A stretch of 48,265 bases of DNA from Schoenoplectus triqueter (lineage: Eukaryota; Streptophyta; Magnoliopsida; Poales; Cyperaceae). The notes below the pieces were generated by a model that was not told the origin of the DNA, made no database searches, and saw only the letters and a program-made list of their open reading frames with translations. Numbering within the stretch: the stretch's first letter is position 1; the number at the start of each line of letters is the position of its first letter. Made by a program: the position numbers and the translations under genes. Below, piece by piece: positions 1 through 48,265 of the stretch. The stretch covers positions 1-48,265 of the forward strand of contig CAXKVV010000563.1 of the NCBI GenBank assembly GCA_964058805.1, in the 5' to 3' direction.

Positions 1-1846
1 GAAAATGAATCATTCTTTAAAGAAAAAATTATGATAGAAAATCAAGAAGAACCGAATACCATTGATCAAGCGAATCCGATTTTGCCACAATTGTATGGTC
101 TAGATATCATAGAACATAGGGAATTAGAAAAAAAACACCAATGAGGTTGAGTCAACCACTCAAGAAGAGGAAGCAAGTGAAAGTGAGAATATCATCGAGG
201 GGGATATTGAGGCAAGACGATCGTCAAGAATATTTCAACCATCTACTTGACTTAGAGACTTTGTTACATACAAGGTACAATATCCTATACAATATTTTCT
301 TTCTTATAAAAATATCTCACCTAAACATACTTCATTTCTAACATCCATAACTAAGGTCCAAGAACCTAATACCTACCCAGAAGCAATTTCTTGTCCAATT
401 TGGTGTAAGGTAATGAGAGAAGAGTTGGATGTCCAAGAAAAAAAATAAAACTTGGGTAGTAGTGCAAATACCCAAAAATAAAAAATTAGTTGGGTGAAAA
501 TGGGTATATAAGATTTAAACAATAGCAATAGAACCATAGAGTGATATAAGATTTAATCAATAGCCAAAGGGTATACGCAAACATACAATATTGACTATCA
601 AGAAACCTTTGCACTCGTGACAAAATGAATAATGTTAGAATACTATTATCTATTGCGGTAAACCAAGGATGGAGCCTCTATCAAATGGATGTTAGAAATG
701 TCTTTCTCCAAGGAACACTCAAGGAAAAGGTATACATGACCTTACCACCCGGCCACATGAAAGAACAAGATGCAACATTGGCTTGTAACTTGATAAAATC
801 GATTTATGGATTGAAACAATCTCCACGGGTATAGTATGAAAAACCAAGTTCTCATTTGATTTCTTATAATTTTAAAATAAGCAATGCAGATCATTCATTA
901 TTCATTAGAGTAAAATAACCAAATATTACTGTTATATTAGTATACATAGATGACATCATAATTACAGACAACAATAAGGAACACATACAACATATTAAGA
1001 AGCAACTTAAAGATAAATTTAACATTAAAGACCTTGGTTACTTGCAATAGTTTTAGTTATTGAGATAGCACACTCTCAAGGAAACTTATTTCTTTCACAA
1101 CAGAAGTATGTACTTGACTTGCTTAGAGAAATCAGAAAGTTAGATTGTAAGCTATCATCAACTCCCATGAATTGCAAAAGAAAATTGAACACTGAAGAAG
1201 GATAAACTTTATAGAATATAAACCAATATCAAAGACTAGTAGGAAATTTATTTTATCTCATCGTTACCCGATTGGATATTGCTTTCTCGATTAGTCAAGT
1301 AAGTCAATTCATGTATTCTCCCTGTTCATGTCATTTGGAAGCAATTGATAAAATTCTAAGATATCTAAAGAGAACACCCGGAAAGGAAATACTTATGAAA
1401 AATAATAAGTCTAACAAAATATGTGGCTACACCGATGCAGATTGGACGGAAATATAGTTACATGAAAGAGCAAGAAATAAAACGTTGTTGCAAGGTCAAG
1501 TGTCGAGGCTGAATACCGAGCTATGACGTCAACCACAAGTGAAATGATTTGGATAAAGCAATTATTAGCCGATTTGAATATCACAACTCATTCACCAATT
1601 AAAATGTTTTGTGACAATCAAGCGGCGTGCCACATATCATTAAATCCGGTGTTTCATGAGAGAACAAAGCATATAAAAGTGGATTATCATTTCATAAGAG
1701 AAAAACTACAAGCAAAGGAAATAGATACTATGTATGTTAGAAGCAAGGAACAATTAACAAATATTCTCACAAAGAGTTTGGAACCCAGTCCATTCGAAGA
1801 TAATATTGCCAAGTTAGGATTGATCGATATTTACAATCCAACCTGA
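1..1846 (+). pseudogene. copia reverse transcriptase / RNase H, broken
   Basis: Translated pieces in several frames follow a copia Pol in order. A linker with a DFVTYKVQYPIQ-type stretch lies near 255-300. The RT part at 625-834 has QMDVRNVFLQGTLKEKVYM and IYGLKQSPR. The catalytic motif YIDDI is at about 943-958. RNase H has GYTDADW near 1424-1444 and FCDNQAA near 1608-1628, and the ending HERTKHIKVDYHFIRE is typical of the copia C terminus. Stops (for example TAG at 832-834) and frameshifts near 480-600, 1050 and 1450 break the frame. It would have copied element RNA to DNA and removed the RNA strand; it is not functional. Confidence 0.92.
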
Positions 1847-2058
1847 GAAGATTGTGGTTACTTGAGCCTACAATGAGGACAAAGAAGCGCACAAAGAGGA
1901 CAAAGACGCACACAAAGAGGACAAAGAGGCATACAAAGCTTACTCATACAAATAAAGACTGAAAGAAAAAAAGTTGTTGATTAACAATCAAGCGCAAGTG
2001 AATTAAAACATATTTGAAACAAGTTAGGATTGATTGATATTTACAATTCAAACTTAAG
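1810..2058 (+). repeat. 210-bp-offset duplication of the copia Pol tail
   Basis: A ~38 bp stretch encoding the end of Pol (KLGLIDIY, then the stop region) occurs at 1810-1847 and again at 2020-2058, the second copy leading into the polypurine tract. The ~170 bp between them is extra compared with a normal copia 3' end. It holds the 21-bp repeats listed separately. The arrangement looks like a local duplication after the element lost function, or an inherited variant of the subfamily. Confidence 0.8.
1875..1937 (+). repeat. 21-bp tandem repeat, three units
   Basis: Three adjacent 21-base units start at 1875, 1896 and 1917. Each begins GAGGACAAAG and ends ACAAA. Read from 1875 they would encode EDKEAHK, EDKDAHK and EDKEAYK without stops, but this frame is not that of the upstream Pol piece. 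Probably replication slippage. Confidence 0.9.
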
Positions 2059-2064
2059 GGGGAG
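2056..2064 (+). other. polypurine tract of copia element 1
   Basis: AAGGGGGAG directly precedes the LTR start TGTTAAAAT. This is the standard copia plus-strand primer site, and it fixes the left border of the 3' LTR. Confidence 0.85.
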
Positions 2065-2304
2065 TGTTAAAATATAAAAATATAAATAGGATTTATTATT
2101 GGGCCTCAAGTCATCATAGGCCCAGAAATAGTATTAGAACAGTAATGATCACACAAACGGTAATATTACCGTTTATAGTACTGTAGTGTACCGTTGGTAC
2201 ACAACCAATATATATGACACATATAGCCACTGTACATTTATTTATTTTTTTGATAATATATTCCATAACAACAATACAAGCAATATAACCTTCTGTTTTC
2301 TACA
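2065..2304 (+). repeat. 3' LTR of copia element 1
   Basis: The LTR begins TGTTAAAAT right after the polypurine tract and probably ends TTTTCTACA at 2304, about 240 bp. It contains TATA-like AT stretches (TATATATGACAC near 2208). The right border is inferred from the TG...CA rule, because the 5' LTR is outside the window. Confidence 0.7.
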
Positions 2305-4478
2305 GTAATTCTAATCTAATTAAATCAATTAAGTGAGAACTAGATCTTAATTTAATAAGAAAAGGGAGGCTCTATCTGCAGCATGAATTTTGTTTCATCG
2401 TTTATTATTTTTTGAATGACTTCATTGTTTATTATTTTGCTCTATCTGCACATCAAATAAATATTGTTTGAATGACTTCATCGTTTATTATTAAATCTAA
2501 AATAATCACAATAATAAATTTCAAATAAAATTTAAAGTGATAACTTTTAAACATCTTTGTTACAGAAAATATTAAAAAAATTGTTTATTGTGTGGAGTAA
2601 ATTTTTGATGTAGAAAGCACAGATAAGAAAAACAATACACTTCATGTAAGAAATCGTAAGTTCAAAATTCAAATAAAAAGATCTTTTTATGTTCATTTAT
2701 AATTGGAGGGCATAATTAGTAACATTTTATATAATAATAAATAAATCAATAAATCAATTAATCCGATTTGTGTCGAAAATTCGCTTCCTAGTGTCCATAA
2801 CAACCAGACAGGTGAATCGAATTATATCCAGATCGATCCAAAGCGTATGCCTGATAACATCAGAACCCTTATAATAGAAGTCAATCGTTCGAATCCGAAA
2901 GGACATTGAATTCAAAATAATCTGAACCTGGTACTTTATCTGCAATCTATATATAGTGATCCGAACATGATTTTTATTTGATTTAAATATAACCCAACAT
3001 GTTGTTTTTGACAAGCATACTTGAGCAAACCTAGATTTAATGGATCTGTGATTCATGATACTTGAGATCGATACCATTATGGTCCTTCAAAATTTTTGCA
3101 TTGTTGGAAACTTAATTAATGGACAGGGAGAAACTTGTGGTTCGGTGATCTGACCAGACCTCGCGTCCTCAAATTAGAGGTGATGATAGTGGGATTAGAT
3201 CATAGCGATGGAGACAAAGAGGATCAGACGGTTTGATCCTTCTCATAATTTGCGTAAATGTAAGAAGAAGTTATAAAAAATGATTATCTTTGTATAGAGT
3301 TATTAATTGGTATTTTTATAACTTATTTTAATCATTTAATATTTTGAATTCAGTTAAGTCTCATATTCTAATACTGGCTCCATCTTTGTTGGGTCGGGTT
3401 CAGATTTGAACATATCGGATCGACTCAGTTTGACTTTCTAAAAAAAAAATCAGATTTGGTCAGATAAAAATCAGACCGGCTAAGATCAATTTGTATGTTA
3501 ATTTTTTTTTTCATATTTCAGATTTATTTCAATTGAATTGTAAGTTATTTTATTTGAAATCAAATCACATCAGGTTGAGATCTAATCAGATCATACCAAT
3601 TTAACTTTTTTTTAAATAGTTTAGATTAATGCATTTTTTTAAAATATAGTTCAGATCAATTTTACTTCTTAAAGATAGTTCAGATCAAATTCAAATTTAA
3701 ATCTGAACAGATCGGATAAAATTTTCAGATTAAATTATATTTTGTCACCACTGCCAGCAATTTCACAAGATCAGTGTTCGCATTAATCTGATGTTTAAAA
3801 AAAACAAGAAGTCGCGAGATACGGCACCGAAATTGTCTTTTCTTAGTTACTACGCATTACGGTGAACATTTTAATTTAATTACATAAAAAAATAATAAAT
3901 TATTTTGATTTATATTGGAAATAATAAAAATTGTCCATCTCTATCTTCTAATATGTCTTGATAGAAGACATGATTAATATTTTTATATTTTCAGTTATAC
4001 AAATGATGTACGTCATATCATTAATAAAAAAATATTTATCAATAGACAAACTATTTTTTTGTGAAAAATACGTAACATGATTGTCATTTTCATCTTTAAT
4101 ATTAGCATGTGCTTTTAAATATGAAATTGTGAGATATACCATTAGAGATAAATTCTATAAAAGATAAAACAAAAGGGAATAATTAAAAGAAAATAAATAT
4201 TATAGAAGATCACCCAATAAAAGAAGTCAATTTAGCAAATAATTACTATAAAAACTAAGATGATAGAAAATCTCTGTCAATTATTAGGAAAGATACAATA
4301 TCATATTATTTCGGTTGACTAACATTAAATTTCAATAAAATCTTTACTTTTTCAAAAAAAAATTATTTCCGAATAGAGAAGAAATTGAAAAATTGAAAAC
4401 GATATATGTCGCTGAAGTTAATCAAATTGAATCTAAACCACTGCATGAATGATAAAATGAGTATTATAAAAGTATAGA
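2305..4478. other. AT-rich spacer, no gene seen
   Basis: No convincing coding region. Near 2369-2500 GCTCTATCTGCA and a TTGAATGACTTCAT-type phrase each occur twice, at offsets of about 70 and 56 bp. From about 3370 to 3740 the phrase CAGATC/TCAGAT recurs in both orientations in decayed sequence, perhaps an old repeat. The open stretch at 2754-3077 (minus) shows no recognisable protein pattern. Confidence 0.6.
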
Positions 4479-4578
4479 TACCATGACAAAAAATGGACGT
4501 CTCCATTGCTTAACTGCTTTATCTATACTATTATATTAAAGCAGCTAAGAATTGAAGGGTCTTTTTTTGTCATGATAT
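4479..4578. repeat. imperfect inverted repeat, head-to-head element ends
   Basis: The left arm (about 4479-4520) and right arm (about 4535-4578) are imperfect reverse complements. Both hold CATGACAAAAA and a GCTGCTTTA/TTAAAGCAGC-type core, with TATACTATTATA at the centre. It looks like two copies of the same element end meeting head to head. Confidence 0.65.
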
Positions 4579-5061
4579 TTTTTATTATACCCATCTTATC
4601 TCTTAATTAGACATATAATATTTATTTTTGATTGATCGAATGTATGTAATTGCGTCCATTAATCCCCTCTTTCCCTCCTTTTTTTCCCCATCTATACTAT
4701 TATTTCCATTTATGCACATGATTTATAAATTAGAATACTCAATATCTTTCTATTTATGTAATGATATAATTTTTTTATTAAAGTCTTAAGGTATGCGCTA
4801 TGATTAGCACCCTTGTATATGTTTGGTAAGAAATTAATGGTGATAATATATACTGGAGTAATTTATTTTTCTTACCATAAACACCATGAATCAATAACTC
4901 ATATTGTGCAAAAAATATCATCCAAGATTAAATCTGAGTTTTATTATAGGTTTTCTCTATAATTTGATTAATTTATAATTTAATATTAGATCAATGTGAA
5001 TTTTTTTTATTTTATAATATTTTTATATTTAAATAAAAGAGTCTGCTGCGTATATTACTAG
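4522..5061 (+). mobile_element. candidate non-autonomous Helitron-like element
   Basis: The segment starts TCTATACTATTATA preceded by A and ends CTAG followed by T, as Helitron rules predict (TC start, CTRR end, A-T target). No clear GC-rich hairpin precedes the 3' end. TATAATAGTATA at 5062-5073 is the reverse complement of the 5' TATACTATTATA, so an inverted-repeat transposon is also possible. A second TCTATACTATTAT lies at 4691. There is no coding capacity. Confidence 0.35.
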
Positions 5062-6012
5062 TATAATAGTATAAATATAGATTGTGGGGGAATTGTTCGG
5101 ATAAGCATTAATTTTATCGCTAGAATTTATTCTACACAGTTTGAATTCAGCTCGAATTTATTCTGTTAACCTATTGCTATCTTTTTTCCCCTGAAATAGT
5201 GAAAATACTATTTTTTTTATTATGAAACTAAGAGTACTTTAATATTAGACCCTGATATCGGTGCAGAATTAATTAATTAAAGCTAACACAAACAGTCAAC
5301 GAGACAACAAAAGCATTAAAAAAATTTAATATCACAACCCAGTATTACTAAGTTGTGGCATTGAAAATTATTTGTATATAAAACTAAAAGTGTGCTCTAA
5401 GCCTCTAATCATCATTTTCAGGACGTGAGTCAATATAGTATGTTATATTCGTAATCCTCGTAGACTTATCAAATTTGCTCTAATATATGGCAATTGATCT
5501 ATATATGCTCAAGTATTAGTACTTCCGACCAGTTGTCTTCTTGACTGATATCAAATATTTTTTTGAGAAAAATGAAAGTCTTGTTCTTAAAATTTTATTT
5601 TATATATGACAATGCAAATTTAAAGTAATGATTTTTTTAGAGATGGTTGTAACTAGCTACTACTTGAGATATTAATTTATTTTCGATTAATATCGGATTT
5701 AGCTCTTCCTCTAAAACCTACATCTAAAGAGCTAGTATGAGTGATGACATATAATTATTCCTATGAAACCTATAATTTTAAAGAGTTTATATCATGGGTA
5801 GAATCATAAAATGTTTGGAATCTCAAGATGTCATAATTTTTTCCCCATACTATATATGATATAGTGTCTAACTATTCTCTAATGTTTCCGGTTAGATGTG
5901 TTTATATCAATCTCAATAATTCAAGCTTGAAGTCTATGTATATCATTATTGCATATTTATAAACATAAGAATCATGCCACTAATTATTTGTGCCAAGACC
6001 TAACGAGTGTGG
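5062..6012. other. AT-rich spacer, no gene seen
   Basis: No coding region or RNA gene recognised. The stretch next to the copia 2 LTR (about 5880-6012) shares short phrases with the far flank (27870-27990), but I could not define a clean target-site duplication. Confidence 0.5.
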
Positions 6013-6509
6013 TGATAGAAAATATGCTTTATTCATAATATATTTTTATTAAAAATCACAACCCATAAAATAACATAATTCATATAAAATAATAAATAAT
6101 AATTGAAAAACTTATAATTCTAATTCTGAATTGCAGACATCTTTAGACGGAAGCGATGCAAGAATATTGATCTTAAGAAGTTTTCCTCAGTTTTAATGAT
6201 AGTAAATTATGGTATTTTTTCACTCAGTCTCTTATTTTCTATCTTTTTTTAATGAACTAATTAAGGAGATCTTAAGAGAATTAATTAGACCAAATGAACA
6301 GAACTGAATATATATAAACACTGAGGCAACTTTTGAGATCATGTACAGTGAATTTGGACAGCTGAATTTTTCCATCAAAAATACAGATGTACCTACATGT
6401 ATTTTTTAGATGCACCATCCAGATGTACTTTTTAGATGCACCCATTAATTAATTATTCATAAATGAACTTGGTTCATAATTATTAATAGTAGGCCATACA
6501 TTAAATATT
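6013..6509 (-). repeat. 3' LTR of copia element 2
   Basis: Starts TGATAGAAAATA on the plus strand and matches 27386-27863 over its length, including AAAAATCACA, ACATCTTTAGAC and TATATATAAACACTGAG. The inner border (6500-6509) is approximate: both copies share TTAAATATT there. No polypurine tract stands directly beside it, so up to some tens of bases are uncertain. The 6510-6810 stretch is untranslated tail. Confidence 0.8.
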
Positions 6510-6810
6510 AAAATATTAATGAAGCACATGTTCAAAATTGGCCAATATAATATCATTAACTTAAATCATGTTCAGCTAGAAATACTTGACCAAACTAATG
6601 TAATTAGAATAAATGTTATTGTTATTTGATCCCCATTAATTATAAAAATGATATTCTTTCTAACAAATGGTTAATTCAATTTATTTGCTTAAAAAGAATA
6701 ATAATAATGCGCAACATAATAAATAAGCAAATATTATAAATTCAAAGTCAATATACATAAACAAATCTTCAATACATAAACTATTAATATTGTTCACTAT
6801 AACAACAACA

Positions 6811-7069
6811 TCAGAATTCTTTTACCAAACCCATGCCGGCAACATGCTCTTTGTAAAGAGTAGGTGATAATACTTTTGTTAGAGAATCATCTAACATAGC
6901 TCTCGTATTAATGTGTTGTATGATAATGGTACCATCTTTGACTTTGTCTCTAACAACAAGATATTTGATATCAATCCATTTAGAAGCACCACTTGATTTG
7001 TTATTTTTAGAGAAGAAAACAACAGCATCATTATCATAAAGTAAGGTAAGTAGCCTAACAATATTGTCT
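6811..7069 (-). pseudogene. copia RNase H C-terminal piece
   Basis: On the minus strand this encodes the end of a copia RNase H. A DNDAVVFFSKNNKSS stretch matches the family's CDNxAAVxFSKNxK, and the tail IDIKYLVVRDKV, INTRAMLDDSLTKVLSP and KEHVAGMGL follow the family order of HIELKYLVV, ADPLTK and KEHV-MGL. The real coding piece begins at the junction with LTR C at 7070; the residues before TQDNIV are LTR sequence read through. RNase H catalytic residues upstream are lost. Confidence 0.9.
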
Positions 7070-7374
7070 TGTGTGACCCTTTTTCGCGCGCTCCCCACCG
7101 CTGAGAATGAGGTGATGAGATGCGGAAGAAGGATACGGAGATACCTCCCGAGCGTGCATTTATTTAGTGCCGGTTGAACTCATCGCTGAGACCCATTGGG
7201 ATGCATATTCATGGAGTTTTTTGTTAATTGGGGATCCTTTTAGATTTCGGTGGGCGCAAGCCCCCACCGTTAATTACCCTGTGCTATTAACCTCGAGGTA
7301 CCTTAGGATCTCGAAAGAGGAAGCAAATACTATAGCTAAATGATAATCAAGTGGTCAAGTAGTCAAATGTTTGA

Positions 7375-8560
7375 GTGATGGGATCACTGAAACACCAAGG
7401 ACTTACTAATAGATCAGTCCGGCGAGGCAAGAATGACAGAGAAGATGAACTTACCAACATATCAGTTTTTATCTTCAGGATACAGTGTAAATCGAATCTA
7501 CAAACATATCGATTCAACTTACATAGGGTGTTGACACATAAACTTACTACAGATCAGTTCGGGGTTTAAAAATAGGCGAAAATAAACTTACAAATAGATC
7601 AGTTCAAATTCAAAATAGATAATAGATGCAGATGCAGAAACAGATGAACCTACTACAGATCAGTTCATTGAAACAAATGATAGAGGTATAGATGAACTTA
7701 CTACAGATCAATTCATTGAAATAGATAATAAAGGTATAGATAAACTTACTATAAATCAGTTCATGAATACAGGTAAAAATGATACAGGTGAACTTACTAC
7801 ATATCAGTTCATTACATATCAGTTCACAGATACGGATACGGTGTAAATTGAATCTACTAACAGATCGATTCAACCTACGTGGAGTGTGGACAAACGAACT
7901 TACTATAGATCAGTTCGCTGACTGATGACAGATACAGATAAACTTACTAACAGATCAGTTCATTATGTGGCAGAGAAAGATGAACTTACTACAGATCAGT
8001 TCAATCTTTACAGCTTCGAGAGATGACCTTACAAACAGATCAGATCAATCTCTACGAAGGGACAGAAGATGAGTCTACTAATAGATGGACTCAATCTTAA
8101 TTGATCTAGAAGATCAACTTACTAATAGATCAGTTCAATCTTGACTAGTCAATGACCAATCACACAAAATACAACTCGAAGCACTGAGCCGATTGATCTT
8201 GATGTTGGTAAATCAGAAGATGGGTGGATATAGCCCACTTGTTCATCTTGCTGATCTTCTAGATCATGAATTTCAAGCACTGAGTGGATTCATAAACCTA
8301 GGAACACTTATGCACACAAAGTCAAACATGAAGCGCTAAGCCAGTTTAACTTTGACGCATGTGTGTTAGTGAATGAACCTACAAATAGATCGGTTTAATT
8401 TCACTATTTAGAAGATGAACCTACTACAGATCGGTTCAATCTTTTGGTTTGAGAGATGAACTTACAAATAGATCAGTTCAATCTCTTAGACAAGAAGACA
8501 AACTTACAAATATATCAGTTTAGTCTTAATAGCGTGTCAAGTCATGAACAGTTGTTCAAG
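7375..8560 (-). repeat. stem-loop array in LTR C (TACTACAGATC loops)
   Basis: More than a dozen short units show the plan outer arm, inner arm, conserved loop, inner arm, A, outer arm. Clear cases follow. 8412-8443: AAGAT and GAACC pair with GGTTC and ATCTT around TACTACAGATC. 8453-8485: GAGAT and GAACT with AGTTC and ATCTC. 8495-8527: AAGAC and AAACT with AGTTT and GTCTT. 8066-8098: AAGAT and GAGTC with GACTC and ATCTT. 7848-7873: TTGAATC with GATTCAA. The loop varies little (TACTACAGATC, TACAAATAGATC, TACTAACAGATC), while stems change on both sides together. The same array lies near the 3' end of LTRs A and B. Confidence 0.85.
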
Positions 8561-9059
8561 ACATAGGGTCAGTAGATAGTGGACAGAGTCCATACAGTTG
8601 TCTTATTTATCATCCTAAATCATGAATTCTGAGCACTTGGCCGATTTATGGATTTAGGATTACCTTGTACACAAAATTAGACTCAGGGTTCTTGGTTGGT
8701 CTAATATTAAGACATGTTTGTTAGAGAGTGAGTTTCTAGATAGTTCAGCTCAGCTCTTCTCATTTAGTCAGATCATGGGCTTACGAGTAGATCAATCTCA
8801 TATATATGCACCACTAATCTTGGGAGGTAGCCAATGCATTTGATGATCGATGGATCATCAATCTCAGAATCATGATGTCACTTCTTCAGACATCATAATG
8901 TTCTTCTTTGAAGTCATCACACTCGCTGTGTTGATATTGCAGTCTCAGTTGTCTTCTTGGCAAGCGTCAAGATGTTCTTGTCCTAACTGTTGTTAATTGA
9001 CTATTACTTGAGCAAAAATGCTTCGTTGCTCTACACCCCTTGTATGAGCTTTATTTAAC

Positions 9060-9480
9060 AACTTCTAAAATGCAAAAGAATTATTACATTATTATTGAAT
9101 TTTATTAATAAGATAATATCATTTATTATTATCTTAATTACAAAGGTGAATTTATTTTTATTTTTAACTCGCTTTATTTTATAGAAAATTACTTAAAAAA
9201 TAATAGAAAAATATTTAGCCATTACTCAGCATTTTATTTGGATTTTTAGGATTTCTATAATAGCCAAAATAGCAAGTCAAATCTTGGTCAAACAGAAAAA
9301 AGCAAACAATGTCATTTTTCTTTTAAATTGTTTCAGTATAGTAACATTCTTGAAACTAAAATATTTATATATAGAAAAATAATATGAAAAACAAAAAAAT
9401 TTAGAAATAAAATTGAGTCAATTTGGAGTTTGAGAAAATCTCCAAATGATTTATTTACTCCTTATTTTTAATTTTCTGTT
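9060..9480 (-). repeat. AT-rich LTR segment in copy C
   Basis: A low-complexity segment with ATTATTATT runs and the phrases TAATAGCCAAAATAGCAAGTCAAA and TCTATATAAAAA-like sequence. It is the shortened counterpart of 16480-17815 in B and 38880-39960 in A. No coding sequence. Confidence 0.7.
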
Positions 9481-10268
9481 ATTAATTGAGAACTGGGCTT
9501 TGTAAATTGGGCCAAGATTGATTTTCCCTTTATTTCTGCAGATTGGGCCCAATTCTATTTTCTTTTTATTTCCTATGAACTGGGCATGTTCTCAACTGAG
9601 CCGCAGTTTAAATGTAGCATTTAATTTGGGCCGTTGGATTGTACTGAGATTGGTGCGGAGTTTTTATTTAAATGTTCAGATGCACATGGGTCGCCGAATT
9701 TAGTTGAAATGCGTGTTTAATAGATCTAAGACCCGGATCTCTTCCCGTTCTAATCTTCTAAACTTTTGACATATCTCATTCGTCAATGGATTTCAAGATT
9801 AGTGAGCTGCTTCAATAGTCGTGCTAAGGGATATCTATCTTTTCTGACTCGCCTCGCATTGGGATTCACGCTAGATGGTGGTTTCCGGTGATCAGAGCTC
9901 CTCCCCCGATCAAGCTAGTGCCTTGGTATCTCCTCAGTGCATAGAGTCTCTCTATGATGCCTGATCAAATATCTATGTAGTGATTAACATTGCTCGATGA
10001 TGTCAGTTAGTGTACCAATTGAAATTGGTACCAAATTGATTTCTTTGCTAAATTCGATGGAATTAATCGATGTTGTTGACAATTGCAAGCTCAATGAGTA
10101 TCTTCTAGACTTGTTGATATGATTTGAGATGAGTAGAAGGCTTCTCCTTTGTTTATAATAGTGCTGGAGCAACTCGTTGCTTAGCAGTGCACAGTACAGT
10201 TGGTACCAATCTCAATTGTCTCAAGTTGTGATCTTTCATTGACTCTTCTTATCCAATTGGCACTCCTC

Positions 10269-10949
10269 AGGCCTAAAGGCACACCTAGACACAGGTAGGG
10301 CTAGTGGCTCACTGAGTTGAAGGATTATTGAAGAACAAAATCATGGTGTTTGTTGTTGTGCGCGACGCTGAGACACAATTCGATGAAATTGACTAGTGTT
10401 CTAGGAAATTACAAGCTCGGTACGCATCATCTCGATGCATAAGTGTGATATGAGGTGAAGAGAGGGGTTCTCCTTTGCTCATAGCTATGCTGAAGCATAA
10501 TGCTGGTTGACAATACTCCGTACCGATCTCGATTTCTTCTCAATTCAAGATACTAACTGGATTTTGCACACTTAATTGTCATCTCTCAAGCCTAAAGGTT
10601 CACCTAGCAAAGGCTAGGGCCAGTGGCTTGCTGAGTCAGATGATAAATTCAATGGATTTGAATCGATTAGCGATATACTAATCTTACTAGAATTAGTGTA
10701 TTTACAAAGGAATTACGTGACTCAAACTATTTTTCATCAATTACAGTGATTCAACTAAAGCAACTAGAGGATGACAAGCTTATACCTTTCGATTATCACC
10801 AAATTAGAAGTAGGAAGATTAATCGAATATGAAAATTCACAAAGAGTAATAGCACAGTAGCAATCCCGTTATAAATTCTTTGATGTTTGTGATTGATTCA
10901 GGCCTAAAGGCTCACCAATCACCTTGTGATTGGGCCAATGACTCACTGA
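10269..10949 (-). repeat. three variable-stem modules with conserved flanks (LTR C)
   Basis: Three modules about 310-325 bp apart start at 10269, 10588 and 10900. Each reads AGGCCTAAAGG(C/T)(T)CA on the left and GGGC(C/T)A(G/A)TGGCT on the right. Between these flanks sits a small hairpin whose sequence differs entirely in each: ACCT with AGGT (10283-10296, weak), CCTAGC with GCTAGG (10603-10618), CCAATCAC with GTGATTGG (10915-10933, loop CTT). The flanks hold their own short palindromes. LTR A has two such modules. Confidence 0.8.
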
Positions 10950-11315
10950 ATTCAATCAATTAGTGTCAATTGAGATTCTTTAGGGAAGAAATAATAAGGA
11001 GATAGAAGAAAGAAGCAACTTTCACAAGGAAACAACAAGAATGAGTAAAGAAATTCAATTGATTGTTTAATGAGCATGGATTGGATGTTTTAAACTCAGT
11101 TTCAGAGAAAAAAACACAAAGAAGCATTGATTGAATCGATGAACATAACTAATTACCTTCAATTCTTGACAGAAAAAGCAAATTGAGCAATTTTCTTTTC
11201 TAATTTTCTCACTCTCTATCTCTCTCTACAACTGATAAAATGCATGTGTGTGTGTGCTCCCAATCTCAGTCTCTCTCTTGCTGTCTCTTCTTTCTCACTG
11301 TTGTTGGCTGCCAGG

Positions 11316-11323
11316 TTTATATA
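11316..11323 (-). promoter_or_regulatory. conserved TATA box in LTR C
   Basis: TTTATATA on the plus strand is TATATAAA on the LTR strand, at the place matching 15089 in B and 37293 in A. A CATTGGTC (CCAAT-type) site lies about 35-40 bp upstream in LTR orientation. Confidence 0.55.
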
Positions 11324-12007
11324 AGCCTCCAATCGACTGCCTCACTTGATAGTCATTGGTCGATCACTTTTGAGTCAGATTGCCAGCTTGGATGGATCTT
11401 AGGCTTTCATTCTAATCGCTTGAACGGTTGTGATTGAATTGTGTTTATCTCCTAACCGTTTTCTATTATAGCTTTGACTATGTCGCGATTTCATTGACTC
11501 CAACTCTCAATTACTTGTGTATTCCGACTGATGAGTGGGCCCTGAGTTGTCAATTCCTATTAAACCCTCCACGGCTAACTTGAACACTATTTCATTCATT
11601 TATCAGCTTCAATTTCTCTGAGCTCATTTCTGTCCCGTTTTCAATTCTTGACCAATTAACATCTCATACGTTCAATTGCTCTATCAATTCGTGTTAACTA
11701 GTATCACCTTAGCCTAGATAATCTCCTTGATCATGCAATTTCACCTTTAAATCACCTATCAAGCTTGCCCTTTCGCCGCTACCTTCGACAACTCTCAATC
11801 TCCTAGCTTCCCCCTTGCTCAATTATTTCGTAATTGCTTGCTAATTGGCATCTCCTAAGCGCTAGAAAGCTATTTTTGCGCTCAATTTGGTGCTTAAAGC
11901 ACTCAATTTCACTCAATATAAGTGTACATTTACTGTTTCAACTCGAATTGAGGTAGGCTTACTGCTTAATTTCCCTTTCATTGCTACATCCCTGTTCTAG
12001 TCTCTTT

Positions 12008-12012
12008 GATCA
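12008..12012. repeat. target-site duplication, left (GATCA)
   Basis: GATCA directly before the TG of LTR B; the identical GATCA follows its CA end at 19525-19529. Removing B and one GATCA rejoins LTR C sequence in register with LTR A. Confidence 0.93.
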
Positions 12013-12121
12013 TGTTTACCCTTGAAAAATTCCAAGGATAAGTAGCCGAATGAATGAAAATAAAAACAATTATCAATAATAAATTATAAGAAGAGGAAAG
12101 AAGAGAAACAAGGAAGAGAGG

Positions 12122-12814
12122 GCCCACTGATCAGAAGAAGTCGCTAACGGAACTCCGGAGCAACTTTATTTGTCCCACAAGGAAATTCTGGGCATGAAGT
12201 GAAGAGTATAAATACCCCACTGTCCTCTATCCACTTAGCATGAGTGACAGCCGAGAGGATCCAGAGAGAGGAGAGATCTCTCGGGTGTCACCATGTAATT
12301 ATATCTTTTCTGACAAGTGGGACCCACATGGCAGTCCCTTGTAGACGACTCTAACAACATAGACATAGCCTATTTTATTAAGAAACCTAACCCCGGAATA
12401 AATCGATTAATCCCACAAAGAAATATCAGGGTGAGAGATAGGGATATAAATACTCCACCACCTCCTACTCATTCGAGGTGGCTGTCCCTCAGGAGATTCC
12501 GGAGAGAGAAAATCTCCTGATGGGACAGCCATATGATCACATTTTTTCTGACAAGTGGGACCCACCTGGCAGCCCCTTATAAGCAGCTTCAACAGCATGA
12601 ACCTAGCCTATCTGATGAGTCTAATCAATCCGGAACAAGGGTTAAACATTAATCCCACAAGGAAACCCTAAGTACAGAGCAAGGATATAAATACCCTATA
12701 ATCTCCTATTCACTCGAGATGTATGACCCTCAGGAGATTCAGGAGAGAGAGATCTCTAGAGGGGTCATCCATCTAATCATTTTTCACTGACAGGTGGGCC
12801 CACACCTCAGTGAC
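12122..12814 (+). repeat. three ~240-bp promoter-hairpin tandem repeats (LTR B)
   Basis: Three imperfect units have TATAAATA at 12207, 12445 and 12686 (periods 238 and 241). About 30 bases after each TATA box, where transcription would be expected to start, lies a hairpin. R1 is at about 12244-12292 (GTGACA and CCGAGAG pairing with CTCTCGG and TGTCAC). R2 is at 12480-12530 (GGCTGTCCC with GGGACAGCC, then TCAGGAGATT with AATCTCCTGA). R3 is at about 12718-12773 (TGACCC with GGGTCA). R1 and R2 then carry the palindromic GTGGGACCCAC (near 12318 and 12557), and R3 a GTGGGCCCAC variant (near 12794). Sequences of the arms differ between units, yet each still pairs. Confidence 0.88.
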
Positions 12815-12981
12815 TAAAATATCAAAGGAGTCAAGATTAAACCCTGAGAATCTATCATCAAAGCAAACCCTAAGAGCTGAAGCAGTATAATCCCTGTGCA
12901 ACAAGGAATGATGTCAATGCCAAGCCAGTATTCTGATGCAACTAGTCATGAGAAATTTCAAATATGATTTTGCTTTCAAGG

Positions 12982-13203
12982 CTGACCTGGTGCCAAAACT
13001 GTGAGCAACCACCTAACCATGCTTTGATTTGTGTTAATTACTGATAAGTAGTCAGCTCTTTGACCAAATCACCCTCATGTTAATGGATTGAAAGTCAATT
13101 TCACAAGACTGATTAGGTGCCAAAGCTGGGAGCAACCACCTGATCAAGTCTAAATTTGTATCAATTGTTGACAAGTAATCAACTGTTGATCAAATCAAAC
13201 CCT
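12982..13203 (+). repeat. two 127-bp tandem repeats (LTR B)
   Basis: Units starting at 12982 and 13109 share CTGAYYWGGTGCCAAA, GAGCAACCACCT and TTGAYCAAATCA-type phrases. The same pair lies at about 35082-35290 in LTR A, and part of it (inverted) at 20640-20735 in LTR C, where C ends inside the second unit. Confidence 0.8.
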
Positions 13204-13615
13204 AATAAATATCAATACAAGTCTAATTGGTATTTAGTTAGGGTGGTTTCTGCAAGAGAGAGATAATTGGTAGAGACACTGAGCTATAATTGAAATCTGG
13301 GATTAATTCAGAGGAAAGAATAGGATTTTCTAGACAAAAGAATTTTTAATTCAGAGAGATAGGGGTAAAAATGGAATTAAAATTATAAAGATGATCATCA
13401 TGAATTTAGGGATTTTTGGTGAAAATTTCATAATTTTTGGATAAGTGGAGCTATCAAAATAAATTCAGGGAAGATAAAACAGATTAAAAGGGGAAGATCA
13501 AGGGATGAGATTTAATCAAGGCGACTCTGGGTACAACTTGGAGATGATGGAAGCTCTGGATACAAACTGGGTGCAAGAAAGACAGAGGATATAAAATAGG
13601 TGAAGAGAGAGGGTG

Positions 13616-13890
13616 TGCCACGTGGCAGCACCAGACTGGACCAACTCAGCAGCCGAGTGCCACGTGACAATCTCTCATTGGTCCACGTCAGCAAGTGGGC
13701 CCCACCTTGGTACAAGTCACTGACAGGTGGGCCCCACCTCAGTGCCACGTGGCAGCCAGCCAGTGGTCCACCTCACTCTCTCTGTGCCACATGGCACAAC
13801 CACAAAGAGCCACCTCACCCTCTCTGTGCCACATGACACAACTACAGGAAGCCACATCACCCTGTCAATGCCACATGGCATCATACTACA
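13616..13890 (+). promoter_or_regulatory. G-box and TCP-type site cluster (LTR B)
   Basis: The perfect 12-bp palindrome TGCCACGTGGCA occurs at 13616-13627 and 13743-13754, and CACGTG again at 13661-13666. GTGGGCCCCAC occurs at 13695-13705 and 13727-13737. Degenerate ~45-bp units with TGCCACATGGCA follow. CACGTG is the core bound by plant bZIP and bHLH factors, and GTGGGNCCCAC contains the TCP factor consensus. A TATA-like ATATAAAATA lies near 13590. That these sites control the LTR is inference. Confidence 0.65.
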
Positions 13891-14462
13891 GAGCCACCTC
13901 AGCAGCTGTTAATTAGATCATTAATGCTAAAGGGGAGGGCTTAACCTAGTAACCAATCATAATATGTCAACTCAGCATAATTAATACTAATCTGTGAATT
14001 AACTAATTAATAATCATCTCTGTAAGCCTAGACACAAGAAACTTACAAGTGGGACCCTATTGTCAGGTTTATGAGTCAGAGGCGCATAAGCTACTATATG
14101 AACCAAGCTCATTCAAATACAATTGGAATTTAAATAAAGGAGAAAGAAAAGAAAGGTGTATTTGGCTCATGCACATCATCCCTATGACTGTGGACCCTAC
14201 TCCGTTGCGGTTCACGTGCGCCGAGACCAACCCCTCCGGAGCCACCTTCTTCTTCTTTTCTTCCTCTGCGTCTCTTTCTTCCGCGCGATTGATCGAGAGG
14301 CGCCATGGATGAATAAGCTAGAGATGACACATTTCTTTAAATTACTTCAACAGAGAGATGCATATCATTGATTAAAACATGTATCAAGTATGAATTTCAA
14401 GAAATATGAAGAGAATAATAGGAATTGAGCTGAGGCAGTTAGTAAGATCGAAATTGGGACTG

Positions 14463-14484
14463 ACCTTTGCAAGCTTGCAAAGGT
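14463..14484. repeat. 22-bp perfect palindrome
   Basis: A perfect inverted repeat centred on AAGCTT, with outer arms ACCTTTGC and GCAAAGGT. The equivalent place in LTR A (about 36655-36685) has a different palindrome, TCAATTCGAATTGA. Confidence 0.85.
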
Positions 14485-15088
14485 GAAATTGATTGAACAA
14501 ACAGCTTTCTCTCACTAAGGCGACACTCTCTAGATGCAAAGATAATACCTTTTGAAGCTTTGCAATAGTATTCTACCAGGTCACCAATCGGGTAAAAGGT
14601 AGTGAGCTCAAACTCAACAGTAGAGTATAGAGACAATGCAAAGGACAAGGTGGATCAATTACTAGGACTAAGAGGGAGCTAAAAGAGCTTGCAATTGAAT
14701 GAATTGGTGAAGAAGTGATAGCAATGGTGATTGAGTGGAAAATCGGGCTCAAATGGAGAAATAAATATTTTAAACTATGCAAAGGCTCTTATAGTAGCTA
14801 GGAGGGGTCTCTGGCGATTGCTAAGTTTGGAGAAGGTTCTGGAATGATCCAAAAGGAAGTGAAGGCCGGTTAATTCAAGAGAATGGCAAAAGGGTAAATA
14901 GGAAGATATGTGTAACTAACTCTAAATGGCCTAACCACTGAGAGTTGACTCAATTGAGTAATTAGAAAGCACAAATACATCCTAACCATTGATTTAAATT
15001 GAACCAAAGGTTGAGATTGAATCCAAGCCGTGATCCAAGTGCTAATCACCCAACCAATCACCATTTAGCAATTTTCACACCCCTAGCT

Positions 15089-15096
15089 TATATAAA
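15089..15096 (+). promoter_or_regulatory. conserved TATA box, LTR B
   Basis: TATATAAA about 3.08 kb into the LTR, with CCAATCACC about 35-40 bp upstream. It is kept in copies A (37293) and C (11316), which makes it the best candidate for the main U3 promoter. Confidence 0.55.
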
Positions 15097-15622
15097 CCGA
15101 ATTGAAGAACACTAGAGGCAAGCTGGAAGTACAGACAATTAAGAGCAGTAAAAGAGAGAAACAATTAACATCTAGCAAAAAGGAAGAGAGAGAAAGCAAG
15201 GAAGAGTTGAAGGAAAAGCAATTAGATCAATTGATAGTAGACTTAGTCTCTCAATTCGATCCATTCATAGCTTCTACAAAACCCATTCATCATCTACCAG
15301 CTTGCTAAATAGGTACTTTTATGAAATTCAAAGTGTAATTGAGAATGATTTTTGTGAATTGTACAATAAGCTTGATTCTTGCATTAAACAATCAGTGAAT
15401 TTTTGATTCTTCATTCAATTTCATTTTCTTCATTTTGATTCCTGCCTTTTTTTCACATTTGTTGCTTTCAAATCTTAGTTTCTCGATTAAACTTCAAGAA
15501 TTACCAGTATTACATTGAAATAAACAGTAATCAAGAAGTTGAACCTTCAATTTGAATTTAGCATAATTATTTACATATTTTCTTTAGCTTTTGAATATAT
15601 ATTGTATGATGGGATTAGTAGT

Positions 15623-15638
15623 AGAGCTATATAGCTCT
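15623..15638. repeat. 16-bp palindrome at the variable-stem module site (LTR B)
   Basis: AGAGCTATATAGCTCT is a perfect palindrome, followed by CCCACTCACC. It lies where LTR A has its first GAGCCACTGGCC module, so it may be B's only, decayed, module. Confidence 0.5.
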
Positions 15639-16479
15639 CCCACTCACCGCAAGAATTGAATTTCAGTTTGATATCAAATCAATGGAAGGATTGTTTAATC
15701 CTCTTGATTCTGTCATCTAAGTGATCGTTCAGATATTAATAACTAGTTCAAGGTGTAGAGAGATGATGTAAGTGAAGAACATTTAGTGTATAATCTCTGA
15801 ACGATCGCGATTGTTACCATGTCAAGCAACATCGAGTCTAATCATGCCATATACATCAATTTCAAAAAGAATTGAACTCACTAACATGATCAAAAGGTAT
15901 AGGCGATCAACAACAGAAAGTTAATTGCAAGAATCATTGATTAATTGAGTTGAATTTGCGAGTTAGTATTCAATCGGTACCGAACTGGGACTGTACCGGA
16001 AAATGGTACTCTTGTACACGATGAAGCACCGTATCGATCCTCAATCAAGTGTGATAAAAAGGTTCTTGGGAGAAAGGCGACGCTACTAGGACCACCTGAT
16101 CGGAAGGGCGAAGCTCCGGTCACCGGTAACGGCTTCTAACGCGAATCTCAGCACAGCAGTCAATGGGACAGTCAGAAGGATGAGTGTGCACGACCCTCAG
16201 CGCACAAACACGAAGTTTGATGCATGAAAATACATCTCAAAGGAATCTAACGCCGGCTATAAATCGCGACTTAAAGGAAAAGGAAGAAGTTGATCTGAAC
16301 CCTTCATCTTGGATGAATAAATCTTAAAGCCGATCCAACGTCCCAAGTAAATCATTGCTGAGTGAAAGAGGCCCGCCCAGTTAAGAAGTAAAAGGAAAAT
16401 ACGAATTGGCCCAACTGTTGAAAATAAAAGAGGAAATGAATTCGGCCCATTCAATTAAACCCAAAATTCAATTAATAAC

Positions 16480-17815
16480 AGAAAATTAAAAATAAATAGT
16501 AAATAAATCATTTAAAAATGTTCCTAAACTCAAAATTAAATCAAATTTATTTCTAAAGATTCTTTGTTTTCCATAGTATTTTTCTATATAAAAATATTAT
16601 AATTACAGAAATATTATTGTATAAAACAATTTAAAAGCAAAAGATTCTATATTACATTTTTCTATTTGACTTAGCTTTGACTTGTCATTTTAAATATTAT
16701 AAAAATTCTAAAAATTCAAATAAAATCCTAAATTACAATTAAATATATTTTAATGATTTTTCAAGTAATTTTCATAAAATAATAATGACAATAATAATAT
16801 TTAATAAGAAATAATAAGATAAACTCTATTCTTTAATTATAAAAGAGAATAAATAACAATATCAAATAAATATCATTTTAATCTTTTCTTTAAAAATAAA
16901 AAAATATATATAAATAAATAATCATAATAATAAATGATAAATACATATTATTCTAGAATAAAAAAATAATAATAATAAAATCATATAATAAAATAAATTA
17001 TATCCCTTTGGTTATTTCTAAAATTTGAATAAAGATATAATAATAATGGAATAAATGTTATTATTATTTTCTACTTAATAATATTAATAAAATATAATGA
17101 AAATATTTTGATAAATAAAAATACAATAAAGATAATAATTAATTTCATTTTCTTTGTAGCTATTATAAGAATTTTAAAATCCAAGTAATAATAATAATGA
17201 TAATAAAACAAAATCTTATATTTTTCTACAAATAATAAATAGAAATAATAAAAATATAATGAAAACTATCATAAATAGAATAGAATAATAATAATGATTT
17301 CTTTAGCTATTATAAATCCTAAAAATCAAAAAATAAAAATAATATAGCTAATTCATCTTTTATTTTGTAAATAATTTCTACAAAATAAATAAAATTTCAA
17401 AATAATAAAAATATAATAATAATATTCTATTACTTTGGCTATTATAAAAATCCTAAAAATTCAAATTAAATCATAGCCAATTTATTTCCTATTATTTTTA
17501 TAAGTGATTTTCTACAGAAATGAATAGAGTAAAAAAAATAATAATAATAAAAATAAAAATTCTATTACTTTAGCTATTATAAAATCCCAAAAATATAAAT
17601 AAAATTCTAGATAATAGCTAACCCATTTCCTATTATTTTTGTAAATAATCTTCTGCAGAAATAAAGAGAGTTTAAAAATAAAAATAAATTCACCTTTGTA
17701 ATGGAGATAATAATGAAAATATTATCATAATAATAAAATAAAAATAATAATAATAAAAGTACAATACATACAATGATAATAAAAAAATATATAAACAATA
17801 ATAAAAATAAAATGA
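16480..17815 (+). repeat. AT-rich low-complexity segment (LTR B)
   Basis: About 1.3 kb of AATAATAA-type runs, interrupted by recurring GCTATTATAAAAATCCTAAA-like phrases (near 17170, 17310, 17430 and 17570). Matches 38880-39960 in LTR A. No coding sequence. Confidence 0.75.
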
Positions 17816-17816
17816 G

Positions 17817-18070
17817 GAATCGTTATAACGATTCGATGAGTCGTCATACGACTTATCAAAACGTTGACAATGATTTGACTATTCCCTGACAAGTCAACAT
17901 GTTTTGAGGAATCGTTGTAACGATTCCCTTAATCGCTATACGATTCATTATATCGTTGTAACGTTTTGCAAAGTGCTGGTAACGGTTTGACCTCCATTGA
18001 CCAGCTCATTGATACGTCTAATATTCTTCTGAAACGTTATAACGATATGTTGAGGCGTTGTAACGATTAA
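17817..18070 (+). repeat. cluster of CGTTATAACG-type palindromes, only in LTR B
   Basis: GAATCGTTATAACGATTC (17817-17834) is a perfect 18-bp palindrome. AGTCGT/ACGACT, GAATCGTTGTAACGATTC, ATCGCTATACGAT, ATCGTTGTAACG, AACGTTATAACG and CGTTGTAACG follow within 250 bp, about eight related units. Copies A and C have nothing similar at this position. Confidence 0.8.
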
Positions 18071-18574
18071 CAAGGTGGTGACACAACTTGTTCATTGCTA
18101 ATAAGTCACCACAATATGGCAGATTCTGAAATGGCTTGTTTTATGATTTGCCCCTTTTGATAAACTTGTTTCAACGTTAGACAAGCCATGAGCCCTGAGT
18201 CTAATTTTGTACACGAGATAACTCTAAATTTGTGAATCAGTTGAATGTTCAAAACCCATGATTTAGAGGTACTCAAACATGCTCACATAAGGTGAGGAGG
18301 AGTAATACAATGATTCGTGCACAAGTAATGCAACATATTAGAATAATTAGTCGGGACAAGAACATCTTGACGCTCGTTGAAGAATAATCAAGGCTGCGAC
18401 ATCAACATGAAGAGATATGTTGACTTCAAGAGAGAAGAACATTACGATGTCCGAGAGAAGTGACATCTTAATGACTCGGTGTCATGAACAAATAATTCAT
18501 GACTACTTGAGCTAGTAAGACTGAACTCATCCGTCGATAAGTTTGTCTTCTGATTCATTTTTCAAGATTGTGAG

Positions 18575-19203
18575 ATTGAATCGTTCTGTAGTAGATTCAT
18601 CCACAAAATAGTGAATGTGAACCGTTCTGTAGTAGGTTCCTTCACTAACACATGCTTCAATGTCAGGCTGGCTTAGTGTTTCAGGTTTGACTTTGTGCGT
18701 AATTGTGTTCCTAGGTTTATGAATCGGCTTAGTGCTTGGAATTCATGATCTAGAAGATCAGTGAGAAGAAACACGTGGGCCAAATCCACCCTTCTCCTGA
18801 TTCACCAACCTCAAGATCAACCGGCTTAGTGCTTCGAGTTGTATTTTGTGTGATTGGTTGTTGACTAGTTAAGATTGAACCGTTCTGTAGTAGGTTTATC
18901 TTCTAGATCAATCGAGGTTGAGTCGTTCTGTAGTAGACTCACCTCAAACCCCTATGAAGAGATTAATCTGATCTGTAGTAAGGTTATCTCCCGAGGCGGT
19001 AAAAGACTAAACCGATCTGTAGTAGGTTCGTATTTCATGGGATCAACTTTGAACCATTCTGTAACAGGTTTATTTTCTAGATCAACTGAGATTGAGTCGT
19101 TCTGTAGTAGACTCACCTCGAACCCCTTCGAAGAGATTAATCTGATCTGTAGTAAGGTTATCTCTCAAGGCGGTAAAGACTGAACCGATCTGTAGTAGGT
19201 TCA
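18575..19203 (+). repeat. stem-loop array in LTR B (GATCTGTAGTA loops)
   Basis: About ten units on the plus strand have loop G(A/T)TCTGTAGTA. Examples of pairing arms: TGAATC with GATTCA (18577-18599), GAACC with GGTTC plus outer GTGAA with TTCAC (near 18611-18643), TGAGTC with GACTCA plus outer GAGG with CCTC (near 18914-18943), TGAACC with GGTTCA (near 19180-19203). A ~172-bp block of these is duplicated (18877 and 19050). The open reading frame across it is a by-product of the repeat. Confidence 0.85.
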
Positions 19204-19279
19204 TCTTTCACGGGATCAACCTTTCGGTGAATCCAGACGACCACTTGACCATCATTTAACTATACTATTTGTTTCTCCC

Positions 19280-19524
19280 TTTTAAAGATCCAGAGGTGCC
19301 TCGAGGTTAACAGCCCAGGGTAATTAACGGTGGGGGCTTGCGCCCACCGGAATCTACAAGAACTCACAATCACTAAAAAAAACCCCTAAATGTGCATCCA
19401 AATTAGTCTAAATGGTAGAATCAGCCGGCATTAAACAGATGCACGCTTGGGAGGGATCTCCGTGTCCTTCTTCCGCATCCCATCGCCCAGCGGCGGTGCG
19501 GAGCGCGCGAAAAAGGGTCGCACA
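19280..19524 (+). repeat. conserved LTR 3'-terminal domain (copy B)
   Basis: This ~240-bp end is shared by copies A, B, C and the otherwise different LTR D. It has CCCAGGGTAATTAAC, a hairpin CGGTGGG with CCCACCG, an AATCT-CACAATC-AAACCC stretch, GGGATCTCCGTGTCCTTCTTCCGC-like sequence and GCGCGAAAAAGGGTCGCACA. It probably holds U5 and the integrase end-recognition site. Confidence 0.8.
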
Positions 19525-20735
19525 GATCAATTCATCAGTGTGTGCCATCTATCTTTGAAGCTTTCACAATGGTGAGACGCCATGGAAAGAAGCAAACTCA
19601 CGCGTGCGAGGAGAAGAAGGAGAAGAGAGAGTAGGGTGAGTGCTCGACTGGGATAGATGTGCTTGGTTTTCATACACCAAAGCGTAGGAGAGGAGAGAGG
19701 CAGAGAGTTGAAACACCTATACCAAGTCCACCCTTCTTTTATCTCTTGTTTAAATTCAACTGTATTTGGATTGAATAGGTCGGTTTAATAGATTCGGTTT
19801 ATGGCTTTAATTCATGCACCTACTCACATTGTTCTGACTGATGGGTCTCACCTGTAAGGTTTAATTAGCGGTTGATTAGGGTTAATGTGCTGAGATGGCT
19901 CTGTCTGATTGGTTGTCTATTTAATAAATAACTCCTTAACACCAAAAATCTGGCTTAATAGATGGCTGAGGTGGCTCTGACCAGTGGTGCCACGTGTGTT
20001 GTTTGTATTGACCTGTACCAACCAGAGGAAGCCACTTGTAATCTCTATGTATATTGTGTGATGACATGGCACCAGTTTGTATCTGCCACGTGGCATGGTG
20101 GTGGGGCCCATCTGTCAGGTCTGTAGGGTTGTGGGTCCCACCTTGTAGAGGTGGACTAATAGGAGGCTGCCACGTGGCACAACTGTGCTGAGGTGGCCTA
20201 ATCTAGTACTGCCACGTGGCACACCCTCTCCTCTTCTGTTATGTATTCTCTGTGTTTTTTACACCCAGTTTGTACCCAAGGCTGCTGTTGTCCCCATGTT
20301 ATACCCAGAGAGACCCTGATCAAATCTCAGCCCTTGATCTGCCTATTTAATCTATTTTATCTTCTATGAATTTATTTTAATAGCTTCACTTGTTCAAAAA
20401 TTCTGAAATTTTCACCAAAAATCTCTAAATTTATGGTGATCACTCCAGTAATTTTTTATTCTAATTTTACCTCTATTTTCTTGTGCTACAAAATCTTTTG
20501 TCAAGAAAACTCTGTTTTCTCCTCTGAAATAATCCCAATTTCAATTGTAGCTCAGTGTCTCTGCTAAATAAAATTCTCTTGCAGAAACCCCCCTAATTAA
20601 ACACCAATTAGATTTGTATTGATATTTATTAGGGTTTGATTTGTTCAAAAGTTGATTACATGTTAACAATTGATATAAATCTCAACTTGATCAGATGTTT
20701 GCAATATTGGCATCCGATCAGTCTTATGAAATTGA
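19525..20735 (-). repeat. second half of LTR copy C, with GATCA and G-boxes
   Basis: After the second GATCA (19525-19529) the reverse complement of LTR A about 35190-36590 resumes. It includes TGCCACGTGGCA three times (20084-20095, 20168-20179, 20210-20221), GTGGGGCCCAT and the 127-bp repeat. It ends at about 20735 in copia sequence. It proves that B sits inside C. Confidence 0.88.
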
Positions 20736-20791
20736 GAATCTGTTTTAGTTTTGTAAACCCATTTATAACCTACAATTTTAACTCCAACAGG
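20736..20791 (-). pseudogene. copia reverse transcriptase fragment
   Basis: About 56 bp on the minus strand encode a VGYKWVYKTKTDS-like piece, the copia RT motif that follows the ELPxG segment. It continues the RT start at 23938-24032 once LTR D is removed, and shows that C and D both lie inside copia element 2. Confidence 0.85.
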
Positions 20792-23700
20792 TGTTTACCC
20801 CTGAAAATTCGGGGAATTAAAAAAAGTAACTTGGGATAAAATATTAAAAAATTCAAGGAGAAATTTTAAAAGCCCGAAGAGACTTAATTCAAGTCCAGAA
20901 GCACCAAGAAAAAAAAAGAATTCAATGAAATGCTCAAAAATCAAAATTCTTAAGAAAAGAATTAAATGTCGAAGGTCTACAAATTCAAATCGAAAACCTC
21001 TTCGAAACCCAAAATCTCAAAACTCAAATTTTATGGTAAAATCAAATTCTCCATAAAATTCTGAGAATTTTCATATATTACTTGATATTTTTGGAGTTAC
21101 AAAAGTCAAAGAAATTCCAAATTATCGATTAATATAATGAAAAATTAATTAATCAAGCGTTAAAAATTAATTGATGCTTGACCAAGGGGCAAAATGGTAA
21201 ATAAAAATTACCATAAATTTTGTTATATTTCAAGGAATTTTTGAGCAAATTATGGTGCAATTTGGACAAAGGGATCTTTGAGAAATAATTTAAAAGCAAA
21301 GGAGAAATAAGAAAAATCAGCAAATGGAGGGCTTCAATTAAAAATCAAAATGGAGAGGGGTCAAATTCGAAAATGTCCATTGCTACAGTCCCCCGAGTTC
21401 TTCACTGTTTCAAAACTGAAAATGGAGCTTATGGTCCCGTACGACGAAAACCCACATATTATATACCGTTGGAAAGAGTACGGAGAGGAGAACACAATGA
21501 GATAAAGAACTTACAAAATGGTTGAGCGGTTTGGGAGAAAACTGAAGGGAAAGTTTCCGATCCAAAAATAAAATTAAGCAATCCGAGTCATAATTAATCA
21601 AATTGACACTTCAAACACCTTCTCCATAGTCACAAGAGATTGTTTGAGGACTTGGTTGAATTTCATAAGCTTTAAATTGGTGATATCACGAACTCGCAAA
21701 TCGGGTCAAAAACCGAGTTGGTCAAACTCTATACCAGAGCATTCTATTGATTGAATAAACATTATAGATCAATTCCTGGGATCAATTAGATGCTAATCAA
21801 GCTTTGAAATACAAGAAATGGTGTAGAAATGAAGGAGAACGACTATGTAGCTTGAAATCGGGTTTGAAGGCAAAAACGGGTCTCGGGTGCGTAATTATGA
21901 TCCGACAAGGTCCAAAATGCAGGAAGGGAGTGGCAAGAACGTGTTTGAACCTCTACAACCTTCTAGAAGTCCTTAGAATCATCTGGTGACCAAGTGGTGA
22001 TTAGAGAGGGCAAATTTGTAAATTTTCAGCAAACATAACAAACTCCACTTGTGCCCCACTTGCCCTCTCAAAAGTGCATTAAAATAATTTCAAATAAGAA
22101 AATTTTCAACATAAAAGTTGTTCATCATAACCTTATTGATGGTATCATGATATGGTTTGAAAGGTTTCTGAAACATATGTTTTAAAAATACCTCAAATAC
22201 CCTCAGCTGTCCAGTTCAGTTCTTTATCAGAAAAATAATTAAAAAACTGTACCGATCCATGAATTTAACATATATATATTATTTTATATTCATAGAATAC
22301 ATATCAAGAAGAGCTTGTATAAAAATTTTTATGCAAAAATACGTTTTAAATAACTTTCAAATAAGCAAAACAATCCTGATAGCTCATTATTTTCAGAACC
22401 GTCCTCTTTTGATATTTTACTCAAAACAGTATTTTTTAAAGCTCAAAATAAAAAGTGTTCAACATAAAAGTTGTTCGTAACATCCCATTTCATATTTCTG
22501 TTAAATAAAATTAATATATTATTAACTCATTTTACTTTAAAACAAATAATAAAAAGTATTATCTGCTGAAGTCTTCGTAAGTTTTCATATTTGTCCATTT
22601 CTAATATTCGTTCCGAAATAATATTTTAAAGGATTCAAATTAAAAAATATTCAAAATAAAAGTTTTTCATAACATTGTCATTAATATTTTTATCAAATAA
22701 AATTAGTATCTCACTAATATATTTTTCTCAAAAAGTCTAAAAAGATCACTACATGATTATATTTTCTTTACCGATAAAAATCAGAAAAATATTATGGTCC
22801 GTTCTAAAAAAATATTTTAAAATCATAAATATTTTGATAATAAGTATAAATAAAATTTCTTTATAAATAGATCTTAAGAAAATAAATTAAAAATAGTTTC
22901 ATAATAAATCATTTTAATTAAAGAATAATCATTTCAAGATAAAATATAATAATTAGAATAAAAAAACATAATAAAATAAAATAAAAATAATGCATTCATT
23001 AAAAAATATAATAAAAAGAAATAACATAAAAAATAATAAGATAAAAATTTTCTTAATATAAATAAATATAATTTTTATTCATTAAATCAAATTCTAAATT
23101 AAATAATTCTAAATAAAAATATACAAAAATACAAAAATAAACAAAATTAAATATATAATGAATAAAAAAATAATAAAATAACTATAACTCTTATTGAAAA
23201 TCAAATAAAAATTAAATAAATAAATACATAAATAAAAAGTAAAAGACTTTATGATTTTTATTTTTACCAATTAAAAATAAATTCAATTTTAAAACTAAAT
23301 CAACATTCACATAAAATAAAGATCAAAATAAAAAAATAAAAAGTAACTCTCAATTTCAAAATTAAATAAATTTAAATATCAATAAATAAATAAAATATTA
23401 ATAAAAATAATAATAAAAGACTAAAAGACTTTTTTTTCTTCTTATCAAATAAAAAAATTCAATTTTAGAATTAAACCAACCTTAATCTAAAATAAAAATA
23501 AATCTCAATATTCAAAACTAAATAAATTTAAATAAGATAAGTTCAAATAACAAATAAATAAAAAAATAAAAACTAAATCATTTTATCAATAAAAATAAAT
23601 AAAAAATTAATTCACAAGGTTTAAACTACCTTGAAAAGTTTATATCTTCCCTACCATTATTCACAGCAACCACTTAAAATTGCTTAACTATTCTGTTTAT

Positions 23701-23937
23701 TTTCTCTTTCTTAATCAGAGGTTCCTCGGGTTCAAAGCCCAGGGTAATTAACAATGGGGGGCTTGCGCCCATTGGAATCTTAAAGACCCCACAATCTCTA
23801 AAACCTTTAAATGTGCATTTCAAATTTATATAAATATACCCCAATGCACACTTAGAGGGATCTCCGTGTCCTTCTTCCGCAATTCATCGTCCAGTTCCTT
23901 TTTTAGGGCGGTGAGAGACGCGAAAAAGGGTCGCACA
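20792..23937 (+). mobile_element. solo gypsy LTR copy D, 3146 bp, variant subfamily
   Basis: Starts TGTTTACCC and ends GGGTCGCACA, flanked by ACAGG at 20787-20791 and 23938-23942, so it is a solo LTR with a clean 5-bp duplication. Only its first ~20 bp and last ~220 bp resemble A, B and C. The body differs: a TTCAACATAAAAGTTGTTC phrase occurs near 22105, 22458 and 22649, and an A-rich run fills about 22880-23620. It interrupts the copia RT in codons for ELPV. It is a related family member with a replaced interior and no stem-loop array. Confidence 0.92.
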
Positions 23938-25336
23938 ACAGGTAACTCAATAAGATCCCAAACTTCATTAATTTTCATATATTTTATCTCGTCATTCATG
24001 ACTTTCAACCATTGAGATGAATTTCTGCTCATTATAGGTTGCTTAAAGGAAATTGGATCATCTACATGGCCTAAATCACAACCTTCTTCAGTAAGGTATA
24101 CAATATAATCATCAGATATTGTAGATTTTCTTTCTCTTTACGACTTACGCAAAGATTCTTATGGTAGCATAGGTACTTCATCAAAGTTAGGAACATTATT
24201 AACATTAGTACTATCATTTTTCTCTAAAGGAGAAGAACGTATAACCTCTGTAAAGATCAAAATTGGAATATAAATTTGATCTCCTTCTTGGAGGTTTACA
24301 GTTCATTTTTATTACTCCCACTAATGTTGTAATTTTTAAACAATATTGCATGTCAAGTCTCAACTATTCTAGTGGTATGGGAGAGACAATAAAATCTAAA
24401 ATCTTTGGATCTCTCTGGATAACCTATTAAATGACAACTAACGATTTTGGAATTCAGTTTCTAAATAAGTGGATTATACAATTTTATGTCAACAAGATAA
24501 CCTCACACACGTAAGTACCCTAATTGTGATTTTCTGTCCGTTCATAATTTATAAGGTGTTGTTGGCATAAATTTACTAGGAACTCAATTTAGTATATGTG
24601 TGACTGTTTTTAAATCTTCGGACCATAAATATTTTGGCAAAATAGTATTGCATATCATACTACGTACCATATTCATTAATGTACAATTATGCCTTTCAGC
24701 TACTCCATTTTGCCGAGAATCTTCTGACATAGAAAATTGATGTACAATACTATTTTCTTGAAGAAACAAAGCAAACGGACCAGGACTTTGACCCAAGTCA
24801 GTATGTCTATCATAATACTCACCTCCTCTATCTGAGCTAACCATTTTAATTTTAAAATTATACAAATTTTCAACTTTAGCTTTAAAAATCTTAAATTTAT
24901 CAAGTGCCTCGGATTTTTTCAGAAATTAAGTACATGTATTCATAACGAGAATAATCATCAATAAAAGTGATAAATGATTTATGCCCGTTAAGACTCGGAG
25001 TGGAAAAATAACCGCATATATCAGTGTGATTTTTTTTCTAATAGCCCCCCACTTTGAATGTCGACTCTCTTATTTCCTTTAACAAACTTTCATTTAACGC
25101 ATTCAATGTAGTTATCAAAATAAAAAAAAATCTAATGTTGGGAGAATTTCATTCTTAATGAGACGTTGCATTCTATCTTTTGAAATATGACCCAACCTGC
25201 AATGCCATAATTTTAAAGAATATCCACCTTCATGATTTCTCTTAATTCCACGTTTAATATCAGTAACATTTAATGATAATAAAGATTCAGAAAATGAATA
25301 ATCCAAACATAATTTATATAGATTATCACATAACAA
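23938..25336 (-). pseudogene. copia integrase and RT N-terminus, broken
   Basis: Minus strand. 25336-25115 has KLWHCRLGHISKDRMQRL, the zinc-binding start of copia integrase. 24865-24584 has VSSDRGGEY and QNGVAERHNCTL, holding the Asp and Glu of the catalytic core. 24120-24040 has STISDDYIVYL and 24032-23938 has WLKVMNDEI and EVWDLIELP, the RT start. Frame breaks and stops separate the pieces (for example between 25115 and 24865). LTR D follows directly. Confidence 0.9.
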
Positions 25337-25443
25337 TCAAGAACCGATATACTTAGAGTTATGATATAGTCTTAACTCATTATTTCCAAATTGAAATAAA
25401 AAACCACACACATCAAATCTTGAAACAGAAATTAAATTCCTAA

Positions 25444-26535
25444 TCATTCTAGGAATATATATACTACATCATATAAATCGAGGATAAAGCCACTCTTCAA
25501 TATCAAACGAGGAGTTCCAACAGTCTCGACTTCAGCCTCTAATCCATTAACTACCTTGAGTTTTCTTTCTCCCTTTTGAAGCATCCTCACGAAAAGGAAT
25601 CTCTGCAATGAGTTCGTAATGTACACAGAGACACCAGTGTCAACCCACCATGTATTTAAGGGAATATCCACTGAAAGATATTCACAAATCATGAAATTAA
25701 AACCATTACTCTTCTTAGTGAGCCAATCTTTAAACTTGTTACAATCTTTCCTCGTGTGTCCATGTTTCTTATAATGATGACACTTCGGAGTATGTTTTGT
25801 ACCAGACATACTTGCTTTGTTAATACGAAAAATCATATTAGCCTTATTTTTACTTTTACTATTGTCTTTAATTTTCTTCGATTTTGGATCATCAGTAACA
25901 TCATGTGCAAAGTCAGATTTTTCAGCCTTAATCCTTTCTTCCTCCTGAACACACATAGCAATTAATTTATTCATTTTCCACTTCTCTTTATATGTATTAT
26001 AATTGATCTTAAAAGGACCAAATTGCACATGAAGAGAAATCATAATGAAATGAACTAAAAATCCTTCAGAAATTGTCATATCCATGCCTTTTAATTTTGC
26101 AGCCATATCATTCATCATCATGATATGTTCACGTACACCGTTTGTCCCATTATACTTGAAAGTGAGCATTTTCATTATGAGAGCACTTGCATTAGCCTTA
26201 GAAGTACTCTTAAATTGCTTTTCAACGGAAACTAAATATTCTTTAACAGTGAAATGATTACTTTGTGCATCCTTCACAGAAATACCTTTTCTTATTGTAG
26301 ATGTAATAGTGTTTTTCATAATCATGAGAGATATACGATTAGAACGCTCCCATTTAGCAAAGTTAGTTTTATCATCAGTATTGCTTTTATTTGTTAAAGC
26401 AGCATGTTTGTCTACACGTAAGGCCTGATCAATTTTTAGAACACCGAGACAAATTTCAATTTGCTCTTTCCAAGTTGAAAAATTAGTTTCATTCAATGGT
26501 GTTATTCTAGATATTTGAGCACTAATACTATTCAA
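25444..26535 (-). pseudogene. copia Gag with start of protease
   Basis: A 363-residue open stretch starting at ATG 26535. The N-terminal two thirds match copia Gag (NETNFSTWKEQIEICL, then FTVKEYLVSVEKQFKS and KMLTFKYNGTNGVREHIM). A lysine-rich linker leads to CHHYKKHGHTRKDC, a zinc knuckle that has lost its second cysteine (CX2CX4HX4C expected). Then TWWVDTGVSVYITNSL fits the copia protease active site (D(S/T)GA expected, here DTGV). It ends in LYDVVYIFLE where the family has YVPxxxxNLISV, so the protease frame stops early. Gag packages element RNA; this copy is probably dead. Confidence 0.9.
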
Positions 26536-27370
26536 TGCTGCATGAAATTCAAAAAAATGCTTACTATTATAAACTAAATATCCACAAAAATAATATAATT
26601 AGATCAACTATAAGGGGTAATAATTAATCAATCTAAAATAAATAATAAAACGTCTAAGAATATTTCAGTTCTAACATAATAGTTGATCCATAAATAAAAT
26701 TTAATTATATCACCGTTGGGCAGAAACAAATTGAACTTTAGTACATAATTAATTTAATAAACTATACTGATAATTAAAGTTTGTAAAATTGACAATATTA
26801 ATTTATTAAACATAAACATAATAATCTTTCATTGGACTTAATATTATATATAAAAAAATAAAAAAAATTAAAATCATGTATACAGTAATACACAGTCACA
26901 ACAACAACAACAAAATTATGTCTAGAAAAATAGGAGCACTTTTGTGAAAAAATTTAACCAAAAATTACATCACAAGAAATAGAGTAGAATTTATAATTAT
27001 AACATAAAAGAGGTACTAATTGGAAAAAAATTACATCCCTAAAATAAATGGGATTCTATACAAACTCCATAGCAAAAAACTTGTCCTACAAACTTGAGCC
27101 ATTTTTCTTGCAATAAAGGATTTTGATGGAGTTTGGACCAAAAAATTATGCTTCTATGTTGTATTCAATCAAAGTGTATAGAAAAAAGTACCCATGTGCT
27201 CATTAGCACATGTGGATGGTAAAAAATAAACTTATAGTCATCTCTAATTTGTACACACAAAAAAAGTAAAAACAATTTCATAAAAAAATTTCAATAATCA
27301 TACACATACAGTTTACATTAGTAGTTGAATATAAAAATTATAATATTGTATCTTATATGAAAATATGTTT
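26536..27370 (-). other. untranslated leader of copia element 2
   Basis: About 830 bp of AT-rich sequence between primer site and Gag ATG; no coding pattern seen on either strand. Confidence 0.6.
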
Positions 27371-27383
27371 GGCTCTGATACTA
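27371..27383 (-). other. primer-binding site of copia element 2
   Basis: On the minus strand TAGTATCAGAGCC follows the LTR end TTTTCTATCA. It matches the initiator-tRNA-Met primer site TGGTATCAGAGCC with one G to A change, and fixes strand and LTR border. Confidence 0.88.
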
Positions 27384-27385
27384 AA

Positions 27386-27863
27386 TGATAGAAAATATAT
27401 TTTATTCGTATATATTTTATTAAAAATCACAGCCCATAAAATAACGTAATTCATATAGAATAACAAATAATAATTGAGAAACTTATAATTCTGAATTGCG
27501 TACATCTTTAGACAGAAGCGATGTAAGAATACTGATTTTCAAAAGTTTTTCTCAGACCTAATGATGATGAATTATGATGTTTTTTTCACTCAACCTCTTA
27601 TTTTCTATTCTTTTCTTAATGGATGATTTAAGAAGATCTTAAGAGAATTAATTAGACCAAATGAACATAACTAAGTATATATAAACACTGAGACAACCTC
27701 TGATATCATGTACAACGAATTTAGATAACTGAATTTTTTCATCAAAAATACAGTTGTACCTAAATGCATTCTTTAGAGACACCTTCTAGATGCACTCATT
27801 AATTAATTATTCATAAATGAACTTGATTTATAATTATTAGTAGTAGACCACACATTAAATATT
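27386..27863 (-). repeat. 5' LTR of copia element 2
   Basis: Matches the LTR at 6013-6509, with the inner border fixed by the primer site. The outer border (about 27853-27863) is inferred from where similarity ends. Numerous differences between the two LTRs show the insertion is old. Confidence 0.82.
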
Positions 27864-28540
27864 CTGAATCCACCCCAATGATTATTTGTACAAAATAATG
27901 TCGACTTTTTATTCATATTTAAATTAATAAATCTAAATCGTTAGATGTTTTATAGCAATCTCAGTTACATACAGTTAAATTTCAAAGGATTCTAACCTCA
28001 TTTCGGTAATAATCAATAATGGAGTTGTATAAATCACGAAAATGTCTACACCATTTGATTTAACTAGTCTTGATATATTGTTATAAGTTGAAATGATGTA
28101 TGTTTTTGTGCGCACATAATCTCCCGATTTTTTAATAACGGCAAAATAAAAATATCAAGTCATGGGTGTAACATTATAAGTCATTTTTTTACGAATTTAA
28201 TAATATCACCGTCCGCGTTTTCATCTCTTTATCACCTTCCACGTTTCCATCACGGTCCCACACATTCACGCACAAAAGAATTTCTCCTTTGTTCCTCTTT
28301 TCCTTTTTTCCTCTTTCCCGCACATAGAATCTCAATCAAAAATCACGGCTTTCAAAACACATGGCTGAGAGATTAAAGGTGGTGGTTGTGTAGAGCAATA
28401 TGGATTCTCTTTAAGCGTTTTATTCGGAGGCTCATCGAATTTCTTTGGAAAGTGAAGCTTCCGAATGAGATCCTTAATTAAGGGCATCTGCAAAGGATCT
28501 GATAATCTTGGAGAAATTATTCAGTAGACTAGGTTGATGT
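27864..28540. other. spacer, no gene recognised
   Basis: A pyrimidine-rich patch at 28200-28330 precedes ATGGCTGAGAG at 28362, which opens only a ten-codon frame. It could be a decayed gene start, but nothing is recognisable. Confidence 0.4.
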
Positions 28541-28663
28541 TTTGTCCATAAGCAAAAAAAATGTTGTCCATAAGCAACAATGTTTATATACATTGAAGTT
28601 GCTTTTATTGCGTGCTTATGCTCGTGCCATGTTCCTTCACACGCGCTATCTCACCATCTTGCC

Positions 28664-28671
28664 TATAAATA
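28664..28671 (+). promoter_or_regulatory. orphan TATA box
   Basis: TATAAATA in the context GCCTATAAATAGAGCAGG, followed by a plausible transcription start and an AG/GTCAG donor-like site at about 28737-28742. It is a good plant core promoter with no gene downstream; it may be a promoter captured or left by a transposon. Confidence 0.4.
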
Positions 28672-28754
28672 GAGCAGGTGATCAATTTAATAAGAACAGC
28701 ATAATTCGAGCAGAATTGAGCCCAGAAGAAAATATCAGGTCAGTAATAAATAGA

Positions 28755-28878
28755 ATAAATTATTATTAATATCATTATTATCTAAATATAATAATATTTT
28801 CTAATCGATGATTATCTCATAAATTATTATTAATATCATTACTATCTAAATATAATAATATTTTCTAATCGATGATTT
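28755..28878 (+). repeat. 64-bp tandem duplication
   Basis: Units start at ATAAAT 28755 and 28819 and share ATTAATATCATT(A)(T/C)TATCTAAA and TTTTCTAATCGATGATT with about one substitution. Confidence 0.85.
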
Positions 28879-29001
28879 TTAACATAAGCTTATGTTGCAT
28901 GGTTATCTCATTAATATTAGTATTATAATTTATATTTGATGTTTTAAATTATTATGTCTTGATATAGTAAATTATAAATGATTTATTAAAAATTGTATGA
29001 A

Positions 29002-29062
<61 letters not shown>
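29002..29062 (+). repeat. (ATT)n microsatellite
   Basis: About 20 uninterrupted ATT units. Confidence 0.97.
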
Positions 29063-29063
<1 letters not shown>

Positions 29064-29369
29064 GTATAAATTTTGATATAGTAAATTATATCATGAGTGG
29101 TGTATAAAAGTGGTAGCATAAAATTGTTGAATGATAAAATGAAGATTTAATATTTATAAAATATTTATTACATAATTTATAATAATTAATATGTTAAAAT
29201 TATTTATTAGTGCAAATTGTTAGCATAAATATATTAAATAATTTGTAGCAAGTTAATATAATTAATAGAAATATATTATTATAATAAATTAAAATATTAG
29301 CATTGATTTATTAAATAATTTCTAAAAGTCTTATTTTTTTTGAATAAATTGTCAGCATAATTTCTATTA

Positions 29370-29695
29370 TGGTGCACATAGATAGTAAGATTATTATAGA
29401 ATCAATGGGTGTTGACTATGATAATCAGCTAATATTTTTTTCTTAAAAATGAAGATATATGTTTCGATGATATGATAACTATGATATATAGACGACTTGG
29501 ATTACTAAAGAGTCAGCATTTTCTAAATATTTGGGCTCAATATAATACGAGAGATGTGAGTGATTATCATTTTTATTTAATTCATGTATGAGACGAGATT
29601 GAGGGTTGAGTGATATTTCAAATGGCAAATGCCGAAATGAATTGAAGAATAATTGAGTTATATGTTAAAGTATTTTTAAATGATATATATGGCAC
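29370..29695 (+). pseudogene. Mutator-like transposase, N-terminal part
   Basis: Reads VHIDSKIIIESMGVDYD, then (frame change) FFLKNEDICFDDMITMIYRR, LGLLKSQHFLNIWAQYNT and IIELYVKVF. The order matches the N-terminal domain of plant MURA-like transposases: start, a tY-type helix, IYRRLG, then a mid-strand ending in YIEV. Stops interrupt it. The rest of the transposase lies at 31600-33145. Confidence 0.7.
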
Positions 29696-29989
29696 TTTTT
29701 TTGAATAATTTATGTGGAACCAGTAACAGAATTTTATGAATTAGAACACCTTTGAATAATTTATGTGGATACTCAATTTTTTAATCCCGTGGAGAAAAAT
29801 TCACCCCCGGCCCAACACCTATGTTTTTGCTGATCAAGCAATTTGAAATTTTGACCATAATCCTTTCAATTCCCTTGTAGTACACTCACCGATGATCTTT
29901 GATAACACAGAAGTCGAGGATACTTAGAATAAAGTTGTTGATGTGACGGAGTAGGTGGGGAATGATGATGATGAAGAATTTGTACTATT

Positions 29990-31570
29990 TATAAGGGAGA
30001 TATGTTAGTGTTAGAATGATCTACAGCCAATCATATGATGATGATACTTAGGTTATATATTAGGATGACTATATATAACATGTCATTTATTCCTTGAGTT
30101 GTGTATTATTTTGAGTTGGACTCAATTGTGAAATAAATGTATTAATTAATAATAACTCTAAAATATCTCTAATCTATTAATTATGTAAGAATAATAATTA
30201 ACTACGATTAATTTGTAAGTTGAGTGATGATGGTGTTTCATAAATCATATGATAAGTGTTATTGGTATAATTACACAAATTACATGTTGGATATATTATT
30301 GAACTTGACCTATAATAAAATACTATAAAGATTATATTGGTGTCATTAATATTTTATTTGTTTGCTAATTCATAGGTATGAGATGAGTGTTCTTATACAA
30401 ATAATTTATATTTGTGAATATTATTCAACGTTGTCTGTAACTGGTAGCCATACAAATTCTATCTCCATGTACATTTTTATATGAAGAAAAATATGAATCA
30501 AAAATATTAATTCTCTCTCATTTGTTGACATGAGTGATGGTATCCAAATTGGGTGTCTATAGATAAAGAATATGGTATAAGAATGATACATTTGTATTTT
30601 ATATCGTTATGGATATCATCTGACATGTAATAAGTTTGGGACAATTATCATTGTCCAGGATTAAGATATTTATAGCGTATATTATACTAGGTGCCGCTTG
30701 TGACATATGATGATTAAAAATATTTTAATCTCATTGCTAAGTATGTACAGGTTTTAAATGATCACACCATATAGGAACATGGCTTATAAATATTTCTTGA
30801 TCTGTTGATGTGTTGAACATATCAAATAACATGAGATAAATAATTATTGAACTTATTAAGAAAGTTTATATGTTATTTTTTAACAGTATATAGACATGAC
30901 ATGATTAGGTGAAAATTATGCTATTTCGGGAAAGTCTGAATTTAGTTATATGTTGATTTGACTAAAATTAGATACTCACTCTCCACTACTGCACTTTCTT
31001 TGGCTATTTTGAGAGGATAGGATATGAAAAGTGGAGCATGATCCACTATTTTTATTATTTTTATTTTCTCTTAGTTAATTAAGTAAAGTTCAGTCTATTT
31101 TTGAAAACTAATAAGTTTTGGTCGTCCAAAATTAGTGGGAGCTCTTTCAAAACATGAAAAAAATACTCTTCTACATGTTGAAAAGGTTATATTAGGATCT
31201 CTCCCATGGTAGAAAGCTAACAAGTTATTTTCCTAAGCGTGAAAGTTCTGCTGAATTTCTGCCGCACCCATTTTGATTATCTCTTGTGTTAAGAGTCCTT
31301 TCCACCATGTTTAAGAGTTAGAATTCATAGAGAATGGTCAGAGGATCAAGGAGAACACTCTCAATTACCCTAGCAAGAGGTTGAGAAGGCATTTGTAGGT
31401 TGTTCTTGGTAGATACCGTTGGAGGAGATCACGGTTGGTCTCTCGGTATCGTGCGCGTCTCCTGAATGTTTCTTACCCTTCCGATGACTCAAACACGCTT
31501 TAAAGGTATATTAATTTTATTTATACCTTGTATTTAGTTCAGTTAAGTCACATATAAGATCTTTTTGGTA
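29990..31570. other. intervening segment within the Mutator-like gene, possibly an LTR
   Basis: About 1.6 kb that splits the transposase. Its right part (31140-31500) has a GC-richer, leader-like run (CTCTCAATTACCC, GGTAGATACCGTTGGAGG), as in SIRE-type copia LTRs. A phrase ACGTTGTCTGTAACTGGTAG near 30430 resembles ACGTTATCCGTAAAAGGTGG at 34196. A solo copia LTR is possible, but I found neither TG...CA borders nor a target duplication. Confidence 0.35.
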
Positions 31571-31599
31571 TTTTAGATAGAAAAATTTTAAAATTATAC

Positions 31600-33145
31600 A
31601 CTAGTTATACCGATGAAATCCCAATAAGAGATGGGATGTTCGAGAGGATTATTGAGACTCGACAGATGAACATGAAGATTCAGATTATGATCCAAATAAA
31701 TACATAGAACATTGTATGATTGTAAAAGATAGATGTGAAAAATATCACCCGGTACGTGATTTTAGTGATGTATTTGAAACTAATGAAATAAATATTTCAT
31801 TATGAGTTCAATTGGATAACCTTTTATCAGAAAATTAAACATTTAACTCTAATGAGCATTTACAATGAGTAATTAATGAATATCATATAGGAGAAAATAT
31901 AGAGATTAAAATAGAAAGAAATAATAAAATAATGTTAATCATGGTATGCAAAGGCCACAACTATTTTTGAAGATTATATGTTGTATGTTCTAAAGGTAGT
32001 CCATTTTGGATTATTAAGACCAATCCCTATGAGAACACATATGTATAAAATATTACTCATTCAGATCATGCACAATTAACTATAAAAATGATAGCCAGGG
32101 CTATCAAGAGAGACTTGACGGAAGATATGAACTCCATGATTAAAGGTATCTGTGCAGTATTAAGAGCAAAATTTTTGAGTGTTATTCCTTCGTACTCAAA
32201 ATTTTAGCGTGGTAGAGAGGAAGTCATATCACATATTTTTGAGAGTTTAGAGGGTTTGTATGATATTTTATCTCAATCATTCAATGTTATTTAATCGATG
32301 AATCCTGAAATGAAGTATATAATTTTGTCAAAGCCCAGTAATAAGCCAGAATATCATTATTTTCAACATGCGGCTTGGCCTTGGGGTCCTTGTATCGAAG
32401 CTTTTCAATACCTTCAACTGGTTATAACATTATTCAATGAGCAAAAATTATGATCAAAGAAGGTTACCGATAAACTAACCAAACAAGTTAAAAAATTAAG
32501 ACCAAACAGGGTTAACCCTTATGGCTATGATCTTGGATATTATGATGTTATTCATCACGGTAAAATATTACCTAATGGGAATTATAAAAATTATAAATAT
32601 ATTATTACTATCGAAGAATGTAGCATGCAAAAATGTGATTGATTGAAACCAAACATAACTGGTATATCATGCTCTCATGTCTTGACGGTCATGAGAGTTA
32701 GAAAATTTGAGATTTATCAATTCGTATGTCCTTTTTATAGCGCACAAGCACTCCTTCAAACTTGGTCTGGCTGATTTTATTCATATCCAATTAAATTAAT
32801 TGGTTTGAGTATATTGGTGCAAATATCATATCCGAAAGAAGATTAATTCGCAAGGGTCATAGAAAATATATTCGTATCTCCATGATTATTGATGAAATGT
32901 ATGGAAGATGTGGAAAACACTAGCAACTTTCAACATGGAAGATAGCCATGATGTCACTCTATATTATAGAAAATACAAATATTAAACAAAGAAGACAATC
33001 ATCACATCACTCTATTAGTATTCCTTCGACGCGAACTAATTCAGGAAGTACTACTTCTGAAATGCCACGATATTCACTTAGTGATCCTAATCCTAGAGTG
33101 CTAAATATGCAAAAAAGACAAACTTGGTCTGGCTGATTTTGTATA
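31600..33145 (+). pseudogene. Mutator-like transposase, middle and C-terminal parts
   Basis: Pieces in order: DPNKYIEHCMIVKD; VRDFSDVFETNEINISL; a MVCKGHNYF and WIIKTNPYENTYV zinc-binding (MuDR) segment with THSDHAQLTIKMIARAIK; SYSKFWRGREEVI-type core approach; WPWGPCIEAFQY. Most of the DDE catalytic domain is then missing. A SWIM-type finger follows (CSMQKCD, then ISCSHVL near 32610-32690), and a zinc-knuckle-like MYGRCGKH near 32895. Several stops are in frame. It would have cut and moved the element; it is dead and lacks its core. Confidence 0.75.
32757..33140 (+). repeat. 22-bp direct repeat flanking the transposase tail
   Basis: An identical 22-base sequence containing ACTTGGTCTGGCTGATTTT lies at 32757-32778 and 33119-33140. 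The 340 bp between could be a later insertion, or a small duplication. Confidence 0.85.
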
Positions 33146-34244
33146 TGATTTATAACTAAATTTTAATTATTTAATTAATGCAAACATTTTGACGAGTCAT
33201 GAGAATCAAACTTCATGAAGATCAATTACATGAAGAATTAAATCACTATTTTAAGTAAATAGTTGATAAGAATCCTAATCGGGATCTCCCCAAACAGTAA
33301 ATAGTTCAATCGATTTCGGTCAACTGACATTGAACTATATTCATACTCACATCTAGAGGATAATCAACGGCCCAATGATCATTTTTGAACTAGCTCGAAC
33401 AACAATAGCCAAATTATGATAAAATAGTGCATGCATTGCAACACCCTAATTGTACTATTAAGGGTGATTCAGGTCTATGAGAAACTATAGATACATAGCA
33501 AGAACTCTGACCCAACAAATATTTGAAAATAATAATGTACTAAATAAGTCCATGATAGAAGCTCAAGTGTAGTAAATTACCTCGTTCGGAGTAACATTAT
33601 CATGCAAACTCAAGAACTGCTCTGTCAATCACGACAATCTCAAACTGTATCGAGATCGCTTATACAAAGCCTATCTTGCCACAGTGTGCTTGTTACTCAA
33701 CATGTCAAACATGTTAAAGGTCTACCAAAGGCTTGTACTATCTGTTAGTTTGTAATAATCTTGAAGTCAATAATACGATAAATTTGTTATATAAAGCTTT
33801 GTTCATGAATTGAATATTTAAACGATATTTTGTTTCCTTGAGTATTATTGAATTTATGAATCATTCCGAGTTCATGACAGGAATTGTGAAACTTCATAAT
33901 ATAGAATATACTCTTAAAAGTCACTAACCAAGGTAATTAGCAGGAACACTAATTAACCGTTATCAGGTTAGTATGTGGATTAAATGATGGTCAAGTTTTA
34001 CAGACCATAGACAAAGAGTTGTCATTTTAATCACATAGATAGATGTTCAAGGAACATCGTATTTGATAGACCCCGAATGAAACATTAAATGGAATTGTGT
34101 TCGTGTCATTAATGTTTTCGTTCAGTATTAAATTCTAAAGTATGAGGTATTCATCTTTCCTACATAGGATATGTATGTGTGTGATTTCTACCAAACGTTA
34201 TCCGTAAAAGGTGGCTATAAAGGTAGCTCTTCGGTATACATAAC
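33146..34244. other. spacer upstream of LTR A, possible old copia LTR
   Basis: No coding region seen. 33640-34240 has the texture of a copia LTR U3 (ACGTTATCCGTAAAAGGTGG, ATAAAGGTAGCTC), but borders are not visible. ATAAC at 34240-34244 should be the left target duplication of element A. Confidence 0.35.
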
Positions 34245-34349
34245 TGTTTACCCTTGAAAGATATCAAGGATGAATAGATGAATAAATGAAAATAAAATTG
34301 ATGATTAATGATAAACCATAAGAAAAGGGAAGAAGAGAAAGCAATGAAA

Positions 34350-34905
34350 GATGGCCCACTGATCAGAAGAGGTCGCTGCCTAACCCCGGAACAAATCCAT
34401 TAGTCCAACAATGGAATGCTGGGCATGAAGTGAAGAGTATAAATACCCCACTATTCTCTATCCACTCAGCATGAGTGACAGCTGAGAGGATCGAGGGAGA
34501 GAGGAGATCTCTCGGGTGTCACCATGTGATTATATCTTTTCTGACAAGTGGGACCCACATGGCAGTCCCTTATGAGCAGCTCCAATGACATGGACCTAGT
34601 CTATTTTGCTAAGAAAACTAATCAACCCGGAACAGAGGTTAAGCATTAATCCCACAATGAAATATTAGAGTGAAAGACGAGGATATAAATACCCCACCAC
34701 CTCCTACTCATTCGAGGTGGCTGACCCTCGGGAGATTTCAGAGAGAGAAAATCTCCTGATGGGTCAGCCATTTGATTATATTTTCTCTGACAAGTGGGAC
34801 CCACCTGGCAGTCCCTTATAGATGAACCTGACAACATAAACCTAGCCTATCTGATGAGTCATTCATGTGACCATTTTTCACTGACAGGTGGACCCCACAC
34901 CTCAG
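34350..34905 (+). repeat. promoter-hairpin repeats in LTR A (two units plus remnant)
   Basis: TATAAATA at 34438 and 34684 (period 246), each followed by a hairpin: GTGACAGC/TGTCAC type near 34466-34523, and GGCTGACCC with GGGTCAGCC at 34719-34769. In LTR B the latter is GGCTGTCCC with GGGACAGCC, so one base pair has flipped on both arms. The third unit is deleted except for its GACAGGTGGACCCCAC end. Confidence 0.87.
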
Positions 34906-35711
34906 TGACCTATTATAGGAGTCAGAGTTGAACCCTAAAAATCTGCCCTTGGAGCTAACCCTAGAAAGAAGCTGAAGCAGTATAATCCCTATGCTACATG
35001 AAATGATGTCAATGCCAAGCTAGCATTTTGATGCAACTAGTCATGAGAAATTTCAAATGTGATTTTGCTTTCAAGGCTGACTTGGTGCCAAAGCTGTGAG
35101 CAACCACCTAACCATGCTTTGATTTGTGTCAATTACTGATAAGTAGTCAGTTCTTTGACCAAGTCACCCTCATGTTAAGGGATTGAAAGTCAATTTCACA
35201 AGACTGATCAGGTGCCAAAGCTGGGAGCAACCATCTGATCAAGTCTAGATCTGTATCAACTGTTGACATGTAATTAACTGTTGATCAGATCAAGCCCTAA
35301 TGAATATCAATATAAGTCTAATTGGTATTTAGTTGGGGTGGTTTCTGCAAGAGAGAGATAATTGGCAGAGACATAGAGCTACAATTGAAATCAGGGATTA
35401 ATTCATAAGGAATAATAGGGTTTTATGGATAAAAGAATTTTTAATTCAGAGAGGCAAGGGTAAAAATGGAATTAAAAATTACAGGGATGATCATCATGAA
35501 TTTAGAGATTTTTGGTGAAATTTTCATGATTTTTGGATGAGTAGAGCTATTAAAATAAATTCAGGGAAGATAAAAGCAGAATAGATGGACTGATCAAAGG
35601 CTGAGATTCAATCAAGGGTTCATCTGGGTGCAATTTGGGGACAGAGACACATCTGGGTGCAAACTGGGGATCCTAAGCACACCTACATCGAATCAGGGAA
35701 GAGAGAGGGTG

Positions 35712-36130
35712 TGACACGTGTCAGCATCTCATTGGGCCACCTCATGCCACGTGTCAGCACCCCATTGGTCCACCTCAGCCATGTGGGCCCCACACCCCTA
35801 CAGACCTGACAAGTGGGCCCCACCTATGCCACATGGCAGTCATCCACTGGTCCACATCGATAGCCACCTCATACAGCAGCTAGACAAATGGCAGCATGCT
35901 ATAAGGCCACCTCAACAGCCCAATGCCATGTAGCCTTCCCTTATTGGTCCACCTCACTACTGTGAACCCCACTATACCATAAGACGACTGACAAGCGGGC
36001 CCCACTGGGTGCCACATGGCATACACTCACTGGTGCCATGTCATCATACAGTGTGTACAAGGAGTGACAGATGGCTTCCTATGATTGGTACAGGGCAACA
36101 CAAAGTGCCACATGGCACTATATCACAGAG
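35712..36130 (+). promoter_or_regulatory. G-box and TCP-type site cluster (LTR A)
   Basis: TGACACGTGTCA (35712-35723) is a perfect palindrome at the place of TGCCACGTGGCA in B, changed symmetrically. ATGCCACGTGTCAG (near 35744) follows, then GTGGGCCCCAC near 35783 and 35814, and several TGCCACATGGCA variants to about 36118. Confidence 0.6.
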
Positions 36131-37292
36131 CCACATCATACACAGATCATTAACACTAAGGGTTTGTTTAATAAAGCAACCAACCAATCAGGCAGAGCCA
36201 CCTCAGCCTATTAACCCTAATCATTATACTAATCAACTGCTAATTAGATCTATAGGCGTATACTCACAAACCTTACAGGTGGGGCCCAGGATATAGAGAT
36301 AAGAGTATAGGCTCATGGTTGAAGTGGTATGCCAAGTCTATCCTACTGGTTTGTCCTGCTCAAATCGATCAAATTTAAAAAGGAGATGAAAACAAAATGA
36401 ACCTGGTGCATGCTCCCCCAGTCGCTGATCTACTCCCCTCTGACGCTTTGGTGCACGTGCGCCTGAGCCGTCCAGCCCAGCCGAACACTCTCCCCGCTCT
36501 CCCTTCTTCTCCTTCTCCTCTCGCGCGCGAGTTTGTCTCTTCCCATGGCGTCTCACCATTGTGAGAGCTTCAAAGACAGTTGATGCACTTTAATGAATTA
36601 ATCAGAGAAGCTAGAGCAGGGGGGTAACAATAAAAGGGAGTTAAACAACAAGCATACCTCAATTCGAATTGAAACAGTAGAAGTACACTTCTGTTGAATA
36701 CAATTGAGTACTTCGGGCACTAAATTGAGCACAGAGACAGCTTGATTATGCTTAGGCGATGTCAATTGGCAAGCAATTACAAAGAAATTGAGCAAGAGGA
36801 AAGCCTGGAGATCAAGAATTGTCGAGAGCAGTGGCAAAGAGGCAAGCTTGATAGGCGCTTCAAAGGTCAAATTGAATGATCAGAGAGCTTATTCAGATCA
36901 AGGCGACACTAGTTAGCGTGGAATGAATGAGTGATTGAGTGGAAGAAGTGAATTGCGCCAAGAGAAGAAGTGAGGCAGAAACCCGATTTTGAAATGAATG
37001 AAATTCAGTGAAATTGAGAGAGAGAAAGTGCTAGCTATGGTGCAGAGGCATTTAAATACGGTTTATTGATAAGAGGGCTTGCTTATCAATCAAAGTATCT
37101 GTTGAATTGGAGTCAAAGAGCTGCGGCACAGTCAAACCATAACAGAAAGCAGTTGGGCGATTTTCACAACAAACACAAATCAATCTCAGCCATTGATTGA
37201 AGTAGAATGAAGGGTGAGGATGTGTCCAAGGTGGCAATCCGAGTGGAAGGCAGCCAACCAATCACAATTGGGTTAATTGGCCGGTTCTAGCC

Positions 37293-37300
37293 TATATAAA
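37293..37300 (+). promoter_or_regulatory. conserved TATA box, LTR A
   Basis: TATATAAA with CCAATCACA about 35 bp upstream, the same arrangement as in B and C. If this is the main start, U3 is about 3.07 kb and R plus U5 about 4.3 kb. Confidence 0.55.
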
Positions 37301-37656
37301 CTGAAAATTAGCAACAGTAATAGGGGGAGATCCATTGGCAGAACAATTGAGAGCATCTACACATACACCAGTGATCATCAACTAGAAAGAGTGTGAGAGA
37401 TTAGAAAGAAAATTATTCAATTCATTTTTCTGTCAAGTATAAAAGGTAATCGATTGTGTTCATTGATTCAACTAATACATTTTCTTTATATTTCTTGTTT
37501 TTAGAGTTTTCAGTATCCTATTTAAGTTTACTAAGTGATCAATTGAGTTCTTTCTTAGTTCTTGTTGCATTTTCTTTTGAAATTCATTCTTTTCTTCCAC
37601 CTCTTTACTGTTTCTCCTTTTAAATAACTGCATTTAGTATTAATTGATTGTATCTA

Positions 37657-38003
37657 GCGAGCCACTGGCCCAATTATAAATTAATTGGTGAGCCTTTAGG
37701 CCTAGATCGGTCACAAACATCAAGAATTTATAATTCAACTATTATTGCATTAGTTTCTTTGTGATTTTTCATTTTCAATCTGTTTTCTTGCTCATATCCA
37801 TGCAATAATTGAAAGGTGATGACTTTTACCTCTTTAACATTCTAATTGTACAGTTTTAGTTGAATGAATTAGCCGATTCCTTTGTAATACACTAATTCTG
37901 GTATAAGTTAGTATATCGCTAGGATTTTAGAATTGAATCAACTGCTATCTCAGTGAGCCACTGGCCCCAGCAGTGCCTGGGTGAGCCTTTCGGCCTGAGA
38001 AGT
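37657..38003 (+). repeat. two variable-stem modules (LTR A)
   Basis: Both have GAGCCACTGGCC on the left and GGTGAGCCTTT(A/C)GGCCT on the right, about 300 bp apart. The hairpin between differs: CCAATTA (37670-37676) with TAATTGG (37682-37688), and CCCAG (37966-37970) with CTGGG (37977-37981). Outer arms GCCA/TGGC and GCC/GGC would give three small stems in about 50 bases. Confidence 0.8.
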
Positions 38004-38879
38004 AGTAATTAAGGGTGTGAATTCAATAAGCATCTTGAATTGGAGAAGAATTGAGGTTGTACTAGTCGGTTTTGCATAATCTCCAACTAACAATGATGTA
38101 ACGCGATCATTTGTAAATAAAATCACTCACATTCACCTTAAACTACACCTACATATCAAGGCGACGCTTACTGATCTTGTAATTATGAAAGAAACTAATT
38201 AAGTTTAGCGAATTTGGCAAAAAGACGACTCGGTACCAATCGGTACTGTACACTGACAAATGATGAGGTGGTCTTGCACCATTACTAGCTCAAGAGGAGT
38301 CAATTAATCGCTTCAAATCATGATAACATATCGAGGCGATGCTCATCGATCTTGTAATTGTCAAGAACTTCGATTAATTCTGTTGAATTTGACGAAAGAA
38401 ACATCTCGGTACCGATTCTAACTGATACACTAACCGGTACCATTGTGCGGCATCTTTCACCGTATGGATCCTCGATCAAGAACCGCAAAGGAATTCTACA
38501 AGGCAAGACGATGCAGAGGCACTGACCTGATCATAGAAGGAGTACTCCGGCCGCCGGAAGCGCCGCTCAGCACGAATCCTGATGTAAGAACGATTCGGAA
38601 GAGATGAAAGAACCGTTGGCACGAACCTTGAAGCATGCACTGATCTTGAAGCTAATCAACACACGGGATCTGTCGAGAAATTCAATTATTAAACCAAGAA
38701 AGGATCTGGGCCGTAGATCCATTAAACACGTATCTCAAGCGAATCTGGCGGCCCAAATGAAGAAGGAAGTTATATAAAAGATGCGCACTAATCTCGGTAT
38801 AGATCTGGCGGCCCAGATTAGGCCCAATAATTAAATAATAACAGAATACTAATGGTATGAAATAAATAAATGATTTGAA

Positions 38880-39868
38880 AATGCTCCTGAACTCCAAATT
38901 AACTCAAATTTGTTTCTAAAATTTCCTTATTTTTCATACTATTTTTCTATATGATAATATTCCAGTTTTGAAAATATAATCATGATAAAACAATTTTAAA
39001 GCAAAAGACATTACATATATTGATATATTTGACCTAGCTTTGACTTGTCATTTTAAATACTATAAAAATTCCAAAAATCCAAATAAAAATCATAAATAAT
39101 AACTAGATATATTTTACTGATTTTTCAAGTGATTTTTCATGAAATAATAATGATAATAGTAATATGCCATAATAAATGATGAGATTAGCTATATTCTTTG
39201 ATAAATAAATAATAATAGATATTATGTTGATATTTTCTATAAAAAGAATAATAAAAATAAATAGCACAAAAAATACAAAAATATATACTACCATGATAAT
39301 AGATAGTAAATATATTTTCTTCTATAATAAAGAATGATAATATAGTTTTATAATAAAATGAATTGCATTTCTTTTGTTATTTCTATACAAATATACAATA
39401 AAAATATTTTTGATGAATAAAATGCAATAAAAATAATAGTTGTAATAAAAATATAATGAATTTCATCTCTTATGGCTATTTTCAACTAATAATAATAATA
39501 AAAAAAAATCTTATACTTTTCTATAGATAATAAATAGAAATACTAAAAAAAATAATGAATAGTATAATAAATAAGATAGAATATTGATAATGATTTCTTT
39601 TAGCTATTATAGATCTAAAAAACAAAAAAATATATAATAATAAAAATAATATAGCTAACCATCTTTTGATTTTATTTTCTAGTATTTTGTAAGTGATTTT
39701 CTACAAAATAAATAGAGTTTAGAAATAATAAAAATAGAATTCTATTATTTTAGCTATTATAAAAAAAAATATAAATAAAATTCTAGTTAATAGCTAATCC
39801 CTTTTTCTATTATTTTGTAAATAATTTTCTATAGGAATAGATAGAGTCTAAAAATAAAAATATATATA

Positions 39869-39915
<47 letters not shown>

Positions 39916-39960
39916 AATACATCTTTATAATAGAAATAATAATGGAAGATATTATATAAT
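38880..39960 (+). repeat. AT-rich low-complexity segment (LTR A)
   Basis: The counterpart of 16480-17815, with a (TA)n run at about 39860-39885 and an (ATA)n run to 39909. No coding sequence. Confidence 0.8.
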
Positions 39961-40058
39961 AGGCTTTGTAGATTTTGGAAATGGACAAATAAGCTCACAT
40001 AAGGAATGTAGAGCCACATGAGAATGTTTGCACACATGATATAACCTTTAGAAGATAC

Positions 40059-40274
40059 GTCGAGACAGGAACATCTTGACGTAGGATGATTAAGGCTTTG
40101 ATAGCAACATGAGAAGATATGTCGAGACAAGAACATCTTGACACTTGATAAAGAATAATAAGACACGTCGAGACAGGAACATCTTGACGTAGGATGATTA
40201 AGGCTTCGATAGCAACATGAAGAGATATGTCAAGACAGGAACATCTTGACGCTTGATGAAAAATAACCAGAACT
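40059..40274 (+). repeat. 108-bp tandem repeat with small inverted repeats (LTR A)
   Basis: GTC(G/A)AGACA(G/A)GAACATCTTGAC starts at 40059, 40121, 40167 and 40229 (spacing 62, 46, 62), giving two 108-bp units; a single copy lies at 40456. CGTCGAGA can pair with TCTTGACG. LTR B has one copy near 18353. Confidence 0.85.
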
Positions 40275-40679
40275 GCGACATCAACACGGAGATATATGTC
40301 AACTCTGAGGAAGAAGAACATTACGATGTCCTAGAGAGGTGACATCTTAATGACTCACTACCATGAGCAAGTAACTCATGACTGAATACGCTCACACGAG
40401 GGATGTAGGGCAACATAGTAATTTTGCACAAGTAATACAACATGTAGAATGATTAGTCGAGACAAGAACATCTTGACGCTCGTTGAAGAATGACCAAAGC
40501 TACGACATCAGCATGGAGAGATATGTCGACTTTGAAGAAGAACATTACGATGTCCGAGCGAAGTGACATCTTAATGACTCGGTGTCATGAACAAGTAATT
40601 CATGACCATTTGAGCTAGCAAGACTGAACTCATCCGTCGATAAGTTTGTCTCCTGGTTCATTTCCCGAGACTGTGAGAT

Positions 40680-41352
40680 TGAATCATTCTGTAATAGATT
40701 CATCCACAAAACAGTGAATGCGAACCGTTCTGTAGGTAGGTTCCTTCACTAACACATGCCTCAATGTTGAACTGGCCCAGCGCTTCAGGTTTGACATTGT
40801 GCGTAACTGTGTTTCCTAGGTTTATGAATCGGCTTAGTGCTTCGAATTCATGATCTAGAAGATCGGTGAGAAGAAACACGTTGGCCATATCCACCCTTCT
40901 CCTGATTCACCAACCTCAAGATCAACCGGCTCAGCGCTTCGAGTTGTATTTTGTGTGATTGGTTGTTGACTAGTTAAGATTGAACCGTTCTGTAGTAGGT
41001 TTATCTTCTAGATCAACGGAGGTCGAGTCGTTCTGTATGTAGACTCACCTCAAGCCCCTCTGAAGAGATTAACCTGGTCTGTAGTAAGGTTACATCTCGA
41101 GGTGGCATAGACTGAACCGATCTGTTTGTAGGTTCGTCTTCCATAGGACAGAACTGATCTGTTTGTAGGTTTGTCTTCCATAGAATTAAGTAAAGATTGA
41201 ACCGATCTGTTTGTAGGTTCGTCTTCCATAGGATTGAACCGATCTGTTTGTAGGTTCATCTCCCATAGAATTAAGCAAAGATTAAACCGATCTGTTTGTA
41301 GGTTTGTCTTCCATAAGACTGAATCGATCTGTTTGTAGGTTCGTCTTCCATG
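40680..41352 (+). repeat. stem-loop array in LTR A (GATCTGTTTGTA loops)
   Basis: Eleven units. Pairing arms: TGAATC with GATTCA (40680-40702), GAACC with GGTTC (40722-40743), GAGTC with GACTC (41025-41046), TAACCT with AGGTTA (41070-41092, outer GAGAT with ATCTC), then a recent run of GAACC with GGTTC, TGAACC with GGTTCA, and AAACC with GGTTT (41284-41305). Loops are GTTCTGTAGTA, GGTCTGTAGTA or GATCTGTTTGTA. The last six units form a fresh tandem run with CTTCCATAG spacers. Confidence 0.87.
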
Positions 41353-41419
41353 GACCCCTTTTTATGAACCTAGACGACCACTTGACCATCTTTTAACTAT
41401 ACTATTTGCTTCTCTCTTT

Positions 41420-41662
41420 CAAAGATCCAGAGGTGCCTCGAGGTTAGTAGCCCAGGGTAATTAACGGTGGGGGCTTGCGCCCACCGGAATCTACAAGAAC
41501 TCACAATCACTAAAAAAACCCCTGAATGTGCATCCAAATATCTCTAAACGGCAGAATCGGCCGACACCCAGCAGATGCACGCTCGGGAGGGATCTCCGTG
41601 TCCTTCTTCCGCGAACCCATCGCCCAGCGGCGGTGCGGCGGCGCGCGAAAAAGGGTCGCACA
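41420..41662 (+). repeat. conserved LTR 3'-terminal domain (copy A)
   Basis: Same domain as in B, C and D. Hairpin CGGTGGG (41465-41471) with CCCACCG (41480-41486). In LTR D the arms are CAATGGG and CCCATTG, a double compensatory change. Confidence 0.8.
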
Positions 41663-41667
41663 GGATC

Positions 41668-41686
41668 TGGCACGCCCAGTGGGACC
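41668..41686 (+). other. primer-binding site of gypsy element A
   Basis: TGGCACGCCCAGTGGGACC begins with the TGG expected for a tRNA 3' CCA end and lies five bases after the LTR. I do not assign the tRNA. Confidence 0.75.
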
Positions 41687-41769
41687 TAGATTCTCCTCTT
41701 ATCTCTGAAAGAGAGAGGCAAATAGAATATTTAAAGGATACAAGTGGTCTTCTATGTGCTAAAAAAGAC

Positions 41770-41800
41770 TAATAATTTTCAAGTGTTTTTGTTTTTGCAG
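41770..41800 (+). other. likely 3' splice site in the leader
   Basis: A CTAAT branch-like site is followed by a T-rich tract and TTTTTGCAG, four bases before the Gag ATG context GAAATGG. This is a textbook plant acceptor. A donor is not certain; AAGTG/GTCTTC at about 41743 would be too close, so the donor may lie in the LTR. Confidence 0.5.
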
Positions 41801-41803
41801 GAA

Positions 41804-44800
41804 ATGGCATACTTCGGCAACTTCAACCTCGCTCCCTACACTGTCACTCCTGCAAAGAGCCCAGAGGGCAAATTGTTCATGTTCTTCGGGACCATCCCGC
41901 AAGAACTCACCATCTACGGCCCAGCTCCAGTGGCCGCCTTCACTCCTGCGACCGTCCGGATCTCCATCCCGGACGAAGAGGAGGAGTCGATCACCTTGAC
42001 TCCCAAGGGGATCTCAAACAATGTCATGGCCTCTCCTACTACCTCCCCAAAGAGGAGAAGGCGCCCGTCTAAAAAGACAGCCCCAAAGGTCGCAGCCCAA
42101 ACTGCCCGTAACTCTCAAGCGTCCAGGAAGAGGGCCCTGGACGCATACCAAAATCAGCTGGTGGCTAGGCCAGCTATCCCAGTCTCCAACAAATTTACGG
42201 CACTCCGTATAGTGGCTAAGAACTCGGCCACAGGCCAGCTCCGCCAGGCATGGGAGGTGCCTAAGCCCACACCTCGCCCAACTCAAAGGCCTCAGCGCCG
42301 CCAGGATAAGTCTCAAACCCCTGCAGAAGCCATCTATAAGGCTCACAGGGCCCTCAAACAGAGGAAGAACGTCAAGAACGCCAGGTCGAGACGATACGTC
42401 TCCCGCCCCGATCACTCTCAAGGCATGGCTCAGCCGCAAGCCATTGCCTCCACTCCGAACACAAGGAGGTCTATACCAAAGGCAACACCTAGCACCCAGC
42501 AGGTGTGGGTCCCAAAGGGTTCCCAGCCAATAAAGCCCCAATCTCAAGCCCAGCCCAACAAGGCCGGCAAATCTAACGCTCCGCCCGAGAGCGTGTTCAG
42601 CCGTCTAGGTCAGAAGAGTGTATTCAGCCGATTAGGCTCGAGAATACCACTCAATAACCTGAAAATAACTGCTCCTGACCAAACAAAGAAGAAGAGAAGA
42701 ACCGCTCGCTATGAAAAGCACTTCTCAGTCAACACCATCAGTATAAGCTACGATACTGATCCAGATACTGATGGTGAGGTGAATATGGTCCAGGATGACC
42801 AGTCCCCACCTAATCAAGCTCACGTCACAAACACCAACAAAAATAATGGTAGAAAAGGGAGACCTCCCAAGAGAGTCAACCCCGAAGGCAATAGCAGGGA
42901 AGGGGAAGACCACAACGAAAACCCTGACTTTTTCGACAATGAAGATGACGTCAAAACACGTCCTGAAGTGCCTATCGATGAAATAGAAATACTAAAAGGC
43001 CACATCGAGGCACGGGACGAAGAGCTGATTAGGCAACGGGAGCTAATTGCTACCATGCTGAAGCAGAACGAAGAATTGATTAAGGCGGTCAAGTCATTGC
43101 AAGAATCACAAGACGCCAATTTCAAAGCTGGTAGTTCCCGTCAAGAAGGGGTCCACAGTACCAAAAGCAATCATAAGGGAAAACAACCTGTCGATTCTAA
43201 ACCCCATCCACATAGAACCATAGAAGTGGAGGGTGAACCAACGGGAATATCCCGGAAGGAGATTCAAGCCATGATTGCCCAGCAAATGCAGATAGCTGGA
43301 GGTGGATACGCTATCCCTCCCGTTAAAAACTGTGGACATCCATACCCTGCCATATACGACTTAGAAGAATATCCTAAAGGGTATGTGATTCCCCACTTCA
43401 GGACCTTCTCCGGGGAAGGCAATAAAGACCTAAACCCCGAACAACATCTGGCCCACTTTGTAGCCTCGTGCGGCAACACGGGCGGTAATGATGCACTGTT
43501 GTTAAGACAATTCCCTCAAAGCTTGGTGGGAACCGCTTTCCAATGGTACTATTCATTAGAGAACAACAGCATCAGGACCTGGGACGAGATGGCAGACTCG
43601 TTCAGGGCGCGATTTGTCATGGTGTCTGACAAGATAAACATAGCTGATCTGGCAGGCACTAAACCCAAGAAAGGGGAGTCAATGACAGATTTTATCAATA
43701 GATGGCGGAACCTCAGCATTAAATGCGACCGCACATTAACTGAAGATGAGGCCGTCAACTTAATCATGAAAAACATTGACGGGTGGATGGGCATGCTTCT
43801 TGGTGTGACAAAGGTTAACACATTCAAAGACTTGCTCAGATCGGTATCCAATATGGAAAGGATGTCACCGCATACCATGCCGAACTTTATGAATAATAGG
43901 CCGCAACGAGGAGCCCGAGCCGAGACTAAAGTGGCATTCACCTCGTTAAAGGATAAGATGGTCGCTAACGCAGATACCCAAAGCGGCAGCAGTGGCACAA
44001 ATGGCAATAATTACAACAAGGGACCCAGGCCCAATCCAGGAGGGAGTTCACGGAGTTTTGAGTCCCTCAAACAAAAGAAATCTAAACCGTACTCCTTCAG
44101 GAGAGATAAAGTTGCCCAAATCTTCAGAGGGGCACTGAAGAATGGTCTAACCCTGCCGGCCAGTAAATGCCCGGAAGATGCCGATAAATCGGACGAACCC
44201 AACTTTTGCCCATACCACAGAGTACTAGGGCACTCAATTGAAGATTGCTGGGTCTTCAAAGATTGGGTCGAGAAGGCGTATAAAAACGGTGAAATTACTT
44301 TACCCAAAGGGTTCTTGCAAAGCCCATCAGCCCATGAACAGGCCAATATGATCTCTCACGAAGAAGAGAAAATCCCGGACCAAATAAGTGGAAATCAAGA
44401 AGAGCAATGGACTACGCACTTATCGAAGAAATCGATTAAAATGCTTAAATCTCTTAAGAAAGAACCTGGCATGAAATGGAAAGACGACATCACGCCAGTG
44501 GTCCCACCAAAACCCAGGGTGTATTATAAGGTGGACCGGAGCCAAGACCAGGTTCTTAAGAAAAGAAAGAAGCATAGAAGCAACAAGTCCAAAAAGAACA
44601 AAATTGAAGAATATGAGCAGGACAGTCCCGAGGCGATCACTCTTCAACATTTCATCTCCAAAGAAGACTGGGAGAAGCTAACCCTAGGTCAAAAGAAAGA
44701 AAATATAGATGGAGAAATAAATAAAGAAAAAAGCGAAGAGATCTGGGGTGCTTCGTGCAATATGGTATATTCTTCTTGTGACGAAGATATGCCAACTTTA

Positions 44801-45532
44801 GAGGAGATGTTCTTCCCAAATGACGAAGGGGAAGCAAGCACCTCTGGGACCAAAAATGAAGAATGTAAAGCCGTGCTCCGGTCCGGGACTTACATACCTG
44901 AGAGACAAGCTCCCAAGGATTCCGATAAAGGAAAGGATAAAGCCCTGAATAAAGGTAAAGAGGTCGAGAACCCAAGCAAAAACCCAGAAAAGACCCGATC
45001 GACGGGCGAAGAATATAATGTGTTGGCACATCTGCGTAAGATCCCAGCGCTATTAAGCATATTTGATGCGTTGATGATGTCACAAGACCTAAGGGAGGTG
45101 CTAATCCAGGCCCTGCAAGATCCTGAGAAGTATAAGTCATACTTCATAGAGCAAAATATGCAAGAAGCCCTATTCACCGCCAAGCGGGCCGCCTGTATAA
45201 ATTTCACAGACGATGACCTCCTAATAGGCACCGTCGACCATAATCGCCCGTTGTACATTACCGGAAACTGTGGAGGGCAAAAGATTGGCCGCATTTTGGT
45301 CGACGCAGGGTCTTCGATCAATATCATGCCGCTTAAAACCCTAAAGACCATCACCTTAGATGTGAAGAATCTATCTGATGAAAAGGTGATTATTCATGGC
45401 TTCAATCAAAACTCCCAAAAGGCCCTGGGAGCTATAACCCTAAATCTGCAATGTGGAAGCCTAAAAGCGCCTACTAAATTCTATGTTATTGACGCTGAAA
45501 CCTCTTATCGGGCGTTGCTGGGTCGCCTGTGA
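41804..45532 (+). CDS. Gag-protease polyprotein of gypsy element A
   Basis: 1242 codons from ATG 41804. I chose this ATG because it follows the acceptor-like site; the open frame extends about 20 codons upstream without an ATG. Residues 83-91 (KRRRRPSKK) look like a nuclear signal. SVFSRLG occurs twice (263-269 and 272-278). A glutamate-rich coiled coil spans about 393-435. The retrotransposon Gag domain is about 530-690 (NPEQHLAHF, LVGTAFQWYYSL, GESMTDFINRWRNL). The finger CPYHRVLGHSIEDC starts at 802. Protease has DAGSS at about 1167-1171 and YRALLGR near the end. Translation stops at TGA 45530, where the family has RPWLH: the Trp codon became a stop and Pro became Leu. It forms the particle and matures the polyprotein. 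Confidence 0.9.
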   Translation: MAYFGNFNLAPYTVTPAKSPEGKLFMFFGTIPQELTIYGPAPVAAFTPATVRISIPDEEEESITLTPKGISNNVMASPTTSPKRRRRPSKKTAPKVAAQTARNSQASRKRALDAYQNQLVARPAIPVSNKFTALRIVAKNSATGQLRQAWEVPKPTPRPTQRPQRRQDKSQTPAEAIYKAHRALKQRKNVKNARSRRYVSRPDHSQGMAQPQAIASTPNTRRSIPKATPSTQQVWVPKGSQPIKPQSQAQPNKAGKSNAPPESVFSRLGQKSVFSRLGSRIPLNNLKITAPDQTKKKRRTARYEKHFSVNTISISYDTDPDTDGEVNMVQDDQSPPNQAHVTNTNKNNGRKGRPPKRVNPEGNSREGEDHNENPDFFDNEDDVKTRPEVPIDEIEILKGHIEARDEELIRQRELIATMLKQNEELIKAVKSLQESQDANFKAGSSRQEGVHSTKSNHKGKQPVDSKPHPHRTIEVEGEPTGISRKEIQAMIAQQMQIAGGGYAIPPVKNCGHPYPAIYDLEEYPKGYVIPHFRTFSGEGNKDLNPEQHLAHFVASCGNTGGNDALLLRQFPQSLVGTAFQWYYSLENNSIRTWDEMADSFRARFVMVSDKINIADLAGTKPKKGESMTDFINRWRNLSIKCDRTLTEDEAVNLIMKNIDGWMGMLLGVTKVNTFKDLLRSVSNMERMSPHTMPNFMNNRPQRGARAETKVAFTSLKDKMVANADTQSGSSGTNGNNYNKGPRPNPGGSSRSFESLKQKKSKPYSFRRDKVAQIFRGALKNGLTLPASKCPEDADKSDEPNFCPYHRVLGHSIEDCWVFKDWVEKAYKNGEITLPKGFLQSPSAHEQANMISHEEEKIPDQISGNQEEQWTTHLSKKSIKMLKSLKKEPGMKWKDDITPVVPPKPRVYYKVDRSQDQVLKKRKKHRSNKSKKNKIEEYEQDSPEAITLQHFISKEDWEKLTLGQKKENIDGEINKEKSEEIWGASCNMVYSSCDEDMPTLEEMFFPNDEGEASTSGTKNEECKAVLRSGTYIPERQAPKDSDKGKDKALNKGKEVENPSKNPEKTRSTGEEYNVLAHLRKIPALLSIFDALMMSQDLREVLIQALQDPEKYKSYFIEQNMQEALFTAKRAACINFTDDDLLIGTVDHNRPLYITGNCGGQKIGRILVDAGSSINIMPLKTLKTITLDVKNLSDEKVIIHGFNQNSQKALGAITLNLQCGSLKAPTKFYVIDAETSYRALLGRL

Positions 45533-47674
45533 CTTCACAGTAACCAGGTCATACCCTCTACTCTGCACCAGTGCCTGAAATATATCGAGAATGGTAAGCA
45601 AAAGAGAATTGACGGATATGTCAAGCCATTCGGGGTGCATGAGATTAAATTCAATGACGCCCAGTACTTTCTGCCTAAATCCGCTGTGGCGCCAAGCCGG
45701 CCTATAACAAAAGCAGGTCAGAAACCCTTTAATAAAGGCCCTAAATTTGATACCTCATCCGGAGAAGAAGAAGAGGTCAAATTTAATATTAAACCCCGAG
45801 GTGCTCGAGTCCAAAGACCCGGAAGAAAGTCGGGTGAAGAAGCAACCTTCCGCTTCAAACAGGTGGCTACGTATAAGGCTCAAATAAAACCGAGCGAAAT
45901 CAATGCGAGTGATTCTGAAGAGGAGGTCATTTTCAATTTTAAGCCTGCCAACGCCCCTCAAATTTAGATCATAGAGGCAACCTCGGGAGAAGACTCTGAA
46001 GATTCTAACAACTCGGGCGATACCACCTCGGGAGGGGAATCTGGCCATGATCGTCAACCCTGGGAAGAGGAATCTGACGAAGAGATCATCTATCACATCC
46101 TCAAGAAGCCATATAAAGGGCCCGAAACAGATAATGAAAGCGAGGAGTCATATATGATCAACACGGGACCCGGTAGCAGAAGGGATAACCCGGTTAGGCT
46201 GAGGCCTATAAATGAAGAACGCTCGTGGCGGGAAAATTTCGAAGGTCGCGTCTGGAATGCGATCGATGAAATAAGGCACCAAGTTGAAAATAATAGGAGA
46301 GAGGTGTCTGAACAATGGGAAGTGATGCAGGATATTAAGGTGCAACACAATGAAATCATGATAATGATTGAAAACCTGCAAACCGCGATCTATAACTCTG
46401 AGCTACTCAAGGAAGTGACGAGCGAACCCCGTTCCGGGACCCCTGAAAGACAAGCACCCGATAGCGGCAAACGGGTAATTGTAATAGTAGATGAATCAAA
46501 AGGGGAAGAAACGAAAGCTAAACAATCGACCGTCATGCAAACCCTCAAGGTCAAGAAGAGTAAACCATACTCTTTCCTGAAAAATAAAACAGCTCGGATA
46601 TTTGAGCAGGCCTTAAAGAGCGGATTAACACTTCCCGTTTGCAAAAGACCCGCAGACATAGAAAGAGCCGGTGAAGGCGAATTCTGCCCTTATCACCGCA
46701 TACTGGGTCACACCATTGAAGAATGCTGGGTATTCAAAGACCTAATAGAAGAAGGGCATAGAAACGGGACGATCCAACTCCCGAAGAGCTTTCAACAAGA
46801 CCCAGCTCCACATAACTCGAATAACAAAGGCAAAGGGGTGGCTTATACGATCTCGCACACTCCTGCACCTAGTAAACCTAAGGTTGCGAGACGTAAGCCG
46901 ATCAAAGAAATCTACCGCTCCAACTCAATCATGAATATTGAAATAGAAGAGGAGATGGCAGCGCTAGAGATTACTGTGGTTCCCGAAAGGCATTTTAAAG
47001 ACCTCATGCCAAGGGAGGTGAACCACATCCAAACCCTGAAGACCTTTGTCGTGCCGGCAAAAGTAGAGCGCATCAAAGGGAAAACTATCATCCACAAGGC
47101 CATAATTTTCTATCAGAGCGATTCAACCCAGTCTCTGAAGAACCCTGACCACAACACTTGGAAGAAGTGGGTGATAGAATAAGAATCGGAGAATGCAATG
47201 AGCGGTGACGCTGCATCTCATCCCTTTGGAAAGGAGCTGTATAAACTGGCAAAAAGGGCAAAATGTCTGAGAGACATATCCAAGACCGAGGCCAAGCGCT
47301 TCGATGAACTCTGGAATGGCGGCCAGAATAAGGTCCTGGGCCTGGATGGCAATATAAAATACACCCGGGGGTTAGGGTATAACTGCGATGACGCAGCGTG
47401 TCTTGAGGGGTCTCTCAACGAGTACCGTATGGAAGAAAGCTGTTGCATGACTTCTGTTGAAATGCCAGATGATGAAACAGAAGAGGACAATACCCCAGTC
47501 CTGAAAAATGTTTTGAAGCAGCTAGAAAAGGAACCTAATACGGTCGATGAGTTAGCTGAAATTAATTTGGGGACGGAAGAAGACCCACGACCAACTTTCA
47601 TAAGCGCGTCGTTACCAGAAGAGGTGGCTGACAGGTTGAAGATGTTCCTTAAAAACTATATGGACTGCTTCGCT
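45533..47674 (+). pseudogene. Pol linker with second zinc-finger region
   Basis: Same frame as Gag-protease. It continues the protease tail (TLHQCLKYIENG, KPFGVHEIKFNDAQYF), then acidic and basic low-complexity sequence, a coiled-coil-like run (46260-46420), and RSGTPERQAP, resembling RSGTYIPERQAP of Gag. A region at 46562-46795 copies the Gag finger region: KPYSFLKNKTARIF, GLTLPVCKRP, CPYHRILGHTIEECWVFKD. Stops at TAG 45965 and TAA 47180 break it. It ends in a pre-RT segment (NLGTEEDPRPTFISASLPEE) with NYMDCFA before TAG 47675. The duplicated finger between protease and RT is unusual. Confidence 0.82.
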
Positions 47675-48265
47675 TAGAGTTACAAAGAGATGCCTGGATT
47701 AGATCCCAACGTGGCGGTCCATTACTTAAAAATTGATCCAACCTTCAAACCGATTAAACAAGCGCCGAGGCGAATGAGAATAGAACTCGAAGAGAAGGTC
47801 GTGGAGGAAACAAAGAAACTCATCGACGCAGGCTTCATACGGGAAGAAGAAACGCCAGAATGGGTGGCTAGCATTGTCCCGGTTAAAAAGAAAAATGGGC
47901 AAATCCGCATTTGCGTGGACTTTCGGGACCTAAACAAGGCGTGCCCTAAAGATGATTTCCCGCTCCCAGTAACCGAAATCATAATTGATCATACATCCTC
48001 TTATGAAGTCTTCTCCTTCATGGACGGTTATGCGGGCTATAATCAAATCAAAATGGCGCCAGAAGATGAGAGGCACACGGCATTCCGCACGCCGATTGGC
48101 ATATATTGTTACAAATTCATGCCGTTCGGGCTCAAAAATGCGGGAGCCACCTACCAACGGGCGATGACGAAGATATTTGACGATTTAATCCACAAGATAG
48201 TTGAGTGCTATTTGGACGATTTAGTCATCAAGGCCATGTCATATGAAGAACACCTCCAATATCTT
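47675..48265 (+). pseudogene. gypsy reverse transcriptase, N-terminal two thirds
   Basis: In the same frame after TAG 47675, which replaces the Trp of the family's FAW(S/T)Y motif. Seen: EMPGLDPNVAVHYL, KQAPRRM, FIREEETPEWVASIVPVKKK, ICVDFRDLNKACPKDDFPLP, FMDGYAGYNQIKMAPED, TAFRTPIG, MPFGLKNAGATYQRAM, and the catalytic CYLDDLV at about 48206-48226 (YVDD is commoner). All catalytic aspartates are present. The sequence continues past the window edge. It would copy element RNA into DNA. Confidence 0.92.

Follow-up and report, generated by a model that had tools for sequence, protein, structure and literature searches.

Introduction

The closest known system to the arrays described here is formed by the palindrome boxes of the Sireviruses, Ty1/copia retrotransposons whose long terminal repeats (LTRs) carry repeated motifs such as CACCGGACTGTCCGGTG (PMC2829016, PMC5311732 and PMC10760457, through which the Sirevirus LTR motifs of Bousios et al. 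2016, PMC4728375, are also taken). According to the accessible parts of these papers, the motifs are reported small-RNA hotspots with predicted secondary structure, their stem is conserved around a short spacer (with a CGG-CCG core in most), and an average of 37 bp separates their CpG island from the TATA box downstream (PMC2829016). The present arrays lie in three LTRs, termed A, B and C, within a 48,265-nt stretch of DNA from Schoenoplectus triqueter (hereafter the window). Like the Sirevirus boxes, as far as these are described there, they consist of many clustered dyad-symmetric motifs, 11–20 per LTR, upstream of a candidate TATA element in a plant LTR. On the other hand, their stems vary in step, the 11–12-nt loop has a constant core, there is a bulge on the 5' side, and the element is Ty3/gypsy by its gag. 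Two features that define the Sirevirus boxes in the accessible text are absent here: arms such as GAACC/GGTTC, GAGTC/GACTC and AACCT/AGGTT lack the CGG-CCG stem signature, and the element of LTR C, judged by gag alone, is not a Ty1/copia Sirevirus. An earlier, sequence-only reading of this DNA knew of no described plant LTR module of the kind. That statement has to be narrowed, since Sirevirus palindrome arrays exist (PMC2829016), but these keep the stem and not the loop; in the open-access literature, mainly titles and abstract openings, no module was found in a plant LTR that combines a constant loop with covarying stems.

Retand elements are also large plant gypsy elements with non-coding tandem repeats, but their arrays lie between pol and the 3' LTR, their LTRs measure 315–1,194 bp, and the main text of that paper, so far as it is accessible, does not mention hairpin, stem-loop or secondary structure for them (PMC11963269). 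The packaging or dimerization hairpins of retroviruses and Ty1 likewise reside in the element's own RNA and offer a functional analogy only, those of Ty1 being placed by the accessible text near the RNA 5' end (PMC5454406). Here, the hairpins stand in 11–20 copies in an LTR, and their binding is putative. The iron-responsive element is a bulged protein-binding hairpin with a constant loop, a 5-bp upper stem, an unpaired 5' base and a free lower stem. The units described below resemble it in these four respects and differ in having another loop, a tandem arrangement and no known protein. The CAGUGN loop of the iron-responsive element is not matched by them, and no Rfam family reached its gathering score in the window.

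Host elements and LTRs

The retrotransposon features of the window are as follows:

34245..41662, plus strand: LTR C, 7,418 bp, 5' LTR of a Ty3/gypsy element extending beyond the window end
41668..41686, plus strand: PBS-like TGGCACGCCCAGTGGGACC, its putative role taken from its position 3' of LTR C
41744..45532, plus strand: gag ORF, 1,262 aa, Retrotrans_gag PF03732
12013..19524, plus strand: LTR B, 7,512 bp, read as a solo LTR nested in LTR A
7070..12012, minus strand: LTR A, 3' part, from blastn within the window and from the sequence

LTR C and LTR B have a common start, TGTTTACCCTTGAA, and TG...CA termini, as read directly from the sequence. The terminus of LTR C, ...GCACA, is followed by the PBS-like site and then by the gag ORF, in which PF03732 is the sole Pfam match. 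The named relatives of the gag protein are two Dioscorea alata Retrotransposon gag proteins (47% identity); a third relative is 90% identical across 61% of the query. On its TG...CA ends, PBS-like site and downstream gag ORF, the element of LTR C is classed as a Ty3/gypsy LTR retrotransposon. From its size and gag style only, we presume that it belongs to the Tat/Ogre/Retand lineage.

LTR B is flanked by a 5-bp target duplication, GATCA (12008-12012 and 19525-19529, read directly), and has LTR A homology on either side of it (blastn within the window); this homology picks up again at about 19525-19530 and reaches at least 20735. The 5' end of LTR A was not found, and the start motif of LTRs B and C is absent from the minus strand of the window. 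A copia-type gag ORF (PF14223) is present at 25444-26535 on the minus strand.

Architecture and extent of the arrays

In each unit, a loop of 11–12 nt with the core TCT[G/A]T...GTA is closed by a 5-bp inner stem, below which a single 5' base, usually T but in some units C or A, is left unpaired before an outer stem of roughly 5 bp. The inner arms that the sequence-only reading had listed are present, but it had missed the single unpaired 5' base. It had also proposed extracting the units and building a covariance model from them. Such a model was trained on 37 window units, 2 of 39 window matches without paired arms having been left out before model building. It finds 43 hairpin units in the window at E < 0.01 (20 in LTR A, 11 in B and 12 in C; 6 of the 43 lie outside the training set), all inside the LTR arrays, and its next best match has E 0.26. 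The units are repeated as first described, but the figure of some 30 was too low, and the C array starts not at 40680 but at 40620. The model matches delimit three arrays:

40620..41347, plus strand: LTR C array, 12 units
18517..19207, plus strand: LTR B array, 11 units, starting at 18517, 18572, 18613, 18871, 18914, 18959, 19003, 19045, 19088, 19133 and 19176
7394..8527, minus strand: LTR A array, 20 units, with low ends at 7394, 7442, 7489, 7535, 7579, 7641, 7689, 7737, 7785, 7845 (units 1-10), 7891, 7935, 7977, 8020, 8066, 8110, 8370, 8412, 8453 and 8495 (units 11-20)

Another 315 nt of LTR C follow the C array. Its units, all on the plus strand, are listed here, P3 to P5 being homologous positions in other LTR copies:

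40620..40652: unit 1, divergent loop, E 0.0055
40675..40706: unit 2, inner arms GAATC/GATTC
40716..40748: unit 3, inner arms GAACC/GGTTC
40976..41007: unit 4 (P3), GAACC/GGTTT, one G·U
41019..41051: unit 5 (P4), GAGTC/GACTC, outer arms GAGGT/ACCTC, bulge C
41065..41096: unit 6 (P5), AACCT/AGGTT
41108..41140: unit 7, GAACC/GGTTC
41145..41177: unit 8, GAACT/GGTTT, two G·U, bulge A
41193..41225: unit 9, GAACC/GGTTC
41230..41262: unit 10, GAACC/GGTTC
41278..41310: unit 11, AAACC/GGTTT
41315..41347: unit 12, GAATC/GGTTC, one U·G

The unit occurs throughout the genome. In the 82-Mb assembly to which the window belongs, a 30-mer from one unit occurs at 408 places with at most three mismatches, and an A-type 21-mer at 460 places with at most two; the reversed controls occur at none. 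The same covariance model finds 82 units in 10 further loci, and A-type copies are 73–90% identical to LTR A across the array. One copy, L022, has a second 3' landmark 772 bp past the first, its LTR 3' end being partly duplicated, with units of its own.

Units were also extracted by their loops, with no selection on the arms: 365 from 43 LTR copies, and a second set of 327 from 23 A-type copies (including LTR A, L041 and L044 of the first set), which together comprise 400 distinct units. Among 155 distinct units, the outer stem is 73% Watson-Crick when one 5' base is omitted, versus 53% in shuffles, and 15 alternative registers rise at most 13 points above their own shuffles; about 90 of the 155 fit the single-5'-bulge register best. 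The mean minimum free energy of a unit is -6.4 kcal/mol, versus -3.1 when shuffled, and at least four inner pairs appear in the predicted fold of 316 of the 400 units. In 128 distinct units, 583 of 640 inner cells are Watson-Crick, 41 G·U, 4 A·C and 12 other, where shuffling would give about 111 G·U and 79 A·C.

How constant is the loop? The extraction pattern (a loop of 11 or 12 nt with T3, T5, T7 and the last A fixed) forces constancy at those positions among the 400 units, and divergent units such as 40620-40652 are left out of the loop-pattern counts. The covariance model is free of this pattern. In the alignment of B/C LTRs, GTA columns change 0.21 times and TCT[G/A]T columns 0.64 times per column, versus 1.33 outside units; loop bases 1-2 and the middle bases change more than the spacers. 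In the A-type alignment, GTA columns change 0.95 times versus 1.73 for spacers, and TCT[G/A]T columns are faster than spacers (2.11 versus 1.73). TGTA is present in 277 of the 400 distinct loops; UGUA was rejected as the recognised core, 123 loops being without TGTA. The sequence-only reading had suggested a bound factor or a loop-loop contact. Kissing of loops may be possible for class II, whose loops are self-complementary; among class I loops the most frequent one, which has a central TT, lacks this property.

Covariation of the arms

All 10 pairs change on both sides among 35 distinct window units. There are 56 two-sided cells, versus 17 in shuffles, none of 500 shuffles reaches any of five measures, and pairing falls from 86% to 29–51% when partners are slid by 1-3 columns. 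For 79 distinct units of the 10 further loci, which were chosen by a structured covariance model, paired cells, two-sided cells and covariation score are each reached in 0 of 500 shuffles, and two coarser measures in 12 and 2 of 500. In a pair test modelled on R-scape, in which a G-test with average-product correction is set against a null that preserves the tree, proposed pairs take ranks 1-4 of 780 column pairs among the 400 distinct units. Two of the 10 pairs are individually significant (E 0.01–0.02), ranks 5-10 go to non-proposed pairs, and one outer pair ranks 239th. An earlier tree null on 138 units had given E 0.07–0.12 for the best three pairs, further units being added afterwards. 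On a tree of the 400 units, built from 40 columns, there are 13 inner and 14 outer two-sided changes from pair to pair, versus a simulated mean of 1.4 each and a maximum of 6 in 100 simulations.

Copying between units does not explain the covariation, because units that are copies of each other group together on this tree and each two-sided change is scored on a branch. Homologous positions could be followed in 58 (P3), 60 (P4) and 52 (P5) copies among 73 sequences, the remainder having no anchor or unit there; these copies are related, and some are the LTR pairs of one element. One pair of P5 is C-G in 34 of the 52 copies, U·G in 6, U-A in 11, A-U in 1 (a misplaced unit) and C·A in none. The outer arms of P4 read GAGGT/ACCTC, AAGGT/ACCTT or AAGAT/ATCTT. 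Judged from these comparisons of sequence, pairing has been kept through changes on both sides beyond what shared ancestry would give. The sequence-only reading had named two results that would have spoken against it, covariation no greater than phylogeny and arm changes explained wholly by copying. The two-sided changes exceed those of all simulations, and copying is insufficient, since homologous positions in different LTR lineages carry different matched arms. Its proposal of selection for a folded hairpin is supported by the covariation above the tree-preserving null (two of 10 pairs alone), by the homologous positions and by the U·G intermediates.

When did the matched changes arise? Nine presumed same-element LTR pairs in the assembly lie on the same strand, 17–22 kb apart, except for one pair 51 kb apart that contains another element, and are 98.3–99.9% identical along about 4.3–4.5 kb. 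They show 96 differences in 39,496 aligned sites, 5 of them in the 2,367 unit columns; three of these five are in arms, all one-sided. When A-type and B/C-type copies are treated separately, two-sided changes of the inner stem make up 7 of 42 on internal branches (35 one-sided) and 3 of 165 on tips (162 one-sided; p 7e-4), so that matched change in the inner stem appears mainly tied to the replication cycle. For the outer stem there is no difference (2 of 31 on internal branches and 4 of 90 on tips, p 0.65).

Strand and surrounding structure

Which strand is selected? In the 1-kb domain of seven LTRs, sense and antisense fold about equally well, and folding energy is therefore uninformative on the strand. 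Changes giving G·U and A·C were compared with non-unit columns matched for CpG, CHG, CHH and A/T context, which replaced raw counts because the C of the inner arms is often in CpG. Among inner changes, 95 give G·U, which is 0.57 of expectation, and 56 give A·C, which is 0.40 (p 0.021), an excess of G·U that was stronger (p 0.006) when LTR A, L041 and L044 were still in both alignments. For inner stems on internal branches plus B/C tips, the values are 0.45 and 0.19 (p 0.008); other cuts give p 0.115 (internal branches alone), 0.18 (A-type tips) and 0.17 (outer stems). In structures predicted without G·U, the G·U/A·C ratio is 1.1–1.5 with five references and below 1 with LTR B as reference. The better survival of G·U points weakly to sense RNA.

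The hairpins lie in a longer stretch that is predicted to fold. In L012, 150-nt sense windows have a folding z of -2 or lower in 11 of 23 cases from about 1.66 kb before the 3' landmark onward, versus 1 of 35 upstream of that point. Of the cells that correspond to the 413 pairs of the predicted L012 structure in the other 40 copies, 94% of those without gaps hold standard pairs; outside the unit hairpins there are 35 two-sided changes, versus 0–13 for slid versions. Past the array, alignment identifies the following feature:

41397..41407, plus strand: candidate TATA element CTATACTATTT, 50 nt past the array

The sequence CTATANTATTT is present in 10 of 11 aligned LTRs and missing from L041, an A-type LTR without the stretch that holds the TATA-like element. 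Directly 3' of the candidate core promoter, at 41465-41486, is a GC-rich hairpin, CGGTGGGGGCTTGCGCCCACCG, largely kept in A- and B/C-type LTRs.

Several other hairpins recur in the domain. A second class, at 40760-40960 in LTR C and also in LTRs A and B, has loops GGC[C/T]NAG[C/T]GCT, in which AG[C/T]GCT is self-complementary as RNA (with G·U) and resembles a dimer-initiation loop. These loops give 114 hits in 43 LTRs, at most three per LTR, and 111 of the 114 hold AG[C/T]GCT. A third class, at 40360-40606, includes CATGAGcaagtaaCTCATG and CATGAAcaagtaaTTCATG within one LTR, a compensatory change with a constant loop. A 108-bp tandem repeat at 40052-40266 carries GTC[A/G]AGACA[A/G]GAACATCTTGAC hairpins, and GTC[A/G]AGA...TCTTGAC and CATGAG/CTCATG alongside CATGAA/TTCATG also recur. 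Three matches to known RNA families in the C array stretch (E 2.3–4.3), and two exact 17-mer matches in viral contigs in which the covariance model finds no unit, were taken as chance.

Discussion

A constant loop over variable bulged stems is the usual signature of a protein-recognised RNA hairpin. We tentatively favour the reading, to which we give somewhat less than an even chance, that the array consists of bulged stem-loops likely selected as sense-strand RNA, their loop core being recognised many times by one RNA-binding protein. Each unit would offer the TCT[G/A]T...GTA core to this protein, which could be the element's own Gag or a host protein; the stems would be free to vary because only their shape and the loop are read, and the 11–20 copies per LTR suggest multivalent binding. 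Such a multivalent site would mark the element's RNA for packaging, export or stability. We infer that the selected molecule is the full-length RNA of the element, which includes every part of the LTR at one or both of its ends. If transcription is directed by the candidate TATA at 41397, the array would lie in U3 and so near the 3' end of that RNA.

The array may instead act as DNA, as a U3 enhancer whose imperfect palindromes upstream of the TATA are bound by dimeric transcription factors, as has been proposed for Sirevirus. The array stops 50 nt short of a TATA-like element kept in 10 of 11 aligned LTRs, Sirevirus palindrome boxes are also upstream of a TATA box in the accessible text (PMC2829016), both strands fold equally, and the order of array and TATA fits an enhancer as well. 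However, dimer half-sites have no reason for joint change, and here the arms covary around a loop core, the bulge is on one side only, and survival is somewhat higher for changes to G·U than for changes to A·C; we regard the enhancer reading as unlikely. Template switching was the main alternative of the sequence-only reading. By quasi-palindrome correction, for example in reverse transcription, it would copy arm onto arm without selection. The relatively higher share of inner two-sided changes on internal branches than on tips is also expected from reverse-transcription errors, tandem units give many partners, and the strand bias against it is weak (p 0.02). But correction would erase bulges and mismatches, whereas the 5' bulge register is kept in about 90 of 155 units, and homologous units show C-G, U·G, U-A and single-pair intermediates, not block copies. 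The alternative is weakened by the kept bulge and the U·G states, and has in our view a rather small chance of being sufficient.

UUUGUA has a role in plant polyadenylation, and the loops could be far-upstream polyadenylation elements (UGUA or UUUGUA), kept open by the stems in the 3' LTR. The TGTA of 277 loops fits this, and the array would precede R if the candidate TATA is correct, but with 123 of 400 loops lacking TGTA it appears improbable. Shared ancestry and unit copying alone, with pairing unconstrained, would be in keeping with the units being tandem duplicates and the LTR copies close relatives. The numbers of two-sided events, 13 and 14 where none of 100 simulations gave more than 6 (on a tree from 40 columns), and the states at homologous positions make it highly improbable.

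A bolder form of the favoured RNA reading is an RNA landing strip, in which 11–20 bulged hairpins with one recognition loop and drifting stems would serve one dedicated protein, Gag or a captured host protein, within a 1.4-kb structured LTR domain that has further classes of conserved loops. As a whole it is doubtful, though a serious candidate; if true, it would be the first known hairpin-array RNA module in a plant LTR. Little is known in general about the ways in which LTR retrotransposons of plants label their RNA as their own. The constant loop core and interchangeable stems provide a clean handle, in which a short RNA could serve as bait for the factor and arm swaps would separate structure from sequence. 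The persistence of the array among A-type copies that are 73–90% identical to LTR A suggests that long plant LTRs can hold structure lasting across lineages.
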